Below, piece by piece: positions 1 to 64,000 of a DNA stretch of 64,000 nucleotides. Numbering within the stretch: the first letter of the stretch is position 1; every line of letters starts with the position of its first letter. A model generated the notes under the pieces. That model was not told the DNA's origin, ran no database searches, and saw only the letters and a program-made list of their open reading frames with translations. Where the stretch lies: assembly GCF_001423245.1 (NCBI RefSeq), contig NZ_LMOH01000001.1, forward strand, positions 216,563 through 280,562, given 5' to 3'. Both the position numbers and the translations under genes were made by a program. The stretch comes from Aureimonas sp. Leaf324. Its GTDB lineage: Bacteria > Pseudomonadota > Alphaproteobacteria > Rhizobiales > Rhizobiaceae.

Positions 1-2
1 TG

Positions 3-62
3 ATCCTCGGCATGTTCCTCCTGCACCTGCGGAGGCGTGGCCGGGTGGCGTCCGAGGGTTGA
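3..62 (+). CDS. C-terminal end of an upstream gene (partial)
   Basis: The frame is open from the left edge to a TGA at 60-62. The tail reads ILGMFLLHLRRRGRVASEG: a short hydrophobic stretch followed by arginines, as at the cytoplasmic end of a membrane protein. Only about 19 residues are visible, so no family can be named and it may be chance. The TGA lies 48 bases before the ispH start, compatible with either read-through or a separate unit. Confidence 0.3.
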   Translation: MLGMFLLHLRRRGRVASEG

Positions 63-110
63 CAGGACGGGGCCCGATCCCTTCATTCGCGCCGAACAGA
101 CCCGGAGACG

Positions 111-1142
111 ATGTTGACTGCGATCGAGGACAAGCCGCCTCTCACGATCCGCCTGTGCGAGCCGCGCGGCTTCTGCGCCGGTGTCGACCGGGCGATTCAG
201 ATCGTCGTCCTGGCACTGAAGCGCTACGGCGCGCCGGTCTACGTTCGGCATGAGATCGTTCACAACAAGTACGTCGTCGACGGGCTGCGCCAGATGGGGG
301 CCGTCTTCGTCAAGGAACTCGACGCCATTCCCGACGACGGTCAGCCGGTCGTCTTCTCCGCGCACGGGGTTCCGAAGTCGGTGCCCGCCGAGGCCGAACG
401 CCGCGAACTTCTCTATCTCGATGCCACCTGTCCGCTGGTCTCCAAGGTCCACAAGCAGGCGATGCGCCACATGCGGCTCGGACGACAGGTGCTGCTGATC
501 GGTCACCGCGGCCACCCGGAGGTCGTCGGCACGATGGGCCAGCTTCCCGACGGTGCGGTGACGCTGATCGAGACCGAGGAGGACGTCGCGGCCTACGCTC
601 CCGCCGATCCCGCCGCGCTCGGCTTCGTCACACAGACGACGCTTTCCGTCGAGGATACGGCCGGCATCATCGAAGCCTTGCAGAGCAAATTTCCCGAGAT
701 GCAGGCGCCTTCGTCGGAATCGATCTGCTATGCCACGACCAACCGACAGGATGCGGTGAAGGCGTCCGCCGCCGGAGCCGACCTATTCCTTATCGTCGGG
801 GCGCCGAATTCCTCGAATTCGCGCCGTCTGGTGGAAGTCGCCGAACGGGCCGGGGCGAAGCGCGCACTGCTGGTGCAGGGTAAGAAGGACGTTCCCGTCG
901 AGACGATCGCGCCGGGCTCGATCATCGGCATGTCGGCCGGCGCGTCGGCGCCGGAAGTGCTGACCGATGAGATCATCGCCGCCCTTCGCGATCGGTTCGA
1001 CGTGCGGATCGAACTGGTGCAGACCGCAGTCGAAAACGAGAACTTCCCCGTCATGCGCTCGTTGCGGGACGTTCCATTGACGGCCGCCGACATGGCGTTC
1101 GTCAATGGCGACCGTCCGTTGCCCGCCGTCCGGCAGGTCTGA
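111..1142 (+). CDS. ispH: 4-hydroxy-3-methylbut-2-enyl diphosphate reductase IspH (LytB)
   Basis: Last enzyme of the non-mevalonate (MEP) isoprenoid pathway: reductively dehydrates HMBPP to IPP and DMAPP in the cytoplasm using a [4Fe-4S] cluster. The 343 aa length is normal for the family. The three cluster cysteines are visible: C22 in [12 protein letters not shown]107 in DATCPLV and C206 in [10 protein letters not shown]. The first ATG (111) fits the usual short lead before the PRGFCAGV strand. It is followed one base later by thrB and then rnhA, a common operon in this order. ispH is essential where the MEP pathway is the only isoprenoid route. Confidence 0.97.
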
Positions 1143-1143
1143 C

Positions 1144-2127
1144 ATGGCCGTCTATACCGAAGTCGCCGAGGGCGATCTCGCCGCCTTCCTGTCGCGTTAC
1201 GACGTGGGCCGGCTCCTCAGCTACAAGGGTATCGCCGAGGGGGTCGAGAACTCCAACTTCCTCGTGCGCACCGAGGGCGGCACCTACATCCTGACGCTTT
1301 ACGAGAAGCGCGTCGATCGCAACGATCTGCCGTTCTTCATCGGGCTGCTACAGCATCTGGCCGCTTGCGGCTTGTCCTGCCCCCTGCCTGTCGAGCCACG
1401 CGACGGCGGAACACTCGGGGAACTCGCAGGCCGCCCCGCCGCACTCTTCACGTTCCTCGAAGGCATGTGGACGCGGCGGCCGACCGCCGAGCATTGCCGC
1501 GATGTCGGACGGGCCCTGGCCGACCTCCATGCGAAATCGGCGGACTTCGCGCTGCATCGCCCGAACGCCTTGTCGGTGTCGGGCTGGCGTCCGCTGTTCG
1601 AGGGATGCGGCGAGGGGGCCGATCGGGTCGCCGATGGCCTGCGTGAGGAAATCGCAATGGAACTCGCCGATCTCGAGGCGAGATGGCCGTCGAACCTGCC
1701 GCGCGGTGTGATCCATGCCGATCTCTTTCCGGACAACGTGTTCTTCCTGTCCGGAGAGCTCTCGGGCCTGATCGACTTCTACTTCGCCTGCAACGATATC
1801 CTCGCCTACGACCTCGCCATCTGCCTCTGCGCCTGGTGTTTCGAGGTCGACGGCGCGTTCAACGTGACGAAGGGTCGGGCGATGATCGAGGGCTATGACG
1901 CGGTGCGTCCGCTCACCAATGAGGAGCTCGACGCTCTTCCGCTTCTGGCTCGCGGCGCGGCCCTCCGCTTCCTGCTCACTCGCCTGTATGATTGGATCCA
2001 CATCCCCGACACGTCCTTCGTCACCAAGAAGGATCCGCGCGAGTATCTCCGCAAGAACCGGTTTCATCGGGGCGTTTCGTCGGTCGCGGACTACGGTTTC
2101 GCCGCGAAGGAGCCACGGCATGAGTGA
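1144..2127 (+). CDS. thrB: Homoserine kinase ThrB (APH/choline-kinase fold type)
   Basis: Phosphorylates L-homoserine to O-phosphohomoserine, the substrate of ThrC (encoded at 9.5 kb). At 327 aa it belongs to the alphaproteobacterial type with an aminoglycoside-phosphotransferase fold, not the GHMP-kinase type of E. coli. The Brenner motif is clear: H191-A-D193 ... N198 (HADLFPDN), with the metal Asp at 211 (GLIDFY). The start at 1144 gives the typical MAVYTEV N-terminus and lies one base after the ispH stop; an in-frame alternative at 1105 overlaps ispH and is less likely. Its last 8 bases overlap rnhA, so the three genes are probably cotranscribed. Confidence 0.95.
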
Positions 2128-2587
2128 GACGACGCGCGTCGACATCTTCACGGACGGTGCCTGCTCCGGCAATCCGGGGCCTGGCGGCTGGGGCGCCATC
2201 CTCCGCTTCGGCGACACCGAGAGGGAGTTGTCCGGCGGTGAGCAGCTGACCACCAACAACCGGATGGAGCTTCTGGCTGCCATCGAGGGGCTCGGTGCGC
2301 TGAAACGGCCGTGCTCGGTGCACCTTCATTCCGACTCGCAGTATCTGCGCGACGGCATCACCAAGTGGATCCACGGCTGGAAGCGGAACGGCTGGCGCAC
2401 GGCCGACAAGAAGCCGGTCAAGAACGCCGAGCTCTGGCAGCGCCTCGACACGGAGCGCGAGCGTCACGAAGTGACGTTCCACTGGGTTCGCGGGCACGCG
2501 GGGCACGCCGAGAACGAGCGGGCCGACGCGCTCGCGCGCGCCGGCATGGAGCCGTTCAAGAAGGCTCGGCGGTCGGCCGCCGGCTGA
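2120..2587 (+). CDS. rnhA: Ribonuclease HI
   Basis: Cleaves the RNA strand of RNA-DNA hybrids (Okazaki primers, R-loops). At 155 aa it has the E. coli RNase HI size. The catalytic carboxylates are present: D12 ([11 protein letters not shown]), E50 (NRMELLAAI), D72 (HSDSQY) and D136 (NERADALAR), with the assisting histidine H126 in HWVRGHAG. The basic-protrusion segment ([15 protein letters not shown]) is retained. The ATG at 2120 overlaps the thrB stop, so translation is probably coupled. It converges on the peroxiredoxin gene with three bases between the stop codons. Confidence 0.97.
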
Positions 2588-2590
2588 CGG

Positions 2591-3076
2591 TCAGATCTGC
2601 GCCAGAAGAGTCTCGGCCGACGACGTGTCGGCCTGACCTGGCCCCGGCTCGATGTTCAGCTGCCGCACGACGCCGTCTTCGACGAGCATGGCATAGCGCC
2701 TCGAGCGCATGCCGAGGCCGCCGGCCGAAAGATCCGCATCGAGACCGACGGCCTTGGCGAACTCGCCATTTCCGTCCGACAGGAAGAGGATGCGGTCGCC
2801 CGCCTCGGTGGCCTTCTTCCAGGCCTTCATCACATGCACGTCGTTGACCGCGGTGACGGCGATCGTATCGACGCCCTTGGCCCGCAGCGCGTCGTTGTGC
2901 TCGAGGAAGCCGGGAAGGTGGTTCATCGTACAAGTCGGCGTGAAGGCGCCGGGAACCGCGAAGAGCACGACACGCTTGCCGGAGAAGACGTCCGCCGTCG
3001 TCGTCGTGGTTGGACCGTCCTCGCCCGGAACGCGGAACGAGACGTCCGGAAGGCGGTCGCCGATGGATATCGTCAT
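2591..3076 (-). CDS. Peroxiredoxin, Prx5-like
   Basis: Thiol peroxidase that reduces hydrogen peroxide and organic hydroperoxides. The 161 aa protein carries the Prx5 signature PGAFTPTC with the peroxidatic cysteine at C49. No second cysteine in a 2-Cys arrangement is visible, so a 1-Cys or glutaredoxin/glutathione-recycled mechanism is likely (inference from the family). It lies 43 bases downstream of the DsbD-N-like gene on the same strand, making a two-gene redox unit. Confidence 0.93.
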   Translation of the reverse strand: MTISIGDRLPDVSFRVPGEDGPTTTTTADVFSGKRVVLFAVPGAFTPTCTMNHLPGFLEHNDALRAKGVDTIAVTAVNDVHVMKAWKKATEAGDRILFLSDGNGEFAKAVGLDADLSAGGLGMRSRRYAMLVEDGVVRQLNIEPGPGQADTSSAETLLAQI

Positions 3077-3119
3077 GCGGATTTACTCTCCGGGGTCGAC
3101 CGATAAAGCGCGCGGCGAC

Positions 3120-3962
3120 TTACCGCGGCGCGATCGGCACTGCGCGGGATAGTTGGGCGCGCTCGTTCTGCGTCAACAGGATGTCGGCGGAAACCGGACG
3201 CTTGTCGCCGGTTGGCCGCGAAAGGACGGGGAATACGATGCTTTTCGTCTGGCCGTCTTCCGGAAGGGAGGGGGCACCGAACGACCAGCCGTCGCCAGCC
3301 GAGACGAAGCCATCCGTCAGAGGGCCCGCGATGGGCGGCACCAGATCGACGATCAGAGCGGCCTCGTCTGCGTCCCAACGCGCCCCCGACGCCTTCAGCG
3401 GACCCGACGTGTCCGGCGCTGCCGCCTCGGCGCGCGCTACGAGAGCCCGATCCGACAGGCCGGGCTTCGGACCCGCCGCCAGTTCGGCCTGAACGGGAAC
3501 ACAGAGTTCACGGCAAACGCCAAGGACGGCGTTCAGCTGCAGCACCGGCACCTGACCGCTGGCCTGGGCCGCAATGGGCAGCTCCACCGTCTGCACGTAG
3601 CCGATGCTCTGCGCCTCCCCCTCGCTGAAACGGCTCGGCACCGGGAAAGCGAACCGCACGTTATCGACGTCACTGCTCTTCGACGTGTCGAACTGCGGGG
3701 CAAGGCCGACCGGGCCCGGCGCGATCCAGTAGGTCTTCCAGCCCGGATCGAGCTCGATCGAGAGCGCTCCGCGGATCTTGCCGCCTGCATCGGGCGGAAG
3801 CGCGACGAGATGGAGGGCGACGCCCTCCTGCCGATACCGCTCGGTTTCGCGCGCAAGGGCGGGGCCGGACGCGAGCGACAGGGCGAGAAGCGCGCTGGTC
3901 ACCATCATCGCAAGACGGCCAAGACCTTCGGTCGGGGCGCAGGTGCAAAACCGCCGGGACAT
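3120..3962 (-). CDS. Exported DsbD alpha-domain-like protein (DsbC/DsbD_N family)
   Basis: Predicted periplasmic protein of 280 aa. A long basic n-region is followed by a hydrophobic signal segment at about 20-36 (ending GPALA). The mature part has the immunoglobulin-like features of the DsbD N-terminal domain family (DPGWKTYWIAPGPVGLAPQF) and a C150-x3-C154 pair in GVCRELCVP, like the alpha-domain cysteines that exchange disulfides. The transmembrane and thioredoxin-like domains of full DsbD are absent, so it probably relays electrons to another periplasmic thiol protein (inference). The start at 3962 is supported by a strong ribosome site, GGGAGGA about 8 bases upstream; internal ATGs at 3908 and 3905 lack one. 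It diverges from the YqgE gene with 15 bases between starts. Confidence 0.82.
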   Translation of the reverse strand: MSRRFCTCAPTEGLGRLAMMVTSALLALSLASGPALARETERYRQEGVALHLVALPPDAGGKIRGALSIELDPGWKTYWIAPGPVGLAPQFDTSKSSDVDNVRFAFPVPSRFSEGEAQSIGYVQTVELPIAAQASGQVPVLQLNAVLGVCRELCVPVQAELAAGPKPGLSDRALVARAEAAAPDTSGPLKASGARWDADEAALIVDLVPPIAGPLTDGFVSAGDGWSFGAPSLPEDGQTKSIVFPVLSRPTGDKRPVSADILLTQNERAQLSRAVPIAPR

Positions 3963-3977
3963 GTCTATCTTCCTCCC

Positions 3978-4589
3978 ATGGACCTGGAAAACATGCGTAG
4001 CCGATCGACCGACGAGACGCCTTCCCTGGAGGGCCACTTCCTGATTGCGATGCCGGGCATGCACGATGAGCGCTTCGCCCGCAGCGTGGTCTATGTCTGC
4101 GCGCATTCGCCCAACGGGGCGATGGGGTTCATCATCAACAAGGCGCAGCCTCTCAGTTTCCCGACCCTTCTGACGCAGCTCGAGATCGTCGATAGCCCCG
4201 ACGATATCCGGTTGCCGCAGAAGGGACGGGAAGTGTCGGTCTGCAACGGGGGGCCGGTGGAACAGGGGCGCGGCTTCGTTCTCCATTCGGACGACTACGA
4301 TTCCGAATCGACCGTGGAAGTCGACGACGGCATTTCTCTGACGCCGACGCTCGACATCCTGAAAGCCATTTCCCGGGGCGAGGGACCGTCGAGCGCGATC
4401 ATGGTGCTCGGCTATGCCGGCTGGAGCGCGGGGCAGCTCGAGTCGGAGATCGCGGCCAACGGCTGGCTGACCTGCACTGCCGACCTCGACATCGTCTTCG
4501 CCAACGAACTCGACGCCAAGTATTCGCGGGCGCTGGCGATCCTCGGCGTCGATCCGGCCTTTCTCGCCGCCGAAGCCGGTCACGCCTGA
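3978..4589 (+). CDS. YqgE/AlgH family protein (UPF0301)
   Basis: Small cytoplasmic protein of 203 aa in the conserved YqgE/AlgH family, whose biochemical role is unresolved; AlgH was named for an effect on alginate gene expression in Pseudomonas. Family hallmarks: LEGHFLIAMPGM near the start, GAMGFIINKAQP around residue 48, and LGYAGWSAGQLESEI near 150. The ATG at 3978 gives the usual MDLxNM lead; ATG 3993 is a weaker alternative. No good ribosome site precedes it because this short gap carries the ribosome site of the divergent gene. It converges on the GGDEF-EAL gene with about 20 bases between. Confidence 0.92.
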   Translation: MDLENMRSRSTDETPSLEGHFLIAMPGMHDERFARSVVYVCAHSPNGAMGFIINKAQPLSFPTLLTQLEIVDSPDDIRLPQKGREVSVCNGGPVEQGRGFVLHSDDYDSESTVEVDDGISLTPTLDILKAISRGEGPSSAIMVLGYAGWSAGQLESEIAANGWLTCTADLDIVFANELDAKYSRALAILGVDPAFLAAEAGHA

Positions 4590-4608
4590 TATTTCCTGGC
4601 GCGGGGCG

Positions 4609-7500
4609 TCAGGCCGAGCCGCGCCGGCTTCCGCGCTCCTGCAAGCGGCGCCGCGCTTCCTCGGCCGAGAGCGGCTGACCGTACATGAAGCTCTGTGCGT
4701 ACTCGCAGTTCAGCTTGCGGAGCTGCGCCGCGTCGGTGTCGTTGTCGACACCCTCGGCGACCACGGCCAGCCCCAGTTCGTGCGCCATGGTGACGATCGA
4801 GTGGACGAGGATCGAGCGCTGCGGCACTTGCTCGCCGCGCAGGAACGACTGGTCGATCTTCAATGTGTCGAACGGGAACCGCATCAGATACGACAGCGAC
4901 GAATAGCCGGTCCCGAAATCGTCCAGCGACAGTCCGACGCCCATCTCCTTCAGCCGCTCCAGAAGCTTGGCCGAGCGTTCCGGATTGTCCATCACGAGCG
5001 ACTCGGTCAGCTCCAGCTTCAGCGTCTCGGGCGCGAGATGATACCGCTTCAGGATCTGGCGTACGTCGTTCAGAAGGTCCTGACGGATCAGCTGACGGCT
5101 GGAGATGTTGACCGAGCAGAACAGCTTGGACTGCCCCGGCAGCCGCTGCCAGTCGGCCAGCCGGCGCGCCGCCTCGTCGAGCGCGAACTGGCCGAGCTGG
5201 ACGATCAGGCCCGTGCTCTCGGCCAGCGGAATGAACTCCGTCGGCGAGACGAAGCCGCGCTTGGCGTGGTTCCAGCGCATCAACGCCTCGAAGCCGGCGA
5301 TCTCGCCGGTCGACAGCCTGATGATGGGCTGGAAGGCCAGCGACAGCTCGTTGCGGCCGAAGGCTCGGCGCAGATCGGATTCCAGCTCGACCCGGCCGGA
5401 GCTGTGCGTCTTGTACGCCGAACGGAAGGGCTCGATGCGGTCGCCCCCGAGGCGCTTCGCCTGATACATCGCGAGTTCCGCCTCCCGCAGAACCTCGTCG
5501 GCACCGGCGCCCTCGGTCCAGCCGGTGAGGCCGATCGAGGCGGTCAGGATGATGTCCTGGTTGGCGAAGGTGATCGGCGCGCGCACGGCGTCCCGCAGCG
5601 TCTCGGCGAAGGCCCCGACGGCCGCGACGTCGCTCTCCGACATGAGAATGACGCCGAACTGGTCGCTCGACAGTCGCGCCAGCGAGTCCTGCGGCTTGAG
5701 GACGCGCTTCAGGCGGCGTCCGACGGTGAGGAGGATCGTATCGCCGGTCGCGATGCCGAACTCGTCGTTGACCTGCTTGAAGCGGTCGATATCGACCATG
5801 AAGAGGGTGGGGCGGACATCGGGGCGCGTTGCCGCGAGGCAGGAGATCGAGTCGAGCCGGTCGATGAAAAGTTCGCGGTTCGGAAGGCCCGTGAGCTGGT
5901 CGTGCAGCGCGTCGTGGAGGAGGCGTTCCTCCGCCTTCTTGCGCTCGGTCACGTCCTTCAGCGTACCGACGCAGCGCACGACCTCGCCGTTGCTGCCGAG
6001 AACGGGACGCGCCTGCAAGCTCATCCAGTGGTAGTGGCCGTTGTCGTCGCGCACCCGGAAGTCCTGCGCGATCCGGCCACGCCGGTGCTCGAGGATCGTG
6101 TCGAGCGTGATCTTGAAGCGGTCGCGGTCGTCGGGGTGAAGGATCGGCAGCCAGTCGCGCGCGGGGCCATTCATGGCCGCGACCGGCATGCCGTCGAGAC
6201 CTTCGGTGTCGCAACCGGCGAAGATGCGGTCGCGGGCGACGTCCCAGTCCCAAATCGCGTCGCCCGTGCCGGCCAGCGCCAGCGAGCGCCGCTCCATGTC
6301 GGACAGAAGGCCGCCGGCGAACGAGCCGCCCGCGAAGGCGTGCTGCATCACGGTAAAACCGATCAGGAGGACGATCAGGACGAGGCCGCCGCCGAGCGCC
6401 GGCTGGATGATGTCGTTGTCGATGCGACCCGTGACCGTCAGCCATCCGGCGGCGATCCAGACGACAATCAGAAGCCATGTCGGGATCAGCATGATCGCGC
6501 GGTCGTAGCGCATCGCCGAAAGATAAAGGATCAGCAGTAGGCCGAATCCGGCCGTCGCCGTCATCGACATGCGCGCGATGCCGGCCGCCATCGGCGGATC
6601 GAACGCCGCGAGAACACCGAGCGCCCCCAGCCCGACCAGCCAGAGCGCGGTGAAGGCGGAAAGGATGCCGTGCCAGCGGTTGAGGTTGAGGTAGGCGTAG
6701 AGGAAGACGACCAGCGTGAAGGCGAGGGCGACCTCGGTGCCAGCGCGCCATATGCGCTCCTGACCCGGGACGATCGGCACCAGCTTCTGCCAGAAGTCGA
6801 AGTCGATGCAGATATAGGCGAGCACCGCCCATGCGAGCGCCGCGGTCGCCGGGAACATCGGCGATCCCTTGACCACGAAGAGGATGGTCAGGAACACGGC
6901 GAGGAGACCCGCGATCCCGAGGACGATGCCGCGATACAAGGTGAACGCGTTCACCGTGTCCTTATAAGCATTCGGCTCCCACAACCGGATTTCCGGCAGC
7001 CGGTCGGACGAAAGCTCCGTCACGAACGTGATGATGGCGCCCGGATCGAGCGTCACCAGGAAGACGTCGGCCTCGGGGCTATCCTGGCGGTCGAGCGCGA
7101 AGCCCTCGGACGGCGTGATCGCGGCGATGCGCTGCGAGCCGAGGTCGGGCCAGAGGAAGCCGGAACTCGCGAGGCGGAAATGGGGGGCGACGACGATCCG
7201 GTCGATCTGCTCGTCCGTGTTGTTGGACAGTGCGAAGACGGCCCAGTCGCCCGACGGATTGGCGGCGGTCGATTCGACCTCGATGCGGCGCACGATGCCG
7301 TCCGCGCCGGGCACCGTCGAGACCTGGAAATTGCGACCCCGATCGCGAAAGATCTCGACCGCCGGCTTGAGATCGATCGCGATGTCCTCGCGGCCGATCG
7401 ACACGGGAGACAAGGCATGGCTCGGCCCTGCGGCCAGACATGCGATCAGCAGCGTCAGGAAGCACAGGATTTGGCGGGCGAGGCGGTTGGGTTGCGGCAT
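4609..7500 (-). CDS. Membrane sensor with PAS, degenerate GGDEF and EAL domains (c-di-GMP phosphodiesterase)
   Basis: Predicted inner-membrane c-di-GMP enzyme of 963 aa. Order: signal peptide (1-29), periplasmic domain (30-185), seven hydrophobic segments (about 187-390, a 7TMR-DISM-like layout), PAS-like domain (about 403-520), GGDEF domain (about 530-695), EAL domain (about 708-955). The GGDEF active-site motif reads SSDQF (611-615), so cyclase activity is probably lost. The EAL side looks intact: EAL at 738-740 in GFEALMRW, VNIS, LELTES, LDDFGTG, LKID and VAEGVD. It should therefore degrade c-di-GMP, perhaps allosterically controlled by the GGDEF domain. The start at 7500 puts the signal peptide first. 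It is the last gene of the thrC cluster, 40 bases after the acetyltransferase. Confidence 0.93.
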   Translation of the reverse strand: MPQPNRLARQILCFLTLLIACLAAGPSHALSPVSIGREDIAIDLKPAVEIFRDRGRNFQVSTVPGADGIVRRIEVESTAANPSGDWAVFALSNNTDEQIDRIVVAPHFRLASSGFLWPDLGSQRIAAITPSEGFALDRQDSPEADVFLVTLDPGAIITFVTELSSDRLPEIRLWEPNAYKDTVNAFTLYRGIVLGIAGLLAVFLTILFVVKGSPMFPATAALAWAVLAYICIDFDFWQKLVPIVPGQERIWRAGTEVALAFTLVVFLYAYLNLNRWHGILSAFTALWLVGLGALGVLAAFDPPMAAGIARMSMTATAGFGLLLILYLSAMRYDRAIMLIPTWLLIVVWIAAGWLTVTGRIDNDIIQPALGGGLVLIVLLIGFTVMQHAFAGGSFAGGLLSDMERRSLALAGTGDAIWDWDVARDRIFAGCDTEGLDGMPVAAMNGPARDWLPILHPDDRDRFKITLDTILEHRRGRIAQDFRVRDDNGHYHWMSLQARPVLGSNGEVVRCVGTLKDVTERKKAEERLLHDALHDQLTGLPNRELFIDRLDSISCLAATRPDVRPTLFMVDIDRFKQVNDEFGIATGDTILLTVGRRLKRVLKPQDSLARLSSDQFGVILMSESDVAAVGAFAETLRDAVRAPITFANQDIILTASIGLTGWTEGAGADEVLREAELAMYQAKRLGGDRIEPFRSAYKTHSSGRVELESDLRRAFGRNELSLAFQPIIRLSTGEIAGFEALMRWNHAKRGFVSPTEFIPLAESTGLIVQLGQFALDEAARRLADWQRLPGQSKLFCSVNISSRQLIRQDLLNDVRQILKRYHLAPETLKLELTESLVMDNPERSAKLLERLKEMGVGLSLDDFGTGYSSLSYLMRFPFDTLKIDQSFLRGEQVPQRSILVHSIVTMAHELGLAVVAEGVDNDTDAAQLRKLNCEYAQSFMYGQPLSAEEARRRLQERGSRRGSA

Positions 7501-7540
7501 CGAGCGCGAGTGGGCCTTTGTTCGCAAAAGCGAGGGGTCG

Positions 7541-8149
7541 TCAGGATGCCGACGGCATGGCGCGGCCCGGCGCCCGGTCGTCGGACAGAATCGAGTAGAG
7601 CAGGTGATCCTCCCAGACACCGGCGATTTTGAGATACTGGCGCAAGTGTCCCTCGCGGCGGAAGCCGGATTTTTCGAGAAGCCGGATCGATGCCGCGTTC
7701 CGGGGGAGGCAGGCCGCCTCCAGCCGATGAAGGCGCAGGACGTCGAAGGCGAACTCCATGACCGCTTCGACCGCCTGGGACATGATGCCCCGACCGGCGA
7801 ACGGCTGCCCCATCCAGTAACCGAGCGTTCCGGTCTGCGCGACGCCGCGTTGGATACGTCCGAGCGTCAGGCCTCCCATCAGCACGGCTCCCTCGCGATC
7901 GAACACGAAGTAGGTGTAGCTGGTTCGCTGCCGCGCATCCAGTCGATAGCGACGCAGCCGCAACCTGTAGGAACTGCGGTCGAGCTCGTCCGCGGTCCAA
8001 CTCGGCTCCCAGGGCGTCAGGAACCCGCGGCTGCGTTCGCGCAAGGTCCGCCATGCCTCGTAATCGGTGGCGCGCGGCAGACGCAGAAGGACGTCCGGCC
8101 CGGTCAGCACCGGCTGAGCCGCCGGCTGGACCCAGTCGAAGAAGGCCAT
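7541..8149 (-). CDS. GNAT N-acetyltransferase, RimJ/RimL type
   Basis: 202 aa acetyltransferase of the RimJ/RimL group, which acetylate N-terminal amines of ribosomal proteins or small substrates from acetyl-CoA. The acetyl-CoA binding loop is seen as WMGQPFAGRGIMSQAV (about 122-137), followed by LHRLEAACLPRNAASIRLLEKSGFR, the standard Asn/Ser-rich second half. The ribosomal substrate is inferred only from family membership. It starts 14 bases after the M16 peptidase stop and sits mid-operon between the peptidase and the EAL protein. Confidence 0.92.
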   Translation of the reverse strand: MAFFDWVQPAAQPVLTGPDVLLRLPRATDYEAWRTLRERSRGFLTPWEPSWTADELDRSSYRLRLRRYRLDARQRTSYTYFVFDREGAVLMGGLTLGRIQRGVAQTGTLGYWMGQPFAGRGIMSQAVEAVMEFAFDVLRLHRLEAACLPRNAASIRLLEKSGFRREGHLRQYLKIAGVWEDHLLYSILSDDRAPGRAMPSAS

Positions 8150-8163
8150 GGCGGAGCGTTCGC

Positions 8164-9471
8164 CTAGATCGTGACGAGTTTGCGGACCGGCGGGGAGGCG
8201 GAACTCACGGCGACGCCCTGCGCGATCTCGCCGATATCGGGAAGGCGCGAGATCGGGCCGATCGCGGCGAGCGTCGGCGTCGTGCCGAGGAACGTGCGAG
8301 CCGCCAGATCCGTCAGGCGCGGCGCATCGATCGCGGCCAGTCGCTCGAGGAGTTCGGCATTTTCCAGGACCGCGCCCTTGAACATCAGCTGACGCGCGAT
8401 CTGCCCGGCACGGGAGGCGGGGCTTTCCTGGCTCATCAGGAGGCTGGAGCGCATCTGCGCCCGGGCGCGGTTCACTTCTTTCTCGGTGATGCCCTCGGTG
8501 GCACGCACCAGTTCGGAGACGATGACCGGCGCGAGCTCGGCCATCTCCTCCTCGCCCGTCGCGGCATGAACGCCGAAGATACCGGTGTCGGAGAAGCTCC
8601 AGTGAAACGCCGAGATCGCATAGCAGAGGCCGCGCGTCTCGCGGATCTCCTGGAACAGGCGGGACGACATGCCCCCGCCCAGGATGATCGAGAGCACCTG
8701 CGCGGCATAAAAGTCGCGCTGGTAGTAGGGGCGTCCGGGAAAGCCGAGCACCATTTGCGCGTCGGCGAGATCGCGTTCCTCGCGGAAGTCGCCGCCAGTG
8801 TAGACGGCGGGCTCGCGGCTATGTGTCCCCTTGATCGAGGACGCCGACGATCCGAACGCCGCCTCGACGCGTCGCACCACGTCGTCGTGCGACACGGCGC
8901 CGGCGGCCGATACCACCATCTGGTCGGGCGAGTAGTGGCGCTGCAGGTAGCCGCGGATTTCCGCCGGTGTGAAGCCGCTGACGCTCTCGCGCGTGCCGAG
9001 GATCGGGCGACCGAGGATCTGGTCGGCGTAGGCGGCGCTCTGGAAATGGTCGAAGACGATGTCGTCCGGCGTGTCCTCGGCCGCGCCGATTTCCTGCAGG
9101 ATGACGTGCTGCTCGCGGGCGAGTTCGTCCTCGTCGAAACGCGAGTCGAGAAGGATGTCGGTGAGAATGTCGATCGCGAGCGGCACGTCGTTCTTCATGA
9201 CGCGCGCATAGTAGGCGGTGGTTTCGACGCTCGTCGAAGCGTTCAGCTCACCGCCGACATCCTCGATCTCCTCGGCGATCTGCCGGGCGCTGCGCCGGCT
9301 CGTGCCTTTGAAGGCCATGTGCTCGAGAAGATGGGCGATGCCGTGCTCGCCCTCGGCCTCGTCACGCGCCCCGGCCTTGACCCAGACGCCGAGCGCCGCG
9401 CTTTCCAGCGTCGGCATGGTTTCGGTGGCGATCGTCAGCCCGTTGGAAAGACGCGTGATCTCGACGCTCAT
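8164..9471 (-). CDS. M16 family zinc metallopeptidase (processing-peptidase-like)
   Basis: 435 aa insulinase-type peptidase resembling the mitochondrial processing peptidase beta subunit. The inverted zinc motif H47-L-L-E50-H51 is intact and the third ligand E127 (QEIG) lies 76 residues on, as in active M16B enzymes. The partner-domain motif GGGMSSRLFQEIRETRGLCY (about 256-275) is also conserved. No signal peptide is visible. The substrate is unknown. Its ATG overlaps the thrC stop (ATGA), so it is probably translationally coupled to threonine synthase, an order common in Hyphomicrobiales. Confidence 0.94.
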   Translation of the reverse strand: MSVEITRLSNGLTIATETMPTLESAALGVWVKAGARDEAEGEHGIAHLLEHMAFKGTSRRSARQIAEEIEDVGGELNASTSVETTAYYARVMKNDVPLAIDILTDILLDSRFDEDELAREQHVILQEIGAAEDTPDDIVFDHFQSAAYADQILGRPILGTRESVSGFTPAEIRGYLQRHYSPDQMVVSAAGAVSHDDVVRRVEAAFGSSASSIKGTHSREPAVYTGGDFREERDLADAQMVLGFPGRPYYQRDFYAAQVLSIILGGGMSSRLFQEIRETRGLCYAISAFHWSFSDTGIFGVHAATGEEEMAELAPVIVSELVRATEGITEKEVNRARAQMRSSLLMSQESPASRAGQIARQLMFKGAVLENAELLERLAAIDAPRLTDLAARTFLGTTPTLAAIGPISRLPDIGEIAQGVAVSSASPPVRKLVTI

Positions 9472-10877
9472 GCGGCGGCCCCGAGGCGCACGGCGCGGCT
9501 GCGCTCGCGAATGTACGCCTGGAGTGCGTCCAGATCGTTGGGAAGGACGTCGAACCGCTCGCCCTTCGTCATCAGGTCGGCATGGCTGGGTGGCAGGGGC
9601 GGCTCCGTTCCGCAGGCCGCCTTGACGGACGCGGGGAACTTGGCGGGATGAGCGGTGCCGAGCGAGATCATCGGCACGTCGCCGATCCGCTTCTCCGCGA
9701 CGGCCACGGCGACCGCCGTGTGGGGATCGAGAAGATAGGCGGTCGAGGCCAGCTGGTCGCGGATCGTCTCGGCCGTCTCGCCTTCTCCAGTGCGCCCCGC
9801 GTCGAACTCGGCGCGGATATAGGAAAGGATGTCGTCGGGCACGGTGAAGGCACGAGACTGCTTGAGCTGGTCCATGAGCCGGCGGATCACGCCCGCGTCG
9901 CGCCCGCTCGCCTCGAACAGCAGCCGCTCGAAGTTCGACGAGATCTCGATGTCCATCGACGGCGACATGGTGGCGTGAACGCCCTCCATTTCGTAGCGCC
10001 CGGTGCGCAGGCACCGCTCCAGAATGTCGTTCCCGTTGGTGGCGACGATCAGGCGCTCGACCGGCAGGCCCATGCGCTTGGCGGCGAAGCCGGCGAAGAT
10101 GTCGCCGAAATTGCCGGTCGGCACGGTGAACGACACGGCCTTGTGGGGCGCACCGACGCTGGCGGCAGCCGTGAAGTAGTAGACGATCTGGGCCATGATG
10201 CGGGCCCAGTTGATCGAGTTGACGCCCGATAGCGCGCTTTCGCGGCGGAACGCGGCGTCGTTGAACATCGCCTTCACGAGCGCCTGGCAGTCGTCGAACG
10301 TGCCCTCGATCGCCACCGCATGCACCGTCTGCGAGCCGGCCGTCGTCATCTGCCGCTGCTGGACCGGCGAGACGCGGCCCTTCGGGAACAGGATGAACAT
10401 GTCCGTCCGGTCGCTGGCAGAGAACGCCGCGATCGCCGCGCCGCCGGTGTCGCCCGAGGTCGCGCCGACCACCGTCGCGCGCTGGCCACGCTGGGCGAGG
10501 ACGTGGTCCATCAGCCGTGCGAGGAGCTGCATGGCCACGTCCTTGAAGGCGAGCGTCGGGCCGTGGAAGAGCTCCAGCACGAAGTGACGGTCGCCGATCT
10601 GCACGAGCGGGGCGACCGCCGGATGGCGGAACGTCGCGTAGGCCTCGCGCACCATGCGCTCCAGCGCGTCGGGCGCGATCTCGTCACCGACGAACGGCTT
10701 CAGGATCTCGAGGGCGACTTCGGCATAGGGGCGGCCGGCGAAGGAGGCGATCGTTTCCGGCGCGATCTGCGGCCAGGTCTCGGGCACGTAGAGACCGCCG
10801 TCGCTGGCAAGGCCCGCAAGGAGAACGTCGGCGAACCCGAGGACCGGAGCTTCGCCCCGCGAACTGACATATCTCAC
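9468..10877 (-). CDS. thrC: Threonine synthase
   Basis: PLP enzyme converting O-phosphohomoserine to threonine, completing the pathway with ThrB. 469 aa, the long type. The PLP lysine is K112 in PTLAFKDVAMQ; the phosphate-binding loop ATSGDTGGAA and TGNFGDIFAG are intact. I place the start at a GTG (10877, giving MRYVSSRGE) because GGGAG lies five bases upstream and ThrC proteins typically begin with this MxYxSTRG motif; no suitable ATG is nearby. It is the first gene of a probable operon thrC - M16 peptidase - acetyltransferase - EAL protein and diverges from the lipoprotein gene across a 122 base gap. Confidence 0.96.
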   Translation of the reverse strand: MRYVSSRGEAPVLGFADVLLAGLASDGGLYVPETWPQIAPETIASFAGRPYAEVALEILKPFVGDEIAPDALERMVREAYATFRHPAVAPLVQIGDRHFVLELFHGPTLAFKDVAMQLLARLMDHVLAQRGQRATVVGATSGDTGGAAIAAFSASDRTDMFILFPKGRVSPVQQRQMTTAGSQTVHAVAIEGTFDDCQALVKAMFNDAAFRRESALSGVNSINWARIMAQIVYYFTAAASVGAPHKAVSFTVPTGNFGDIFAGFAAKRMGLPVERLIVATNGNDILERCLRTGRYEMEGVHATMSPSMDIEISSNFERLLFEASGRDAGVIRRLMDQLKQSRAFTVPDDILSYIRAEFDAGRTGEGETAETIRDQLASTAYLLDPHTAVAVAVAEKRIGDVPMISLGTAHPAKFPASVKAACGTEPPLPPSHADLMTKGERFDVLPNDLDALQAYIRERSRAVRLGAAA

Positions 10878-10999
10878 GATAACTCCCAAACCTTCGGTTC
10901 GGCAAAACCGGGCGCCGCGGATTTCGCGTCCCGCCCGGTCGAAACCCGGATAGGGGCCTGATATAGAACGGCTCGACACCGTATGGGAAGAACCGCCGC

Positions 11000-11557
11000 A
11001 TGCATATGTCCAAGCTGATCTTCGCACGCAACGCCGCCGGCCTCGTTCTGGCGGGCCTCGCGCTCGGCGCCTGCAGCACCTCGGGCGGCGGCGGCGCATC
11101 GGTGGCTCCGGCGCCGGTCCGTGCCGCCTCCAGCGAGGGCACGGTGCCGGACTACTGCCCGCAGGTGAGCCTGCGCGAGGGCACCGCGATCCTGCGCAAG
11201 GGCGAGGGCGGCAATCTTCAGTACATCGCCTCGATCTCGGGCACGACGCGCTCGTGCCGCGTGCGCGACGGCCAGCTCTACATGGAGGTCGGTATCGCCG
11301 GCCGGGTGGTTCCAGGACCGGCCGCACGGTCCGGCGAGATTCAGCTGCCGATCCGCGTCGCCATCCTCGACACCAACCAGCTCGTCTACAGCCAGCTCGG
11401 CCAGCAGCCCGTCGGCGTGACCCCGGCCGGCGGAGCGCAGGACTTCCGCTACGTCGACCGCGCGATCCGCATCGCGGTGCCGAAGGGCCGCTCGCTCGTG
11501 GTCTATGCCGGGTTCGACGAAGGGCCGCAGGGCGGCGCCAAGCGTCCGGGCTCCTGA
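11000..11557 (+). CDS. Conserved lipoprotein of unknown function
   Basis: 185 aa predicted outer-membrane lipoprotein. A short basic start and hydrophobic run end in a lipobox L22-G-A-C25, followed by a Gly/Ser/Ala-rich tether (about 26-45). The mature domain has two cysteines (DYCPQV and RSCRVRD) that could form a disulfide. I do not recognise a named domain. Two in-frame ATGs (11000 and 11006) serve equally. It diverges from thrC and converges on the HAD gene with four bases between stops. Confidence 0.85.
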   Translation: MHMSKLIFARNAAGLVLAGLALGACSTSGGGGASVAPAPVRAASSEGTVPDYCPQVSLREGTAILRKGEGGNLQYIASISGTTRSCRVRDGQLYMEVGIAGRVVPGPAARSGEIQLPIRVAILDTNQLVYSQLGQQPVGVTPAGGAQDFRYVDRAIRIAVPKGRSLVVYAGFDEGPQGGAKRPGS

Positions 11558-11561
11558 CGGA

Positions 11562-12245
11562 TCAAGCCTGTTCCCAGTCGGCGAAGGCCTCGACGACCGC
11601 GGGAAACTCCGAGAGGCGCCGGATCACCGTTTCGGCGCCGGCTTCGGTCAGCGAGTCAGCGTGGCCGGGGTAGGTGTGGCTCGCGCCGACGAAGCCGACG
11701 ACGCGGCAGCCGGCTGCGGCCGCCGCAGCGACGCCGTGGACGGAGTCTTCCAGGACGATCGTCTCGGCGGGCTTGGCGTCGAACTCGCGGCAGCCGTAGA
11801 GATAGACGTCCGGCGCCGGCTTGGTCTTCTTCGTGCCGACCTCGCGCGCCGGGAAGACGTACGGGCGAAAACGGTCCCAGAGCTTCACGCGCTCCAGCAT
11901 CATCTTCAGCCGTTCGCCCGACGAGTTCGAGCAGATCGCCCGCGGCAGGTCGATCCGATCCAGCATCTCGTGAACGCCCGCGATCGCCTCGACCTCGGCG
12001 GCCAGGCGCTCGTCCAGCGCCGTTTTCTGGCGGTCGTTGTAGTCCTCCGGCAGGCGGATGCCCGCCTCTTCCTGCAGGAGCTCGGCGATCCGGTCCTGCG
12101 TGAGGCCCGCGAAACGCTCGGCGATCTCGGAGGGCGAGATCTCGTAGCCGACCTCCTTCAGCATCTTCGAGTCGACCTTGGCCGAGATGATCTCGGAATC
12201 GACGAGGACGCCGTCGCAGTCGAACAGCACGAGGGAAAGCGGCAT
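11562..12245 (-). CDS. HAD-superfamily hydrolase (beta-phosphoglucomutase/YieH-like phosphatase)
   Basis: 227 aa HAD subfamily IA hydrolase acting on small phosphorylated metabolites. Motif I is D9-C-D11-GVLVDSE, motif II serine is in AICSNSSGERLK, motif III lysine in KKTKPAPDVYLYG, and motif IV is ETIVLEDSVHGV. The cap domain between about 18 and 90 is helical, as in the beta-phosphoglucomutase group. The substrate cannot be read from sequence. The ATG at 12245 begins at the first beta strand. It is divergent from ccrM, separated by 159 bases. Confidence 0.9.
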   Translation of the reverse strand: MPLSLVLFDCDGVLVDSEIISAKVDSKMLKEVGYEISPSEIAERFAGLTQDRIAELLQEEAGIRLPEDYNDRQKTALDERLAAEVEAIAGVHEMLDRIDLPRAICSNSSGERLKMMLERVKLWDRFRPYVFPAREVGTKKTKPAPDVYLYGCREFDAKPAETIVLEDSVHGVAAAAAAGCRVVGFVGASHTYPGHADSLTEAGAETVIRRLSEFPAVVEAFADWEQA

Positions 12246-12377
12246 GGAAATGCCCTCCGGCACAGGAAAACGAAACGGTGAGGGGAGACGCGGACCCGGT
12301 AGCACAGGGTCGGCGGGCTGAACACCCGCCCCGGCTTCACCGATCATTAAGCTCGTTCGGTAACCATGCGGCTCTGA

Positions 12378-14632
<2,255 letters not shown>

Positions 14633-14675
14633 CCGCCCTTCCGGGCCTTCATCGCCCCTCGTTCGGGCCGGTATC

Positions 14676-15425
14676 GTGCGTATCGATTTCTTCGTCATCA
14701 ATCTCGACCGGTCGCCGGAGCGTCTTGCGGACATTCGCGCCGACATGGCCGCGGCGGGCATCGACGTGATACGGATCCCCGGCGTCGATGGAAAGGCGAT
14801 CCCCGAGGCCGAGCGCGGCCTGCTGGATACGCCCCGCTTCCTGCGACGACACGGCAAGCGGCCGGCCGCAGGCGAGTACGGCTGCTATCTCAGCCATCTC
14901 CGCGCGATCGAGGCGATCGCCGCCGGACCGGCCGAGGCGGGTGTCGTGTTCGAGGACGACGTTCGCCCCCGACCCGAAATGACGGCCGTGCTGGCGGACC
15001 TTGCGTCGCGGGACGACTGGGACCTCGTGCGCTTCGCCCATCACCGCCGCCCGTCGCGCCGCCGCCTGCGGGCGCTGGTCGAGGGGCGCGCGATGTCGGC
15101 CGCCTATCACGGCCCGACCGGCAGCGCGGCGGCCTACATCGTTCGTCGCTCGGCCGCTTCGAAGCTCGCGGAAGCCCTGAAGCCCATGTCCTTGCCGTTC
15201 GACGTGGCGCTGGAGCGGGGATGGGACACGGAGGTTCGGACCTTCGACATCTGGGACGATCTCGTGACCTTCAGCCCGCGCTCGAAGACCAGTCAGATCG
15301 AGGTCGGTGGGCGATATGGCGCCCGGAAACTCAAGCCGTGGCGCCGGTTGCCGACGCTTCTGTTCCGTACCGGCGAACTCGTCCGACGCATCGCTTATGC
15401 GCTCGCGGCGGAGCGTTCGCGATGA
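14676..15425 (+). CDS. Glycosyltransferase family 25 (LPS/surface polysaccharide)
   Basis: 249 aa, family GT25, typically adding galactose or similar sugars to lipooligosaccharide. It begins directly at the first beta strand (MRIDFFVINLDRSPERL), uses a GTG start at 14676, and carries the conserved GEYGCYLSHLRA (66-77) and acidic metal/sugar motif VVFEDDVRP (E93-D-D95). The donor and acceptor are unknown. Its stop overlaps the start of the O-antigen-ligase-like gene (ATGA), so the two are coupled and likely work on the same glycan. The pair sits between mutY and the DUF721 gene, which are usually adjacent in related genomes. Confidence 0.9.
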   Translation: MRIDFFVINLDRSPERLADIRADMAAAGIDVIRIPGVDGKAIPEAERGLLDTPRFLRRHGKRPAAGEYGCYLSHLRAIEAIAAGPAEAGVVFEDDVRPRPEMTAVLADLASRDDWDLVRFAHHRRPSRRRLRALVEGRAMSAAYHGPTGSAAAYIVRRSAASKLAEALKPMSLPFDVALERGWDTEVRTFDIWDDLVTFSPRSKTSQIEVGGRYGARKLKPWRRLPTLLFRTGELVRRIAYALAAERSR

Positions 15426-16648
15426 CGATCGGAGCGCTTCTCCTCCACCGCAGGCGTTGGGACCCGCTGGCGCTCGCCATCGGCATGGCGTGCCTTTCCC
15501 TGCTGATCTCGGTCGGCAAGGTGGTGTTCCTGTCCTTCGCCGTCTGCGGCCTTTACCTCGGCCTCGCCCGTCCGCGCAGCTGGCGCGGCATGCCGATCGC
15601 CTTCACAGGGATGCTCGCGGCCTGGGCAATCTGGCAGATCGGTCTCAGCCTCGCGCGCGGCGAGCCGCTCGACGGCAACCGCGTCCTGTCCTACGCGGGT
15701 CTGGAGTTTGCTTGCGCGCTTCTGCCGCTGGGTCTCGGTCTCGTCCGCCATCCCGCGCATTCGCTGGCCTGGGGTGCCCGGATCGGCGTCATCGCCCTCG
15801 TGATCCTCGCGCCGATCGACTACGCGATGACCGGTGCCCGGGTCGGGCTCGGCAAGAACGAGGCGATCTTCGCCTTCGTCGTTGGCGCGTGCGCCATTGC
15901 GGCCCGCCTGCCGACGGGGAACCGGTTGCGCTTCCTGCCGGATGGACGGGTCTGGACCTACCTCGCGACCGTCCCGATCGTCCTCAGCGGCACGCGGGCG
16001 GCCATGTTCCTTTTCGTCGTGGTCGCCGTTCTCGATCTCCGCCGCGCGATGCCGCGCCTTCGCGCTAGCGGACGGCGCGGGGCGCTCGCGCTCGTTGCCG
16101 TGGTCGCGGCGGCGATGCTCGCGGTCGTGCCGGTCGGCGGTTTTCTCCTCGACCGCGTCGAGTCGGGCGTGACGGAAATCGAAGCCTACGAGGCGACGGG
16201 ACTGGCGGTCGGCTCGGTCGATACCCGCATGGCCATGTGGTCGTCGGCCGTCCGGGTCCTCGCAAAGAATCCGCTCATAGGCGTCGGCGGTACGGCTCGC
16301 ATGGAGCGCGTCGCGGCCGAAGCCGGACCCAATGAACGGGAAATCCTGCGATACCAGCACCTGCACAATGTCGTTCTCGACGAGGCCCTCTCGAGCGGGC
16401 TCGTCGGTGTCGCGCTGATGGTGGGGGCGATGGCGGCTTTCTTGGCGAACGCGCTGCGCCGCTCCGCCGACCCGCTGGTCCGCGACGCGAGCATCACGCT
16501 CGTCGCCTTCACGGTCATCTTCGGCCTTTTCCACGGCGTGCTTTTGAACGAATGGATGGTGCTGATCGTCTTCGCGAGCATGGCCGTCATCCTCACCGAG
16601 CTTCGCCGCGCGCGGCCCTTCGGCGCGGCGAGGGCAAGGGTGGCATGA
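15422..16648 (+). CDS. O-antigen ligase / polymerase family membrane protein
   Basis: 408 aa polytopic inner-membrane protein with roughly ten hydrophobic segments (for example about 16-50, 58-80, 93-110, 116-137, 145-157, 176-195, 211-232, 320-345, 358-380). The large periplasmic loop at about 232-315 contains VDTRMAMWSSAVRVLAKNPLIGVG and YQHLHNVVLDEALSSG, which match the Wzy_C/WaaL region with its catalytic His and Arg. It would join or polymerise undecaprenyl-linked glycan onto lipid A-core or a related acceptor. Ligase versus polymerase cannot be decided. It overlaps genes on both sides by 4 bases (ATGA). Confidence 0.85.
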   Translation: MTIGALLLHRRRWDPLALAIGMACLSLLISVGKVVFLSFAVCGLYLGLARPRSWRGMPIAFTGMLAAWAIWQIGLSLARGEPLDGNRVLSYAGLEFACALLPLGLGLVRHPAHSLAWGARIGVIALVILAPIDYAMTGARVGLGKNEAIFAFVVGACAIAARLPTGNRLRFLPDGRVWTYLATVPIVLSGTRAAMFLFVVVAVLDLRRAMPRLRASGRRGALALVAVVAAAMLAVVPVGGFLLDRVESGVTEIEAYEATGLAVGSVDTRMAMWSSAVRVLAKNPLIGVGGTARMERVAAEAGPNEREILRYQHLHNVVLDEALSSGLVGVALMVGAMAAFLANALRRSADPLVRDASITLVAFTVIFGLFHGVLLNEWMVLIVFASMAVILTELRRARPFGAARARVA

Positions 16649-17172
16649 AGCCCGCCTCGCCGAAGGGACCGGGTCGCGCGGCTCGCCCGATCGGCGATCT
16701 CGTATCGCAGTTGGTCGAGCCCGTGGTGGCGCGCAAGGCCGGCATGTCGCTCGATCTCATCGGTGCCTGGCCCGAAATCGTAGGCCCTCGGCTGGAGGAG
16801 GGGTGCCGGCCCGAGAAGCTCGTCTGGCCCAAAGGGTATGGCGACGAGACGGCGCTGCCGGCGACCCTCGTCATCGCCTGCGAGGGAGCGTTCGCGCTTC
16901 GCCTGCAGCACGAGGTCGAGACGATCCTCAGCCGCGTCAACGACTATTTTGGCTACCGCGCGGTCGACCGGATCAAGATCGTCCAGCGCGCGGTGCGACA
17001 GGTTCGCCCGAACCGCAAGCCGGCCGTCGGACCCCTGACCGCCTCCCACCGCGAGACGATCCGCGACGCCACCGCACGGATCGAGAGCGATGCCCTTCGC
17101 CGGGCGTTGGAGCGCCTCGGCGAGAGCGTGCTCCGGCGCAATGCCGCCGCGCGCGACCGCGACAAGCGCTGA
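16645..17172 (+). CDS. DUF721 (DciA-like) protein
   Basis: 175 aa. The N-terminal half (about 15-110) is the DUF721 fold shared with DciA, the ancestral loader of the DnaB replicative helicase: IGDLVSQLVEPVV, LIGAWPEIVGPRL, LVIACEGAFALRLQHEVETILSRVNDYFGYRAVDRIKIVQ. The C-terminal part is basic and probably disordered. A helicase-loading role is inferred from the family; the bacterium would need it if dnaC is absent. Overlaps the preceding gene by ATGA. In related genomes it lies between mutY and dsbA. Confidence 0.85.
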   Translation: MKPASPKGPGRAARPIGDLVSQLVEPVVARKAGMSLDLIGAWPEIVGPRLEEGCRPEKLVWPKGYGDETALPATLVIACEGAFALRLQHEVETILSRVNDYFGYRAVDRIKIVQRAVRQVRPNRKPAVGPLTASHRETIRDATARIESDALRRALERLGESVLRRNAAARDRDKR

Positions 17173-17295
17173 GGCGCGCAACACTGCGTGACGCGGCAGG
17201 ATCGGCGTGGCTCCGTACGTGGGATCGCCACATTTGACCGCCTACGTGCCATAAGCGAAACCGAATCATGGCTTCTGCGAAAGGCTGATCACTCG

Positions 17296-18042
17296 ATGCT
17301 CGTCTCCTCGACCCGCAACCGGACCTCCAACCCAGGCGCCCGCGCGCTCTTCGCCGGCTTCCTGACCGCCGGGATCGCCCTCGGGAGCATGGCGCCCGCC
17401 TTCGCGCAGTCCGAGACCCCGGCGGCCGCTCCGGCAGCACCCGCCGCCGCCGCGCAGACCAACCCGTCCGCCGCGACGGCCCCGGCACCCGAGGGCACGG
17501 TGGACGTCGCCAAGCTGATGGCGCCGCAGGCCCTGCCGGACATCATCATCGGCAAGGCCGATGCGCCGGTGACGATCATCGAATACGCGTCGATGACCTG
17601 CAGCCACTGCCGCGACTTCCATTCCGAGACCTATCCAAAGATCAAGGCGGACTACCTCGACACGGGCAAGGCCAAGCTGATCCTGCGCGAGTTCCCGTTC
17701 GATCCGCGCGCGCTCGGCGCCTTCATGCTGGCGCGCTGCGCCGGCGACGACAAGCGCACCGCGATGGTCGATGTCCTGTTCGATCAGCAGCGCGAATGGG
17801 CAGGCGCCGAGAACGCCTCCGCCGCGCTTCTCAAGATCGCGCAGCTGGCCGGCATGACGCAGGACCAGTTCGCCGCGTGCCTCAAGGACACCGACCTGCA
17901 GGGCAAGGTCGTCGCCGTCCAGGCCGCCGGCCAGAACGAGTTCGGCGTCAACGCGACGCCGACCTTCTTTGTCAACGGCGACAAGTATGCCGGGGCCCTC
18001 TCGGCCGACGAGATGGCGGCGGTGATCGAGAAGCACCTCTGA
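17296..18042 (+). CDS. Periplasmic DsbA-family thiol-disulfide oxidoreductase
   Basis: 248 aa exported protein. The signal peptide (about 1-37, ending APAFAQ) is followed by an Ala/Pro-rich linker to about 68 and then a thioredoxin-fold DsbA domain with active site C102-S-H-C105 and a cis-proline loop NATPTFFVNG near 215. It should introduce or shuffle disulfides in exported proteins; the domain resembles the short alphaproteobacterial DsbA-like proteins. An upstream in-frame start would bury the signal peptide, so ATG 17296 is preferred. In many relatives smc is the next gene; here it is the PPDK homologue. Confidence 0.93.
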   Translation: MLVSSTRNRTSNPGARALFAGFLTAGIALGSMAPAFAQSETPAAAPAAPAAAAQTNPSAATAPAPEGTVDVAKLMAPQALPDIIIGKADAPVTIIEYASMTCSHCRDFHSETYPKIKADYLDTGKAKLILREFPFDPRALGAFMLARCAGDDKRTAMVDVLFDQQREWAGAENASAALLKIAQLAGMTQDQFAACLKDTDLQGKVVAVQAAGQNEFGVNATPTFFVNGDKYAGALSADEMAAVIEKHL

Positions 18043-18054
18043 CGGACCGACCGC

Positions 18055-18090
18055 GCGCCCGGCCGGGATCGTGCCGGGCGCAAAACTTTT
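18055..18090 (+). terminator. Probable terminator after the dsbA-type gene
   Basis: A perfect nine-base inverted repeat, GCGCCCGGC (18055-18063) and GCCGGGCGC (18073-18081), with a nine-base spacer, begins 13 bases after the stop and is followed by AAAACTTTT. The stem is strong and GC-only; the T tract is short, so termination may be partial. Confidence 0.6.
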
Positions 18091-18185
18091 GCAGTGCAGC
18101 AATTGGCGGAGGCGTCGGTTTGACTTATGTCTGACGCCTAGAGTTCACATATCGCTCCTTCGAGCTGCGACGGCGCCGGTTTTCC

Positions 18186-20864
<2,679 letters not shown>

Positions 20865-20940
20865 TCCGTATTCCCGCCCCCATGTCGCCGACCGCGCAGC
20901 TGCGCTAGGATCACCGCGGCAGGTACCGGAGCAGAACGAC

Positions 20941-21786
20941 TTGGCCGGACACTACATCAGGACGCGGGCCCGCACGGCCGGTTGGGCGTGGAGCTTCGTG
21001 GCCTTCGCGGTCGCGCTCATTCCGGTCGGCATCGTCCTGTTCCGCCTGCGCCTCCTTAACCTGCAGGACCTGTCCTGGACGCTGCTTCTGGCGGGCGGAC
21101 TTGCCGCGCTCGGCCTGCTCCTGGCGCTCGCTTCGATCGTCAAGGTCTGGCGACGCGGCGCCATCGGCGGAGGCCGGGCCGTTTCGGCTCTCGTCATCGC
21201 CGCTCTCGCCCTTCTGCCGTTCGCAGGGGCGGCGTTCCTGTATCGTCAGTTCCCGGAAGGGGCGAGCGCCGAGACCGCCGGGCTGGTCGACGCGGCGCTG
21301 GCGCCCGTGGCCACGGCGTCGGGCTCGCCCGAATCGGTGCTGGCAGGGCGCGACTATCAGGCGACCGCCTCCATGGTCTACGAGGCGGCCCGGACCGCGC
21401 TCGAGCAGGAAGGCATCGAGATCACCGACGTGCAGAGCAGCCTGACGCCGCCGCGCGACAGCGAGGACCTCGGCGTCAGCGGCACGGTCGCGGTGCCGAT
21501 CCCCACGCTGCGCGGCAGCATCGCCGCGGAGCCGCAGGATCGCTTCGCGTTGAAGGATGCCCGCGAATACACCATCCAGGCCGTCGCCTATGCCCCGATC
21601 TTCGCATTCCCGAGCGATGTGACGATCCGCATCGCCGAGGAAGGGGCACAGACCTTCATCGACATGCGCTCCGCCTCGCGCGACCTCGACCGGGACCTCG
21701 GGCAGAATCGGCGGATCATCGTTGCCTTTCTGAACGGCGTCGACGAGGCGATGCGCGCCGCCGAAGGCATCGTCCAGGAGGAATAG
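20941..21786 (+). CDS. DUF1499 membrane protein
   Basis: 281 aa. Three hydrophobic segments (about 15-35, 42-65, 77-98) precede a soluble DUF1499 domain (about 110-275) with LAGRDYQATASMVYEAARTAL and DVTIRIAEEGAQTFIDMRSASRDLDRDLGQNRRII. Function of the family is unknown. The start is a TTG at 20941, eight bases after GGAG; no ATG fits. It follows the PPDK gene by 76 bases and converges on the MBL-fold gene with six bases between. Confidence 0.88.
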   Translation: MAGHYIRTRARTAGWAWSFVAFAVALIPVGIVLFRLRLLNLQDLSWTLLLAGGLAALGLLLALASIVKVWRRGAIGGGRAVSALVIAALALLPFAGAAFLYRQFPEGASAETAGLVDAALAPVATASGSPESVLAGRDYQATASMVYEAARTALEQEGIEITDVQSSLTPPRDSEDLGVSGTVAVPIPTLRGSIAAEPQDRFALKDAREYTIQAVAYAPIFAFPSDVTIRIAEEGAQTFIDMRSASRDLDRDLGQNRRIIVAFLNGVDEAMRAAEGIVQEE

Positions 21787-21792
21787 GCCCGG

Positions 21793-22698
21793 TCAGGCCG
21801 GACAGTATCGGCTCGTCAGCCCGAAGGGGCCGTCGAGCGCCACCAGCTCTCGCTCGATCAGGCTTTCGAGATGCGCCAGAACGGACAGCCCTGCCGCGCC
21901 GTGCAGCCGCCGGTCGGTCGTGTGATAGATCGCCGCCACCATCTCCGGCACGGTCGACAGGCCCGCACGGACCTTCTCCAGAACCGCGCTCTCTCGCATC
22001 CGCCGATGGGCGCGCAGGCCCCGCACGAACGCGGCCGGATTGTCGACCGGTCCGCCATGGCCGGGCAAATAGCGACGATCCGAGCGTTCCAGCAGCCGGT
22101 CGAGTGAGCGCATGTAGTCGGACATGGAACCGTCGGGCGGCGCGACCACGCTCGTCGCCCAGGCCATGACGTGATCGCCCGAAAAGAGGATGCCCGTGCC
22201 CTCCAGCGCGAAGGCCATGTGATTGCCGGTGTGACCGGGCGTATGGAGGCCCCGTATCACCGTCTCGCCGAATCGCGTCTCGGCGTTGTCGTGCAGGACG
22301 ATATCGGGCGTGAACGCGAGATCGGACGCGGCATCCAGCAAATTGATTTCGCCGTCGAGGAGCGGCCGGGCGGTGCGATGCGGTCCTTGAGCGGCGAGGG
22401 GGGCCGACGTCTCCTGCGCGAGACGCGTCGCCAGCGCCGAATGATCGAGGTGGGTGTGCGTTACCAGGATCGCATCCACCGGACGCCCGCCGATCCCGGC
22501 CATCAGCGCTCGGAAGTGGGCGGGATCGTCCGGTCCGGGATCGACGACGATCAGACACTCCTGTCCGATCAGGTAGCTGTTCGTTCCGTGAAAGGTCATC
22601 GGGCCGGAGTTCGGCGCCGTGATCCGCACGACGGCGTCCTCGACGGGAACCGGTGTCCCGTGCTGCGGATCGAAGTGTCGGTTCAGATCGAGGCTCAT
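21793..22698 (-). CDS. Metallo-beta-lactamase fold hydrolase (LACTB2/glyoxalase II-like)
   Basis: 301 aa. The dinuclear zinc motif H81-T-H83-L-D85-H86 is complete, with the third His in TPGHTGNHMAF and the bridging Asp in LFSGDHVM. A C-terminal helical domain (about 215-301) matches the LACTB2-like subgroup, whose members include thioester hydrolases and RNases; the substrate cannot be assigned. The ATG at 22698 begins two residues before the first conserved strand. Divergent from trhO with 78 bases between starts. Confidence 0.92.
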   Translation of the reverse strand: MSLDLNRHFDPQHGTPVPVEDAVVRITAPNSGPMTFHGTNSYLIGQECLIVVDPGPDDPAHFRALMAGIGGRPVDAILVTHTHLDHSALATRLAQETSAPLAAQGPHRTARPLLDGEINLLDAASDLAFTPDIVLHDNAETRFGETVIRGLHTPGHTGNHMAFALEGTGILFSGDHVMAWATSVVAPPDGSMSDYMRSLDRLLERSDRRYLPGHGGPVDNPAAFVRGLRAHRRMRESAVLEKVRAGLSTVPEMVAAIYHTTDRRLHGAAGLSVLAHLESLIERELVALDGPFGLTSRYCPA

Positions 22699-22776
22699 GA
22701 CGCTTCCCGCATGCGATTCCCTTCGCCACGCGATGCGGCTTGGCCATCTTCGTGGCTTCGCGATATAGCGGCGGAC

Positions 22777-23673
22777 ATGATCTGGACCATTGCCGCCCTC
22801 TACCGTTTCGTGCCTGTTCCCGACCCGGCCGGCCTGCGCGAGGCGCTTCTTGATCTCTGTACCCGTGAAGCGATCTGCGGGACCATCCTGGTGGCACCGG
22901 AAGGGATCAACGGCACGATTGCCGGTGAGAGAGCCGGCGTCGATGCCATTCTCGATCGTCTCGACCGCGATTTCGGCATCCGCCGAGGCGAGGTCAAGTT
23001 CTCCGAGGCTGCGGAGCAGCCGTTCGCGCGCCTGCGCATCCGCGTGCGCCCGGAAATCATCACCATGCGCGCGCCGGAAGCCGATCCGACGCGGCAGGTC
23101 GGCACCTATGTCGAACCGGAGGACTGGAACGCGCTGATCAGCGATCCCGAAACGCTCGTCCTCGACACGCGCAATGTCTACGAGACCCGCGTCGGCACCT
23201 TCGACCATGCGGTAGACCCTCGCATCGAGAGCTTCACGGAGTTCAAGGATTTCGCCGAGCGTCAGCTCGATCCCGAGCGCCATCGCAGGATCGCGATGTT
23301 CTGTACCGGTGGAGTCCGCTGCGAGAAGGCGTCGAGCTACCTGCTCGCCCACGGCTTCGAGGACGTGCGGCACCTGAAGGGGGGCATCCTCAAGTATCTC
23401 GAGGTCGTTCCGGCGGACGAGAGCCTGTGGCAGGGGGACTGCTACGTCTTCGACAACCGCACGGCCGTCGGGTCGGCGGTGCAGCCGGCGGACTGGCAAT
23501 CCTGCTTCGGCTGCGGCAGCCCGCTCTCGCCCGACGATCGCGCCGATCCGCGATACGAGGACGGCGTATCGTGCCCGCATTGCGCGCCTGACCTGACCGA
23601 CGCGAGGCGCAATCGCCTGCGGATGCGACATGCGCAGATCATGGGTGTGGATAAGTTTAGCCGCGACGGTTAG
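22777..23673 (+). CDS. trhO: tRNA uridine(34) hydroxylase TrhO (YceA), rhodanese family
   Basis: Oxygen-dependent formation of 5-hydroxyuridine at tRNA wobble position 34, the precursor of cmo5U/mo5U. 298 aa: N-terminal UPF0176 domain (LVAPEGINGTIAG at 39-50), central rhodanese domain with the conserved pair in FCTGGVRCEKAS (C176 and C182), and a C-terminal cysteine-rich tail (SCFGCGSPL, SCPHC) that may bind zinc. Start ATG 22777 gives MIWTIAALYRF, the expected first strand. Confidence 0.94.
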   Translation: MIWTIAALYRFVPVPDPAGLREALLDLCTREAICGTILVAPEGINGTIAGERAGVDAILDRLDRDFGIRRGEVKFSEAAEQPFARLRIRVRPEIITMRAPEADPTRQVGTYVEPEDWNALISDPETLVLDTRNVYETRVGTFDHAVDPRIESFTEFKDFAERQLDPERHRRIAMFCTGGVRCEKASSYLLAHGFEDVRHLKGGILKYLEVVPADESLWQGDCYVFDNRTAVGSAVQPADWQSCFGCGSPLSPDDRADPRYEDGVSCPHCAPDLTDARRNRLRMRHAQIMGVDKFSRDG

Positions 23674-23705
23674 TCCGTCTTCACCGCATTGCAACATCTT
23701 CCGTA

Positions 23706-23719
23706 TTGAAACGTTTCAA
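23706..23719. promoter_or_regulatory. 14-base perfect palindrome, LacI-type operator-like
   Basis: TTGAAACGTTTCAA is a perfect palindrome with a central CG, the form of many LacI-family operators. It ends 30 bases before the GTG of the small exported protein gene, where a repressor could act. No LacI-family gene is in this window, so the regulator is unknown. Confidence 0.4.
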
Positions 23720-23749
23720 CCGCAATCGCTCCGCTGCTGGAGAATCGCC

Positions 23750-24148
23750 GTGCAAGCGTTTCGCAACCGCAAACTCCATCTTGCCGGTCTCGCAGGCGTC
23801 AGCCTGACGGCCTCCGCGCTCCTCATTCGCGAACTCGACGCCAGCGGACTGTACGGTCCCGTCGGGACGGCGAGCACGCTGATCGGCGATCTTCGCTCCA
23901 GCCTGCCGACCCCCCAGGCGGACGGCTCAATTCTCGAAGGGGTCGGGTTCGACGGTCACAAGGTGACCCTCGAATTCGTCGCCGACGAGCGGGTCGATCT
24001 CCACCTCCTGCGGGATAGCGAGCGCAGCGAGCGTTGCAGCCTCTGGTATTCCGCGTTCCGCCGCGGCGAAGTGCAGGAGGTCGAATACCGGTATCGTCAG
24101 GGCGGAGCGGCCTCTTCGGCGCACCTCAATTCGGCGATCTGCGGCTGA
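23750..24148 (+). CDS. Small exported protein of unknown function
   Basis: 132 aa. The N-terminus (MQAFRNRKLHLAGLAGVSLTASALLI) looks like a signal peptide or membrane anchor. The mature part is mixed charged with two cysteines (SERCSLWYS and SAICG) and a stretch EVQEVEYRYRQGG. I do not recognise the family. The start is a GTG at 23750 with GGAG seven bases upstream. A perfect palindrome lies just upstream. It converges on the helicase gene. Confidence 0.65.
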   Translation: MQAFRNRKLHLAGLAGVSLTASALLIRELDASGLYGPVGTASTLIGDLRSSLPTPQADGSILEGVGFDGHKVTLEFVADERVDLHLLRDSERSERCSLWYSAFRRGEVQEVEYRYRQGGAASSAHLNSAICG

Positions 24149-24156
24149 GGGCCTGC

Positions 24157-24189
24157 GACACGGGGCGGAGGATCTCGCCGCCCGGTGTC
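24157..24189. terminator. Bidirectional terminator-like hairpin between convergent genes
   Basis: GACACGGGGCGG (24157-24168) pairs with CCGCCCGGTGTC (24178-24189), one mismatch in 12, in the 65 base gap between the small exported protein and the helicase stop. No long T run on either side. Confidence 0.5.
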
Positions 24190-24213
24190 AGTTTCGCGTC
24201 TGCGGCGGACCGA

Positions 24214-26037
24214 TCAGTCCGCGCGACGAGGCTTCCCGGGACGGCTTGGCTTGCCGCCGCCTTTTCCGGGACCCTTGGCACCGAACTTCGGCGGACCCCT
24301 GCGCGGGGCATCGCTGTCCGCCTGCCGCGCAAAGGCCTTCTGTGCGCGAGGCGGGCGTCCGCCGTTGCCGCCGTCGCGATCGCGACCGGCGGGGGGAGCG
24401 CCGCCTTCCATTCGGGTCACGGTGATATCGTCGTCGCTGCCCTGCGCGGCCGAGGCGAATCGCTCTGCGGCGTCGGCGCGGATCTCGACCTTCGTTTCCT
24501 TGTCGAAGATGCGGATCGCGCCGATATCTTCGCGCGTGACCTTGCCGCGGCGGCAAAGGAGCGGCAACAGCCATTTCGGGTCGGCATTGTTGCGACGCCC
24601 GATGTCGAGGTGGAACCAGACAGCCGGTCCGATCGCATGGCGAGCGCCGCCTTCTTCACGCTCCCCGTCCCGGCGGCTGCGCGGCTCGGCGTTGGCCTTG
24701 CGGCCCGCCTTGTCGTCGCGGCCCGGACCCGGATCGTAGATGTCCTCGGGCGCCGGCAGCTTCTGGCGATAGAGCCGCGCGAAGGCGGACGCGATCTCCA
24801 TCGGCGAGAAGCGTTCGACGAGGACGCCCGCGGTCGCGAGATCGTCGTCGCCCGCTTCCTCGGTGAACAGCGGGTCGGTCAGCAGCCGGTCGCGGTCGAG
24901 CGCGCGGATCTCGTCGGCCGACGGCGGAGCGCTCCAGACCGGGCGGATTTTCGCGTCCGTCAGCAGGCGATCGGCCTTGCGGCGCTTCGACAGCGGCACG
25001 AGCAAGACCGAGACGCCCTTGCGGCCGGCGCGTCCCGTGCGCCCGCTCCGATGCTGAAGCGTTTCGGCATCGTTCGGCAGTTCGGCGTGGATCACGAGCC
25101 CGAGGTTCGGCAGGTCGATGCCGCGCGCCGCGACGTCGGTCGCGACGCACACGCGCGAGCGGCCGTCACGCAGCGCCTGGAGAGCCTGATTGCGCTCCGC
25201 CTGACCGAGTTCGCCCGAGAGCGACACGGCGCCGAACCCGCGGTCGAGAAGACCGGTGTGGAGGTGGCGGACCTGCTCGCGCGTGTTGCAGAAGACGATC
25301 GCGGTCGGCGACTCGGCCTGACGCAGGAGATTGACGACCGCGTGCTCGACCTCGGTCGGCGCGACACGGATGGCGCGGTACTCGATGTCCGAATGGCTGG
25401 AACTCTGGTTGGCGACCTCGATGCGCAGCGCATTCGTCTGGTATCGCTTGGTCAGCGCGACGATCGGCTTGGGCAGGGTGGCCGAGAACAGCAGCGTTCG
25501 CCGCTCCGCCGGGGTCGCCTCGAGAATGAATTCGAGATCCTCGCGGAAGCCGAGGTTCAGCATCTCGTCGGCTTCGTCGAGGACTGCGACCTGCAGGTCC
25601 TGCGTCCGCAGATTGCCGCGCTCCAGATGGTCGCGCAGGCGGCCCGGCGTACCCACCACGAGGTGCGCGCCGCGGAACAGCGCCTTCTGCTCGGTCCGGG
25701 CATCCATGCCGCCGACGCAGGTCACGATCCGGGCTCCCGCATCGGCGAACAGCCAGCGGAGTTCGTCGCTCACCTGAAGAGCCAGTTCGCGCGTCGGCGC
25801 AATGATCAAGCCGAGCGGATTGCCGGCCTCGCCGAGCGTGTCTCGTCCCTCCAGAAGCGTCTGACCCATGGCAAGGCCGTAGGCGACCGTCTTGCCCGAG
25901 CCGGTCTGCGCGGAGACGAGAAGATCGCGGCTGTCCGCGGCGGCTTCGACCACGCTCTTCTGGACAGGGGTGGGGTCCTTGTAGTCGCGGCCTTCGAGGG
26001 CGCGAGCGAGAGCCGGATGAATGGGGGGAAAGGCCAA
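24214..26037 (-). CDS. DEAD-box ATP-dependent RNA helicase with DbpA-type RNA-binding domain
   Basis: 607 aa RNA helicase of the DeaD/CsdA group, acting in ribosome assembly, cold adaptation and mRNA decay. Motifs in order: Q motif near 24-30 (PTPVQK), motif I AQTGSGKT (43-50), PTRELALQ, VGTPGRL, DEAD (VLDEADEML), FSATLP, then ATDVAARGID and HRSGRTGRAGRKG in the second RecA domain. A DbpA RNA-binding domain follows (FHLDIGRRNNADPKWLLPLLC), and the tail is an RG/PG-rich disordered segment. The start is a TTG at 26037 preceded by AAGGA. A 203 base stretch upstream could be a structured leader. Confidence 0.93.
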   Translation of the reverse strand: MAFPPIHPALARALEGRDYKDPTPVQKSVVEAAADSRDLLVSAQTGSGKTVAYGLAMGQTLLEGRDTLGEAGNPLGLIIAPTRELALQVSDELRWLFADAGARIVTCVGGMDARTEQKALFRGAHLVVGTPGRLRDHLERGNLRTQDLQVAVLDEADEMLNLGFREDLEFILEATPAERRTLLFSATLPKPIVALTKRYQTNALRIEVANQSSSHSDIEYRAIRVAPTEVEHAVVNLLRQAESPTAIVFCNTREQVRHLHTGLLDRGFGAVSLSGELGQAERNQALQALRDGRSRVCVATDVAARGIDLPNLGLVIHAELPNDAETLQHRSGRTGRAGRKGVSVLLVPLSKRRKADRLLTDAKIRPVWSAPPSADEIRALDRDRLLTDPLFTEEAGDDDLATAGVLVERFSPMEIASAFARLYRQKLPAPEDIYDPGPGRDDKAGRKANAEPRSRRDGEREEGGARHAIGPAVWFHLDIGRRNNADPKWLLPLLCRRGKVTREDIGAIRIFDKETKVEIRADAAERFASAAQGSDDDITVTRMEGGAPPAGRDRDGGNGGRPPRAQKAFARQADSDAPRRGPPKFGAKGPGKGGGKPSRPGKPRRAD

Positions 26038-26160
26038 GCGGATCGTCCTTGGAGTGTTCGGCCCTTGCGGGCGCGGCCCTCGCGTCGGATGCGATGCCGA
26101 AAGGAAACAAGGCCCATGTTGCCGGATGGAACGGCCGCCGACGGGCATGCAACAGAAGAA

Positions 26161-26229
26161 ACGGCGGTCTGCGAATGCAGGACCACCGTTGTGTTCGAAA
26201 GAGTCATAAGCCTTTCGCGCCGTAAAGGC
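26161..26229. promoter_or_regulatory. Two hairpins upstream of the helicase gene
   Basis: The 203 bases between the small membrane protein stop and the helicase start hold two inverted repeats: ACGGCGGTC/GACCACCGT (26161-26189, one mismatch) and GCCTTT/AAAGGC (26210-26229). The second could terminate the upstream gene on the minus strand. The first lies in the presumed helicase leader, where deaD-type genes often carry regulatory structure. Nothing else is visible here. Confidence 0.3.
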
Positions 26230-26240
26230 GAGGGGGCCGC

Positions 26241-26537
26241 TCAGTCGTCGGCGACCTTGCGTCGGCGGCGGCGTCCCCACTTCACGTCGGCCCTTCGACG
26301 CCAGCGGCGCACGAAGGCGAGATCGATCGAAAGGATCAGGAGGCCGAGCGGCAGCATCCAGATTCCGAAGACGGGCAGGAAGGCCAGGAACCCGCCGATG
26401 ATGAAGCCGATTCCGACCGCCATTCGCGCCGCGCGGTTGGCGGGCAGCCGGAACTTGCGTCCGAGGATGTGGACCGTGTGCCCGCGAAGCCGGAAGAACT
26501 CGCGCCGTTTCGCTGCCGTTTCCTGCACGCTGCCCAT
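26241..26537 (-). CDS. Small membrane protein (PGPGW-like)
   Basis: 98 aa with a basic N-terminal part, two closely spaced transmembrane segments (about 37-54 and 57-72: MAVGIGFIIGGFLAFLPV and WMLPLGLLILSIDLAFV) and a very Arg/Lys-rich C-terminus (RRWRRRADVKWGRRRRRK). The hairpin of two helices joined by a short FGIW turn resembles the small PGPGW transmembrane family, but the exact motif is absent. Function unknown. The ATG at 26537 follows a plausible site; an upstream in-frame start would add residues with no conserved look. Confidence 0.7.
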   Translation of the reverse strand: MGSVQETAAKRREFFRLRGHTVHILGRKFRLPANRAARMAVGIGFIIGGFLAFLPVFGIWMLPLGLLILSIDLAFVRRWRRRADVKWGRRRRRKVADD

Positions 26538-26648
26538 ACGCCCTTGCCTGATCCGCCGATGCGGAGGATGTGATGCCGAAGGGCGTGACGGACAACCTCG
26601 TTCGAACCGAGGCGGGCAAGATTTTTTCGCCGAAAATGCCAGACCCAC

Positions 26649-26677
26649 TTGGCAAACCGCGAACCCGTGGGTATACG
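26649..26677 (+). promoter_or_regulatory. Probable sigma70-type promoter of tRNA-Asn
   Basis: TTGGCA (26649-26654), 17 bases, TATACG (26672-26677), placed 25 bases before the tRNA 5' end. Confidence 0.55.
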
Positions 26678-26702
26678 CACCCTCGTTCGCAGGGCGAACT
26701 TT

Positions 26703-26777
26703 TCCCCGGTAGCTCAGTGGTAGAGCAATCGACTGTTAATCGATCGGTCGCTGGTTCGAATCCGGCCCGGGGAGCCA
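26703..26777 (+). tRNA. tRNA-Asn (GTT)
   Basis: 75 nt cloverleaf. Acceptor TCCCCGG pairs with CCGGGGA, discriminator G, CCA encoded. D arm GCTC...GAGC, anticodon stem ATCGA/TCGAT with loop CTGTTAA giving anticodon GTT, T arm GCTGG-TTCGAAT-CCGGC. Decodes AAC/AAU. Confidence 0.97.
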
Positions 26778-26813
26778 CAAATCATCTTGAAATGCTGATC
26801 GTCGAGACGTCCG

Positions 26814-26831
26814 GTTGCCTGTGATGGCAAC
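26814..26831 (+). terminator. Weak hairpin downstream of tRNA-Asn
   Basis: GTTGCC (26814-26819) and GGCAAC (26826-26831) form a six base-pair stem with a six base loop, 37 bases past the tRNA. No T run follows, so it is a weak candidate. Confidence 0.3.
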
Positions 26832-26898
26832 AGGGAGAGCGGCAGGCTGTTGTTCGCCTCGCCGCTCAGTTCGCAAAGGTCATTGCGGTACGACGCCG

Positions 26899-27057
26899 TC
26901 AGAACGCGTGGCGGTTCTGGCGGAAGCGCCCGGAGTCGATCTCGCGCTCGCGACGCTCGAGGTCGGCCAGCGACGTCGACTCGTTCAGGTAGGCGAGGGC
27001 GCGTTCTTCATGTGACGGGGCGCGAAGCGCGGCACGCAGGCGACGGGTGATGCTCAT
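26899..27057 (-). CDS. DUF3563 family small protein
   Basis: 52 aa. The sequence SHEERALAYLNESTSLADLERREREID matches the DUF3563 pattern, a short helical protein of unknown function common in Rhizobiales and other Proteobacteria. The ribosome site GGAGA lies nine bases before the ATG. It diverges from the 41 aa membrane protein gene across 246 bases that contain strong inverted repeats. Confidence 0.82.
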   Translation of the reverse strand: MSITRRLRAALRAPSHEERALAYLNESTSLADLERREREIDSGRFRQNRHAF

Positions 27058-27124
27058 TGTCTTGTCTCCAGTTGGTGTTGACAAGATCAAGATGGCTGTC
27101 GATACGGCGTATTGCAATGCAACA

Positions 27125-27201
27125 TGACGCAAGGCCGCTATGCGAGTCGTGCAACCCCCGTGGGGAATTGCCCGGTGACGCAAACAATTTGCGTCAAATT
27201 G
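27125..27201. promoter_or_regulatory. Cluster of TGACGCAA half-sites and overlapping inverted repeats
   Basis: TGACGCAAA (27176-27184) and its exact reverse complement TTTGCGTCA (27188-27196) are separated by CAA. A second inverted repeat, CAATTTG/CAAATTG (27185-27201), overlaps the first. A third TGACGCAA half-site lies at 27125-27132. The cluster is between two divergent small genes, so it could be a shared operator or an alternative RNA hairpin. No matching regulator is recognised. Confidence 0.45.
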
Positions 27202-27303
27202 TCTGCTTCCCGCAAATCCGGGATTGCCAGAAATCCCATGTTCCATACACTCGGCAGCAACGGACGTTCCGATAAGAAGAACGCCAGGCGGAGGGGACGG
27301 GAC

Positions 27304-27429
27304 ATGACGAACCATACGAGAGAGCCGCTCAGTGCTGCGCGCGGCATGACGCTGGGGTGCCTCTTGTCCAGCGTGATCTGGTTGGCCGGGCTGAACATCG
27401 TGTTGCTCGGCGGCAACTTCAGCTTCTAG
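27304..27429 (+). CDS. 41 aa single-span membrane protein
   Basis: A 41 aa ORF with a polar start (MTNHTREPLSAARG) and one hydrophobic segment (MTLGCLLSSVIWLAGLNIVLLGG). The ribosome site GGAGGGGAC is strong and well spaced, the best evidence that it is real. No family recognised. Upstream lie the TGACGCAA inverted repeats. It converges on the response regulator gene with 27 bases between. Confidence 0.55.
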   Translation: MTNHTREPLSAARGMTLGCLLSSVIWLAGLNIVLLGGNFSF

Positions 27430-27456
27430 TCCACGGCGCTTCTCGAGTTCGCGCGT

Positions 27457-27831
27457 TCAGTTCGGCGGCGTCTGGCGGTCCGTCAGCGCCTGCAACGCCT
27501 CCATGACGCGCTCGAACTCCACCGGCTTGGCAAACACCGGCACGTCGCGAAAGCGCGCGGCAACGAGTGACGGATCGTAGGCCGTCAGAAACACGAACGG
27601 CACGCCGCGACGAACCAGATCGTAGGCGACGGGATAGCTCATCTCGCCAGCGAGATTGACGTCCATGAGCGCGGCGTCGATGTCCGGGATGCGGGCGATC
27701 AGGGCGATCGATTCCTCGATGGTCGCGGCCGGGCCGATGACGGTCGCGCCGGCATCCTCCAGCTTCTCGGCCAGGGGGCGGGCAATCAGGAAATCGTCTT
27801 CGACCAACAGGATCTGTTTATTCTGGAGCAT
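27457..27831 (-). CDS. Single-domain response regulator (receiver only)
   Basis: 124 aa CheY-like receiver with no output domain. Acidic pocket E11-D12-D13, phosphoacceptor D57 (ALMDVNL), T83 (FLTAYD) and K102 (VFAKPVE) are all in place, so it should be phosphorylated. Such stand-alone receivers in alphaproteobacteria act as phosphate relays or sinks for HWE/HisKA_2 kinases; no kinase is adjacent, so the partner is unknown. Confidence 0.93.
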   Translation of the reverse strand: MLQNKQILLVEDDFLIARPLAEKLEDAGATVIGPAATIEESIALIARIPDIDAALMDVNLAGEMSYPVAYDLVRRGVPFVFLTAYDPSLVAARFRDVPVFAKPVEFERVMEALQALTDRQTPPN

Positions 27832-27995
27832 GGGTCCGTCACGGGCTTGATGGTGGCAGAACGGCAGGGGTGCCGTGCCAAACGCATCCGGGCGTCAACG
27901 GTTCGACACATGACCTTCGATCGACGATTGGAAAGGCCGAAGCGCCGCGACGTCCAGCCATTCCGGGAACGGCCGTCAAATGGTGCGCTCGGGGC

Positions 27996-28024
27996 TTGCG
28001 CAAACGCCCGGCTCCACGTACCTA
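27996..28024 (+). promoter_or_regulatory. Candidate promoter of tRNA-Cys
   Basis: TTGCGC (27996-28001), 17 bases, TACCTA (28019-28024), 12 bases before the tRNA 5' end. Both hexamers are imperfect matches to consensus. Confidence 0.4.
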
Positions 28025-28036
28025 GCGCGCCGTTGA

Positions 28037-28110
28037 GGCCTCGTGGCGGAGTGGTGACGCAGAGGACTGCAAATCCTTGCACCCGGGTTCGATTCCCGGC
28101 GAGGCCTCCA
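28037..28110 (+). tRNA. tRNA-Cys (GCA)
   Basis: 74 nt cloverleaf. Acceptor GGCCTCG pairs with CGAGGCC, discriminator T as expected for Cys, CCA encoded. Anticodon stem GAGGA/TCCTT with loop CTGCAAA gives GCA; T arm CCGGG-TTCGATT-CCCGG. Decodes UGC/UGU. Confidence 0.97.
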
Positions 28111-28251
28111 GCACCGGACGTCCGGCTTCGGACGGCGTCGCTCCCCTCCGAAATCTCATTCGTCCGCTTTCCTTCGATGAGGGTGCTTCCGCTTGTCAGC
28201 CAGCGGGGCGGCGAATATGGGATGGGTCAAGCAATCGATCCGAGGCCTGAC

Positions 28252-28902
28252 ATGGATTTCGCTGCCGCCCGCGTGAAGATGGTGGACAACCAGATTCGCA
28301 CGACCGACGTGACGTCGCACGAGACGCTGCGCGCCTTCCTCAGCGTCCCGCGCGAGGCGTTCGTGCCCGACGAGCGCAAGCCGCTGGCCTACATCGATTC
28401 TGATATTCCGCTCGGCAATGGTCGCGCGCTGATTTCGCCGTCGCCGCTGGCCAAGCTGATCCAGCTGGCCGAAATCCTGCCACAGGACGTGGTGCTCGAT
28501 GTCGGTTGCGGCACGGGCTATTCGTCGGCCGTCCTTTCCCATCTCGCCAGCTCGATCGTCGCGCTGGAGGAGGATGCCGATCTCGCGGCCAAGGCAACCA
28601 AGGCCTTCGACGCGCTCGGGATCGTCAACGTCGCGGTGGTCACCGGCCCGCTGAAGGACGGCTGGGCGGGCGAGGCCCCCTACGACGTCATCGTCTTCGA
28701 GGGATCGGTCGAAGCGCTTCCGAAGGCGCATATCGACCAGCTGAAGGATCGCGGGCGCCTTGTCGTGGTCGAGCGGTCCGGCGCTTCCGGCATGGCGAAG
28801 CTCTACACGAAGGAGGACGGAATCATTTCCGACCGCTTCGCCTTCAACTGCCATATCCCGGCTCTTCCCGGCTTCGCCAAGCCGCGCGAATTCGTGTTCT
28901 GA
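28252..28902 (+). CDS. Protein-L-isoaspartate O-methyltransferase-like protein
   Basis: 216 aa Pcm-like methyltransferase. It starts with MDFAAARVKMVDNQIRTTDV, typical of the alphaproteobacterial copy found upstream of tolC; an in-frame ATG at 28222 is possible. SAM motif LDVGCGTGYSSAVL at about 82-95, then VVALEED-like acidic strand and YDVIVFEGSVEALP. Substrate specificity for isoaspartyl residues is assumed from the family; a second, more classical pcm lies at 49.4 kb. The order pcm-like, tolC, popZ, valS is conserved in relatives. Confidence 0.88.
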   Translation: MDFAAARVKMVDNQIRTTDVTSHETLRAFLSVPREAFVPDERKPLAYIDSDIPLGNGRALISPSPLAKLIQLAEILPQDVVLDVGCGTGYSSAVLSHLASSIVALEEDADLAAKATKAFDALGIVNVAVVTGPLKDGWAGEAPYDVIVFEGSVEALPKAHIDQLKDRGRLVVVERSGASGMAKLYTKEDGIISDRFAFNCHIPALPGFAKPREFVF

Positions 28903-28982
28903 CCCTTGGTGGCCAGCGCGGCTCAAGCCTGATGCGGCAGATTTTACATTCGCCAAGTGTTTGAGTCGCGCCACACCCGCCG

Positions 28983-29009
28983 TGCAAAACCGTCGGCCGC
29001 CGTTTTGCA
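28983..29009. promoter_or_regulatory. Inverted repeat between the Pcm-like gene and tolC
   Basis: TGCAAAAC (28983-28990) and GTTTTGCA (29002-29009) form a perfect eight base-pair repeat with an 11 base GC-rich spacer, 80 bases after the methyltransferase stop and 118 before the tolC start. It could be a weak terminator or an operator for tolC; the sequence does not decide. Confidence 0.35.
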
Positions 29010-29126
29010 GGCTGGCGTTTGGACGTCGTTCGGTACACATCCTACTCGATAAGGTTCGGGCGAGGTTCGTCTGGGCCTCTCGTGTGCCGGTGTGTTTGGC
29101 ATACGTCCGATTTCGGAGAATGCATC

Positions 29127-30542
29127 TTGCGCAAGAAGACGTGGATCCTGGCCTCCCTCTCGGCGCTTCTGATGGCGACGAGCGTCGATCTCGCCAGCGC
29201 CGAAACCCTCCGGGAAGCGCTGGCCAAGGCCTATTCGAACAGCCAGAGCCTCAATTCCGCTCGCGCCCAGCTGCGGGCGACCGACGAGAACGTGCCGCAG
29301 GCGCGCGCCGGACTCCGCCCGCGCGTGCAGGGTGTCGTGTCGACCCAGGGGTCGCGTTCGCGCACGACGTTCGGTGACGGACTGGAGACCCAGAAGCTTC
29401 GGTCCGGCGTGATCACGACCGGCATCCAAGTCAATCAGACGTTGTTCGACGGGTTTCAAACCCCGAACAACGTCAACGCCGCGCAGGCCCAGGTCCGCGC
29501 CTCGCAGAAGAACCTCGACAACACGGTGCAGGATACGCTCCTCGACACCGTGACCGTCTTCATGAACGTGCGCCGCGATCGCGAGGTCGCAGCCTTCCGC
29601 CGTCAGAGCCTCGCCTTCCTGAACGAACAGGTCCGCGCGGCGCAGGCGCGCTTCGACGTGGGCGAGGGCACGCGCACGGACGTCGCGCAGGCGCAGGCGC
29701 AGCAGGCGCTGGCGACCGCGCTTCTCAATACCGCGCTGTCCCAGGTGGCCAGCAGCGAAGCGCAGTATCTCGACGTCGTCGGCGATCCGCCGGGCAACCT
29801 CGAGGCCGGAACGCCGCCCAACCGCGGTGCGATCCCGTCCTCGGTCGGCGAGGCGGTGCGCGTCTCGCAGGAGCAGCACCCGGCGATCCAGGCGACAAAG
29901 TTCGCCGTCGATGCCGCCTCCTTCCAGGTGAAGTCCGCCGAAGGCGCGCGCCTGCCCACGCTGGCCGTCACCGGACAGATCGACAACGCCTACGCGCTGT
30001 CGGATCGCGATCCCAATCAGCTGCCCGGCGTCGACGTGAACACGCAGAACGAGGTATCCGGAACGGTCGGCGCGCAGCTGACCGTTCCGATCTACCAGGG
30101 CGGCCTCGTCGCCTCGCGCGTCCGTCAGGCCAAGGAAACGCTGTCGCAGCGCCGGATCGAGGTGGACAACGTCCGCGATCAGGTTCGCTCGGCGGTGGCG
30201 AGCGCCTGGGCTCAGCGCCAGGCGGCCGAGGCCAACGTGCAGGGCTATCGCGCCCAGGTCGCCGCTGCGCAGCTCGCGCTGAACGGTGTCGTGGAGGAGC
30301 GCAATGTCGGCCAGCGCACGACGCTCGACGTCCTGAACGCGCAGTCCGACGTGATCACCGCCCAGATCCTGCTGGCAGGCGCGCAGCGCGACACGATCGT
30401 TGCAGCCTACACGCTGGCCTCCGCGGTCGGCAGCCTGCTTCCCGACCGGCTCGCTCTGGAGGTCGACCGCTACGAGCCGGAAGAGCATTACCAGGCCGTG
30501 CAGGACAAGTGGTACGGTCTGCGGACGCCGGACGGCCGCTGA
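29127..30542 (+). CDS. tolC: TolC family type I secretion/efflux outer-membrane protein
   Basis: 471 aa outer-membrane channel for RND efflux and type I secretion. Signal peptide 1-25 (ending LASA), then two OEP repeats of helical hairpins: ETLREALAKAYSNSQSLNSARAQLRA and the second beginning at SVGEAVRVSQEQHPAIQATK. VNQTLFDGFQTPNN and LTVPIYQGGLVASRVRQAKE are the paired strand motifs of TolC. The start is a TTG at 29127, preceded by CGGAGA; it is the only codon that places the signal peptide at the N-terminus. The inner-membrane partners are not in the window. Confidence 0.93.
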   Translation: MRKKTWILASLSALLMATSVDLASAETLREALAKAYSNSQSLNSARAQLRATDENVPQARAGLRPRVQGVVSTQGSRSRTTFGDGLETQKLRSGVITTGIQVNQTLFDGFQTPNNVNAAQAQVRASQKNLDNTVQDTLLDTVTVFMNVRRDREVAAFRRQSLAFLNEQVRAAQARFDVGEGTRTDVAQAQAQQALATALLNTALSQVASSEAQYLDVVGDPPGNLEAGTPPNRGAIPSSVGEAVRVSQEQHPAIQATKFAVDAASFQVKSAEGARLPTLAVTGQIDNAYALSDRDPNQLPGVDVNTQNEVSGTVGAQLTVPIYQGGLVASRVRQAKETLSQRRIEVDNVRDQVRSAVASAWAQRQAAEANVQGYRAQVAAAQLALNGVVEERNVGQRTTLDVLNAQSDVITAQILLAGAQRDTIVAAYTLASAVGSLLPDRLALEVDRYEPEEHYQAVQDKWYGLRTPDGR

Positions 30543-30579
30543 CACACGGCGGCGTCATAAGCCGTCCCGCCCGATCGCA

Positions 30580-30594
30580 TTAAAAATTCGTTTA
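30580..30594. promoter_or_regulatory. Possible CtrA box upstream of popZ
   Basis: TTAA-N7-TTTA, one mismatch from the CtrA consensus TTAA-N7-TTAA, 110 bases before the popZ ATG in the 162 base gap after tolC. PopZ is a cell-pole organiser in alphaproteobacteria, so control by CtrA is plausible but unproven. Confidence 0.25.
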
Positions 30595-30704
30595 TAAACT
30601 GCCCTTCGGACGAACTTGGGATTCCTGCGCGGACACAAGCGGCGTACTCTCCCAGCAGATTCGCGTCGGGTGGCGGCCGCGGATCCAGATCGGGTACGGG
30701 TTTC

Positions 30705-31538
30705 ATGAGCAAGGCGAGTGTCGCGCAGGAGCCGTCCATGGACGAGATCCTCGCATCCATCCGGCGGATCATCGAGACGGGCGACGAGAAGTCGACCGGC
30801 GCGAATCGGGAAGCGGCCGTCGGCGCAGCCCGGCAGATTCCGGCTTTCCTGGCCGGCGCCTCCTTTCAGGAGCCCCTTTCGGTGAGTGTGCAGCCGGACG
30901 CGAACGGCGCGCCGGCGCCGCTCCGTTTCCCATCGCCCCCGGAACCCGTGCATGTCGCGGCGCAGGGACATCTGACCGATGACGACCATCTCACCGCCGA
31001 ACTCGAGACCGAGCTAGCGGCGACTTGGGAGCGGATCGAGACGCGGTATGAGGCAGCCCAGGCGGACGCCCCGGTCGAGCGGCCGCAGGATGAACGCTTT
31101 TCGGATCCAGGACTTCGTTCCATGAGCCAAGACGTCGATCCCCACCCGTTCACCGCGCCCGCGGCCGCCGGTCAGCCCAACGCGGGCGCTCCGAATGCGC
31201 ACGCCTCTGCCAACTACGAGGCTCCGATGGAGCGGAACGCCTTCGAGCCCGCCAATACCGACGCGCGCCGGGCGGACGAGGGGGCTGGCGCCTCCAGCCG
31301 CTTCGGTGACACGCCGCCCCCACTGGTCTCGCCGACGACAGGACAGCTCGTCGGCGCCTCCTTCAACGAATTGGCCGAAGCGATCCGGCAGGGCGAACTC
31401 CGCTCGCTGGAGGCCATGGCGCAGGAAATGCTGCAGCCGATGCTGCGCGACTGGCTCGACGACAACCTGCCGAAGATGGTCGAACGGCTCATCCGCGAGG
31501 AAATCGAGCGGCTCGCGCGGGGCGGCATCAAGCGCTGA
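30705..31538 (+). CDS. popZ: PopZ/DUF2497 polar organising protein
   Basis: 277 aa. Layout matches PopZ: a conserved N-terminal helix (MDEILASIRRIIETG, 12-26), a long acidic, Pro/Ala-rich disordered linker (about 40-215), and a C-terminal helical multimerisation region (about 215-277: SFNELAEAIRQGELRSLEAMAQ, MLRDWLDDNLPKMVERLIREEIERLARG). PopZ forms a polar matrix that anchors the chromosome origin via ParB and recruits cell-cycle proteins; in Rhizobiales it marks the growing pole. It sits between tolC and valS, as usual. Confidence 0.9.
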   Translation: MSKASVAQEPSMDEILASIRRIIETGDEKSTGANREAAVGAARQIPAFLAGASFQEPLSVSVQPDANGAPAPLRFPSPPEPVHVAAQGHLTDDDHLTAELETELAATWERIETRYEAAQADAPVERPQDERFSDPGLRSMSQDVDPHPFTAPAAAGQPNAGAPNAHASANYEAPMERNAFEPANTDARRADEGAGASSRFGDTPPPLVSPTTGQLVGASFNELAEAIRQGELRSLEAMAQEMLQPMLRDWLDDNLPKMVERLIREEIERLARGGIKR

Positions 31539-31702
31539 CATATCCATCGACATCGTGACTTCGGACGAGGGCGCGTTTCGTGGGAAGCGCGCCCTTCGTC
31601 GTATGAGGACGGGCCCGAAGGGGACCGAAGCCCGGTTCGTTGACATCGCGGACGTCTTGCTCGAAACCCGGTCGCGATTCTGATCGATCTGGATGCCCGC
31701 CC

Positions 31703-34474
31703 ATGGAGAAGACCTACGACGCTGCCGCGATCGAGCCCCGCGTGGCCGATCGGTGGGAGGCCGCCGATGCATTTCGGGCCGGGGCGGGCGCCAAGCCCGG
31801 CGCCGATCCCTTCTCCATCGTGATTCCGCCGCCGAACGTCACGGGCTCGCTGCACATCGGGCACGCTCTGAACAACACGCTGCAGGACATCCTCGTGCGG
31901 CATCGCCGGATGCTCGGACAGAACGTCCTCTGGCAGCCCGGCCTCGACCATGCCGGCATCGCGACGCAGATGGTGGTCGAGCGTCAGCTTGCGGAACGCA
32001 AGGAGCCCGGCCGCCGGGCAATGGGCCGCGAGGCCTTCATCGAGCGCATCTGGCAGTGGAAGGGCGAATCGGGCGGCGCCATCCTCGGGCAGCTGCGGCG
32101 CCTCGGTGCGTCGTGCGACTGGTCGCGCGAGCGCTTCACCATGGACGACGGCCTGTCGCGGGCGGTCCGCCGCGTCTTCGTGCAGCTTCACCGCGAGGGC
32201 CTGATCTATCGCGACAAGCGGCTGGTCAACTGGGACCCGAAGCTCCTGACCGCGATCTCCGACATCGAGGTCGAGCAGCGCGAAATCCGCGGCCATCTCT
32301 GGCATTTCCGCTATCCGGTCGAAGGGCGCGACTACGATCCGTCGAACCCCGCGACCTTCATCACGGTCGCGACGACGCGGCCCGAGACCATGCTCGGCGA
32401 TTCCGGCGTCGCGGTGAACGGCTCCGACGAGCGCTACACCGATCTTGTCGGCAAGAATGTCCGGCTACCCTTGGTCGGGCGCGTCATTCCCGTGGTGGCC
32501 GACGACTATGCCGATCCGGAGGCGGGCTCGGGCGCGGTGAAGATCACTCCCGCACACGACTTCAACGATTTCGAGGTCGGCGAGCGCCATGGGCTAGCGC
32601 GCATCTCCGTTCTTGCGGCGGATGCCACAATCTCGATCCGCGACAACGCCGAGTTCCTGGAAGGCCTGTTTCCTGCGGACGGCGAGCGGGCCGTCGGCAT
32701 GTTCGAAGGCCTCGACCGCTTCGCCGCGCGCAAGCTCATCGTCGACTGGATGGAGGGCGAGGGCTATCTCGCGAAGGTCGAGGATCACGTCCACATGGTG
32801 CCGCACGGCGACCGGGGCGGCGTGCCGATCGAGCCGTTCCTGACCGACCAGTGGTATGTCGACACGAAGACGCTGGCCCAGCCGGCGATCGCCAGCGTGC
32901 GCGAAGGCCGCACGACCTTCGTTCCACGCAACTGGGAGAAGACCTATTTCGACTGGATGGAGAACATCCAGCCCTGGTGCATCTCGCGCCAGCTCTGGTG
33001 GGGTCATCAGATTCCCGCCTGGTACGGGCCGGACGGCGCGGTGTTCGTGGACGAGGACGAGGAGATCGTCGCCGGCGCGGCGCTCGCCCACTACGTCACC
33101 AACGGCACCCTGACGGATGCGCAGGCGCGGGAGATGGCCGAGACCGGATCCGTCTTTGACGGCTTCCTGCGGCGCGACGAGGACGTGCTGGACACCTGGT
33201 TCTCCTCCGCGCTCTGGCCGTTCTCGACGCTCGGCTGGCCGGACCAGACCCCGGAGCTTGCGACCTACTATCCGACCAATGTCCTCGTCAGCGGCTTCGA
33301 CATCATCTTCTTCTGGGTCGCCCGGATGATGATGATGGGCCTGCATTTCACCGGCCAGGAACCGTTCGGCACCGTCTACATGCACGCTCTCGTTCGCGAC
33401 AAGAACGGGGCCAAGATGTCGAAGTCGAAGGGCAACGTCGTCGATCCGCTCGACCTGATCGACGAGTTCGGCGCCGATGCCCTGCGCTTCACGCTGGCGA
33501 TCATGGCGGCGCAGGGACGCGACGTGAAGCTCGATCCGCAGCGGATCGGCGGTTATCGCAACTTCGGCACCAAGCTCTGGAACGCAACGCGCTTTGCCGA
33601 GATGAACGGCGCCGAGCACAATGTCCCGGTCGATCCCGAGGCCCTGTCCCTACCGCTCAACCGCTGGCTGATAAGCGAGCTGGCGACCGCGATCTCGGAG
33701 GTCGACGCGGCGCTGGAGTCCTACCGCTTCAACGACGCGGCCGCTGCAATTTACCGCTTCACCTGGAACACGGTCTGCGACTGGTATCTGGAGCTCGCCA
33801 AGCCCGTGTTCCTGAGCGAGGACGAGGCGGCCAAGGTCGAGACGCGGCGCGTCACCGGCTTCGTTCTGGATCGGGTCTATGCGCTTCTCCACCCGTTCAT
33901 GCCCTTCCTGACCGAAGAGCTCTGGACGGCGACCGCCGGATCCCGCCCGCGCGACGGACTCCTTTGCCACGGCGAGTGGCCGGCGCTCGCGTTCCATGAT
34001 TCGGACGCGTCCGACGATCTGAACTGGCTCGTTGCGCTCGTCGGCGAAATCCGTTCCATCCGCGCCGAGATGAACGTGCCACCCGGCGCCGAGGCGCCGC
34101 TGGTGGCTGTGGGCGTCGATGCGAAGACGCGGGAACGGCTGGTGCGTCACGAGGCGGCTCTGAAGCGTCTGGCCCGCCTGTCGAGCATCGAGGCGGCCGA
34201 GGTCGCTCCGCCGCAGTCCGTGCAGTTCGTCCTCGACACGCGGGCCTATGCCCTGCCGCTCGCCGGGACGATCGACGTCTCCGCCGAGATCGCCCGCCTG
34301 ACGAAGGCGGCCGCCAAGGCCAGGACGGAAGTCGATCGCATCGACAAGAAGCTCTCCAACGAGCGGTTCGTGGCGAACGCCCCGGAAGAGGTGGTGGTGC
34401 AGGAACGCGAGAAGCGGGCCGACTATCAGGCCGAGGCCGAGAAGCTCGACGCCGCGCTGGCCATGCTTCGCTAG
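31703..34474 (+). CDS. valS: Valyl-tRNA synthetase
   Basis: 923 aa class Ia synthetase. HIGH motif H51-I-G-H54 (TGSLHIGHAL), the editing domain in the middle (TTRPETMLGDSGVAV and GSGAVKITPAHDFNDFEVG), KMSKS at 571-575 (GAKMSKSKGNVVDP), and the C-terminal coiled coil (SAEIARLTKAAAKARTEVDR) typical of ValRS. Start ATG 31703 gives MEKTYD. Followed by a strong hairpin that may end the transcript. Confidence 0.97.
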   Translation: MEKTYDAAAIEPRVADRWEAADAFRAGAGAKPGADPFSIVIPPPNVTGSLHIGHALNNTLQDILVRHRRMLGQNVLWQPGLDHAGIATQMVVERQLAERKEPGRRAMGREAFIERIWQWKGESGGAILGQLRRLGASCDWSRERFTMDDGLSRAVRRVFVQLHREGLIYRDKRLVNWDPKLLTAISDIEVEQREIRGHLWHFRYPVEGRDYDPSNPATFITVATTRPETMLGDSGVAVNGSDERYTDLVGKNVRLPLVGRVIPVVADDYADPEAGSGAVKITPAHDFNDFEVGERHGLARISVLAADATISIRDNAEFLEGLFPADGERAVGMFEGLDRFAARKLIVDWMEGEGYLAKVEDHVHMVPHGDRGGVPIEPFLTDQWYVDTKTLAQPAIASVREGRTTFVPRNWEKTYFDWMENIQPWCISRQLWWGHQIPAWYGPDGAVFVDEDEEIVAGAALAHYVTNGTLTDAQAREMAETGSVFDGFLRRDEDVLDTWFSSALWPFSTLGWPDQTPELATYYPTNVLVSGFDIIFFWVARMMMMGLHFTGQEPFGTVYMHALVRDKNGAKMSKSKGNVVDPLDLIDEFGADALRFTLAIMAAQGRDVKLDPQRIGGYRNFGTKLWNATRFAEMNGAEHNVPVDPEALSLPLNRWLISELATAISEVDAALESYRFNDAAAAIYRFTWNTVCDWYLELAKPVFLSEDEAAKVETRRVTGFVLDRVYALLHPFMPFLTEELWTATAGSRPRDGLLCHGEWPALAFHDSDASDDLNWLVALVGEIRSIRAEMNVPPGAEAPLVAVGVDAKTRERLVRHEAALKRLARLSSIEAAEVAPPQSVQFVLDTRAYALPLAGTIDVSAEIARLTKAAAKARTEVDRIDKKLSNERFVANAPEEVVVQEREKRADYQAEAEKLDAALAMLR

Positions 34475-34485
34475 CTGCGGTTCCG

Positions 34486-34525
34486 ACCACCGTTGCCGGG
34501 CGTGTAGCGTTCCGGCAACGGTGGT
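34486..34525 (+). terminator. 14 base-pair hairpin after valS
   Basis: ACCACCGTTGCCGG (34486-34499) and CCGGCAACGGTGGT (34512-34525) are exact complements with a 12 base loop, 12 bases after the valS stop. Only TTGAATTCTT follows, so it is a weak U tract; it may also protect the 3' end of the mRNA. Confidence 0.55.
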
Positions 34526-34531
34526 TGAATT

Positions 34532-34547
34532 CTTCCGTTTACGGAAG
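34532..34547. promoter_or_regulatory. 16-base palindrome in the porin upstream region
   Basis: CTTCCGTTTACGGAAG: arms CTTCCGT and ACGGAAG around TT, perfect. It is 255 bases before the porin start and directly after the valS hairpin. Operator or structural element; undecided. Confidence 0.3.
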
Positions 34548-34801
34548 GGAGAGGACAACCGAGCGTCGAGAAGCGGCTCGCACTCGATAGAGTTCGAGCT
34601 GAGAAAAATTGTAAAACGAACGCAATGCCTTGAGAGAAATCCCTGAAGCATTTTCGGGGCTTGGCATCGCGTCCTGCGCACGTTTCGCCAACCTGTCGCC
34701 GTGCTTTCGCCTGTATTCCCAACGCCTTCGCATCATGACACGGTTCGGTCATACGGACGGGCAGGGGGAATGCCCGCATGAGACGACCGGTGGGGGAAAG
34801 C

Positions 34802-36154
34802 ATGAGCGGTTTCAAGGCGCGCCTGGCGCAGACGACAATCCTGGTCCTGTTGGGCGCCGGCGCCGCGCAGGCCGGCGGCTTCCAGCGCGGCACGGCCGAT
34901 ACAGACGTGCTCTATGAGGCCGCTCCGTTCAGCACGCGCCTCGGCTTCACCTACGTCAATCCGGCTCGCGGGTTCGAGCGCGTCAACGGCGTGTCGGGCG
35001 ATTACGGCGACTACACCGGCACGTATCGGATCCCGAGCGCTGCCTTGAAGCTCGGAAACGAGTCGGTTGCCTGCGTCGGCAATTACGTCGAATCGTTCGC
35101 CGCCGACGGGGACTACTCCTCGCTGCCCGGCGGCGCGCAGCCTGCCGGTTTCCCGGGCGGTTCGCGCGTTCGCGATCTCAACTTCGATTCCGACGAGATC
35201 AGCGGCACCTGCCGAGTGAGTTATTCGACGAACGGGATGCGCTTCAGCCTTCTGGGCGGCGTGTTCGGCGAAGACTTCAACTTCAACGGTACGAGCCTTG
35301 CAGCGCGCAACCTCGGCTCGACGCTCCCTGGCGCCCTGCAGGGTGCTCTGGCGTCGTTCGGCGGACAGTTGCTGCTTCCCGTCGCGCTCACCGCCGATAC
35401 GAGCCAGGGCTTCTCGGCCGGCTACCGGATCGGCGCCGCCTTCGAGATCCCGGAGATCGCGCTGCGGGCGCAGGTTCTCTACCGCTCCGAGGTGGAGCAT
35501 GACGACATCACGGGCACCGGAACGCTGGTCGCCTCCAACAACGCCTTCGTCCAGCTCGCGGACGGTCGTCAGCTCTCGATCCCGCAGGCCGCGGCGTTTC
35601 TCGCGCAGCGTGGCATCAATATTCCGCCGCAGCTCGTCTCCGCGCTGCCGACGGGCGGCACCGTCCTCGCCAGCAACCTCCCGGCCTTCCAGAACACCGC
35701 GACCAGCCCGCAAAGCCTCTACATCAACGCCCAGACGGGCATCGCGGAAGGCACGCTTCTGCTGGCCTCGTTCCGCTGGACCGACTGGAGCACCAACCGG
35801 GCGGTGGTCACGACGGTTGCCGGCAACTCGAGCGTCAGCCCCTACTATTGGGATGACGGCTATACCGCGACCATCGGCATCGGCCGCGCCTTCAACGAGA
35901 ACGTTTCGGGCAGCATCTCGATCGGCTACGACACCGGCGTCTCGACCGGTGCGGAAACCACTTACACCGATCTCTACACGCTGTCGGGCGGCCTAGCCCT
36001 CAAGAACAACGACTGGGCCGAACTGCGGGTCGGTGGCCTGATCGGCTACTGGACCGACGGCGAGCAGCGCCGCACGAGCGGCGCCGTGTTCGATGCCGAC
36101 GTCGGCAACGACTGGGTCTACGCCGCGAACGTGTCGCTGAAGCTCTCGTTCTGA
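34802..36154 (+). CDS. FadL/OmpP1-type outer-membrane transport protein
   Basis: 450 aa beta-barrel of the FadL family, which carries hydrophobic compounds such as fatty acids or aromatics across the outer membrane. Signal peptide 1-24 (ending GAAQA). The N-terminus of the mature protein (GGFQRGTADTDVLYEAAPFSTRLGFTYVNPARGF) resembles the FadL plug region, and the chain ends in the classical barrel signal NVSLKLSF with a terminal Phe. The ATG at 34802 has a strong ribosome site. The substrate is not determinable. No degradation genes are nearby. Confidence 0.88.
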   Translation: MSGFKARLAQTTILVLLGAGAAQAGGFQRGTADTDVLYEAAPFSTRLGFTYVNPARGFERVNGVSGDYGDYTGTYRIPSAALKLGNESVACVGNYVESFAADGDYSSLPGGAQPAGFPGGSRVRDLNFDSDEISGTCRVSYSTNGMRFSLLGGVFGEDFNFNGTSLAARNLGSTLPGALQGALASFGGQLLLPVALTADTSQGFSAGYRIGAAFEIPEIALRAQVLYRSEVEHDDITGTGTLVASNNAFVQLADGRQLSIPQAAAFLAQRGINIPPQLVSALPTGGTVLASNLPAFQNTATSPQSLYINAQTGIAEGTLLLASFRWTDWSTNRAVVTTVAGNSSVSPYYWDDGYTATIGIGRAFNENVSGSISIGYDTGVSTGAETTYTDLYTLSGGLALKNNDWAELRVGGLIGYWTDGEQRRTSGAVFDADVGNDWVYAANVSLKLSF

Positions 36155-36508
36155 TCCCATACGCGCATCGAGAACGGCGGCATCGGCCTAGGGGCTGGTG
36201 CCGCCGTTCGCACGACCAAGGTTCGCCGATGTGTGGAGCGACAGCAACACTATTGCAGACAAGCATCGCCTATAAGGCCCGCCAGGAAAGAATGCCGCGC
36301 TGCCGCCATAAAGGCGGACCACCCACGATCGTGAAGTGCGGGGACGGACATTCGCAGGGCATGATGGCGCAAGCTGTTTATCCGATCCTCGACACGGAGG
36401 AGCGGACGATGAAATCGACAACCGATCGGAAGGGGCCCTTTGGCCGCTCGGCCCGCGGCGTCGCCGCAGGGTCGACAATCGGTTGTGCAAGCCGTGCGGT
36501 TCGCGTCG
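36155..36508 (+). other. Intergenic region upstream of exoR
   Basis: 354 bases between the porin and exoR. It contains the porin terminator hairpin at the left end and a 37-codon leader ORF with a strong ribosome site at the right end (both listed separately). The middle (36210-36390) is less GC-rich than the genes and probably holds the exoR promoter; I could not fix -35/-10 boxes. Confidence 0.5.
36172..36209 (+). terminator. 11 base-pair hairpin after the porin gene
   Basis: GAACGGCGGCA (36172-36182) and TGCCGCCGTTC (36199-36209) pair perfectly around a 16 base loop, 17 bases after the stop. No T run follows. Confidence 0.55.
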
Positions 36509-36522
36509 ATGCGGCATCTTAA
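36409..36522 (+). CDS. 37 aa leader ORF overlapping exoR
   Basis: ATG at 36409 is preceded by CGGAGGAGCGGACG, one of the best ribosome sites in the window; the ORF runs 37 codons to TAA at 36520-36522, 14 bases inside exoR in another frame. The peptide (MKSTTDRKGPFGRSARGVAA...) is basic and resembles no family known to me. The exoR ATG itself has no clear ribosome site, so this ORF may serve translational coupling. It could also be chance. Confidence 0.35.
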   Translation: MKSTTDRKGPFGRSARGVAAGSTIGCASRAVRVDAAS

Positions 36523-37324
36523 GGCGCTCGTCCCTGTTGGACTGATGGCGCTGTCGATCGGCGCCGGGCCGGCGCTGGCGCTCGACCCGTCCGCCAACCC
36601 GGTGCTGGAGGCGCCGTCCTCCAGCCCGCGCGATGTCTTCTCCATGGGCTTTGCGGCCTACAAGCGGGGCGAGACGGCGGCGGCGATCGATGCGCTTCAG
36701 CATGCCGCCAAGCTCGGCCATCCCGGCGCTCGCTGGAAGCTCGGCCAGATGTATGCGGCGGGCGACGGCGTGGTCGAGGACGACTTCGAAGCCTTCAAGA
36801 TGTTCGAGCAGATCGTGCGCGACCAGGAGGACGACACCGCGTCCTCGCCCAACGCGCCCTACGTCGTCAGCGCCGTTCTGGCTCTGGCGGAGTATTTGCG
36901 GTCCGGGATCTCGGGGACGCCGGTCAAGCCCGATGTATCGCAGGCTCGCCAGCTCTACACCCATGCCGCGACCTATTTCGGAGACGCGCGCGCGCAGTTC
37001 GAGCTCGGCAGGATGCTGCTGGCGGGCGAGGGCGGGCGGGCGAACCCGCGGCAGGCCGCACGTTGGCTGAAGCTTTCAGCCCATAAGGGCTATGTAAAGG
37101 CCGAGGCGCTTCTCGGCTACCTGATCTTCGACGGCGACGCGATCGCCATGCGAGCCGAACCCGCGCGCGGACTGGCGATGATGACGCGCGCCTACAAGCT
37201 GGCCGCGCCGAAGGACCGGGAGTGGATTCGCCCGTTGCAGGAGGAGGCGTTCTCGCTTTCCTCCGAGGACGATCGCAAGACCGCCATCGCCTTCGCCGAA
37301 AGCGGCACCGCCCCCGCGAACTAG
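36509..37324 (+). CDS. exoR: ExoR-type periplasmic regulator with Sel1-like repeats
   Basis: 271 aa. Signal peptide about 1-24 (ending GPALA), then Sel1/TPR-like repeats: GFAAYKRGETAAAIDALQHAAKLGHPGARWKLGQMYAAGDGV, a central stretch on YFGDARAQFELGRMLLAGEGG, and RQAARWLKLSAHKGYVKAEALLGYLIF. The length, signal, repeat arrangement and ends match ExoR of Sinorhizobium/Agrobacterium, which binds the periplasmic part of the sensor ExoS (ChvG) and holds ExoS-ChvI inactive; low pH proteolysis of ExoR switches on exopolysaccharide and invasion genes. ExoS/ChvI are not in this window. GTG codons upstream (36485, 36494) are alternative starts. Overlaps the convergent xthA stop by 4 bases. Confidence 0.85.
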   Translation: MRHLKALVPVGLMALSIGAGPALALDPSANPVLEAPSSSPRDVFSMGFAAYKRGETAAAIDALQHAAKLGHPGARWKLGQMYAAGDGVVEDDFEAFKMFEQIVRDQEDDTASSPNAPYVVSAVLALAEYLRSGISGTPVKPDVSQARQLYTHAATYFGDARAQFELGRMLLAGEGGRANPRQAARWLKLSAHKGYVKAEALLGYLIFDGDAIAMRAEPARGLAMMTRAYKLAAPKDREWIRPLQEEAFSLSSEDDRKTAIAFAESGTAPAN

Positions 37325-38115
37325 CGCAGGGCGGCGGGGTTGATCTCCACGACCACGGGCACGTGGTCGGACGGCTTCTCCCAGGCGCGCACATGCTTGT
37401 CGATCGCGACCGAACGGAGCGCCACGGCGGCCTCGGGCGAGAGCAGGACGTGGTCGATACGGATCCCGTTGTTCTTCTGCCAGGCACCGGCCTGATAGTC
37501 CCAGAACGTATAGGTTTCCGCCTGATCGCTGGACGCGCGCACGGCGTCGGTCAGGCCGAGGTTGAGAAGCCGGCGATAGGCCTCGCGGCTTTCCGGCTGA
37601 TAGAGCGCGTCTTCCGCCCAGGCCGCCGGGTTCTTCACGTCCTCCGGCTGGGGAATGACGTTGTAGTCGCCCGCCAGCAGGAACGGCAGTTCCTCGCCGA
37701 GGCGGCGCCGCGCATGCGCTTCGAGGCGCTTCATCCAGGCGAGCTTGTAGCTGAACTTCTCGGTGCCGATCGGGTTGCCGTTCGGCAGATAGAGGGAGGC
37801 GAAACGGAGCGGCTTGCCGCCGACCTCCCAGATCCCCTCGATGAAACGCGACTGCTCGTCGGTCGCGTCTCCCGGCAGGCCCCGCTCGACCGAGACCGGC
37901 GGCTGTCGCGAAAGGAGAGCCACCCCGTTGAAGCCTTTCTGGCCGTGGGTCTCGACATGCCAGCCGCGCGCCTCCAGATCGGCACGGGGGAAGCTCTCGT
38001 CGACGCTCTTGATCTCCTGCAGCCCGACAATTTCGGGCTGGCGCTCGTCCAGCCACGCCAGCAGCGCCTCGGACCGTGCCTTGACGCCGTTGATGTTCCA
38101 GGTGGCGAGCAGCAT
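37321..38115 (-). CDS. xthA: Exodeoxyribonuclease III (AP endonuclease)
   Basis: 264 aa enzyme of base-excision repair that cuts 5' to abasic sites and removes 3' blocks. It begins with ATWNINGVKAR; metal-binding E is in LQEIKS, catalytic motifs LLAGDYNVIP, RIDHVLLS and PSDHVPVV follow in order. ATG 38115 gives the standard MLLATWNINGV. Lies 59 bases downstream of erpA on the same strand; its stop overlaps the exoR stop on the other strand (CTAG). Confidence 0.96.
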   Translation of the reverse strand: MLLATWNINGVKARSEALLAWLDERQPEIVGLQEIKSVDESFPRADLEARGWHVETHGQKGFNGVALLSRQPPVSVERGLPGDATDEQSRFIEGIWEVGGKPLRFASLYLPNGNPIGTEKFSYKLAWMKRLEAHARRRLGEELPFLLAGDYNVIPQPEDVKNPAAWAEDALYQPESREAYRRLLNLGLTDAVRASSDQAETYTFWDYQAGAWQKNNGIRIDHVLLSPEAAVALRSVAIDKHVRAWEKPSDHVPVVVEINPAALR

Positions 38116-38174
38116 GGGCGGAGTTCCGGTCGGAAGAGGATGGCCAAGGCCATGCCCTCCGCTGGCCGGGTCTG

Positions 38175-38516
38175 TCAAATCGCGAAGGACGTGCCGCAGC
38201 CGCAGGAGGCGGTCGCGTTCGGGTTGCGGATCTGGAAGGACTGGCCCATCAGGTCGTCCACGAAATCCACCACCGAGCCGTCGAGATACGCCAGCGATGT
38301 CTGGTCGACGAGGACGCGCGCACCGTCCTTTTCGATCACGACGTCGTCGCTCTCGGCATCGCGCGTGAGATCGAACTTGTAGGAGAAGCCCGAGCAACCA
38401 CCGCCTTCGACGGAGATTCGCAGCGCGTTTTCGGTCTCGCTCTTGGCAACGATCGCCTTGATGCGGCGGGCGGCCGCGTCGGACATGGTGATGGAATTGG
38501 CGAGCGTCTCGCTCAT
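38175..38516 (-). CDS. erpA: Iron-sulfur cluster insertion protein ErpA/IscA family
   Basis: 113 aa A-type carrier that receives Fe-S clusters and delivers them to targets such as IspH. Three conserved cysteines: C41 ([10 protein letters not shown]) and the C-terminal C105-G-C107 (ASCGCGTSF). ErpA rather than SufA/IscA is suggested by its stand-alone position away from a suf/isc operon. Divergent from dgt with 137 bases between starts; xthA follows downstream. Confidence 0.94.
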
Positions 38517-38653
38517 GGCTGACCCGGCGCCGCATCGGCGGCAGACCGGCCTCTTGTTGTTGGGGTCGTGTCGCTAAGGTATGGACGCGCAAGGGGAGGG
38601 TCAATCTCGCCCGCCTCGCGTCGCTCCGCCGGCGCTCAATTTCGCGGACGGCC

Positions 38654-39868
38654 ATGACGGACTGGACGACCCATCGCATCGGAACCGGCCACGACGGTCT
38701 GGCACCCTTCGCCGTGCGGGCGGACGCCTCGCGAGGACGGCTCGTCCCCGAGCCCGAGAGCCGCACGCGCACGCCCTTCCAGCGCGACCGCGACCGGATC
38801 GTCCACTCCACCGCCTTCCGGCGCCTGAAGCACAAGACGCAGGTCTTCGTCGCCTACGAGGGCGACCATTACCGGACCCGGCTGACCCATACGATCGAGG
38901 TCTCCCAGATCGCGCGCGCCTTTGCCCGTGCGCTTCGGCTCGACGAGGACCTGACCGAAGCGATCGCGCTGGTCCACGATTTCGGCCACACGCCGTTCGG
39001 CCACGCCGGCGAGAGGGCGCTGGACCGCAAGCTCGCGGACTTCGGCGGCTTCGACCACAACGCCCAGTCACTGCGCATCGTCACCGCGCTGGAGCGTCGC
39101 TACGCCGAGTTCGACGGGCTGAACCTTACCTTCGAGACGCTGGAAGGACTGGTGAAGCACAACGGGCCGCTGGTCGGACCGAATGCCACGAGCCGCCACC
39201 CCGTGCCGCCGCAGATCGCGGCCTTCGACGCCCGGTTCCCGTTGGCGCTCGACAGTTTCGCCAGCCTCGAGGCGCAGGCAGCGGCGATCTCGGACGACAT
39301 CGCCTACAACACCCACGATCTCGACGACGGCCTGCGCGCGGGGCTCATCGCCCTCGACGATCTGGAAGCGCTCGATCTGGCCGGCGACATCCTGCGCGAG
39401 GTGCGTGCACGCCATCCCGATCTCGACCCGGTCCGTACGGGGCACGAGATCATGCGCCGGCACATCACGCGGCTCGTCGAGGACGTCATCGCGACGACGC
39501 TGGAGAGCCTTGCTACGCAGGCTGTCGCGAGCGTCGAGGATGTGCGCTCGGCGGGGCGGACCCTCGTCGACTTCTCGCCGACGATGCGGGCGCAGGTCGC
39601 GCAGACGCGGGCGTTCCTCTTCCAGCGTGTCTATCGAAACCCGCTCGTCTTCGACACGATGCGGCAGGCCGAGCAGGTGGTCGGGGCGCTGTTCGACCGG
39701 CTGGTCGAGCGGCCGGACCTCCTGCCCGCCGGCTGGAGCGAGGCCGCGCAGGGGCTGCCGCCCGAGCGTCTGGCGCGTCATGTCGGGGACTACCTGTCCG
39801 GGATGACCGACAGCTTCGCGCTCGCCGAGCACCGCCGCTTGTTTGACGATACGCCGGATTTGCGTTAG
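38654..39868 (+). CDS. dgt: Deoxyguanosinetriphosphate triphosphohydrolase-like protein
   Basis: 404 aa HD-superfamily enzyme that hydrolyses dNTPs to nucleoside and triphosphate. Metal ligands: H in [12 protein letters not shown] in [15 protein letters not shown], and D in [16 protein letters not shown]. The length and [27 protein letters not shown] opening are those of the dGTPase-like type 2 group common in alphaproteobacteria. 89 bases before argS; dgt-argS-SPOR-nagZ is a familiar order. Confidence 0.95.
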
Positions 39869-39957
39869 CGCCGCCGCTCGCGGGTCATCCCCGTCGTCGT
39901 TTCCAGCGTGCGCTGCCGTCGCGTTTTTGCAGCGCCCCCGCAAGACCGGATCATGTG

Positions 39958-41709
39958 ATGAACATCTTCGCAGACTTCGAGCAGCGTATTCGGGAACGGG
40001 TCGAAGCGGTTCTGAATGCTCGCGGGAACGAGGGCGCCGATCTCTCGCGCATCGGCGTCGAGCCGCCGCGCGACGCCTCGCATGGCGACCTGTCGACGAA
40101 TGCGGCGATGGTCCTCGCCAAGCCGCTCGGCGCGAAGCCGCGCGAACTCGCCGACGCCTTTGCGGACGCCCTGCGGCAGGACAGCGATGTCGAGACCGTC
40201 GAGGTGGCCGGTCCCGGCTTCATCAACCTGCGCCTGAAGAGCGCCTACTGGACCCAGCATCTGCATGAGCTTCTGGCCCGCGGCCTCGACTACGGCCGGG
40301 GCGAGGCGACGGGTCACCGGGTGAACGTCGAATACGTCTCCGCCAACCCGACCGGGCCGCTGCATGTCGGCCATTGCCGCGGCGCGGTCGTCGGCGACGC
40401 GATCGCCAACGTCATGGCCTTCGCCGGCAACGAGGTCTCGAAGGAATATTACATCAACGACGCCGGTGCGCAGATCGAGGTGCTCGCGCGCTCGACCTTC
40501 CTGCGCTACCGCGAGGCGCTGGGCGAGGCGATCGGCGAGATCCCCGCCGGTCTATACCCCGGCGACTACCTCAAGACGGTCGGCGCCGCGCTCGCGATCC
40601 GCTACGGGCGCGGACTGCTCGACCAGGACGAGTCGGAATGGCTGCCGACCGTCAAGTCCTATGCGATCGCGGCGATGATGATGTCGATCCGCGACGACCT
40701 GAAGGCACTCGACATCACGCAGGACGTGTTCTTCTCCGAGAAGACGCTGCACGAGGGCGACCCGAGCCGGATCACCCAAGCCGTCGATGACCTTCGCGAG
40801 CGCGGCTTCGTCTACCAGGGCACGCTGCCCCCGCCGAAAGGCCAGCTGCCGGAAGACTGGGAAGACCGCGAGCAGACGCTCCTGCGCTCGACGGAAGTCG
40901 GCGACGACGTCGACCGTCCGCTCGTGAAGTCGGACGGGACCTATACCTATTTCGCGGCCGACGTCGCCTACTTCGCCGACAAGTTCGCGCGCGGCTTCGA
41001 CGAGATGGTATATGTCCTCGGCGCCGACCATGGCGGTTACGTCAAGCGGCTGGAGGCGGTCGCGAAGGCTGTGGCGGGCGACAAGGCGCATGTCGACGTC
41101 GTCCTCTGCCAGCTCGTGAAGCTCTTCCGCAACGGCGAGCCGGTGCGCATGTCCAAGCGCGCGGGCGAGTTCGTGACGCTCGCCGACGTCGTGAACGAGG
41201 TGGGGCGCGATCCCGTCCGCTTCATGATGCTGTTCCGCAAGAGCGACGCGCCGCTCGACTTCGATTTCCAGAAGGTGACCGAGCAGTCCAAGGACAACCC
41301 GGTCTTCTACGTGCAGTACGCCCATGCCCGCGCGCGCTCGATCATGCGGCAGGCGGAAGGCGAGGGGATCGACGTGTCGGCGGTCGCCACGGTCGATGCC
41401 GAGACCCTGTCGCTGCTGACGGACGAGGGCGAACTGGCGCTGATCCGCAAGCTCGCCGAGTACCCGCGGCTGGTCCAGGCGGCGTCGCTCGCCAAGGAGC
41501 CCCATCGCCTCGCGTTCTATCTCTACGACCTCGCCTCGGCGTTCCACGGGCAGTACAATCGCGGCAAGGATCACCCGGAGTTACGCTTCGTTAAGGCTAA
41601 CGATGCGACAACAAGCCTAGCGCGCCTCGGGCTCGTGCAGGCCGTCGCCTTCGTGATCGCCTCCGGTCTCAAGCTGATCGGAGTCCACGCGCCCGAAGAG
41701 ATGCGCTGA
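39958..41709 (+). CDS. argS: Arginyl-tRNA synthetase
   Basis: 583 aa class Ia synthetase. N-terminal additional domain (about 1-110), the HIGH-equivalent H136-V-G-H139 in [23 protein letters not shown]-like [11 protein letters not shown] near 400, and C-terminal DALR helices ending [23 protein letters not shown] 39958 directly follows an in-frame GTG at 39955; ATG is preferred. Confidence 0.97.
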
Positions 41710-41806
41710 ACGGACCACGCTTTGAACAAGTTCGCGCCCTAGTGGCAGACCTCGTTCGACGGCACGGTCCAGGCGTACGGATCGTCTTGCGGAGTGGGGT
41801 CAGGTC

Positions 41807-43339
41807 ATGAAGGACGCGAAGGATTTCGGCGGTCGCGGTGCGGGCGAGGGTGGCCGGTATTCCGATGCCGCGCGCCACATCGATCCTCCGATGACCAGCC
41901 AGCGCGGTGGTTCGTCGACCTATGGCGGGTTCGAGCCCGTCGAGGTCGAGGCGAACGAGTGGGAGAACTTCACGTATCAGCCGACCGGCGCCGCGCCGCA
42001 GGTGCAGGCCGTGTCGGCGGCTCCGCGCGCAGCCGTCGCGCCGGGCTCGTTGCCGCGCGGCATTCGCGGCAGCGGTGATGCCGATCGTCAGATCGACGAA
42101 GCGCTTCTCGGTCTGAGCATGCCGGCGCGCCCGCGCAACACCAATCCGGCGGAAACGCAGTCCTTCGCCCCCGCGCGCGATGCCGACTACGATCTCGAGC
42201 CGCGTCAGGCGATCACGCTCGACGACTTCGACGAGCTGATCAACAGCGAGCTCGCGGCCATGCAGGGCGGCCCGGCCCCGGCGCATGCGCTCTACGACGA
42301 CGACGACGCCGTGGGCTACGACGAGGCCGAGCGGGACTACGAACCCTACGACGACATGCCGGTCCGCAGCCGCTCGCGCATGCGCGGCGTCATGCTGATG
42401 GGCGGCGTCGCGGTGGTGGCGATCGTCGCGATCGCGGGCGGCGCGAGCCTGATGGGCACGAGCGGCCCGACCTCGGGCGACGGCTCGATGCTGATCAAGG
42501 CCGATGCTGAGCCCTACAAGATCGCGCCGGTCGATCCCGGCGGCAAGACGATCCCGAACCAGAACAAGGCCGTCTACCAGAAGGTGGCCGGAGCCTCGTC
42601 GGCGACCACGGCGCCAAAGCAGAGCTCGCTCGTCACCGCCATGGAAGAGCCCATGGACATCGCCGAGGAGGAGGACGCCCCGGTCGATTCCCTGCCCGGC
42701 GTCGAGGTCGGCGAACAGATCCCGCTCCCCGGCGAAGAGCCCGCGCAAGAGGTGGCGGAAGCCAAGGAGCCCGCCGACGGCACGCTCCAGCCCCGCAAGG
42801 TGCGCACGCTCTCGGTTCGGCCCGACGGGACGCTGGTCGCCAGCGAGGTTCCGGTCGACGGGACCTCTCTCCTGACGGCGGCCGCATCCATGCAGGCGCA
42901 CGCCGCGACACTCGATCCGGTGGCCGGCATCACGCCCCAGCTGCCGTTCGGCACCGACGAGGCCTCGCTGACGACGGCCTCCACCACGGCTCCCGCGCCC
43001 GCGGAAGACGAGGAGCCGGCGAATGTCGAAGCGACCGCCGCCCCCGCCAAGCCCGAGCCGCAGCGCGTCGCGGCGGTCGAGGCGCCGGCCGGTGCCGATG
43101 CCTACTACGTCCAGATCGCGTCGCAGCCGTCGCAGGCGGCCGCTCAAGAATCGCTCGCCAACCTCAGCAAGCGCTATTCCGGTGCCATCGGCGGGCGCAG
43201 CCTCGGCATCAAGGCGGCGGAGATCCCCGGCAAGGGCACGTTCTATCGCGTGCGCGTCGCCGCAGCGTCGAAGAGCGAAGCGAACAGCGTATGCGAAAGC
43301 GTCAAGTCGGCCGGCGGCAGCTGCTTCGTGACGCGCTGA
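41807..43339 (+). CDS. SPOR-domain division-associated membrane protein
   Basis: 510 aa bitopic protein: a long acidic, low-complexity cytoplasmic part (1-190), one transmembrane helix (about 194-216), an Ala/Pro/Glu-rich periplasmic linker (about 220-430) and a SPOR domain (about 431-508: ADAYYVQIASQPSQAAAQESLANLSKRY ... FYRVRVAAASKSEANSVCESVKSAGGSCFV). SPOR domains bind denuded peptidoglycan at the septum, so a role in cell division or wall remodelling is likely. It is followed by nagZ, which recycles peptidoglycan. Confidence 0.92.
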   Translation: MKDAKDFGGRGAGEGGRYSDAARHIDPPMTSQRGGSSTYGGFEPVEVEANEWENFTYQPTGAAPQVQAVSAAPRAAVAPGSLPRGIRGSGDADRQIDEALLGLSMPARPRNTNPAETQSFAPARDADYDLEPRQAITLDDFDELINSELAAMQGGPAPAHALYDDDDAVGYDEAERDYEPYDDMPVRSRSRMRGVMLMGGVAVVAIVAIAGGASLMGTSGPTSGDGSMLIKADAEPYKIAPVDPGGKTIPNQNKAVYQKVAGASSATTAPKQSSLVTAMEEPMDIAEEEDAPVDSLPGVEVGEQIPLPGEEPAQEVAEAKEPADGTLQPRKVRTLSVRPDGTLVASEVPVDGTSLLTAAASMQAHAATLDPVAGITPQLPFGTDEASLTTASTTAPAPAEDEEPANVEATAAPAKPEPQRVAAVEAPAGADAYYVQIASQPSQAAAQESLANLSKRYSGAIGGRSLGIKAAEIPGKGTFYRVRVAAASKSEANSVCESVKSAGGSCFVTR

Positions 43340-43452
43340 CGCTGGCCGCAGCGGCGACCATCGGAGGTCTGGCGGGCGATCGCCGGACCGGATTCCCTCG
43401 GCGCGACGCGGTTCCGGCGTCCGACGCTCCCATGCCCAGCGAGAAGACGGCG

Positions 43453-44478
43453 ATGAACGGATCGAAGGCCTGGATCTCCGGCTGCATCGGCCAGCGTCTG
43501 AATGCGGACGAGCGAGCCTTCTTCGCCGACGAGCGCCCTTGGGGCTTCATCCTGTTCGGCCGCAACATCGGCGAACCGCAACAGGTTCGCGATCTCGTGG
43601 CGGAACTGAAGGAGGTGCGCGGCGGCGACGACGTTCCCGTCCTGATCGATCAGGAGGGCGGACGCGTCCAGCGCCTTCGACCGCCCTTCGCGCAACGATT
43701 TCCCCCGGCTGCCGAGATCGGGCGCGTCTTCGCGGCGGACGAGGCGGCAGGCCGCCGCGCGGCGTGGCTGCAGGGGCGTCTGCTGGCGGACGACCTCCTC
43801 GGCGGCTACGGCATCAACGTCAATTGCCTCCCATGCCTCGATCTTCCGGCACCGGGCTCGCATTCGGTGATCGGCGATCGCGCCTATGCGGACAGCCCGG
43901 ACGTCGTCGCGACGCTGGGGCGCGCTGCTGCGTCGGGCCTTGCGGCGGGCGGGGTACTCCCGGTGATGAAGCATATTCCGGGGCACGGCCGGACCGAGGT
44001 CGACAGCCATCTGGAGCTGCCATACGTGCGCGCCAGCCGCGCGGAACTCGAAAGCCACGACTTCCTGCCGTTCGCCGAACTCGCCGATCTCCCGGCCGGA
44101 ATGACGGCGCACATCCGCTATGAGACGCTCGATCCCGATCGTCCGGCAACGATTTCGCCCGTCGTTATCTCGCAAATCATCCGTGGGGCGCTGCGCTTCG
44201 ACGGTCTTTTGATGAGCGACGATATGTCGATGAAGGCGCTGCAGGGCGACATGGACATGCTGGCTCGCGCTGCGATCGACGCCGGCTGCGATCTCGCTCT
44301 CCACTGCAACGGCGACATGACCGAGATGCGCGCGATCGCCTCGGGCGTACCGGAACTGACCGGCGAGAGCCTCCGGCGTGCAGAGCGCGCTCATGCCGTG
44401 ATCCGGGGCGGCGCGACGGAGCCGGTCGGGGAGGGGATGCGCGAGGAGTTCGCATCGCTTCTCGCCCTCACGGCTTGA
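43453..44478 (+). CDS. nagZ: Beta-N-acetylhexosaminidase NagZ (GH3)
   Basis: 341 aa cytoplasmic enzyme that removes GlcNAc from anhydromuropeptides in peptidoglycan recycling. GH3 motifs: PVLIDQEGGRVQRL, the NagZ-specific KHIPGHGRTEVDSHLELP with the catalytic His loop, and the nucleophile Asp in LLMSDDMSMKAL. I start at ATG 43453 (MNGSKAWISGCIGQRL), the usual N-terminus. The frame is open back to 43291, where an in-frame ATG would add a twin-arginine-like signal overlapping the SPOR gene; that start is judged unlikely. In relatives scpA and scpB follow; here they do not. Confidence 0.95.
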   Translation: MNGSKAWISGCIGQRLNADERAFFADERPWGFILFGRNIGEPQQVRDLVAELKEVRGGDDVPVLIDQEGGRVQRLRPPFAQRFPPAAEIGRVFAADEAAGRRAAWLQGRLLADDLLGGYGINVNCLPCLDLPAPGSHSVIGDRAYADSPDVVATLGRAAASGLAAGGVLPVMKHIPGHGRTEVDSHLELPYVRASRAELESHDFLPFAELADLPAGMTAHIRYETLDPDRPATISPVVISQIIRGALRFDGLLMSDDMSMKALQGDMDMLARAAIDAGCDLALHCNGDMTEMRAIASGVPELTGESLRRAERAHAVIRGGATEPVGEGMREEFASLLALTA

Positions 44479-44552
44479 GCCGCAGCCCGCAAGACGATAG
44501 GTCCCGCCGGATGGAAGGTCCTGTCGACCTTTTGCGCTGACGGGCGGACGGA

Positions 44553-45671
44553 ATGCGAACGGAGACCACGGATCGACAGGACCCGCGCAGCGCGGGTCGA
44601 ATGAAGACCGGTGTCAGCTTCGCTGCCGATCTCGAGTTTCGCTCGATCGGGTTCCACGCGGCGGGGCGCGCGATCCTCTCAGAGATCGATATTCAGGTTC
44701 GGGCCGGGCAGATCCTCTGTCTTCTAGGCCCCTCCGGCTCGGGCAAGACCAGCCTACTGCGCATCGCATCCGGCATCGAGCGCCAGACCACTGGCCAAAT
44801 CTTCATCGGCGGACAGGAGGTCGCGGGTCCCGATCGGTTCGTGCCGCCCGAGCAACGCGGCGTCGGCCTGATGTTTCAGGACTTCGCGCTGTTTCCGCAC
44901 ATGACGCTGGTCGACAACGTCCGTTACGGTCTCCGTAGCCTGCCGCGCGAGGTGCAGCGCGAGACGGCGACGGCGGCGCTCCGGCGCGTCGGGCTGGAGC
45001 ATCTGGCCAAGACCTATCCGCACAACCTGTCCGGCGGCGAGCAGCAGCGCGTCGCCATGGCGCGCGCGCTGGTGCCGCGTCCTCAAGTTCTGTTGATGGA
45101 CGAGCCGTTCTCCGGGCTCGACAGCCGGCTGCGCGACGAGATGCGGTCGGAAACCGTGGCGATCCTGCGCGAGACGCGGGCGACGGCCGTGATCGTCACC
45201 CACGACGCCGAGGAGGCCATGCGGCTCGGCGACCGGATCGCCCTCCTGCGCGCGGGCCGGCTCGTCCAGTACGGTACGGGGCGCGAACTCTACCGGCAGC
45301 CGGCGGATCTGTTCGCGGCGTCGTTCTTTTCGGAAATCAACGTCTTACCGGCGTCGGTTCGGGCGGGCACGGTGGTGTGTCCGCTGGGCGTCGTCGCAGC
45401 TTCGCCACGATCGGATGGCACAGCGATGACCGTCGGATTGCGTCTCGAAGGGGTGCGCGTCTCGCCGGACGAGGGTTCGGTTCAGGCTCGCGTCGTTTCG
45501 CGGCAGTTCGTCGGCAGGTCTGACCTCCTGTCGCTCGCCGTCGACGGCTTCGATCGGAGGATCCGGGCGCGGATCAGGCCGGGTGATCTTCCCGATGGTG
45601 TGCAAGAGGTCTTCGTATCCGTTGATCCGCAAGAGGCTTTCGTGTTTGAAGGCTCGGGTGGATCGGCTTGA
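44553..45671 (+). CDS. ABC transporter ATP-binding protein (FbpC/PotA-like), orphan
   Basis: 372 aa ABC ATPase of the iron/spermidine/putative sugar importer type. Walker A GPSGSGKTS (59-67), Q loop LMFQDFALFPHM, signature LSGGEQQRVAMARAL (about 158-172), Walker B VLLMDEPFSGLD, H loop VIVTHDAEEAM. The C-terminal 110 residues form a TOBE-like domain (EINVLPASVRAGTVVCPLG ... FVGRSDLLSLAVDG). No permease or binding protein is adjacent, so the partner and substrate are unknown; ferric iron is only one possibility. It stands where scpA-scpB are found in related genomes. ATG 44601 is an alternative start. Confidence 0.88.
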   Translation: MRTETTDRQDPRSAGRMKTGVSFAADLEFRSIGFHAAGRAILSEIDIQVRAGQILCLLGPSGSGKTSLLRIASGIERQTTGQIFIGGQEVAGPDRFVPPEQRGVGLMFQDFALFPHMTLVDNVRYGLRSLPREVQRETATAALRRVGLEHLAKTYPHNLSGGEQQRVAMARALVPRPQVLLMDEPFSGLDSRLRDEMRSETVAILRETRATAVIVTHDAEEAMRLGDRIALLRAGRLVQYGTGRELYRQPADLFAASFFSEINVLPASVRAGTVVCPLGVVAASPRSDGTAMTVGLRLEGVRVSPDEGSVQARVVSRQFVGRSDLLSLAVDGFDRRIRARIRPGDLPDGVQEVFVSVDPQEAFVFEGSGGSA

Positions 45672-45709
45672 ACCGGATCTCGGGCGCGCCGCGCTCATAG
45701 GAGACTAGT

Positions 45710-45940
45710 ATGGGTAGCTTCAGCATCTGGCACTGGCTCATCGTTCTCGCGGTGGTGCTGCTCCTCTTCGGCCGTGGCAAGATTCCCGAGCTGATGGGCG
45801 ACGTTGCCAAGGGCATCAAGAATTTCAAGAAGGGCATGGCCGACGAGGATACGACCGTCGTGCAGGAGCGCCGCACGCTGGAGAACCGCGACGGCGAGCC
45901 GCTCGTGACCGAGACGCCCGCCGAGAAGTCGCGGATCTGA
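45710..45940 (+). CDS. tatA: Sec-independent translocase subunit TatA
   Basis: 76 aa. N-terminal transmembrane helix (about 6-20, [14 protein letters not shown]), the conserved [24 protein letters not shown] hinge and amphipathic helix, then a charged tail. Forms the pore of the Tat system that exports folded proteins with twin-arginine signals. AGGAGA precedes the ATG. First gene of tatABC. Confidence 0.96.
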
Positions 45941-45987
45941 GGCCGCTGGCGGGGCGCGAGCTCCGCCACGCCTGATTCGGTACCGCC

Positions 45988-46503
45988 ATGTTCGACATCG
46001 GTGGACTTGAACTCCTCGTCATCGCCATCGTGCTGATCGTGGTCGTCGGCCCGAAGGATCTTCCCAAGATGCTTCGGACCTTCGGCCGCGTGACGTCGCA
46101 GATGCGACGCATGGCCGGCGACTTCCGCAAGCAGTTCGACGAGGCGCTGCAGGAGGCCGAGTTCGACGAACTGCGCAAGACCGCCCAGGATGTCCGCTCG
46201 CTCGACCCGCGCGAGAGCATCTCGAAGAACCTCAACCCGATCCGCGCGGTCGGCGACGAGATCCGCTCCTCGCTGCGGGCGGCCACCGCAGCACCGGCGC
46301 CGCGCGTGCCGGAGCCCGGCGAGGCTGCCGTGCCGGCCGAGCCGCCTAGCGTGATGACGCCGATCTCAGCCAACCCGAACGGGGCTGCGGCGCGCGTCGA
46401 TCTGGCGCCCGTATCGGCGGACGGCGAGACGAACGTGGCAGAGAGCGTGCCGCCATCCGTGACGAAGGTCGAAGCGCCCGCGCGCGCCGGAGAGAATACG
46501 TGA
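45988..46503 (+). CDS. tatB: Sec-independent translocase subunit TatB
   Basis: 171 aa. It starts MFDIGGLELLVIAIVLIVVVGPKDLPKMLR, the TatB membrane helix with the Glu at position 8 and the VVGPKDLP hinge, followed by an amphipathic helix and an Ala/Pro-rich disordered tail. With TatC it forms the receptor for twin-arginine signals. Its stop overlaps the tatC start by 4 bases. Confidence 0.96.
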   Translation: MFDIGGLELLVIAIVLIVVVGPKDLPKMLRTFGRVTSQMRRMAGDFRKQFDEALQEAEFDELRKTAQDVRSLDPRESISKNLNPIRAVGDEIRSSLRAATAAPAPRVPEPGEAAVPAEPPSVMTPISANPNGAAARVDLAPVSADGETNVAESVPPSVTKVEAPARAGENT

Positions 46504-47312
46504 AGCGTTCGGAAGCTGACATCGAAGCCTCGTCCGCTCCGCTGATCGAACACCTGATCGAACTGCGGCGTCGCCTGATCTGGGCGATCGCCGGCTTCTT
46601 CGGCATGTTCCTGATCTGCTTCTTCTTCGCCAAGCAGATCTTCAACATCCTCGTCGTGCCCTACCAGATCGCCAGCTCGTGGGCCGGGCTCGATCCGGCT
46701 GCGGTCGAGCTGATCTACACGGCGCCGCAGGAGTATTTCTTCACGCAGGTGAAGGTCGCGGCCTTCGGCGGTTTCTTTCTCGCCTTCCCGGTGATTGCGA
46801 TCCAGGTCTACAAGTTCGTAGCGCCCGGCCTCTACCGCGACGAACGCGCAGCGTTTATTCCGTTTCTGGTCGCGACGCCGCTCCTGTTCCTGCTTGGCGC
46901 GCTTCTCGTCTACTTCTTCTTCACCCCGATGGTGATGTGGTTCTTCCTCTCGATGCAGCAGTCGGGGGACGGAAGCCACGCGGCGATCTCGCTTCTGCCG
47001 CGCGTTTCGGAATATCTGTCGCTGATCATGACGCTGATCGTGGCCTTCGGTCTGGTGTTCCAGTTGCCGGTGGTCTGCTCGCTGCTGGTGCGCGCCGGCA
47101 TGGTGACGGCCGATGGTCTCGCCGACAAGCGCAAGTGGGCGATCGTGCTGGCGTTCATCGTGGCGGCGGTGCTGACGCCGCCCGATCCGCTGTCCCAGAT
47201 CGGCCTTGCGATCCCGGCGATCATTCTCTACGAGGTCTCGATCATCACGGCACGGTTGATCGAAAAGAAGCGAGCCGAGCGCCTGGCGGAAGCGGAAGCG
47301 CAAACGGAGTGA
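46500..47312 (+). CDS. tatC: Sec-independent translocase subunit TatC
   Basis: 270 aa with six transmembrane segments (about 24-45, 78-100, 117-142, 164-190, 200-216, 222-240). It carries PLIEHLIELRRRLIWAI at the N-terminus and the FYLPR-loop equivalent RDERAAFIPF, with the conserved Glu in APQEYFFTQVK that binds the twin-arginine signal region. GTG start at 46500 overlaps the tatB stop (GTGA), indicating coupling. Confidence 0.96.
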   Translation: MKRSEADIEASSAPLIEHLIELRRRLIWAIAGFFGMFLICFFFAKQIFNILVVPYQIASSWAGLDPAAVELIYTAPQEYFFTQVKVAAFGGFFLAFPVIAIQVYKFVAPGLYRDERAAFIPFLVATPLLFLLGALLVYFFFTPMVMWFFLSMQQSGDGSHAAISLLPRVSEYLSLIMTLIVAFGLVFQLPVVCSLLVRAGMVTADGLADKRKWAIVLAFIVAAVLTPPDPLSQIGLAIPAIILYEVSIITARLIEKKRAERLAEAEAQTE

Positions 47313-47351
47313 TGCTCCGGCTCCGGTCCGTCCCGCGCGGACTGGAGAGAC

Positions 47352-48635
47352 ATGCTCGACCTCAAATGGATCCGCGATAACCCGCAAGCTCTCGACGAGG
47401 CGTTGGAGCGCCGGGGAGCGGCTGCCGCCTCGCCCGAGGTGCGCCGCCTCGACGAGGCGCGCCGCGAGCATCTGCAGGTGCTCCAGGGCTGGCAGAGTCG
47501 CCGCAACGAGGCATCCAAGGAGATCGGCAAGGCGAAGGCATCGGGCGATGCCGCGCGTGCCGACGCCGTGATGGCCGAGGTCGCGGACCTCAAGGCGAAA
47601 ATCCAGGATGGCGAGCGTCAGGAGCGTCAGTTCGACGAGGAGCTGAACGGCTTCCTCGCCACGCTTCCGAACGCGCCCTTGGCCGACGTTCCGCGCGGCG
47701 CCGACGAGGCCGATAACGTCGAGGTTCGACGCTCCGGGCAGAAGCCTGCCTTCGCCTTCAAGCCGAAGGAGCACTTCGAGCTCGGCGAAGCGCTCGGTCA
47801 GATGGACTTCGATGCCGCCGCCCGCATGTCCGGGTCGCGCTTTACGGTTCTGCGCGGCAAGCTCGCCCGCCTGGAACGCGCGCTCGGTCAGTTCATGCTG
47901 GACGTCCACACCAGTGAGTTCGGCTACGAGGAAGTCTCGCCGCCGCTTCTGGTGCGCGACGACGCGCTGTTTGGCACCGGCCAGCTTCCGAAATTTGCCG
48001 AAGACCTGTTTCGGACCACCGACGGGCGCTGGATGATCCCGACGGCCGAGGTGTCGCTGACCAATCTCGTGCGCGAGCAGATCATCGACGAGGCGAAGCT
48101 GCCGATGCGCTTCACTGCGCTGACGCCCTCGTTCCGCTCCGAAGCGGGGTCGGCCGGGCGCGACACGCGCGGCATGCTGCGCCAGCACCAGTTCTACAAA
48201 GCCGAACTCGTGTCGATCACGACGCCGGAAACCTCGCTCGACGAACACGAGCGGATGACGCGGGCGGCCGAGAAGGTGCTCGAACGGCTCGGCCTGCATT
48301 TCCGAACCGTCATCCTCTGCACGGGCGACATGGGGTTCTCCTCCCAGAAGACTTACGACATCGAGGTCTGGCTGCCCGGACAGGACGCCTTCCGCGAAAT
48401 CTCCAGCTGCTCCGTCTGCGGTGATTTCCAGGCGCGGCGCATGAACGCCCGCTTCCGTCCCGCAGGCGAGAAGGTGGCGCCGCGCTTCGTCCATACGCTG
48501 AACGGGTCGGGCACGGCCGTCGGCCGCGCGCTGATCGCGGTGATAGAGAATTACCAGATGGAAGCCGGCGAAATCCGCGTGCCCGAGGCGCTGCGGCCCT
48601 ATATGGGCGGGCTGGAAATCATCGGGCGGGACTAA
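47352..48635 (+). CDS. serS: Seryl-tRNA synthetase
   Basis: 427 aa class II synthetase with the N-terminal antiparallel coiled coil (about 30-105) that holds the long variable arm of tRNA-Ser. Motif 2 is [21 protein letters not shown] and motif 3 [28 protein letters not shown] is the serine-binding segment. Starts [15 protein letters not shown]. Follows tatC by 39 bases and precedes surE by two. Confidence 0.97.
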
Positions 48636-48637
48636 CC

Positions 48638-49399
48638 ATGCGCATTCTTCTGACGAACGACGACGGCATCCACGCGCCGGGCCTGAAGACGCTGGAAGCG
48701 ATCGCCCGCCAGCTGTCCGACGACGTGTGGACCGTCGCACCGGAAACCGACCAGAGCGGACTGTCGCATTCGTTGACCCTGTCGTCACCGCTGCGGGTGC
48801 GCCGCGAGGGCGAGCGCCGTTTCGCGGTCACCGGCACGCCGACCGACTGCGTGATCATGGCCGCCAAGCACCTGATGCCCGAGGCGCCCGATCTCGTGCT
48901 GTCCGGCGTCAATGCCGGGCAGAACGTCTGTGACGACGTCAGCTATTCGGGCACCGTCGCCGGAGCGATCGAGGGGATGATGCTCGGTTTTCGCTCGATC
49001 GCGATGAGCCAGACGTTCCGCGTAGATGGCGGACGCGAGCTTCAGTGGGCGACCGCCGAGCGCCACGGCGCCGAGATCGTTCGCAAGCTTCTCACGATCG
49101 CCGCGCCGGAGGGCACGCTCTTCAACGTGAACTTCCCCGCGGTGGACGCCGATGCCGTTCGCGGCACCAAGGTGACGCGCCAGGGCAAGCTCGACTACGC
49201 GCTCGGCATCGAGGAGCGGCAGGATGGTCGCGGCCTGCCGTACTACTGGCTGAAGTTCGGCCGCCAGTCCGGGCCGGACATGGAGGGCTCCGATCTCGCC
49301 GCGCTGCGCGACGGGTTCATCTCGGTTACGCCGCTTCAGCTCGACCTGACACACCATGCCCTGCGCGAGGACATGCGCTCCGTCTTCGCGGCCGGCTGA
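48638..49399 (+). CDS. surE: 5'/3'-nucleotidase SurE
   Basis: 253 aa phosphatase of nucleoside monophosphates and exopolyphosphate. The metal-binding start [16 protein letters not shown] (D8-D9), the S in DQSGLSHS, and the N in [22 protein letters not shown] are all present. Two bases after serS; pcm and nlpD follow, the same order as surE-pcm-nlpD in E. coli. Confidence 0.96.
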
Positions 49400-49405
49400 C
49401 CGCAG

Positions 49406-50053
49406 ATGGACATGTCGGGCGACAGGGAAGGGCTCGCGGCGCTCCTCATGCGCGTGCGCTCGGAGGATTTCGTCGCGGGTCGCCTCATGGAGGCGGTCGA
49501 GGCGATCCCGCGGCGGCTCTTCGTGCCCGACGGCGTCGCCGACCCCTACGGCGAACACACGTTCCCGCTGCCCTGCGGCCAGACGATGCCGAGCGCGCGG
49601 ACGGCGGTTCGCATCGCCGCCGCTCTCCGCGTGCAGCCCGAGCATCGCGTGCTCGAAATCGGCACCGGCAGCGGCTACGTGACGGCGCTGCTCGCCCGTC
49701 TCGGCGTCCACGTCGTCACGCTGGAGCGCTACCGCACCCTGTCGTCGGCCGCCAACGAGCGGCTGCGCGCCTGCTCGCTCAGCAACGTGACCTTCCTTCA
49801 GGAGGACGGACGCGCCGGCTATGCCGAGGCCGCGCCCTACGACCGGATCGTGGTGCATGGTTCATTCGATGAACTGCCGAAGGCCTTCGTCGACCAGATG
49901 GCGTCGGGCGCGATGCTCGTTGCTGCCATCGGGGCAGGGGACGGCGTTCAGCAGATGGTCCGCCATCATCGGCAGGGGAGCCGCTTCGAGTTGACCCCGC
50001 TCTTCCCGGTCCGTCTCCAGCCGCTGGAAATCGGAAAAGCGTCACTCCTGTAA
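49406..50053 (+). CDS. pcm: Protein-L-isoaspartate O-methyltransferase
   Basis: 215 aa repair methyltransferase for isoaspartyl residues. PRRLFVPDGVADPYGEHTFPLPCGQTMPSARTA (about 33-65) is the classical Pcm substrate region and LEIGTGSGYVTALLARL (about 89-105) the SAM motif; ERYRTLSSAANERL follows. This is the canonical copy by context (surE-pcm). Six bases after the surE stop. Confidence 0.94.
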   Translation: MDMSGDREGLAALLMRVRSEDFVAGRLMEAVEAIPRRLFVPDGVADPYGEHTFPLPCGQTMPSARTAVRIAAALRVQPEHRVLEIGTGSGYVTALLARLGVHVVTLERYRTLSSAANERLRACSLSNVTFLQEDGRAGYAEAAPYDRIVVHGSFDELPKAFVDQMASGAMLVAAIGAGDGVQQMVRHHRQGSRFELTPLFPVRLQPLEIGKASLL

Positions 50054-50080
50054 AGGAATACCTCGCTTTCGCTCCTTCGT

Positions 50081-50096
50081 TTAACCGGCGGGTAAC
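50081..50096. promoter_or_regulatory. Candidate CtrA box upstream of nlpD
   Basis: TTAA-N7-GTAAC, one base off the CtrA consensus TTAA-N7-TTAAC, 37 bases before the nlpD ATG. Another TTAA follows at 50098. Seen: the motif. Inferred: cell-cycle control of this envelope gene. Confidence 0.35.
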
Positions 50097-50132
50097 ATTA
50101 ACGCGGTTGAATAGGCGAAGGTTGGTGAAGGC

Positions 50133-51431
50133 ATGGGGATTGAGATGCGCACGCACGTTATGCGGCTTTTTCGGCAGAAGCTGATTCGCTCCGCCGCGCT
50201 GGTTTCGGTTGTCTCGATCACGGCAGGCTGCAGCGCCGATGCGACGCGGCTTCAGGACGGCTTCTACACGGGGGCGATTCCCAAGGCGCCGATCGCGAGC
50301 ACGCAGGTTGCCGCCGCGCCGGCCGCGCCCGCCTACCAGCCGCCGCAGCAGACCTACGCCGCCGTCGAGACGCCTGCCGTCAGCCGTTCCTCGCTGCCGC
50401 CTCCGCCGGCCTCGTCCTACGGCAACGCGCCGACGGCGCCTTCCTCCTATCCCGCGCCCGCGCCCGTCCAGAGCACGGCGTCCGCGCCGATCGGCCAGGC
50501 CCAGGTCGCGCAGTCGTCGATGGGCCGCGCCGCACCAGTGGCATCCGGCGTCCGCTCCGCGAGCGTGAAGGTCGAGCCGGGCGACTCGCTTCTCGGGATC
50601 GCTCGCCGCTCGGGCGTCAGCGTCGCGGAACTGCGCGCCGCCAACGGCCTCAGCAGCGACAACATTCGCATCGGCCAGACGCTGACGCTGCCGGGCGGCG
50701 CTGCGGCTCCGGCCGCCGCAAACACCCGCGTCGCTTCGCTCGGCGCTCCGCCGACGACCCTCCAGGCGCAGGCCGCCGCCATCCCGGCGCCGCGCGCCGC
50801 TCCCGCCAACCGCCCGATCGCGGCCGCGACCCCGGCCGCTCCGGCAGCCGCCGCGCCGGCTCATGCCGCCGCACAGGCGCCGAAGCCCGCGCAGCCGGCG
50901 GTGGCGGCTGCGACTTCCACTCCTGCGGCGCCGGCGGCGCATGCCGCGCCGAAGGCGAGCGATACCGCAGTCGCCGCCGCCGCACCGGCCCCCGCCACCA
51001 CGGTTGCGCAGGAAGAGGAGAAGGAAGAGGCGTCGCTCGCGCCCGCCTCGACCGGAATCGATCAGTTCCGCTGGCCGGTGCAGGGCCGCGTGGTCAAGAA
51101 CTTCGGCGACAAGGTCGGCTCGCGCCGCAACGACGGCCTGAACATCTCGGTGCCGCGCGGCACCCCGATCAAGGCGGCCGAGAACGGCGTCGTGATCTAT
51201 GCCGGCGAGGGCCTGAAGGAGTTCGGCAAGACCGTTCTCGTCAAGCACGACAACGGCCTCGTCACCGTCTACGGCTATGCCGACGACATCCTCGTGCAGC
51301 GCGGCTCGACCGTGAAGCGCGGACAGGAGATCGCCAAAGCGGGCATGACCGGCGAAGCGGACTCGCCGATGGTCCACTTCGAAGTGCGCAAGGACTCCTC
51401 GCCGGTGAACCCGATGACCTATCTGCGCTGA
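50133..51431 (+). CDS. nlpD: NlpD/DipM-like lipoprotein with LysM and degenerate LytM (M23) domain
   Basis: 432 aa. Signal with lipobox ITAG-C33, an Ala/Pro-rich tether, one LysM peptidoglycan-binding domain (about 144-190: VKVEPGDSLLGIARRSGVSVAELRAANGL), a long Ala/Pro linker and a C-terminal M23 fold (about 325-430). The zinc ligands are missing: the usual HxGxDI reads NDGLNI and the HxH motif reads MVHFEV. It should therefore be non-catalytic and activate an amidase at division, as NlpD/EnvC and Caulobacter DipM do. Gene order surE-pcm-nlpD supports the name. Confidence 0.9.
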   Translation: MGIEMRTHVMRLFRQKLIRSAALVSVVSITAGCSADATRLQDGFYTGAIPKAPIASTQVAAAPAAPAYQPPQQTYAAVETPAVSRSSLPPPPASSYGNAPTAPSSYPAPAPVQSTASAPIGQAQVAQSSMGRAAPVASGVRSASVKVEPGDSLLGIARRSGVSVAELRAANGLSSDNIRIGQTLTLPGGAAAPAAANTRVASLGAPPTTLQAQAAAIPAPRAAPANRPIAAATPAAPAAAAPAHAAAQAPKPAQPAVAAATSTPAAPAAHAAPKASDTAVAAAAPAPATTVAQEEEKEEASLAPASTGIDQFRWPVQGRVVKNFGDKVGSRRNDGLNISVPRGTPIKAAENGVVIYAGEGLKEFGKTVLVKHDNGLVTVYGYADDILVQRGSTVKRGQEIAKAGMTGEADSPMVHFEVRKDSSPVNPMTYLR

Positions 51432-51460
51432 CAGCATCGACTGCAGCCTGATCCGAAGCG

Positions 51461-51492
51461 AGGTCCCGATGCTGATGCGTCGGGACCTTTTC
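51461..51492. terminator. Rho-independent terminator between nlpD and the DUF815 gene
   Basis: AGGTCCCGA (51461-51469) and TCGGGACCT (51480-51488) form a perfect nine base-pair stem with a ten base loop, followed by TTTC on the plus strand. It separates two convergent genes. Confidence 0.75.
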
Positions 51493-51497
51493 GCGTT

Positions 51498-52370
51498 TCA
51501 GAGATCGAAGCGTTTTCCGAGTCGTCCGGCGAGATCCTGGACGAACTGGTAGGCGACGCGGCCCGACCGGTTACCGCGGGTGGTCGACCATTCCAGCGCC
51601 TCGGCCCGCCACGCGTCCGCATCGACGCCGAGCCCGCCCTCGCGAACGTAGCCCGCGACCATCGCGAGATAGTCGTCCTGCGAACACTTGTGGAAGCCGA
51701 GCCAGAGGCCGAACCGGTCGGACAGCGAGACCTTTTCCTCGACCGCCTCGGCGGGATTGATCGCGGTGGACTGCTCGTTTTCCATCATCGTGCGGGGGAG
51801 AAGATGCCGCCGGTTCGACGTCGCGTAGAATAGGACGTTGGCCGGGCGTCCCTCGACGCCGCCGTCGAGCGCCGCCTTCAGCGACTTGTACGACGTGTCG
51901 TCGTGGTCGAACGAGAGGTCGTCGCAGAAGAGGAGGATCTGGAAGGGCTGCGCGCGCAGGACCTGCATCAGCGCCGGCAGGTGGTCGATGTCCTCGCGGT
52001 GGATCTCGATCAGCTTGAGGGGGGCGGTGCCGGCGGCGGCTTCCCGGTTCGACCACTCGTGCGCGGCCTTGACCAACGACGACTTGCCCATGCCGCGCGC
52101 GCCCCAGAGAAGGGCGTTGTTGGCCGGCAAGCCGGCCGCGAAGCGGCGGGTGTTCTCCAGGAGGATCTCGCGCGATCGGTCGATCCCGCGAAGCAGCTCG
52201 ACGGGTACCCGGTTCACCTTCGGCACAGAGTGCAGCGCTAGCGGCGGCTGGAAGACGAAACAGTCGGCGCGCGTGAGATCGGCGGGCGGCACGGGGGCAG
52301 GGGCCAATCGATCCAGGGCATCGGCGATGCGGCGAAGAAGGGCGGTCCGGTCGTCTTCGAGCGCGGTCAC
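51498..52370 (-). CDS. DUF815 AAA-type ATPase
   Basis: 290 aa. Walker A GARGMGKSSL (about 89-98), Walker B LLFCDDLSFD (about 148-157), sensor-like ATSNRRHLLPR and a C-terminal lid. Family DUF815, P-loop ATPases of unknown function. GTG start at 52370 gives MTALEDDRTALLRRIADAL. It is the only gene on the minus strand between dgt and trmFO, divergent from yajC with 144 bases between. Confidence 0.92.
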   Translation of the reverse strand: MTALEDDRTALLRRIADALDRLAPAPVPPADLTRADCFVFQPPLALHSVPKVNRVPVELLRGIDRSREILLENTRRFAAGLPANNALLWGARGMGKSSLVKAAHEWSNREAAAGTAPLKLIEIHREDIDHLPALMQVLRAQPFQILLFCDDLSFDHDDTSYKSLKAALDGGVEGRPANVLFYATSNRRHLLPRTMMENEQSTAINPAEAVEEKVSLSDRFGLWLGFHKCSQDDYLAMVAGYVREGGLGVDADAWRAEALEWSTTRGNRSGRVAYQFVQDLAGRLGKRFDL

Positions 52371-52514
52371 AGTCTCGCTATGTCCTTCTGGGGGCGGCGA
52401 AACACTCGTTCATGCCGCGTCGGCTTGTGTTGCAATCAGGCCGACCGTTCGTATATTGCGGCCGACTTGTGAAGGGCGCGATTGCCCGTTTCCGTCCTGT
52501 CCTAGGAGTAGTTG

Positions 52515-52856
52515 ATGTTCGTCACGCCGGCTTTCGCCCAGACCGCCGCCGCAGCCGGGGGGCCGGAGAGCATCCTCATCAGCATCCTGCCGTTCATCGC
52601 GGTTTTCGCGATCATGTACTTCCTGATCATCCGCCCGCAGCGCGGCGCGGCCAAGAAGCGCGACGAGATGCTGCGCAACATCCGCCGGGGTGACACGGTC
52701 GTGACCGGCGGCGGCATCATCGCCAAGGTGACCAAGGTCATGGACAACGGCGAGCTCGAGGTTCAAATCTCCGAGCAGACCAAGATCCGCGTCCTCCAGT
52801 CGATGATCGCGGACGTGCGCACCAAGGGCGAGCCGGTCGCCGCCAACACGAAATAA
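52515..52856 (+). CDS. yajC: Preprotein translocase subunit YajC
   Basis: 113 aa. A single transmembrane helix (about 20-40, SILISILPFIAVFAIMYFLIIRPQ) and the RPQRGAAKKRDEMLRNIRRGDTVVTGGGIIAKV motif. Partner of SecDF in the holotranslocon. A TTG lies in frame just upstream; the ATG at 52515 with AGGAG before it is chosen. secDF follows after 122 bases. Confidence 0.96.
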   Translation: MFVTPAFAQTAAAAGGPESILISILPFIAVFAIMYFLIIRPQRGAAKKRDEMLRNIRRGDTVVTGGGIIAKVTKVMDNGELEVQISEQTKIRVLQSMIADVRTKGEPVAANTK

Positions 52857-52978
52857 CCTCTTTCGAGGTTGCATTCCGAAGGCCGGGGGTTCTCGGCCTT
52901 CTTCACGTCGATCCGCCTTCGGGCGGCAACGGGCGAGGGCGCAGGCCACTCGCCCCCTCGCCATGATTCGAGGACGTC

Positions 52979-55567
52979 ATGCTTCATTTCTCCCGCTGGA
53001 AAACCGTCCTCATCTGGCTCGCGGTGGTCGCCGGCATCCTGTTCGCGATGCCGAATCTCCTGACGCAATCCCAGCGGGAGGCGCTGCCGGGCTTCCTGCC
53101 GCATCGGCCGATGACGCTCGGCCTCGATCTGCAGGGCGGCTCCTACGTCCTTCTCGAGGTCGATCGCGCGTCGCTGGTCAACGACCGGCTCCAGAGCCTT
53201 CGCGACGACGTGCAGCTGTCGCTGCGCAATGCCAATGTCGGCTTTGCGAACCTTGCCGAGCGCGACGGCGGCGTCGTGTTCACCTTGCGCGATCCCTCGC
53301 AGGGCGCGGCGGCACGCACGGCGCTTCAGAACATCACCTCGCCGGTCTCCACGAGCCTCCTCGCCGGCGGCTCCGTCACCGAGACGGAGCTCACCGAGAC
53401 CGAGCCGGGCAGCTTTCGCCTGACGCTCACCGACGCCGGCATCAATTACCGACTCTCGACCGCCGTGGGCCAGTCGATCGAGGTGGTGCGCCGCCGCGTC
53501 GACGAGCTCGGCACGACCGAGCCGGTGATCCAGCGCCAGGGCGTCGATCGCATCATGGTGCAGGTGCCGGGCCTCCAGGATCCGGCGCGCCTCAAGGCGC
53601 TCCTGAACCAGACCGCGCGGCTGACCTTCCGCCTTGTCGACGTCAACAATTCGCCGGATGCGGTGAAGGCCGGGCAGCAGCCGGTCCCCGCGGGCTCCGA
53701 GCTTCTGGAGACGAACGACACGCCGCCCGTGCCGGTCCTCGTCCAGCGGCAGGTGATGATCTCGGGCGACAATCTCACCGACGCGCAGGCCGGCTTCGAC
53801 CAGCAGAACAACCAGCCGGTCGTGAACATTCGCTTCGATGCGCGCGGCGCCCAGCGCTTCGGCGAGGTGACGCAGCAGAACGTCGGCCGACCCTTCGCCA
53901 TCGTCCTCGACAACAAGGTGCTTTCGGCGCCGAACATCCGCGAGCCGATCCTCGGCGGCCAAGCGCAGATCTCGGGCAATTTCACGGTTCAGACCGCGAA
54001 CGACCTGTCGGTCCTCCTCCGCGCGGGCGCGCTGCCCGCGACGCTCGACATCATCGAGGAGCGGACGGTCGGGCCGGGACTCGGCGCGGACTCGATCTCC
54101 GCCGGCCAGAACGCGGGCATCATCGGCGGTGTCTTCGTCATCGCCTTCATGTTCATCGCCTACGGCTTCCTCGGCATCATCGCCAACATCGCGCTCCTGG
54201 TGAACGTTATCATCTTGGTGGCGCTGCTCTCCGTGCTGGGCTCGACGCTGACCTTGCCCGGCATCGCCGGCATCGTGCTCACCATGGGCATGGCGGTGGA
54301 CTCGAACGTCCTGATCTATGAGCGCATTCTGGAAGAGCGGCGGAACGGGCGATCGGTCGTCCAGTCGATCGATGCCGGCTTCCATAAGGCGCTCGGCACG
54401 ATCATGGACGCGAACGTCACGACGCTGATCGCGGCCGTTATTCTGTTCTTCCTCGGCTCCGGACCGGTTCGCGGCTTCGCCGTGACGCTGGCTCTCGGCA
54501 TCTTCACGACGATCTTCACGGCTCTGACGCTGACGCGCTGGATGGTGGCGTTCTGGGTGAAGAAGCGTCGTCCGAAGGAGGTGCCGAAGGGCTGGGTGTC
54601 CTTCGTGCCGCACGGCACGAACATCCGCTTCATGGCGATCCGCAAATGGGCCTTCGCGATCACGATCGGCCTGTCGATCGCCTCGATCGGCAGCCTGTTC
54701 GTGGGCGGCCTCAACTTCGGCATCGACTTCACTGGCGGCACGGTGCTCGAGGTGAAGTCGAAGGCGCCGCAGGCGGACGTCGCGAAGATCCGTGAGGATC
54801 TTTCGCCGATCATCGAAGGCGACGTCCAGGTGCAGGAGTTCGGCTCGCCGCAGGACGTGCTGATCCGCTATGCCGTACAGGAGCAGGACCTCCAGACGCC
54901 GCAGACGAGCGTCAACGCCGTTCGCGCGTCGCTGCAGAACGACTATACGTTTGAGCGCGTCGAGGTCGTCGGCCCGACGGTGTCCGGCGAACTCGCCTGG
55001 GCCGCGATCTTCGGCGTCGGAGCCTCGCTGCTGGCGATCGCCGCCTATGTCTGGATCCGCTTCGAGTGGCAGTTCGCGATCGGTGCACTGCTCGCCACGG
55101 CGCACGACGTCGCGATGACCATGGGCTTCCTCGTGGTCTCGCAGCTCGAGTTCAACCTGACCTCGATCGCCGCGCTGCTGACGATCGTCGGCTACTCGCT
55201 GAACGACACGGTCGTCGTGTTCGACCGCATCCGAGAGAACCTGCGCAAGTACAAGAAGATGCCGATCTCGGAGATCATCGACCGCTCGCTGAACGAAACG
55301 CTGTCGCGCACCATGCTGACCGCGGTCACGCTGGTGCTCGCGCTGGTGGCGCTCTACGGCTTCGGCGGCGACGTCATCCGCGTCTTCGTAGCGCCGATGC
55401 TGGCGGGCGTTCTCGTTGGCGTTTACTCGTCGATCTTCATCGCGGCCCCGGTCCTCATCTACTTCAAGCTCCGGCCGGAGACGATCCGTGGCGGCGACCC
55501 GAAGGACGCGCTGGAGGCCGAGAAGAAGGCCCGTATCGGCAACACGCCGCGCGCCGGGCAGGCGTGA
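52979..55567 (+). CDS. secDF: SecDF fused protein-export membrane protein
   Basis: 862 aa. SecD and SecF, separate in E. coli, are one chain here, as in many Rhizobiales. The SecD half (1 to about 520) has TLGLDLQGGSYVLLEV, a large periplasmic domain and GLGADSISAGQNAG; the SecF half (about 545-862) begins with LNFGIDFTGGTVLEV and has LTIVGYSLNDTVVVFDRIREN and TAVTLVLALVALYGFGG. Each half contributes six transmembrane helices. It uses the proton gradient to pull exported proteins through SecYEG. The next two genes are complex I assembly-factor homologues. Confidence 0.96.
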   Translation: MLHFSRWKTVLIWLAVVAGILFAMPNLLTQSQREALPGFLPHRPMTLGLDLQGGSYVLLEVDRASLVNDRLQSLRDDVQLSLRNANVGFANLAERDGGVVFTLRDPSQGAAARTALQNITSPVSTSLLAGGSVTETELTETEPGSFRLTLTDAGINYRLSTAVGQSIEVVRRRVDELGTTEPVIQRQGVDRIMVQVPGLQDPARLKALLNQTARLTFRLVDVNNSPDAVKAGQQPVPAGSELLETNDTPPVPVLVQRQVMISGDNLTDAQAGFDQQNNQPVVNIRFDARGAQRFGEVTQQNVGRPFAIVLDNKVLSAPNIREPILGGQAQISGNFTVQTANDLSVLLRAGALPATLDIIEERTVGPGLGADSISAGQNAGIIGGVFVIAFMFIAYGFLGIIANIALLVNVIILVALLSVLGSTLTLPGIAGIVLTMGMAVDSNVLIYERILEERRNGRSVVQSIDAGFHKALGTIMDANVTTLIAAVILFFLGSGPVRGFAVTLALGIFTTIFTALTLTRWMVAFWVKKRRPKEVPKGWVSFVPHGTNIRFMAIRKWAFAITIGLSIASIGSLFVGGLNFGIDFTGGTVLEVKSKAPQADVAKIREDLSPIIEGDVQVQEFGSPQDVLIRYAVQEQDLQTPQTSVNAVRASLQNDYTFERVEVVGPTVSGELAWAAIFGVGASLLAIAAYVWIRFEWQFAIGALLATAHDVAMTMGFLVVSQLEFNLTSIAALLTIVGYSLNDTVVVFDRIRENLRKYKKMPISEIIDRSLNETLSRTMLTAVTLVLALVALYGFGGDVIRVFVAPMLAGVLVGVYSSIFIAAPVLIYFKLRPETIRGGDPKDALEAEKKARIGNTPRAGQA

Positions 55568-55568
55568 G

Positions 55569-55952
55569 GTGAGCGGCGAAATCCGCGACGCGCACTACCC
55601 GCGCCGCGCACCCATCGATGCCTACGGCAACGGTGGGTTCCGCTTCGCCGACATGTCGCACAGGGGCTCGATCCTGTGCCTGCCGTCCGGCATCTACGGC
55701 TGGACGGCGACCGAGGAGCAGCCGTTCACAGGCGACCGTCTGATGAAGGTGCTGGAAGAGGCGGACGATATCCGCTTCCTTCTGTTCGGGACGGGCCGGG
55801 ACATCCGGCGTCCGCCGGTAGCGCTTCTGACGCGGCTTCGCGATCGCGGCATCTCCTGCGATCCGATGTCGACGGGCGCGGCGGTCCGCACCTACAACAT
55901 CATGCTCCTCGAAGGACGCCCCGTCGCCGCCGCACTCGTGGCCGTCGAATGA
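55569..55952 (+). CDS. Mth938-domain protein (NDUFAF3 homologue)
   Basis: 127 aa with the Mth938/DUF498 fold: GGFRFADMSHRGSILCLPSGIYGW, LLFGTGRDIRRPP and AVRTYNIMLLEGRPVAAALVAVE. The human relative NDUFAF3 assists assembly of respiratory complex I. GTG start at 55569, one base after the secDF stop. The bacterial function is inferred from homology and from its conserved place after secDF. Confidence 0.88.
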   Translation: MSGEIRDAHYPRRAPIDAYGNGGFRFADMSHRGSILCLPSGIYGWTATEEQPFTGDRLMKVLEEADDIRFLLFGTGRDIRRPPVALLTRLRDRGISCDPMSTGAAVRTYNIMLLEGRPVAAALVAVE

Positions 55953-56779
55953 CGGGGGACGGGGCGCAGGAAAGTGCCTACGCCGAGTGCGCGCGGATCG
56001 TGCAGGACGGCGACGCCGATCGAGCCGTTTCCGTCGGCTTCGCCCCGGAGGATCGGCGGGACGGCCTTTGGGCGCTGTATGCGTTCGCGATCGAGACCGC
56101 GCGCATCCGCGATCACGTCAGCCAGCCGATGCCGGGCGAGATCCGGCTGCAGTGGTGGCGCGATCGGCTGACCTCCAAGGAAGCCGAGGCCGAGGCGGCG
56201 GGGCAGGGCTCGCCCGTGGCCACCGCGCTGGTCGAGACGGTGCGCCGCTACGACCTGCCGGTTGATGCCTTCGAACGCTACCTCGACGCCCGCATCTTCG
56301 ATCTCTACTCCGATCCCATGGGAGACCGGCAGGAATTCGAGGCCTATGCCGGCGAGACCCAGTCGGCCATCGCCATGCTGGCGGCGATGATCCTCGATCG
56401 GTCGGCGGCACCGGTCGCAGCCGAGGCGGCGGGTCATGCGGGCGTCGCCGCCTGTGCGGCCCTCGTCCTGCGTGACGCGGAGCGTCACCGCGCCCGCCAT
56501 CAGATTTTCGTCCCGTCCGACATTCTGGGCGCCACCGGCCTCGACGCGTCCGCCTGGCTTGCCGGCGGTCCGGCCGCCGAACCCGCTCGCGAGGCGATGG
56601 TCGCCTTCGGGCGCGATCATCTGGCGAGGGCCGAGGCGCAGATCGATCGTCTCGGCGCCTCGGTCCGTCCGGCGCTACTCCCCGTCCTGTTCGCCGCGCG
56701 CGGTATCGGACAAAAGTCTCGGTCGCCGACGGAACCTCTTCGCCGGCTCTGGTTCTACTGGCGAACGATGCGCCGCTAG
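55949..56779 (+). CDS. Squalene/phytoene synthase-fold protein (NDUFAF6-like)
   Basis: 276 aa. Isoprenoid-synthase fold, but with the signature of the NDUFAF6 branch, AIETARIRDHVSQPMPGEIRLQWWRDRL (about 45-72), in place of the catalytic Asp-rich motif of true synthases; the second motif is LVLRDAERHRARHQIFVP. A role in complex I assembly is therefore more likely than carotenoid or hopanoid synthesis. It overlaps the NDUFAF3 homologue by ATGA, so the two are probably made together. Confidence 0.85.
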   Translation: MTGDGAQESAYAECARIVQDGDADRAVSVGFAPEDRRDGLWALYAFAIETARIRDHVSQPMPGEIRLQWWRDRLTSKEAEAEAAGQGSPVATALVETVRRYDLPVDAFERYLDARIFDLYSDPMGDRQEFEAYAGETQSAIAMLAAMILDRSAAPVAAEAAGHAGVAACAALVLRDAERHRARHQIFVPSDILGATGLDASAWLAGGPAAEPAREAMVAFGRDHLARAEAQIDRLGASVRPALLPVLFAARGIGQKSRSPTEPLRRLWFYWRTMRR

Positions 56780-56810
56780 GCGCTGCCTGAGACCGAAGAA
56801 AAGTTCCCCC

Positions 56811-58547
56811 ATGCGTTTCAACGCGTCCCGCCTCGCCGGCCTCCTGAGATCGCTCGTGGTCCGATCCGGCGAAGCCACGTTCCGCTTCCCCGCAGCCGCG
56901 CTCGCGATCCTGGCCATCTCGGCGATCGCCAATTGGGTGGTCGCGACCGATCTCGAAGCCGCCGACACGGTGAGCCGCTGGCTTCTTGGTCTGGTCGCGG
57001 GCGCCTCGGCGTCGGTGGCGCTCACTCTGTGGGCGGAAAGCCGGGGTGTGTCCGGTTTGGCGGCTCGTGTCGCGGGCTTCGGCGGGCTTGCGATCGTCGG
57101 CACGATCGTCGCCTACGCACACCCGTTCCTGCTTCACGGCCCTGCGCTGACGCTCGCGATCCTGACCGCCGTGCCCTTGGCGCCGTTCATCGGGCGCGGC
57201 AGTTCGCGCGACTTCTGGGAGTTCGCGCTGTGGACGGCGCTCGGGCTGACGCTTGGCTGGTTCTCGGTCCTCATCTTCCTCCTCGGTTTCACCGCCATCT
57301 TCGAGATGGTTCGGACCCTGTTCGGCGTCGGGCTGACCAGCCGTGCCTATGCGCATCTCTTCACGACCGGCCTCACCCTGGTCGGCCCTCTCTTCGCGCT
57401 GGGCCGAGTGCCGCAACCGGACGCGGTCGCGGTGCGCGATCGAACCGGGGAGCGACTGGAGCGCGCCGTGCGGCCGCTCTTCGAATGGGTGACCGCGCCG
57501 CTCGTGCTCGTCGCGAGCGCCGTCATCTACGTCTACGCCGCGAAGATTCTGCTGACAGGCGACGTTCCGAAGAACGAAATCGGCTGGATCGTCCTCCTGT
57601 ATTCGGCCTTCGTCCTGTCGCTGCGTGTCGGGCTGGAGCCCTATCTCCACGATCTCGCCCCGGCCGCGCGGGTCTTCGCGCGGGCGTGGGCCGTGCTTAT
57701 GGTCGTGCCGCTCGCGCTCTTCGCCTACGCCCTGGGTTTACGCGTCGCCAACGAAGGGTGGACCGTCGAGCGATACTTCTCGGCTGCCTACGGCTTGGCT
57801 GCCGCCATCGCGGCGCTGCTGCAACTGCTGCCTCGGACGCGATCGGACATTCGCCTGATCGTCGGCGTCCTGCCGGTGCTGCTGACGCTCTCGACGGTCG
57901 GCCCCTGGGGTGTCGTCGCGACGGTCGGGCGGAGCCAGACCGGCCTGATCGAGCGCGATTTCGGGGCGCATCTGCGCGGCGGCGTAGAGGGAATGCGCGA
58001 TCTCGACGGATCGCAGCGAAGCGTCCTCACCTCACGCCTCGACGCGCTCGACGACGTGGAGGAGGGCGACCGCCTTGCGAGCCGCCTCGACGCTTTCGCG
58101 GATACGCCGCCCGAGGAGCGATTGGCGCGGATCCGAAGCTTGATGGGTGAGGTTGCCGCCCGCGAGGCCGAGGCGACCCGAAGCGTCGACCAGAGTTTCT
58201 CGACCGAAGGCGCCTGGGATGTCGGCGGGTTCGATCGCGTCGTGCCGTTGCTCGGCACGATCACCGGAACCGACGAGATCGATCCGGCCCTCCATCTCGA
58301 AGGGCAGACGCTGGCCGTCACCTATCGAGGGCTGACGGACCGGTTCGACTTGATCGCCGCGCTTCCCGGCGACCGTTCATCTACGAACGCCGGAAGCCTT
58401 CCCGCGCTCGCGGTCGACCTGCGATCGGCAGATGGCCGGACCGTCCGGCTCCGCGTCGCGCACCTGCGATGGAGTGCGACGGGCGAGCTTCTGTGGATGC
58501 AGGCCGGCGTTGCCCTGCGTCACGGCGAATGGGCGAGCATGCGCTGA
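56811..58547 (+). CDS. DUF4153 membrane protein
   Basis: 578 aa. The N-terminal 400 residues have about ten to twelve hydrophobic segments (for example 26-45, 55-75, 85-105, 110-127, 137-165, 180-195, 225-243, 255-270, 285-305, 318-335, 340-360), followed by a soluble C-terminal region (about 400-578) with an acidic helical stretch and a beta-rich end. Family DUF4153, unknown function. Follows the NDUFAF6-like gene by 31 bases; its ribosome site is weak. Confidence 0.85.
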   Translation: MRFNASRLAGLLRSLVVRSGEATFRFPAAALAILAISAIANWVVATDLEAADTVSRWLLGLVAGASASVALTLWAESRGVSGLAARVAGFGGLAIVGTIVAYAHPFLLHGPALTLAILTAVPLAPFIGRGSSRDFWEFALWTALGLTLGWFSVLIFLLGFTAIFEMVRTLFGVGLTSRAYAHLFTTGLTLVGPLFALGRVPQPDAVAVRDRTGERLERAVRPLFEWVTAPLVLVASAVIYVYAAKILLTGDVPKNEIGWIVLLYSAFVLSLRVGLEPYLHDLAPAARVFARAWAVLMVVPLALFAYALGLRVANEGWTVERYFSAAYGLAAAIAALLQLLPRTRSDIRLIVGVLPVLLTLSTVGPWGVVATVGRSQTGLIERDFGAHLRGGVEGMRDLDGSQRSVLTSRLDALDDVEEGDRLASRLDAFADTPPEERLARIRSLMGEVAAREAEATRSVDQSFSTEGAWDVGGFDRVVPLLGTITGTDEIDPALHLEGQTLAVTYRGLTDRFDLIAALPGDRSSTNAGSLPALAVDLRSADGRTVRLRVAHLRWSATGELLWMQAGVALRHGEWASMR

Positions 58548-58557
58548 CGAGGCGCGG

Positions 58558-59973
58558 CTATTCCGCCGCGACGGGCAGCGCGACGGGTTCGGCGGCGAGC
58601 CAACCGGAGAAGTCCGCCAGCGCCCGCCGTGCCATCGCGCGCTTCTTGGCGATCGTCTTCTCCTTGCCGCGCAGGCGCTTGCCCTCTTCGCGGGGCACAT
58701 CGACCGGCGGGAACAGGCCGAAGTTGACGTTCATCGGCTGGAACGAACGCTTGCCGCCTTCCTCTTCCGTGGCGAGGTGGCCCCCGGTGATATGGGCGAG
58801 GAGGGCACCCATGGCCGTCGTCTGGGGCGGCGGGACCGCCGTTTCCCCACGCGCTTCCGCGGCCGCGAACCGGCCGGCCATCAGCCCGACGGACGCGGAC
58901 TCGACATAACCTTCGCAGCCGGTGATCTGCCCGGCGAAGCGCAGTCCCGGACGGCTCCTGAGCTGCAGCGTACGGTCGAGCAGCGTCGGGGAATTCAGGT
59001 AGGTGTTGCGGTGGAGGCCGCCGAGACGGGCGAACTCGGCGTTCTCCAAGCCGGGGATCGTGCGGAAGACACGGACCTGATCGGCGTATTTCAGCTTCGT
59101 CTGGAAACCGACCATGTTGTAGAGCGTGCCGAGCGCATTATCCTGCCGCAACTGCACGACGGCGTAGGCCTTCACGGTCGGATTGTGGGCGTTCGTCAGG
59201 CCCATCGGCTTCATCGGCCCGTGACGCAGGGTCTCGGAACCGCGCTCGGCCATCACCTCGATCGGCAGGCAGCCGTCGAAGTAGGGCGTGCCCTCCCACT
59301 CGCGGAACTCCGTCTTGTCGCCGGCCACGAGGGCAGCGACGAAGGCTTCATACTGCTCGCGGTCCATCGGGCAGTTGATGTAGTCTTTGCCCGTGCCGCC
59401 CGGGCCGACCTTGTCGTAGCGGGACTGGAACCAGGCCGTGTTCATGTCGATCGAGTCGAAATGGACGATCGGCGCGATGGCATCGAAGAAGGCGAGGGCG
59501 TCCGCCCCCGTCTCGGCGCGGATAGCCTCGGCGAGCCGCTCGGCGGTGAGGGGGCCGGTGGCGATGATCGTGTGCCCCCAGTCGGCGGGCGGCAGGGCGG
59601 CGATTTCCTCGCGCACCACGCTGACGAAGGGGTGAGCAGCCAGCGTGGCCGTCACCGCCTGCGCGAAGCCATCGCGATCGACCGCCAGCGCGCCGCCCGC
59701 CGGCACCTGGTTGGCATCGGCGCAGCGCATGATGAGAGAGCCGGCGAGGCGCATCTCGGCGTGCAGAACGCCGACCGCGTTCGTCTCGGCGTCGTCGGAT
59801 CGAAACGAATTGGAGCAGACGAGCTCGGCGAGGTCGTCGGTCTTGTGGGCGTCGGTTCCGCGCGTGCCGCGCATCTCGTGCAGGATCACGGGGATGCCGC
59901 TGTTCGCCAACTGCCAGGCGGCTTCGGAGCCGGCGAGCCCGCCGCCGACGATGTGAATGGGATCGTGTGACAT
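58558..59973 (-). CDS. trmFO: Folate-dependent tRNA m5U54 methyltransferase TrmFO
   Basis: 471 aa flavoprotein that makes 5-methyluridine at tRNA position 54 from methylenetetrahydrofolate. FAD-binding [17 protein letters not shown] (6-22), [10 protein letters not shown] with the conserved Cys, [12 protein letters not shown], and [16 protein letters not shown] match the family. ATG 59973 gives [12 protein letters not shown]. It is downstream of the DUF1127/hairpin RNA unit on the same strand and converges on the DUF4153 gene. Confidence 0.96.
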
Positions 59974-60023
59974 GCCGCTTGATATCATTGGCGGCACCGT
60001 CGCGAAACACCCCTCGAAACGAC

Positions 60024-60130
60024 GACACCCGCCGGGGGAGGACCGGCGGGTGTCGGGATGAAGCCTGCGAATGGGAGGAGAAGATCGCAGGCTTGGATCC
60101 GCTCGGGCCCTTTGGGAGGAGGATGGGCCG
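60024..60130 (-). ncRNA. Three tandem hairpins with anti-Shine-Dalgarno loops (CcsR/cuckoo-like sRNA cluster)
   Basis: Read on the minus strand, just after the DUF1127 stop: hairpin 1 (60106-60129), stem GGCCC/GGGCC with loop containing CCTCCTCCC; hairpin 2 (60061-60094), perfect ten base-pair stem AAGCCTGCGA/TCGCAGGCTT with CTCCTCCC in the loop; hairpin 3 (60024-60054), perfect 12 base-pair stem GACACCCGCCGG/CCGGCGGGTGTC with loop TCCTCCC. Exposed CCUCCUCCC is complementary to ribosome-binding sites. In Rhodobacter, CcsR RNAs of this kind are cut from the 3' UTR of a DUF1127 mRNA and act in stress response. Hairpin 3 may also terminate the transcript. Confidence 0.75.
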
Positions 60131-60151
60131 TCGCGAAAGGGATCGTTCGGA

Positions 60152-60295
60152 TCAGCGCGTGGCCTGACGCGCGAGGGTGCGGATATCGGAGCGGGCGATG
60201 CCGAGGTCCGAGAGCTCGCGGCTCGACAGCCGGTTGAGCTCGGCGCAGGTCTCGCGGTAGCGGCGCCAGGTGTTGTAGGAGCGGACGATATTCAT
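60152..60295 (-). CDS. DUF1127 family small protein
   Basis: 47 aa, the short DUF1127 type: Arg-rich N-terminal part ([18 protein letters not shown]) and the signature [20 protein letters not shown]. Such proteins are small, basic and RNA-associated; CcaF1 of Rhodobacter helps mature the CcsR RNAs encoded next to it. The same layout here, with three anti-SD hairpins starting 22 bases after the stop, suggests a shared function. A promoter lies about 70 bases upstream of the ATG (60365-60393). Confidence 0.85.
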
Positions 60296-60364
60296 GGTTT
60301 TGCCGATGGCTCGAACGTTGGATCTGGGAAGCGCTGGTTGAAGTCCCGAGCTTCGATAAGCCAG

Positions 60365-60393
60365 ATATAATCGGTTTAACCTTGGCTGGTCAG
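60365..60393 (-). promoter_or_regulatory. Probable promoter of the DUF1127/sRNA unit
   Basis: On the minus strand CTGACC (60393-60388), 17 bases, TTATAT (60370-60365). This predicts a transcript start near 60358 and a leader of about 60 bases. The match is to a housekeeping sigma70 promoter; I did not find a convincing RpoH box, which would be expected if regulation follows Rhodobacter. Confidence 0.5.
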
Positions 60394-60420
60394 GGCCCGA
60401 ACTGCATGGCAGCCTTGCGG

Positions 60421-60437
60421 ATTGTGCAATGCACAAT
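60421..60437. promoter_or_regulatory. 17-base palindrome upstream of the DUF1127 promoter
   Basis: ATTGTGCAATGCACAAT: arms ATTGTGC and GCACAAT are exact complements around AAT. It lies 28 bases upstream of the -35 box, an activator-type position. Regulator unknown. Confidence 0.4.
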
Positions 60438-60615
60438 GCTGCGAGACCGGCATGGAAAGCGGCCTGCGTTAACGGTCTTGAAAGGACGTCGTGATCCGAG
60501 CCTGATCCGAGCCAAAGGCCGTAGCGAGCCTTCGGCGCAGCCCCTTTTCGTCGTGGCGTGCCCGGACGGGCGATGCTATAGCGACGCGGCGCACCGCATG
60601 TCGTGGCGCGACCGT

Positions 60616-60699
60616 GCGGGTGTGGCGAAACTGGTAGACGCACTAGATTTAGGTTCTAGCGCCAAAAGCGTGGGGGTTCGAGTCCCTCCACCCGCACCA
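60616..60699 (+). tRNA. tRNA-Leu (TAG)
   Basis: 84 nt with a long variable arm. Acceptor GCGGGTG pairs with CACCCGC, discriminator A, CCA encoded. Anticodon stem CTAGA/TCTAG with loop TTTAGGT gives anticodon TAG. T arm GGGGG-TTCGAGT-CCCTC. Decodes CUN codons, mainly CUA/CUG. A TATAG-like -10 lies near 60577, without a clear -35. Confidence 0.97.
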
Positions 60700-60938
60700 A
60701 ATCCGACCCACTTACCGTCGAGCCGTTAGACGAAATCGCTTTCAGTCTCGGTGGGTGAGGCATTGGCGGCGAAAGTTCGATGCAGACGCTTTCGCCTTCC
60801 GCGGTCCGCGAAGCGGGCTTCTCATCGGTCGGAAGTCGGCCTTCGGTCGTCCGAAGTTGGCTCGGCAACCGAGAACAGTGGACCCTCGCCGGCGAAGTGT
60901 GTCATCAGGCACCCTGAGTTGTTTCTGGGGGGCGGGAG
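60700..60938 (+). other. Gap between tRNA-Leu and the acyltransferase
   Basis: 239 bases with no convincing ORF, terminator or repeat. Its right end holds GGGGGGCGGGAG just before the acyltransferase ATG. Together with 62058-62388 it flanks a gene that interrupts the tRNA-Leu to tig neighbourhood. Confidence 0.4.
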
Positions 60939-62057
60939 ATGGGGCAGCGTCGACATCTCGGAGCATTGACCGGGCTCCGGTTCTTCGCTGCTGCCGCGAT
61001 CGTCATCCATCACATATCGGGTCGTCTGATGCCGAGCGACGCCTGGAACGAGGGTGGAAGCCTCGCCCAGGGTGTTTCGATCTTCTTCGTCCTTTCCGGG
61101 TTCATCCTGACCTATCAGTATCGGACGGTGTTGGGCTTCCGGGAAGCTGGGCAGTTCATCTATGCCCGTGCTGCCAAGGTTTTTCCTTCTCACCTCGCGG
61201 CGCTCGGGATCTGGTTCTTCGTCTTCGGCTACGAAGGCTCGATGGTGAACCTTTTGGCGAACCTCCTGCTGCTGCAGAGCTGGGTCCCGGTCGGCAGCAC
61301 CTATTTCGCGTACAATAGCGTGAGTTGGAGCCTGTCGACGGAAATGGCGTTCTACGCAGCTTTCCCGGTTCTGCTCTACGGGCTCCGGTTGCAGAAGGCT
61401 GCTACCCTTGGATCGATGCTTCTGCTCGGGGCACTTTGCGTCTGGGCCGCGAACGCCACGAAGCTGCCGGGCTATGCTCCATCTTCGACGTCCGTAGACT
61501 ATCTCGGGATCGTCATGGTGAACCCACTGGCTCGGCTCTTCGAGTTCACCTGTGGAATGATGGCATGCACGGTTTTCCTGTCGCGCGATCGCCGAACCAC
61601 GAGGGGCCTCTGGTCCGCGACAGCCCTGGAGTTCCTCGCCGGTGCCCTCGTGCTGTTCAACCTGACGCTAGCGGGCGCCTTGCTCTTTCCGTATTTGCCC
61701 GAATGGGGGGCGGCCGGCTCGTTCTGGTTCGGCAACAGCCTTGCCCCGGCCGTCCCCGCGGCTTTGCTCATCTATATCCTGGCTCGCGGAGAAGGGGTGG
61801 TTTCGCGTGTGCTGGCGTCTCGACCTGTTCGATATCTCGGAGCCACATCGTTCGCTCTCTACCTTCTGCATCCGGTCATCGCGTATCTCGTCGAAACCAA
61901 CGTTTACGGTTCATGGGCTCTTCCGGTGTTCGTCCTTGCATCGCTCGCCGCTTCGGCTTTGCTCCACGAGTGCGTGGAGTTGCCGGCGCAGCGGTTCCTT
62001 CGCGCTCGGCGCGTCCCGTCGCTCACCCCTGCCGTAGTTCCGGAGGGAAGAGCCTGA
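60939..62057 (+). CDS. Acyltransferase family 3 (OafA/WecH-like) membrane protein
   Basis: 372 aa, about ten transmembrane helices. Hallmarks of the AT3 family: LTGLRFFAAAAIVIHHISG (residues 9-27, with the catalytic-type His), VSIFFVLSGFILTYQY, and SVSWSLSTEMAFYAAFPVLL. AT3 proteins O-acetylate or otherwise acylate surface glycans, so LPS or exopolysaccharide is the likely substrate. Codon use is less GC3-biased than in neighbours (more TCT, CTT, GCT), and the gene lies beside a tRNA, both consistent with acquisition. No integrase is seen. Confidence 0.9.
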   Translation: MGQRRHLGALTGLRFFAAAAIVIHHISGRLMPSDAWNEGGSLAQGVSIFFVLSGFILTYQYRTVLGFREAGQFIYARAAKVFPSHLAALGIWFFVFGYEGSMVNLLANLLLLQSWVPVGSTYFAYNSVSWSLSTEMAFYAAFPVLLYGLRLQKAATLGSMLLLGALCVWAANATKLPGYAPSSTSVDYLGIVMVNPLARLFEFTCGMMACTVFLSRDRRTTRGLWSATALEFLAGALVLFNLTLAGALLFPYLPEWGAAGSFWFGNSLAPAVPAALLIYILARGEGVVSRVLASRPVRYLGATSFALYLLHPVIAYLVETNVYGSWALPVFVLASLAASALLHECVELPAQRFLRARRVPSLTPAVVPEGRA

Positions 62058-62388
62058 GCGTCTGAGGGCGCACACGGCGATCAGCCGGCTTTTGCCGTTT
62101 TCATGCGGCGAACCGGCATGGACGTGGCCGGCAGACGTCCACTGCGAGCCGATTTGACGAACCCGTTTTGCCATGGCTCGATGCCGCAAAGCATTTCCCA
62201 TGCCCCTTGATCGACTAGGGTCGCTCAACTAAAAGGCCGGGATGGCCGGGTGGCGGGTGTTGCGTTCCGACAGCCCGCGGCGTTCAGGTCCGGATCTCCC
62301 GGCCCGCGCCTGCTCGGCGCCAACGAGATTCAATCAGGATCGGCGGCGGGTCTGAAGGGCCGCCGGTCGAGACCATGAAGGGTTGACG
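62058..62388 (+). other. Intergenic region upstream of tig
   Basis: 331 bases. At the left an inverted repeat GCCGG/CCGGC (62094-62117) with partial inner pairing TTGCCG/CGGC may end the acyltransferase transcript. A candidate tig promoter is at 62206-62234. The remainder shows no ORF that I would support. Confidence 0.45.
62206..62234 (+). promoter_or_regulatory. Candidate tig promoter
   Basis: TTGATC (62206-62211), 17 bases, TAAAAG (62229-62234). The -35 is good, the -10 moderate. It predicts a leader of about 150 bases before the tig ATG. Confidence 0.4.
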
Positions 62389-63747
62389 ATGCAGGTTAGG
62401 GAAACCAAGGCCGAAGGCCTGAAGCGCGAGATCGAGATCGTCGTGCCGGCGTCCGATCTCGAAGCGCGTCTGCAGACTCGCCTCTACGAGATCAAGGATC
62501 AGGTCAAGATCAAGGGCTTCCGCCCCGGCAAGGTGCCGATGAGCCACATGCGCAAGTCGTATGGCCGCTCCGTCATGGCCGAGATCGTCAACCAGATCAT
62601 CAACGAGACCCCGCGCTCGGTAATCGCGGAGCGCAACGAGCGCTCAGCGATGCAGCCCGAGATCCAGATGACCGAGGACGAGGGCGAGGCCGAGAAGGTC
62701 CTGCGCGGCGAGAGCGACTTCCGCTTCACCGTCGCCTACGAGACGCTGCCGACCTTCGACCTGAAGGAGACGGACGGCATCAAGATCGAGCGTCCGGTCG
62801 TCGAGATCGGCGACGAGGAAGTCGAGGATCAGGTCAAGCGCATCGCCGAGAGCGCCCGCACCTTCCAGCCGAAGGACGGCGCCGCCGAGAACGGCGACCG
62901 CGTCACGATGGATTTCGTCGGCAAGGTCGACGGCGAGGCGTTCCAGGGCGGTTCGGCCGAGGACTCCAACCTCGTGCTCGGCTCGGGCCAGTTCATCCCG
63001 GGCTTCGAGGACCAGCTCGTCGGCGTGAAGGCCGGTGAGGAGAAGACGGTCAACGTCAAGTTCCCGGAGGACTACGGTGCCGCCCATCTCGCGGGCAAGG
63101 ACGCCGAGTTCGCGGTGACGGTGAAGGCCGTGGCGGCGCCCGACGCGATGGAACTCGACGACGAGCTCGCCAAGAAGCTGGGCCTCGAGTCGATCGCCCG
63201 CCTGCGCGAGATCGTTCGCGGCCAGATCGAAAGCCAGTTCGGTCAGGCGACCCGGCAGAAGGTGAAGCGTCAGCTCCTCGACCAGCTCGACGCCGAGTAT
63301 TCGTTCGAGCTGCCCGAGAAGCTCGTCGAGGCCGAGTTCAACAACATCTGGAACCAGGTGTCGCGCGAGCTCGAGCAGAGCGGCAAGAGCTTCGAGGACG
63401 AGGACACGACCGAGGAGAAGGCGCGCGCGGAGTATCGCAAGCTCGCCGAGCGCCGCGTCCGTCTCGGTCTGGTCCTGTCGGAGATCGGCGAGAAGGCCGG
63501 CGTGACGGTGTCGGACGAGGAGCTGCAGCGCGCGGTCATCGACCAGGTGCGCCAGTACCCGGGTCAGGAGCAGCAGGTCTACGACTACTTCCGCAAGACG
63601 CCGGAAGCGATCCAGAGCCTGCGCGCCCCGATCTACGAGGAGAAGGTCGTCGACCACCTCCTCGCGACCGTGGCCGTGACGGACAAGACCGTCACCAAGG
63701 ACGAGCTGATGAAGGACGACGAGGAAGAGCTGTCCTCGGCCGCCTGA
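62389..63747 (+). CDS. tig: Trigger factor (ribosome-associated chaperone, prolyl isomerase)
   Basis: 452 aa. Three domains: ribosome-binding N-domain with the GFRPGKVP signature (about 44-51), FKBP-type PPIase domain (about 165-250, [21 protein letters not shown]), and a helical C-terminal chaperone arm with acidic end. Binds nascent chains at the ribosome exit. ATG 62389 is preferred to an in-frame TTG six bases before. A strong terminator follows. Confidence 0.97.
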
Positions 63748-63773
63748 TCACGGCTTCATAAGTTCGTATCGAG

Positions 63774-63800
63774 AAGGCCGCCCTCAGGGGCGGCCTTTTT
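63774..63800 (+). terminator. Rho-independent terminator of tig
   Basis: AAGGCCGCCC (63774-63783) pairs with GGGCGGCCTT (63788-63797) around TCAG, followed by a T run. Ten base pairs, perfect. Confidence 0.92.
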
Positions 63801-63938
63801 CGTTTGGGACGGTCGCAGGATTTCGCGACCTGCCATGGCTTCGTCGCATCCGGACTCTAGTTCGGGACCTCGAACCGCCCGGGCGCAGGCTTTCATCCGG
63901 CCCGGCGAAGACCCATGCCCGCCACGGACCGGAGCTCC

Positions 63939-64000
63939 ATGATCCGACACACCGGTGCTCGAGCGCTGCTTCTCGCGTTCGGCCTTCTCGTCGCCTCGAC
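63939..64000 (+). CDS. Start of an exported protein gene (partial)
   Basis: ATG at 63939 has GGAG five bases upstream. The visible 20 codons read MIRHTGARALLLAFGLLVAS, a signal-peptide-like start cut by the window edge. An in-frame ATG at 63915 would add eight residues. Product unknown. Confidence 0.55.
   Translation, partial: MIRHTGARALLLAFGLLVAS

Follow-up and report, generated by a model that had tools for sequence, protein, structure and literature searches.

What is encoded between a small DUF1127 gene and the tRNA methyltransferase gene trmFO, and how would it be expressed? This question is raised by a locus in the window, the whole stretch of 64,000 nucleotides of Aureimonas sp. Leaf324 analysed here, in which three hairpins with anti-Shine-Dalgarno (aSD) loops lie between the two genes (Table 1). 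A preliminary description had noted a DUF1127 gene followed by three such hairpins on the same strand and directly upstream of trmFO. We confirm this arrangement: the gene product matches PF06568, the array folds far more stably than shuffled sequence, and the trmFO start codon lies 49 nt past hairpin 3.

Table 1. Features of the locus, in positions of the window
Feature	Position	Strand	Evidence and remarks
DUF1127 small-protein gene	60152..60295	-	47 aa; PF06568, E 1.4e-14, 54.0 bits against a cut-off of 23.3
αr14 small RNA, three anti-Shine-Dalgarno hairpins 3' of DUF1127	60020..60141	-	RF02344
Hairpin 1, loop AUCCUCCUCCCAAA	60100..60135 (inner stem-loop 60129-60106)	-	Rfam alignment, fold, pair counts (19 sequences)
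Hairpin 2, loop UCUUCUCCUCCCAU	60061..60094	-	Rfam alignment, fold
Hairpin 3, loop UCCUCCC, 13-bp stem	60023..60055	-	Fold, hairpin scan; without a clear U-tract behind it
Box CAAGGCTGCCATGCA	60403..60417	-	13/15 identical to the VtlR motif CAATGCAGCCATGCA reported for Brucella (PMC12595884)
TGCA-N6-GCAA	60415..60428	-	Near the LsrB motif TGCA-N6-GCAT reported for S. meliloti (PMC10746234)
-10-like element TTATAT	60365..60370	-	32 nt behind the box; inferred transcription start near 60358
trmFO (tRNA m5U54 methyltransferase)	58558..59973	-	NF003739, 686 bits against a cut-off of 262

The segment that holds the array (60015-60151) folds with -64.8 kcal/mol (z = -7.2), which none of 200 shuffles matched. 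Lone hairpins with a TCCTCC loop are frequent in the window (11 on the minus and 8 on the plus strand), as they would be if the array consisted of chance G+C-rich hairpins or decayed terminators. However, three of them within 130 nt occur at this site alone. When both strands of 100 shuffled windows were scanned (200 scans), the biggest cluster comprised one hairpin in 190 scans and two in 10 scans, but never three. An Rfam match above cut-off, covariation and a strand control at trmFO loci, all described below, add to this. The comparative data refute a chance or decayed-terminator origin, the probability of which we put at practically nil.

The covariance model of the αr14 family (RF02344) matched positions 60141-60020 with 68.1 bits, above its gathering score of 58.8. 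Three hairpins, variable stems and an aSD motif in each loop, the structural marks of αr14, are all present: loop 1 carries the full CCUCCUCCC, and the motif is shortened to CUCCUCCC in loop 2 and to UCCUCCC in loop 3. The cuckoo RNA family of Reinkensmeier and Giegerich (2015) reportedly consists of adjacent hairpins with CCUCCUCCC loops. The preliminary description had assigned the array to the CcsR/cuckoo type. As regards arrangement this label is right, since aSD hairpins lie directly behind a DUF1127 gene of the same strand and CIN1 loci are reported to be DUF1127 genes associated with CcsR-like RNAs in α-proteobacteria (PMC10253847). As regards the sequence family it had to give way to αr14: the array reached 23.6 bits with the CcsR1 model (RF02791; cut-off 65.3 bits), and the best match genome-wide scored 20.4, with none above cut-off, so that CcsR1 membership is ruled out by score. 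The array also stayed below the gathering score of the 6C RNA model (RF01066; 33.9 versus 47 bits).

In the host genome (4.4 Mb in 30 contigs), we detected four αr14 copies, two behind DUF1127 genes and two alone. At E ≤0.001, αr14 was present in 33 of 41 genomes (the host and its relatives), and in 26 of the 41 it was above cut-off; all 21 genomes of the genus, the host included, contained at least one match. Most genomes of the genus have three or four; there are ten matches in one (G019) and nine in another (G012). Among 249 genomes drawn from the order under stricter filters, 78 had an αr14 match and 42 had one above cut-off. The array is a true, well-conserved αr14 member within a DUF1127 operon. 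It is ordinary in kind, and its three-unit layout is the αr14 standard.

For comparisons within the genus we used 49 loci, which represent 50 of the 81 same-genus αr14 matches; these are mostly the better-scoring ones, so that the counts are biased towards good members. The counts of 49 do not include another 11 loci, which belong to other genera. In 34 of the 49 loci a DUF1127 gene lies directly upstream of αr14, and in the remaining 15 it is absent.

That the loops rather than the stems are conserved, as had been proposed, is borne out by an alignment of 58 αr14 sequences from the genus and other genomes, the window copy included: all 14 invariant columns fall into loops. The preliminary description had named missing loop conservation in sister genomes as grounds for rejecting it; the loops proved to be conserved there. 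Pair counts were based on a closer set of 19 sequences (18 distinct; 17 of the 19, the window copy among them, trmFO-linked), and the window copy supplied the structure, a choice biased towards its own fold. In this set, standard pairs filled 96.0% of cells and two-sided changes occurred at 10 pairs, compared to a mean of 4.0 in shuffles, none of which reached as many (0/500). Controls with slid partners gave 1-5 such pairs. The number of further pair types was unexceptional, with 67 of 500 shuffles equally high. Hairpin 2 showed two-sided changes at seven of its ten pairs (18 distinct sequences), and hairpin 3, which is nearly invariant in the 19 sequences, contributes nothing to the count. 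The RNAalifold consensus of the 58-sequence alignment contained hairpins 1 and 3 only (12 pairs); we attribute the missing hairpin 2 to its poor alignment. One earlier detail did not survive the comparison. The graded motif lengths of the three loops (9, 8 and 7) are not conserved: loop 2 is the full CTCCTCCTCCC in the near relatives L128, L131 and L135, from which the window copy deviates at this point, and a short third loop is the usual state in the genus.

CsrB-type RNAs are built of repeated hairpins with conserved loops. The array resembles them in this respect, and it had been suggested that its units could sponge a CsrA/RsmA-like protein. However, a search with PF02599 found no CsrA gene in the host genome, while the same search was positive in three of 14 control genomes, and GGA does not occur in the loops of the transcribed strand. 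The absence of CsrA refutes the suggestion, barring an unrelated protein that binds C/U-rich loops, and we consider such a sponge extremely improbable.

How would the array be transcribed? Upstream of DUF1127, a VtlR-like box (60403-60417) overlaps an LsrB-like element that lies about 57-70 nt upstream of the inferred start near 60358. For NfeR1, an αr14 RNA, the LsrB motif was reported at -72 to -57 or -60 (PMC10746234). With up to three mismatches, the VtlR-like box was found in 33 of the 49 same-genus loci and was absent in 16; it occurred in one of 59 downstream control stretches, and 60 permuted motifs were found in a mean of 0.37 and at most 4 of the 49 loci. Near the named trmFO arrays introduced below, 21 of 41 had the box (versus 10 of 410 shuffled stretches), and 20 lacked it, including most Rhizobium and Sinorhizobium arrays. 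The spacing is fixed: among 38 same-genus loci with a plus-strand box (up to four mismatches), 31 have an NTANNT hexamer exactly 32 nt past the box, and the other offsets from 20 to 45 yielded the hexamer only twice (at 28 and 34). Of the copies having the box, 14 of the 15 that stand alone and 17 of the 23 linked to DUF1127 show this layout, as do three of the four αr14 copies of the host genome. The exception in the host is its other DUF1127-linked copy, L122, one of the six boxed DUF1127-linked loci without a -10-like element at 32 nt. L122 and three further DUF1127-linked loci (L127, L148, L173) have their box about 331-334 nt ahead of loop 1, and no such element follows it at 32 nt. These four have a different stretch behind the box in common and may represent a second promoter class.

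A strict sigma-70 scan of 59900-60650 detected no promoter-like site, and a terminator scan detected no terminator-like site behind hairpin 3, where the U-run is short. The promoter thus rests on comparison, and a clean 3' end of the small RNA is uncertain. At the level of sequence, box and spacing yield an NfeR1-like layout, in which an LsrB box precedes a σ70-type promoter. The sequence TTGTGCATTGCACAA at 60422-60436, a perfect palindrome of 15 nt, overlaps the region of the activator box. As a candidate for that box it was dropped, since it is not conserved: it is absent from the other 59 loci (one, L174, has a different palindrome), and the conserved element is the nearby box CAAGGCTGCCATGCA. 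Beyond the promoter region, on the plus strand, lies a tRNA gene (60616-60696).

The RNA might also be made from a promoter of its own within or after the DUF1127 gene, independently of the DUF1127 message and in the manner of NfeR1. Stand-alone copies point in this direction: in 14 of 15 the box (up to four mismatches) lies 79-128 nt before loop 1 and is followed by the -10-like element 32 nt further on, so that transcription would begin at or just before hairpin 1. The DUF1127-linked copies argue against it. In 27 of 34 the best site (up to four mismatches) lies 282-335 nt before loop 1, ahead of DUF1127, the remaining seven have no site that good, and in the window about 30 nt separate the DUF1127 stop codon from loop 1. 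A separate promoter appears very unlikely to us. Most boxed DUF1127-linked copies and nearly all stand-alone copies of Aureimonas have one promoter layout, a link that is new. It predicts that an LsrB/VtlR-type regulator runs DUF1127 proteins and αr14 RNAs as one Aureimonas regulon.

A candidate for this regulator is a LysR gene directly behind trxB in the host genome. In Brucella, a thioredoxin reductase gene is reported upstream of vtlR (PMC12595884). Assigned by this neighbour only, the LysR gene would occupy the published place of vtlR; among the NCBIfam models listed for it, none scored above cut-off (best 25 versus 55). An RNA family search of 8.7 kb around the gene had no match, AbcR-type RNAs included, and an AbcR RNA beside it was discarded for this stretch.

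What links the array to trmFO? Within the genus, trmFO lies close behind αr14 in 17 of the 49 loci. These loci come from 17 different genomes of the 21, and DUF1127 precedes αr14 in every one of them. The gap between hairpin 3 and trmFO measures 33-96 nt across these loci, the window's included. The nearest named trmFO is that of Aureimonas flava (89% identical). Among the best 80 of 591 confirmed named trmFO loci (one with less than 1600 nt upstream), 69 have a same-strand DUF1127 gene no more than 2300 nt away. Two or more aSD hairpins were found in the 1600 nt upstream of trmFO in 41 of the 80, each of which also has DUF1127, versus 0 of 80 on the opposite strand, which again argues against chance hairpins. 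These arrays comprise 2 to 12 hairpins. Two Aurantimonas genomes have 12 (L056) and 11 (L074) consecutive aSD hairpins in the DUF1127-trmFO interval, with a unit period of about 137 nt in L056, as if RNA dosage had been multiplied; in L125 (G007) the αr14 unit before trmFO is doubled, resulting in six hairpins. Both Bradyrhizobium (L102, L106) and all five Microvirga trmFO loci (L101, L105, L107, L111, L114) have DUF1127 but no array, and the four Methylobacterium loci have DUF1127 in three cases (L087, L092, L100) and an array in none. The pairing of DUF1127 with trmFO may thus predate the RNA, or have outlived it. None of the literature titles and abstract openings searched dealt with a DUF1127-hairpin-trmFO arrangement; the cuckoo paper lay outside this coverage, so the arrangement has possibly been described already.

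Such a neighbourhood raises the possibility that the hairpins act mainly in cis, as a trmFO leader: transcription would read past hairpin 3, and processing, attenuation or mRNA stability would set the trmFO level. The 17 trmFO-linked loci with DUF1127 in front are consistent with this, and the gap of 33-96 nt leaves little room for a second promoter. U-runs after hairpin 3 average 3.4 in trmFO-linked copies (n=16) and are longer, at 4.35, in the others (n=31), with p=0.02 before any correction for kinship and two loci excluded for want of a stem-3 match. With the short gap, this makes read-through of hairpin 3 into trmFO plausible, as judged from sequence. The strict scan found no promoter for trmFO either, but it also misses the conserved DUF1127 promoter, so that its silence says little. 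Against a leader, the RNA occurs without DUF1127 in 15 of the 49 loci, none of which has trmFO close behind, and the loops would pair weakly with the trmFO leader (-6.6 to -9.4 kcal/mol, compared to -13.3 to -19.8 with a GGGAGGAG site). Moreover, the trmFO-linked L123 and L150 have U-runs of 6 and 5, 10 of the 31 other copies have U-runs of three or fewer, and L137 and L141 have a trmFO-type ending with no trmFO in about 700 nt behind. We consider it unlikely that the hairpins are mainly a leader.

The trmFO-linked copy could also be three things in one: a single LsrB/VtlR-driven transcript would supply the DUF1127 protein, an αr14 RNA acting against ribosome sites and, through read-through of hairpin 3, TrmFO. 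We regard such a unit as distinctly unlikely; its traces would be the weak U-tract and a gene order that is old and widely conserved. If it existed, and trmFO were read through from the DUF1127 promoter, a stress regulator would also set tRNA modification, and stress signalling would govern mRNA silencing and tRNA modification jointly.

The gene, the RNA family, the hairpins with their covariation, the conserved box with its fixed spacing and the conserved neighbourhood are established here, and we think it probable that they form a DUF1127-αr14 operon that works as follows. By analogy to work on NfeR1, CcsR and VtlR, a LysR-type activator of the LsrB/VtlR kind would bind the box at 60403-60428 and activate a promoter near 60365. 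A single transcript would then be made, the 5' part of which encodes the 47-residue DUF1127 protein, with the αr14 RNA behind it, either released by RNase E-type processing or left attached. The exposed CUCCUCCC loops would pair with GGGAGGAG-like ribosome sites and thereby silence messages, as NfeR1 does. NfeR1 is reported to be activated by LsrB and to silence mRNAs via its loops (PMC10746234), and three DUF1127 genes are reported to be activated by Brucella VtlR (PMC12595884). The predicted loop pairing is stronger with a GGGAGGAG site (the range given above) than with the canonical AAGGAGG (-8.7 to -10.8 kcal/mol). The role of the DUF1127 protein is disputed: CcaF1 was described as RNA-binding and as acting in CcsR maturation (PMC10253847), whereas for Salmonella YjiS protein partners but no evidence of RNA binding were reported (PMC12501420).

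Which messages might be silenced? The pattern GGGAGGAG-N3-11-ATG occurs at 29 sites, whereas its reversed form occurs at 15. Domains were scanned for 20 of the 29; L207 was omitted, as were eight with an ORF of no more than 115 aa, one of which lies antisense in a further αr14 copy. The predicted targets include transporters and catabolic enzymes, with Peripla_BP_4 genes at L201 and L211. Transporter domains were found in six of the 20, compared to two of 10 controls. The controls came from 90 AAGGAGG sites, for 30 of which loci were taken and 10 picked by eye as likely genes; with so small and loosely chosen a sample, an enrichment of transporters is not clear. In Sinorhizobium, the ntrB counterpart is a reported NfeR1 target. 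In the host, the ORF next to ntrC on its upstream side, taken for ntrB from its position only, has no GGAGG within 25 nt of its predicted start. A pairing of the NfeR1-ntrB type was not found, and the presumed ntrB without a complementary site speaks against a close copy of NfeR1 function.

The locus resembles the VtlR-activated DUF1127 genes of Brucella and atu1667 of Agrobacterium in its VtlR-type box (13/15 in the window), but the text available of PMC12595884 and PMC7486931 describes no αr14 RNA behind those genes. With cuckoo/CIN1 loci it has in common a DUF1127 gene associated with a CcsR-like RNA. It shares with CcsR1-4/ccaF1 of Rhodobacter sphaeroides aSD hairpins in the 3' region of a DUF1127 transcript, but falls below the CcsR1 cut-off. 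The R. sphaeroides ccaF1-CcsR operon is reported to have an RpoHI/RpoHII promoter, four CcsR units and a Rho-independent terminator (PMC10253847); in contrast, the predicted promoter of the window resembles those bound by LsrB (NfeR1) and by VtlR (Brucella DUF1127 genes). αr14 RNAs are described as having three hairpins, an aSD loop motif, variable stems and multiple copies per genome (PMC10746234, PMC7143759), and the same RNA type appears in PMC3927594. From αr14/NfeR1 of Sinorhizobium meliloti (Smr14C2/SmelC397), the window copy differs in its place behind DUF1127 and ahead of trmFO, in the shortened motifs of loops 2 and 3, and in lacking both a terminator-like site and an NfeR1-type site at the presumed ntrB. 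It agrees with αr14/NfeR1 in the three hairpins, the aSD loops, the variable stems, the several copies per genome and the LsrB-type box before the promoter.
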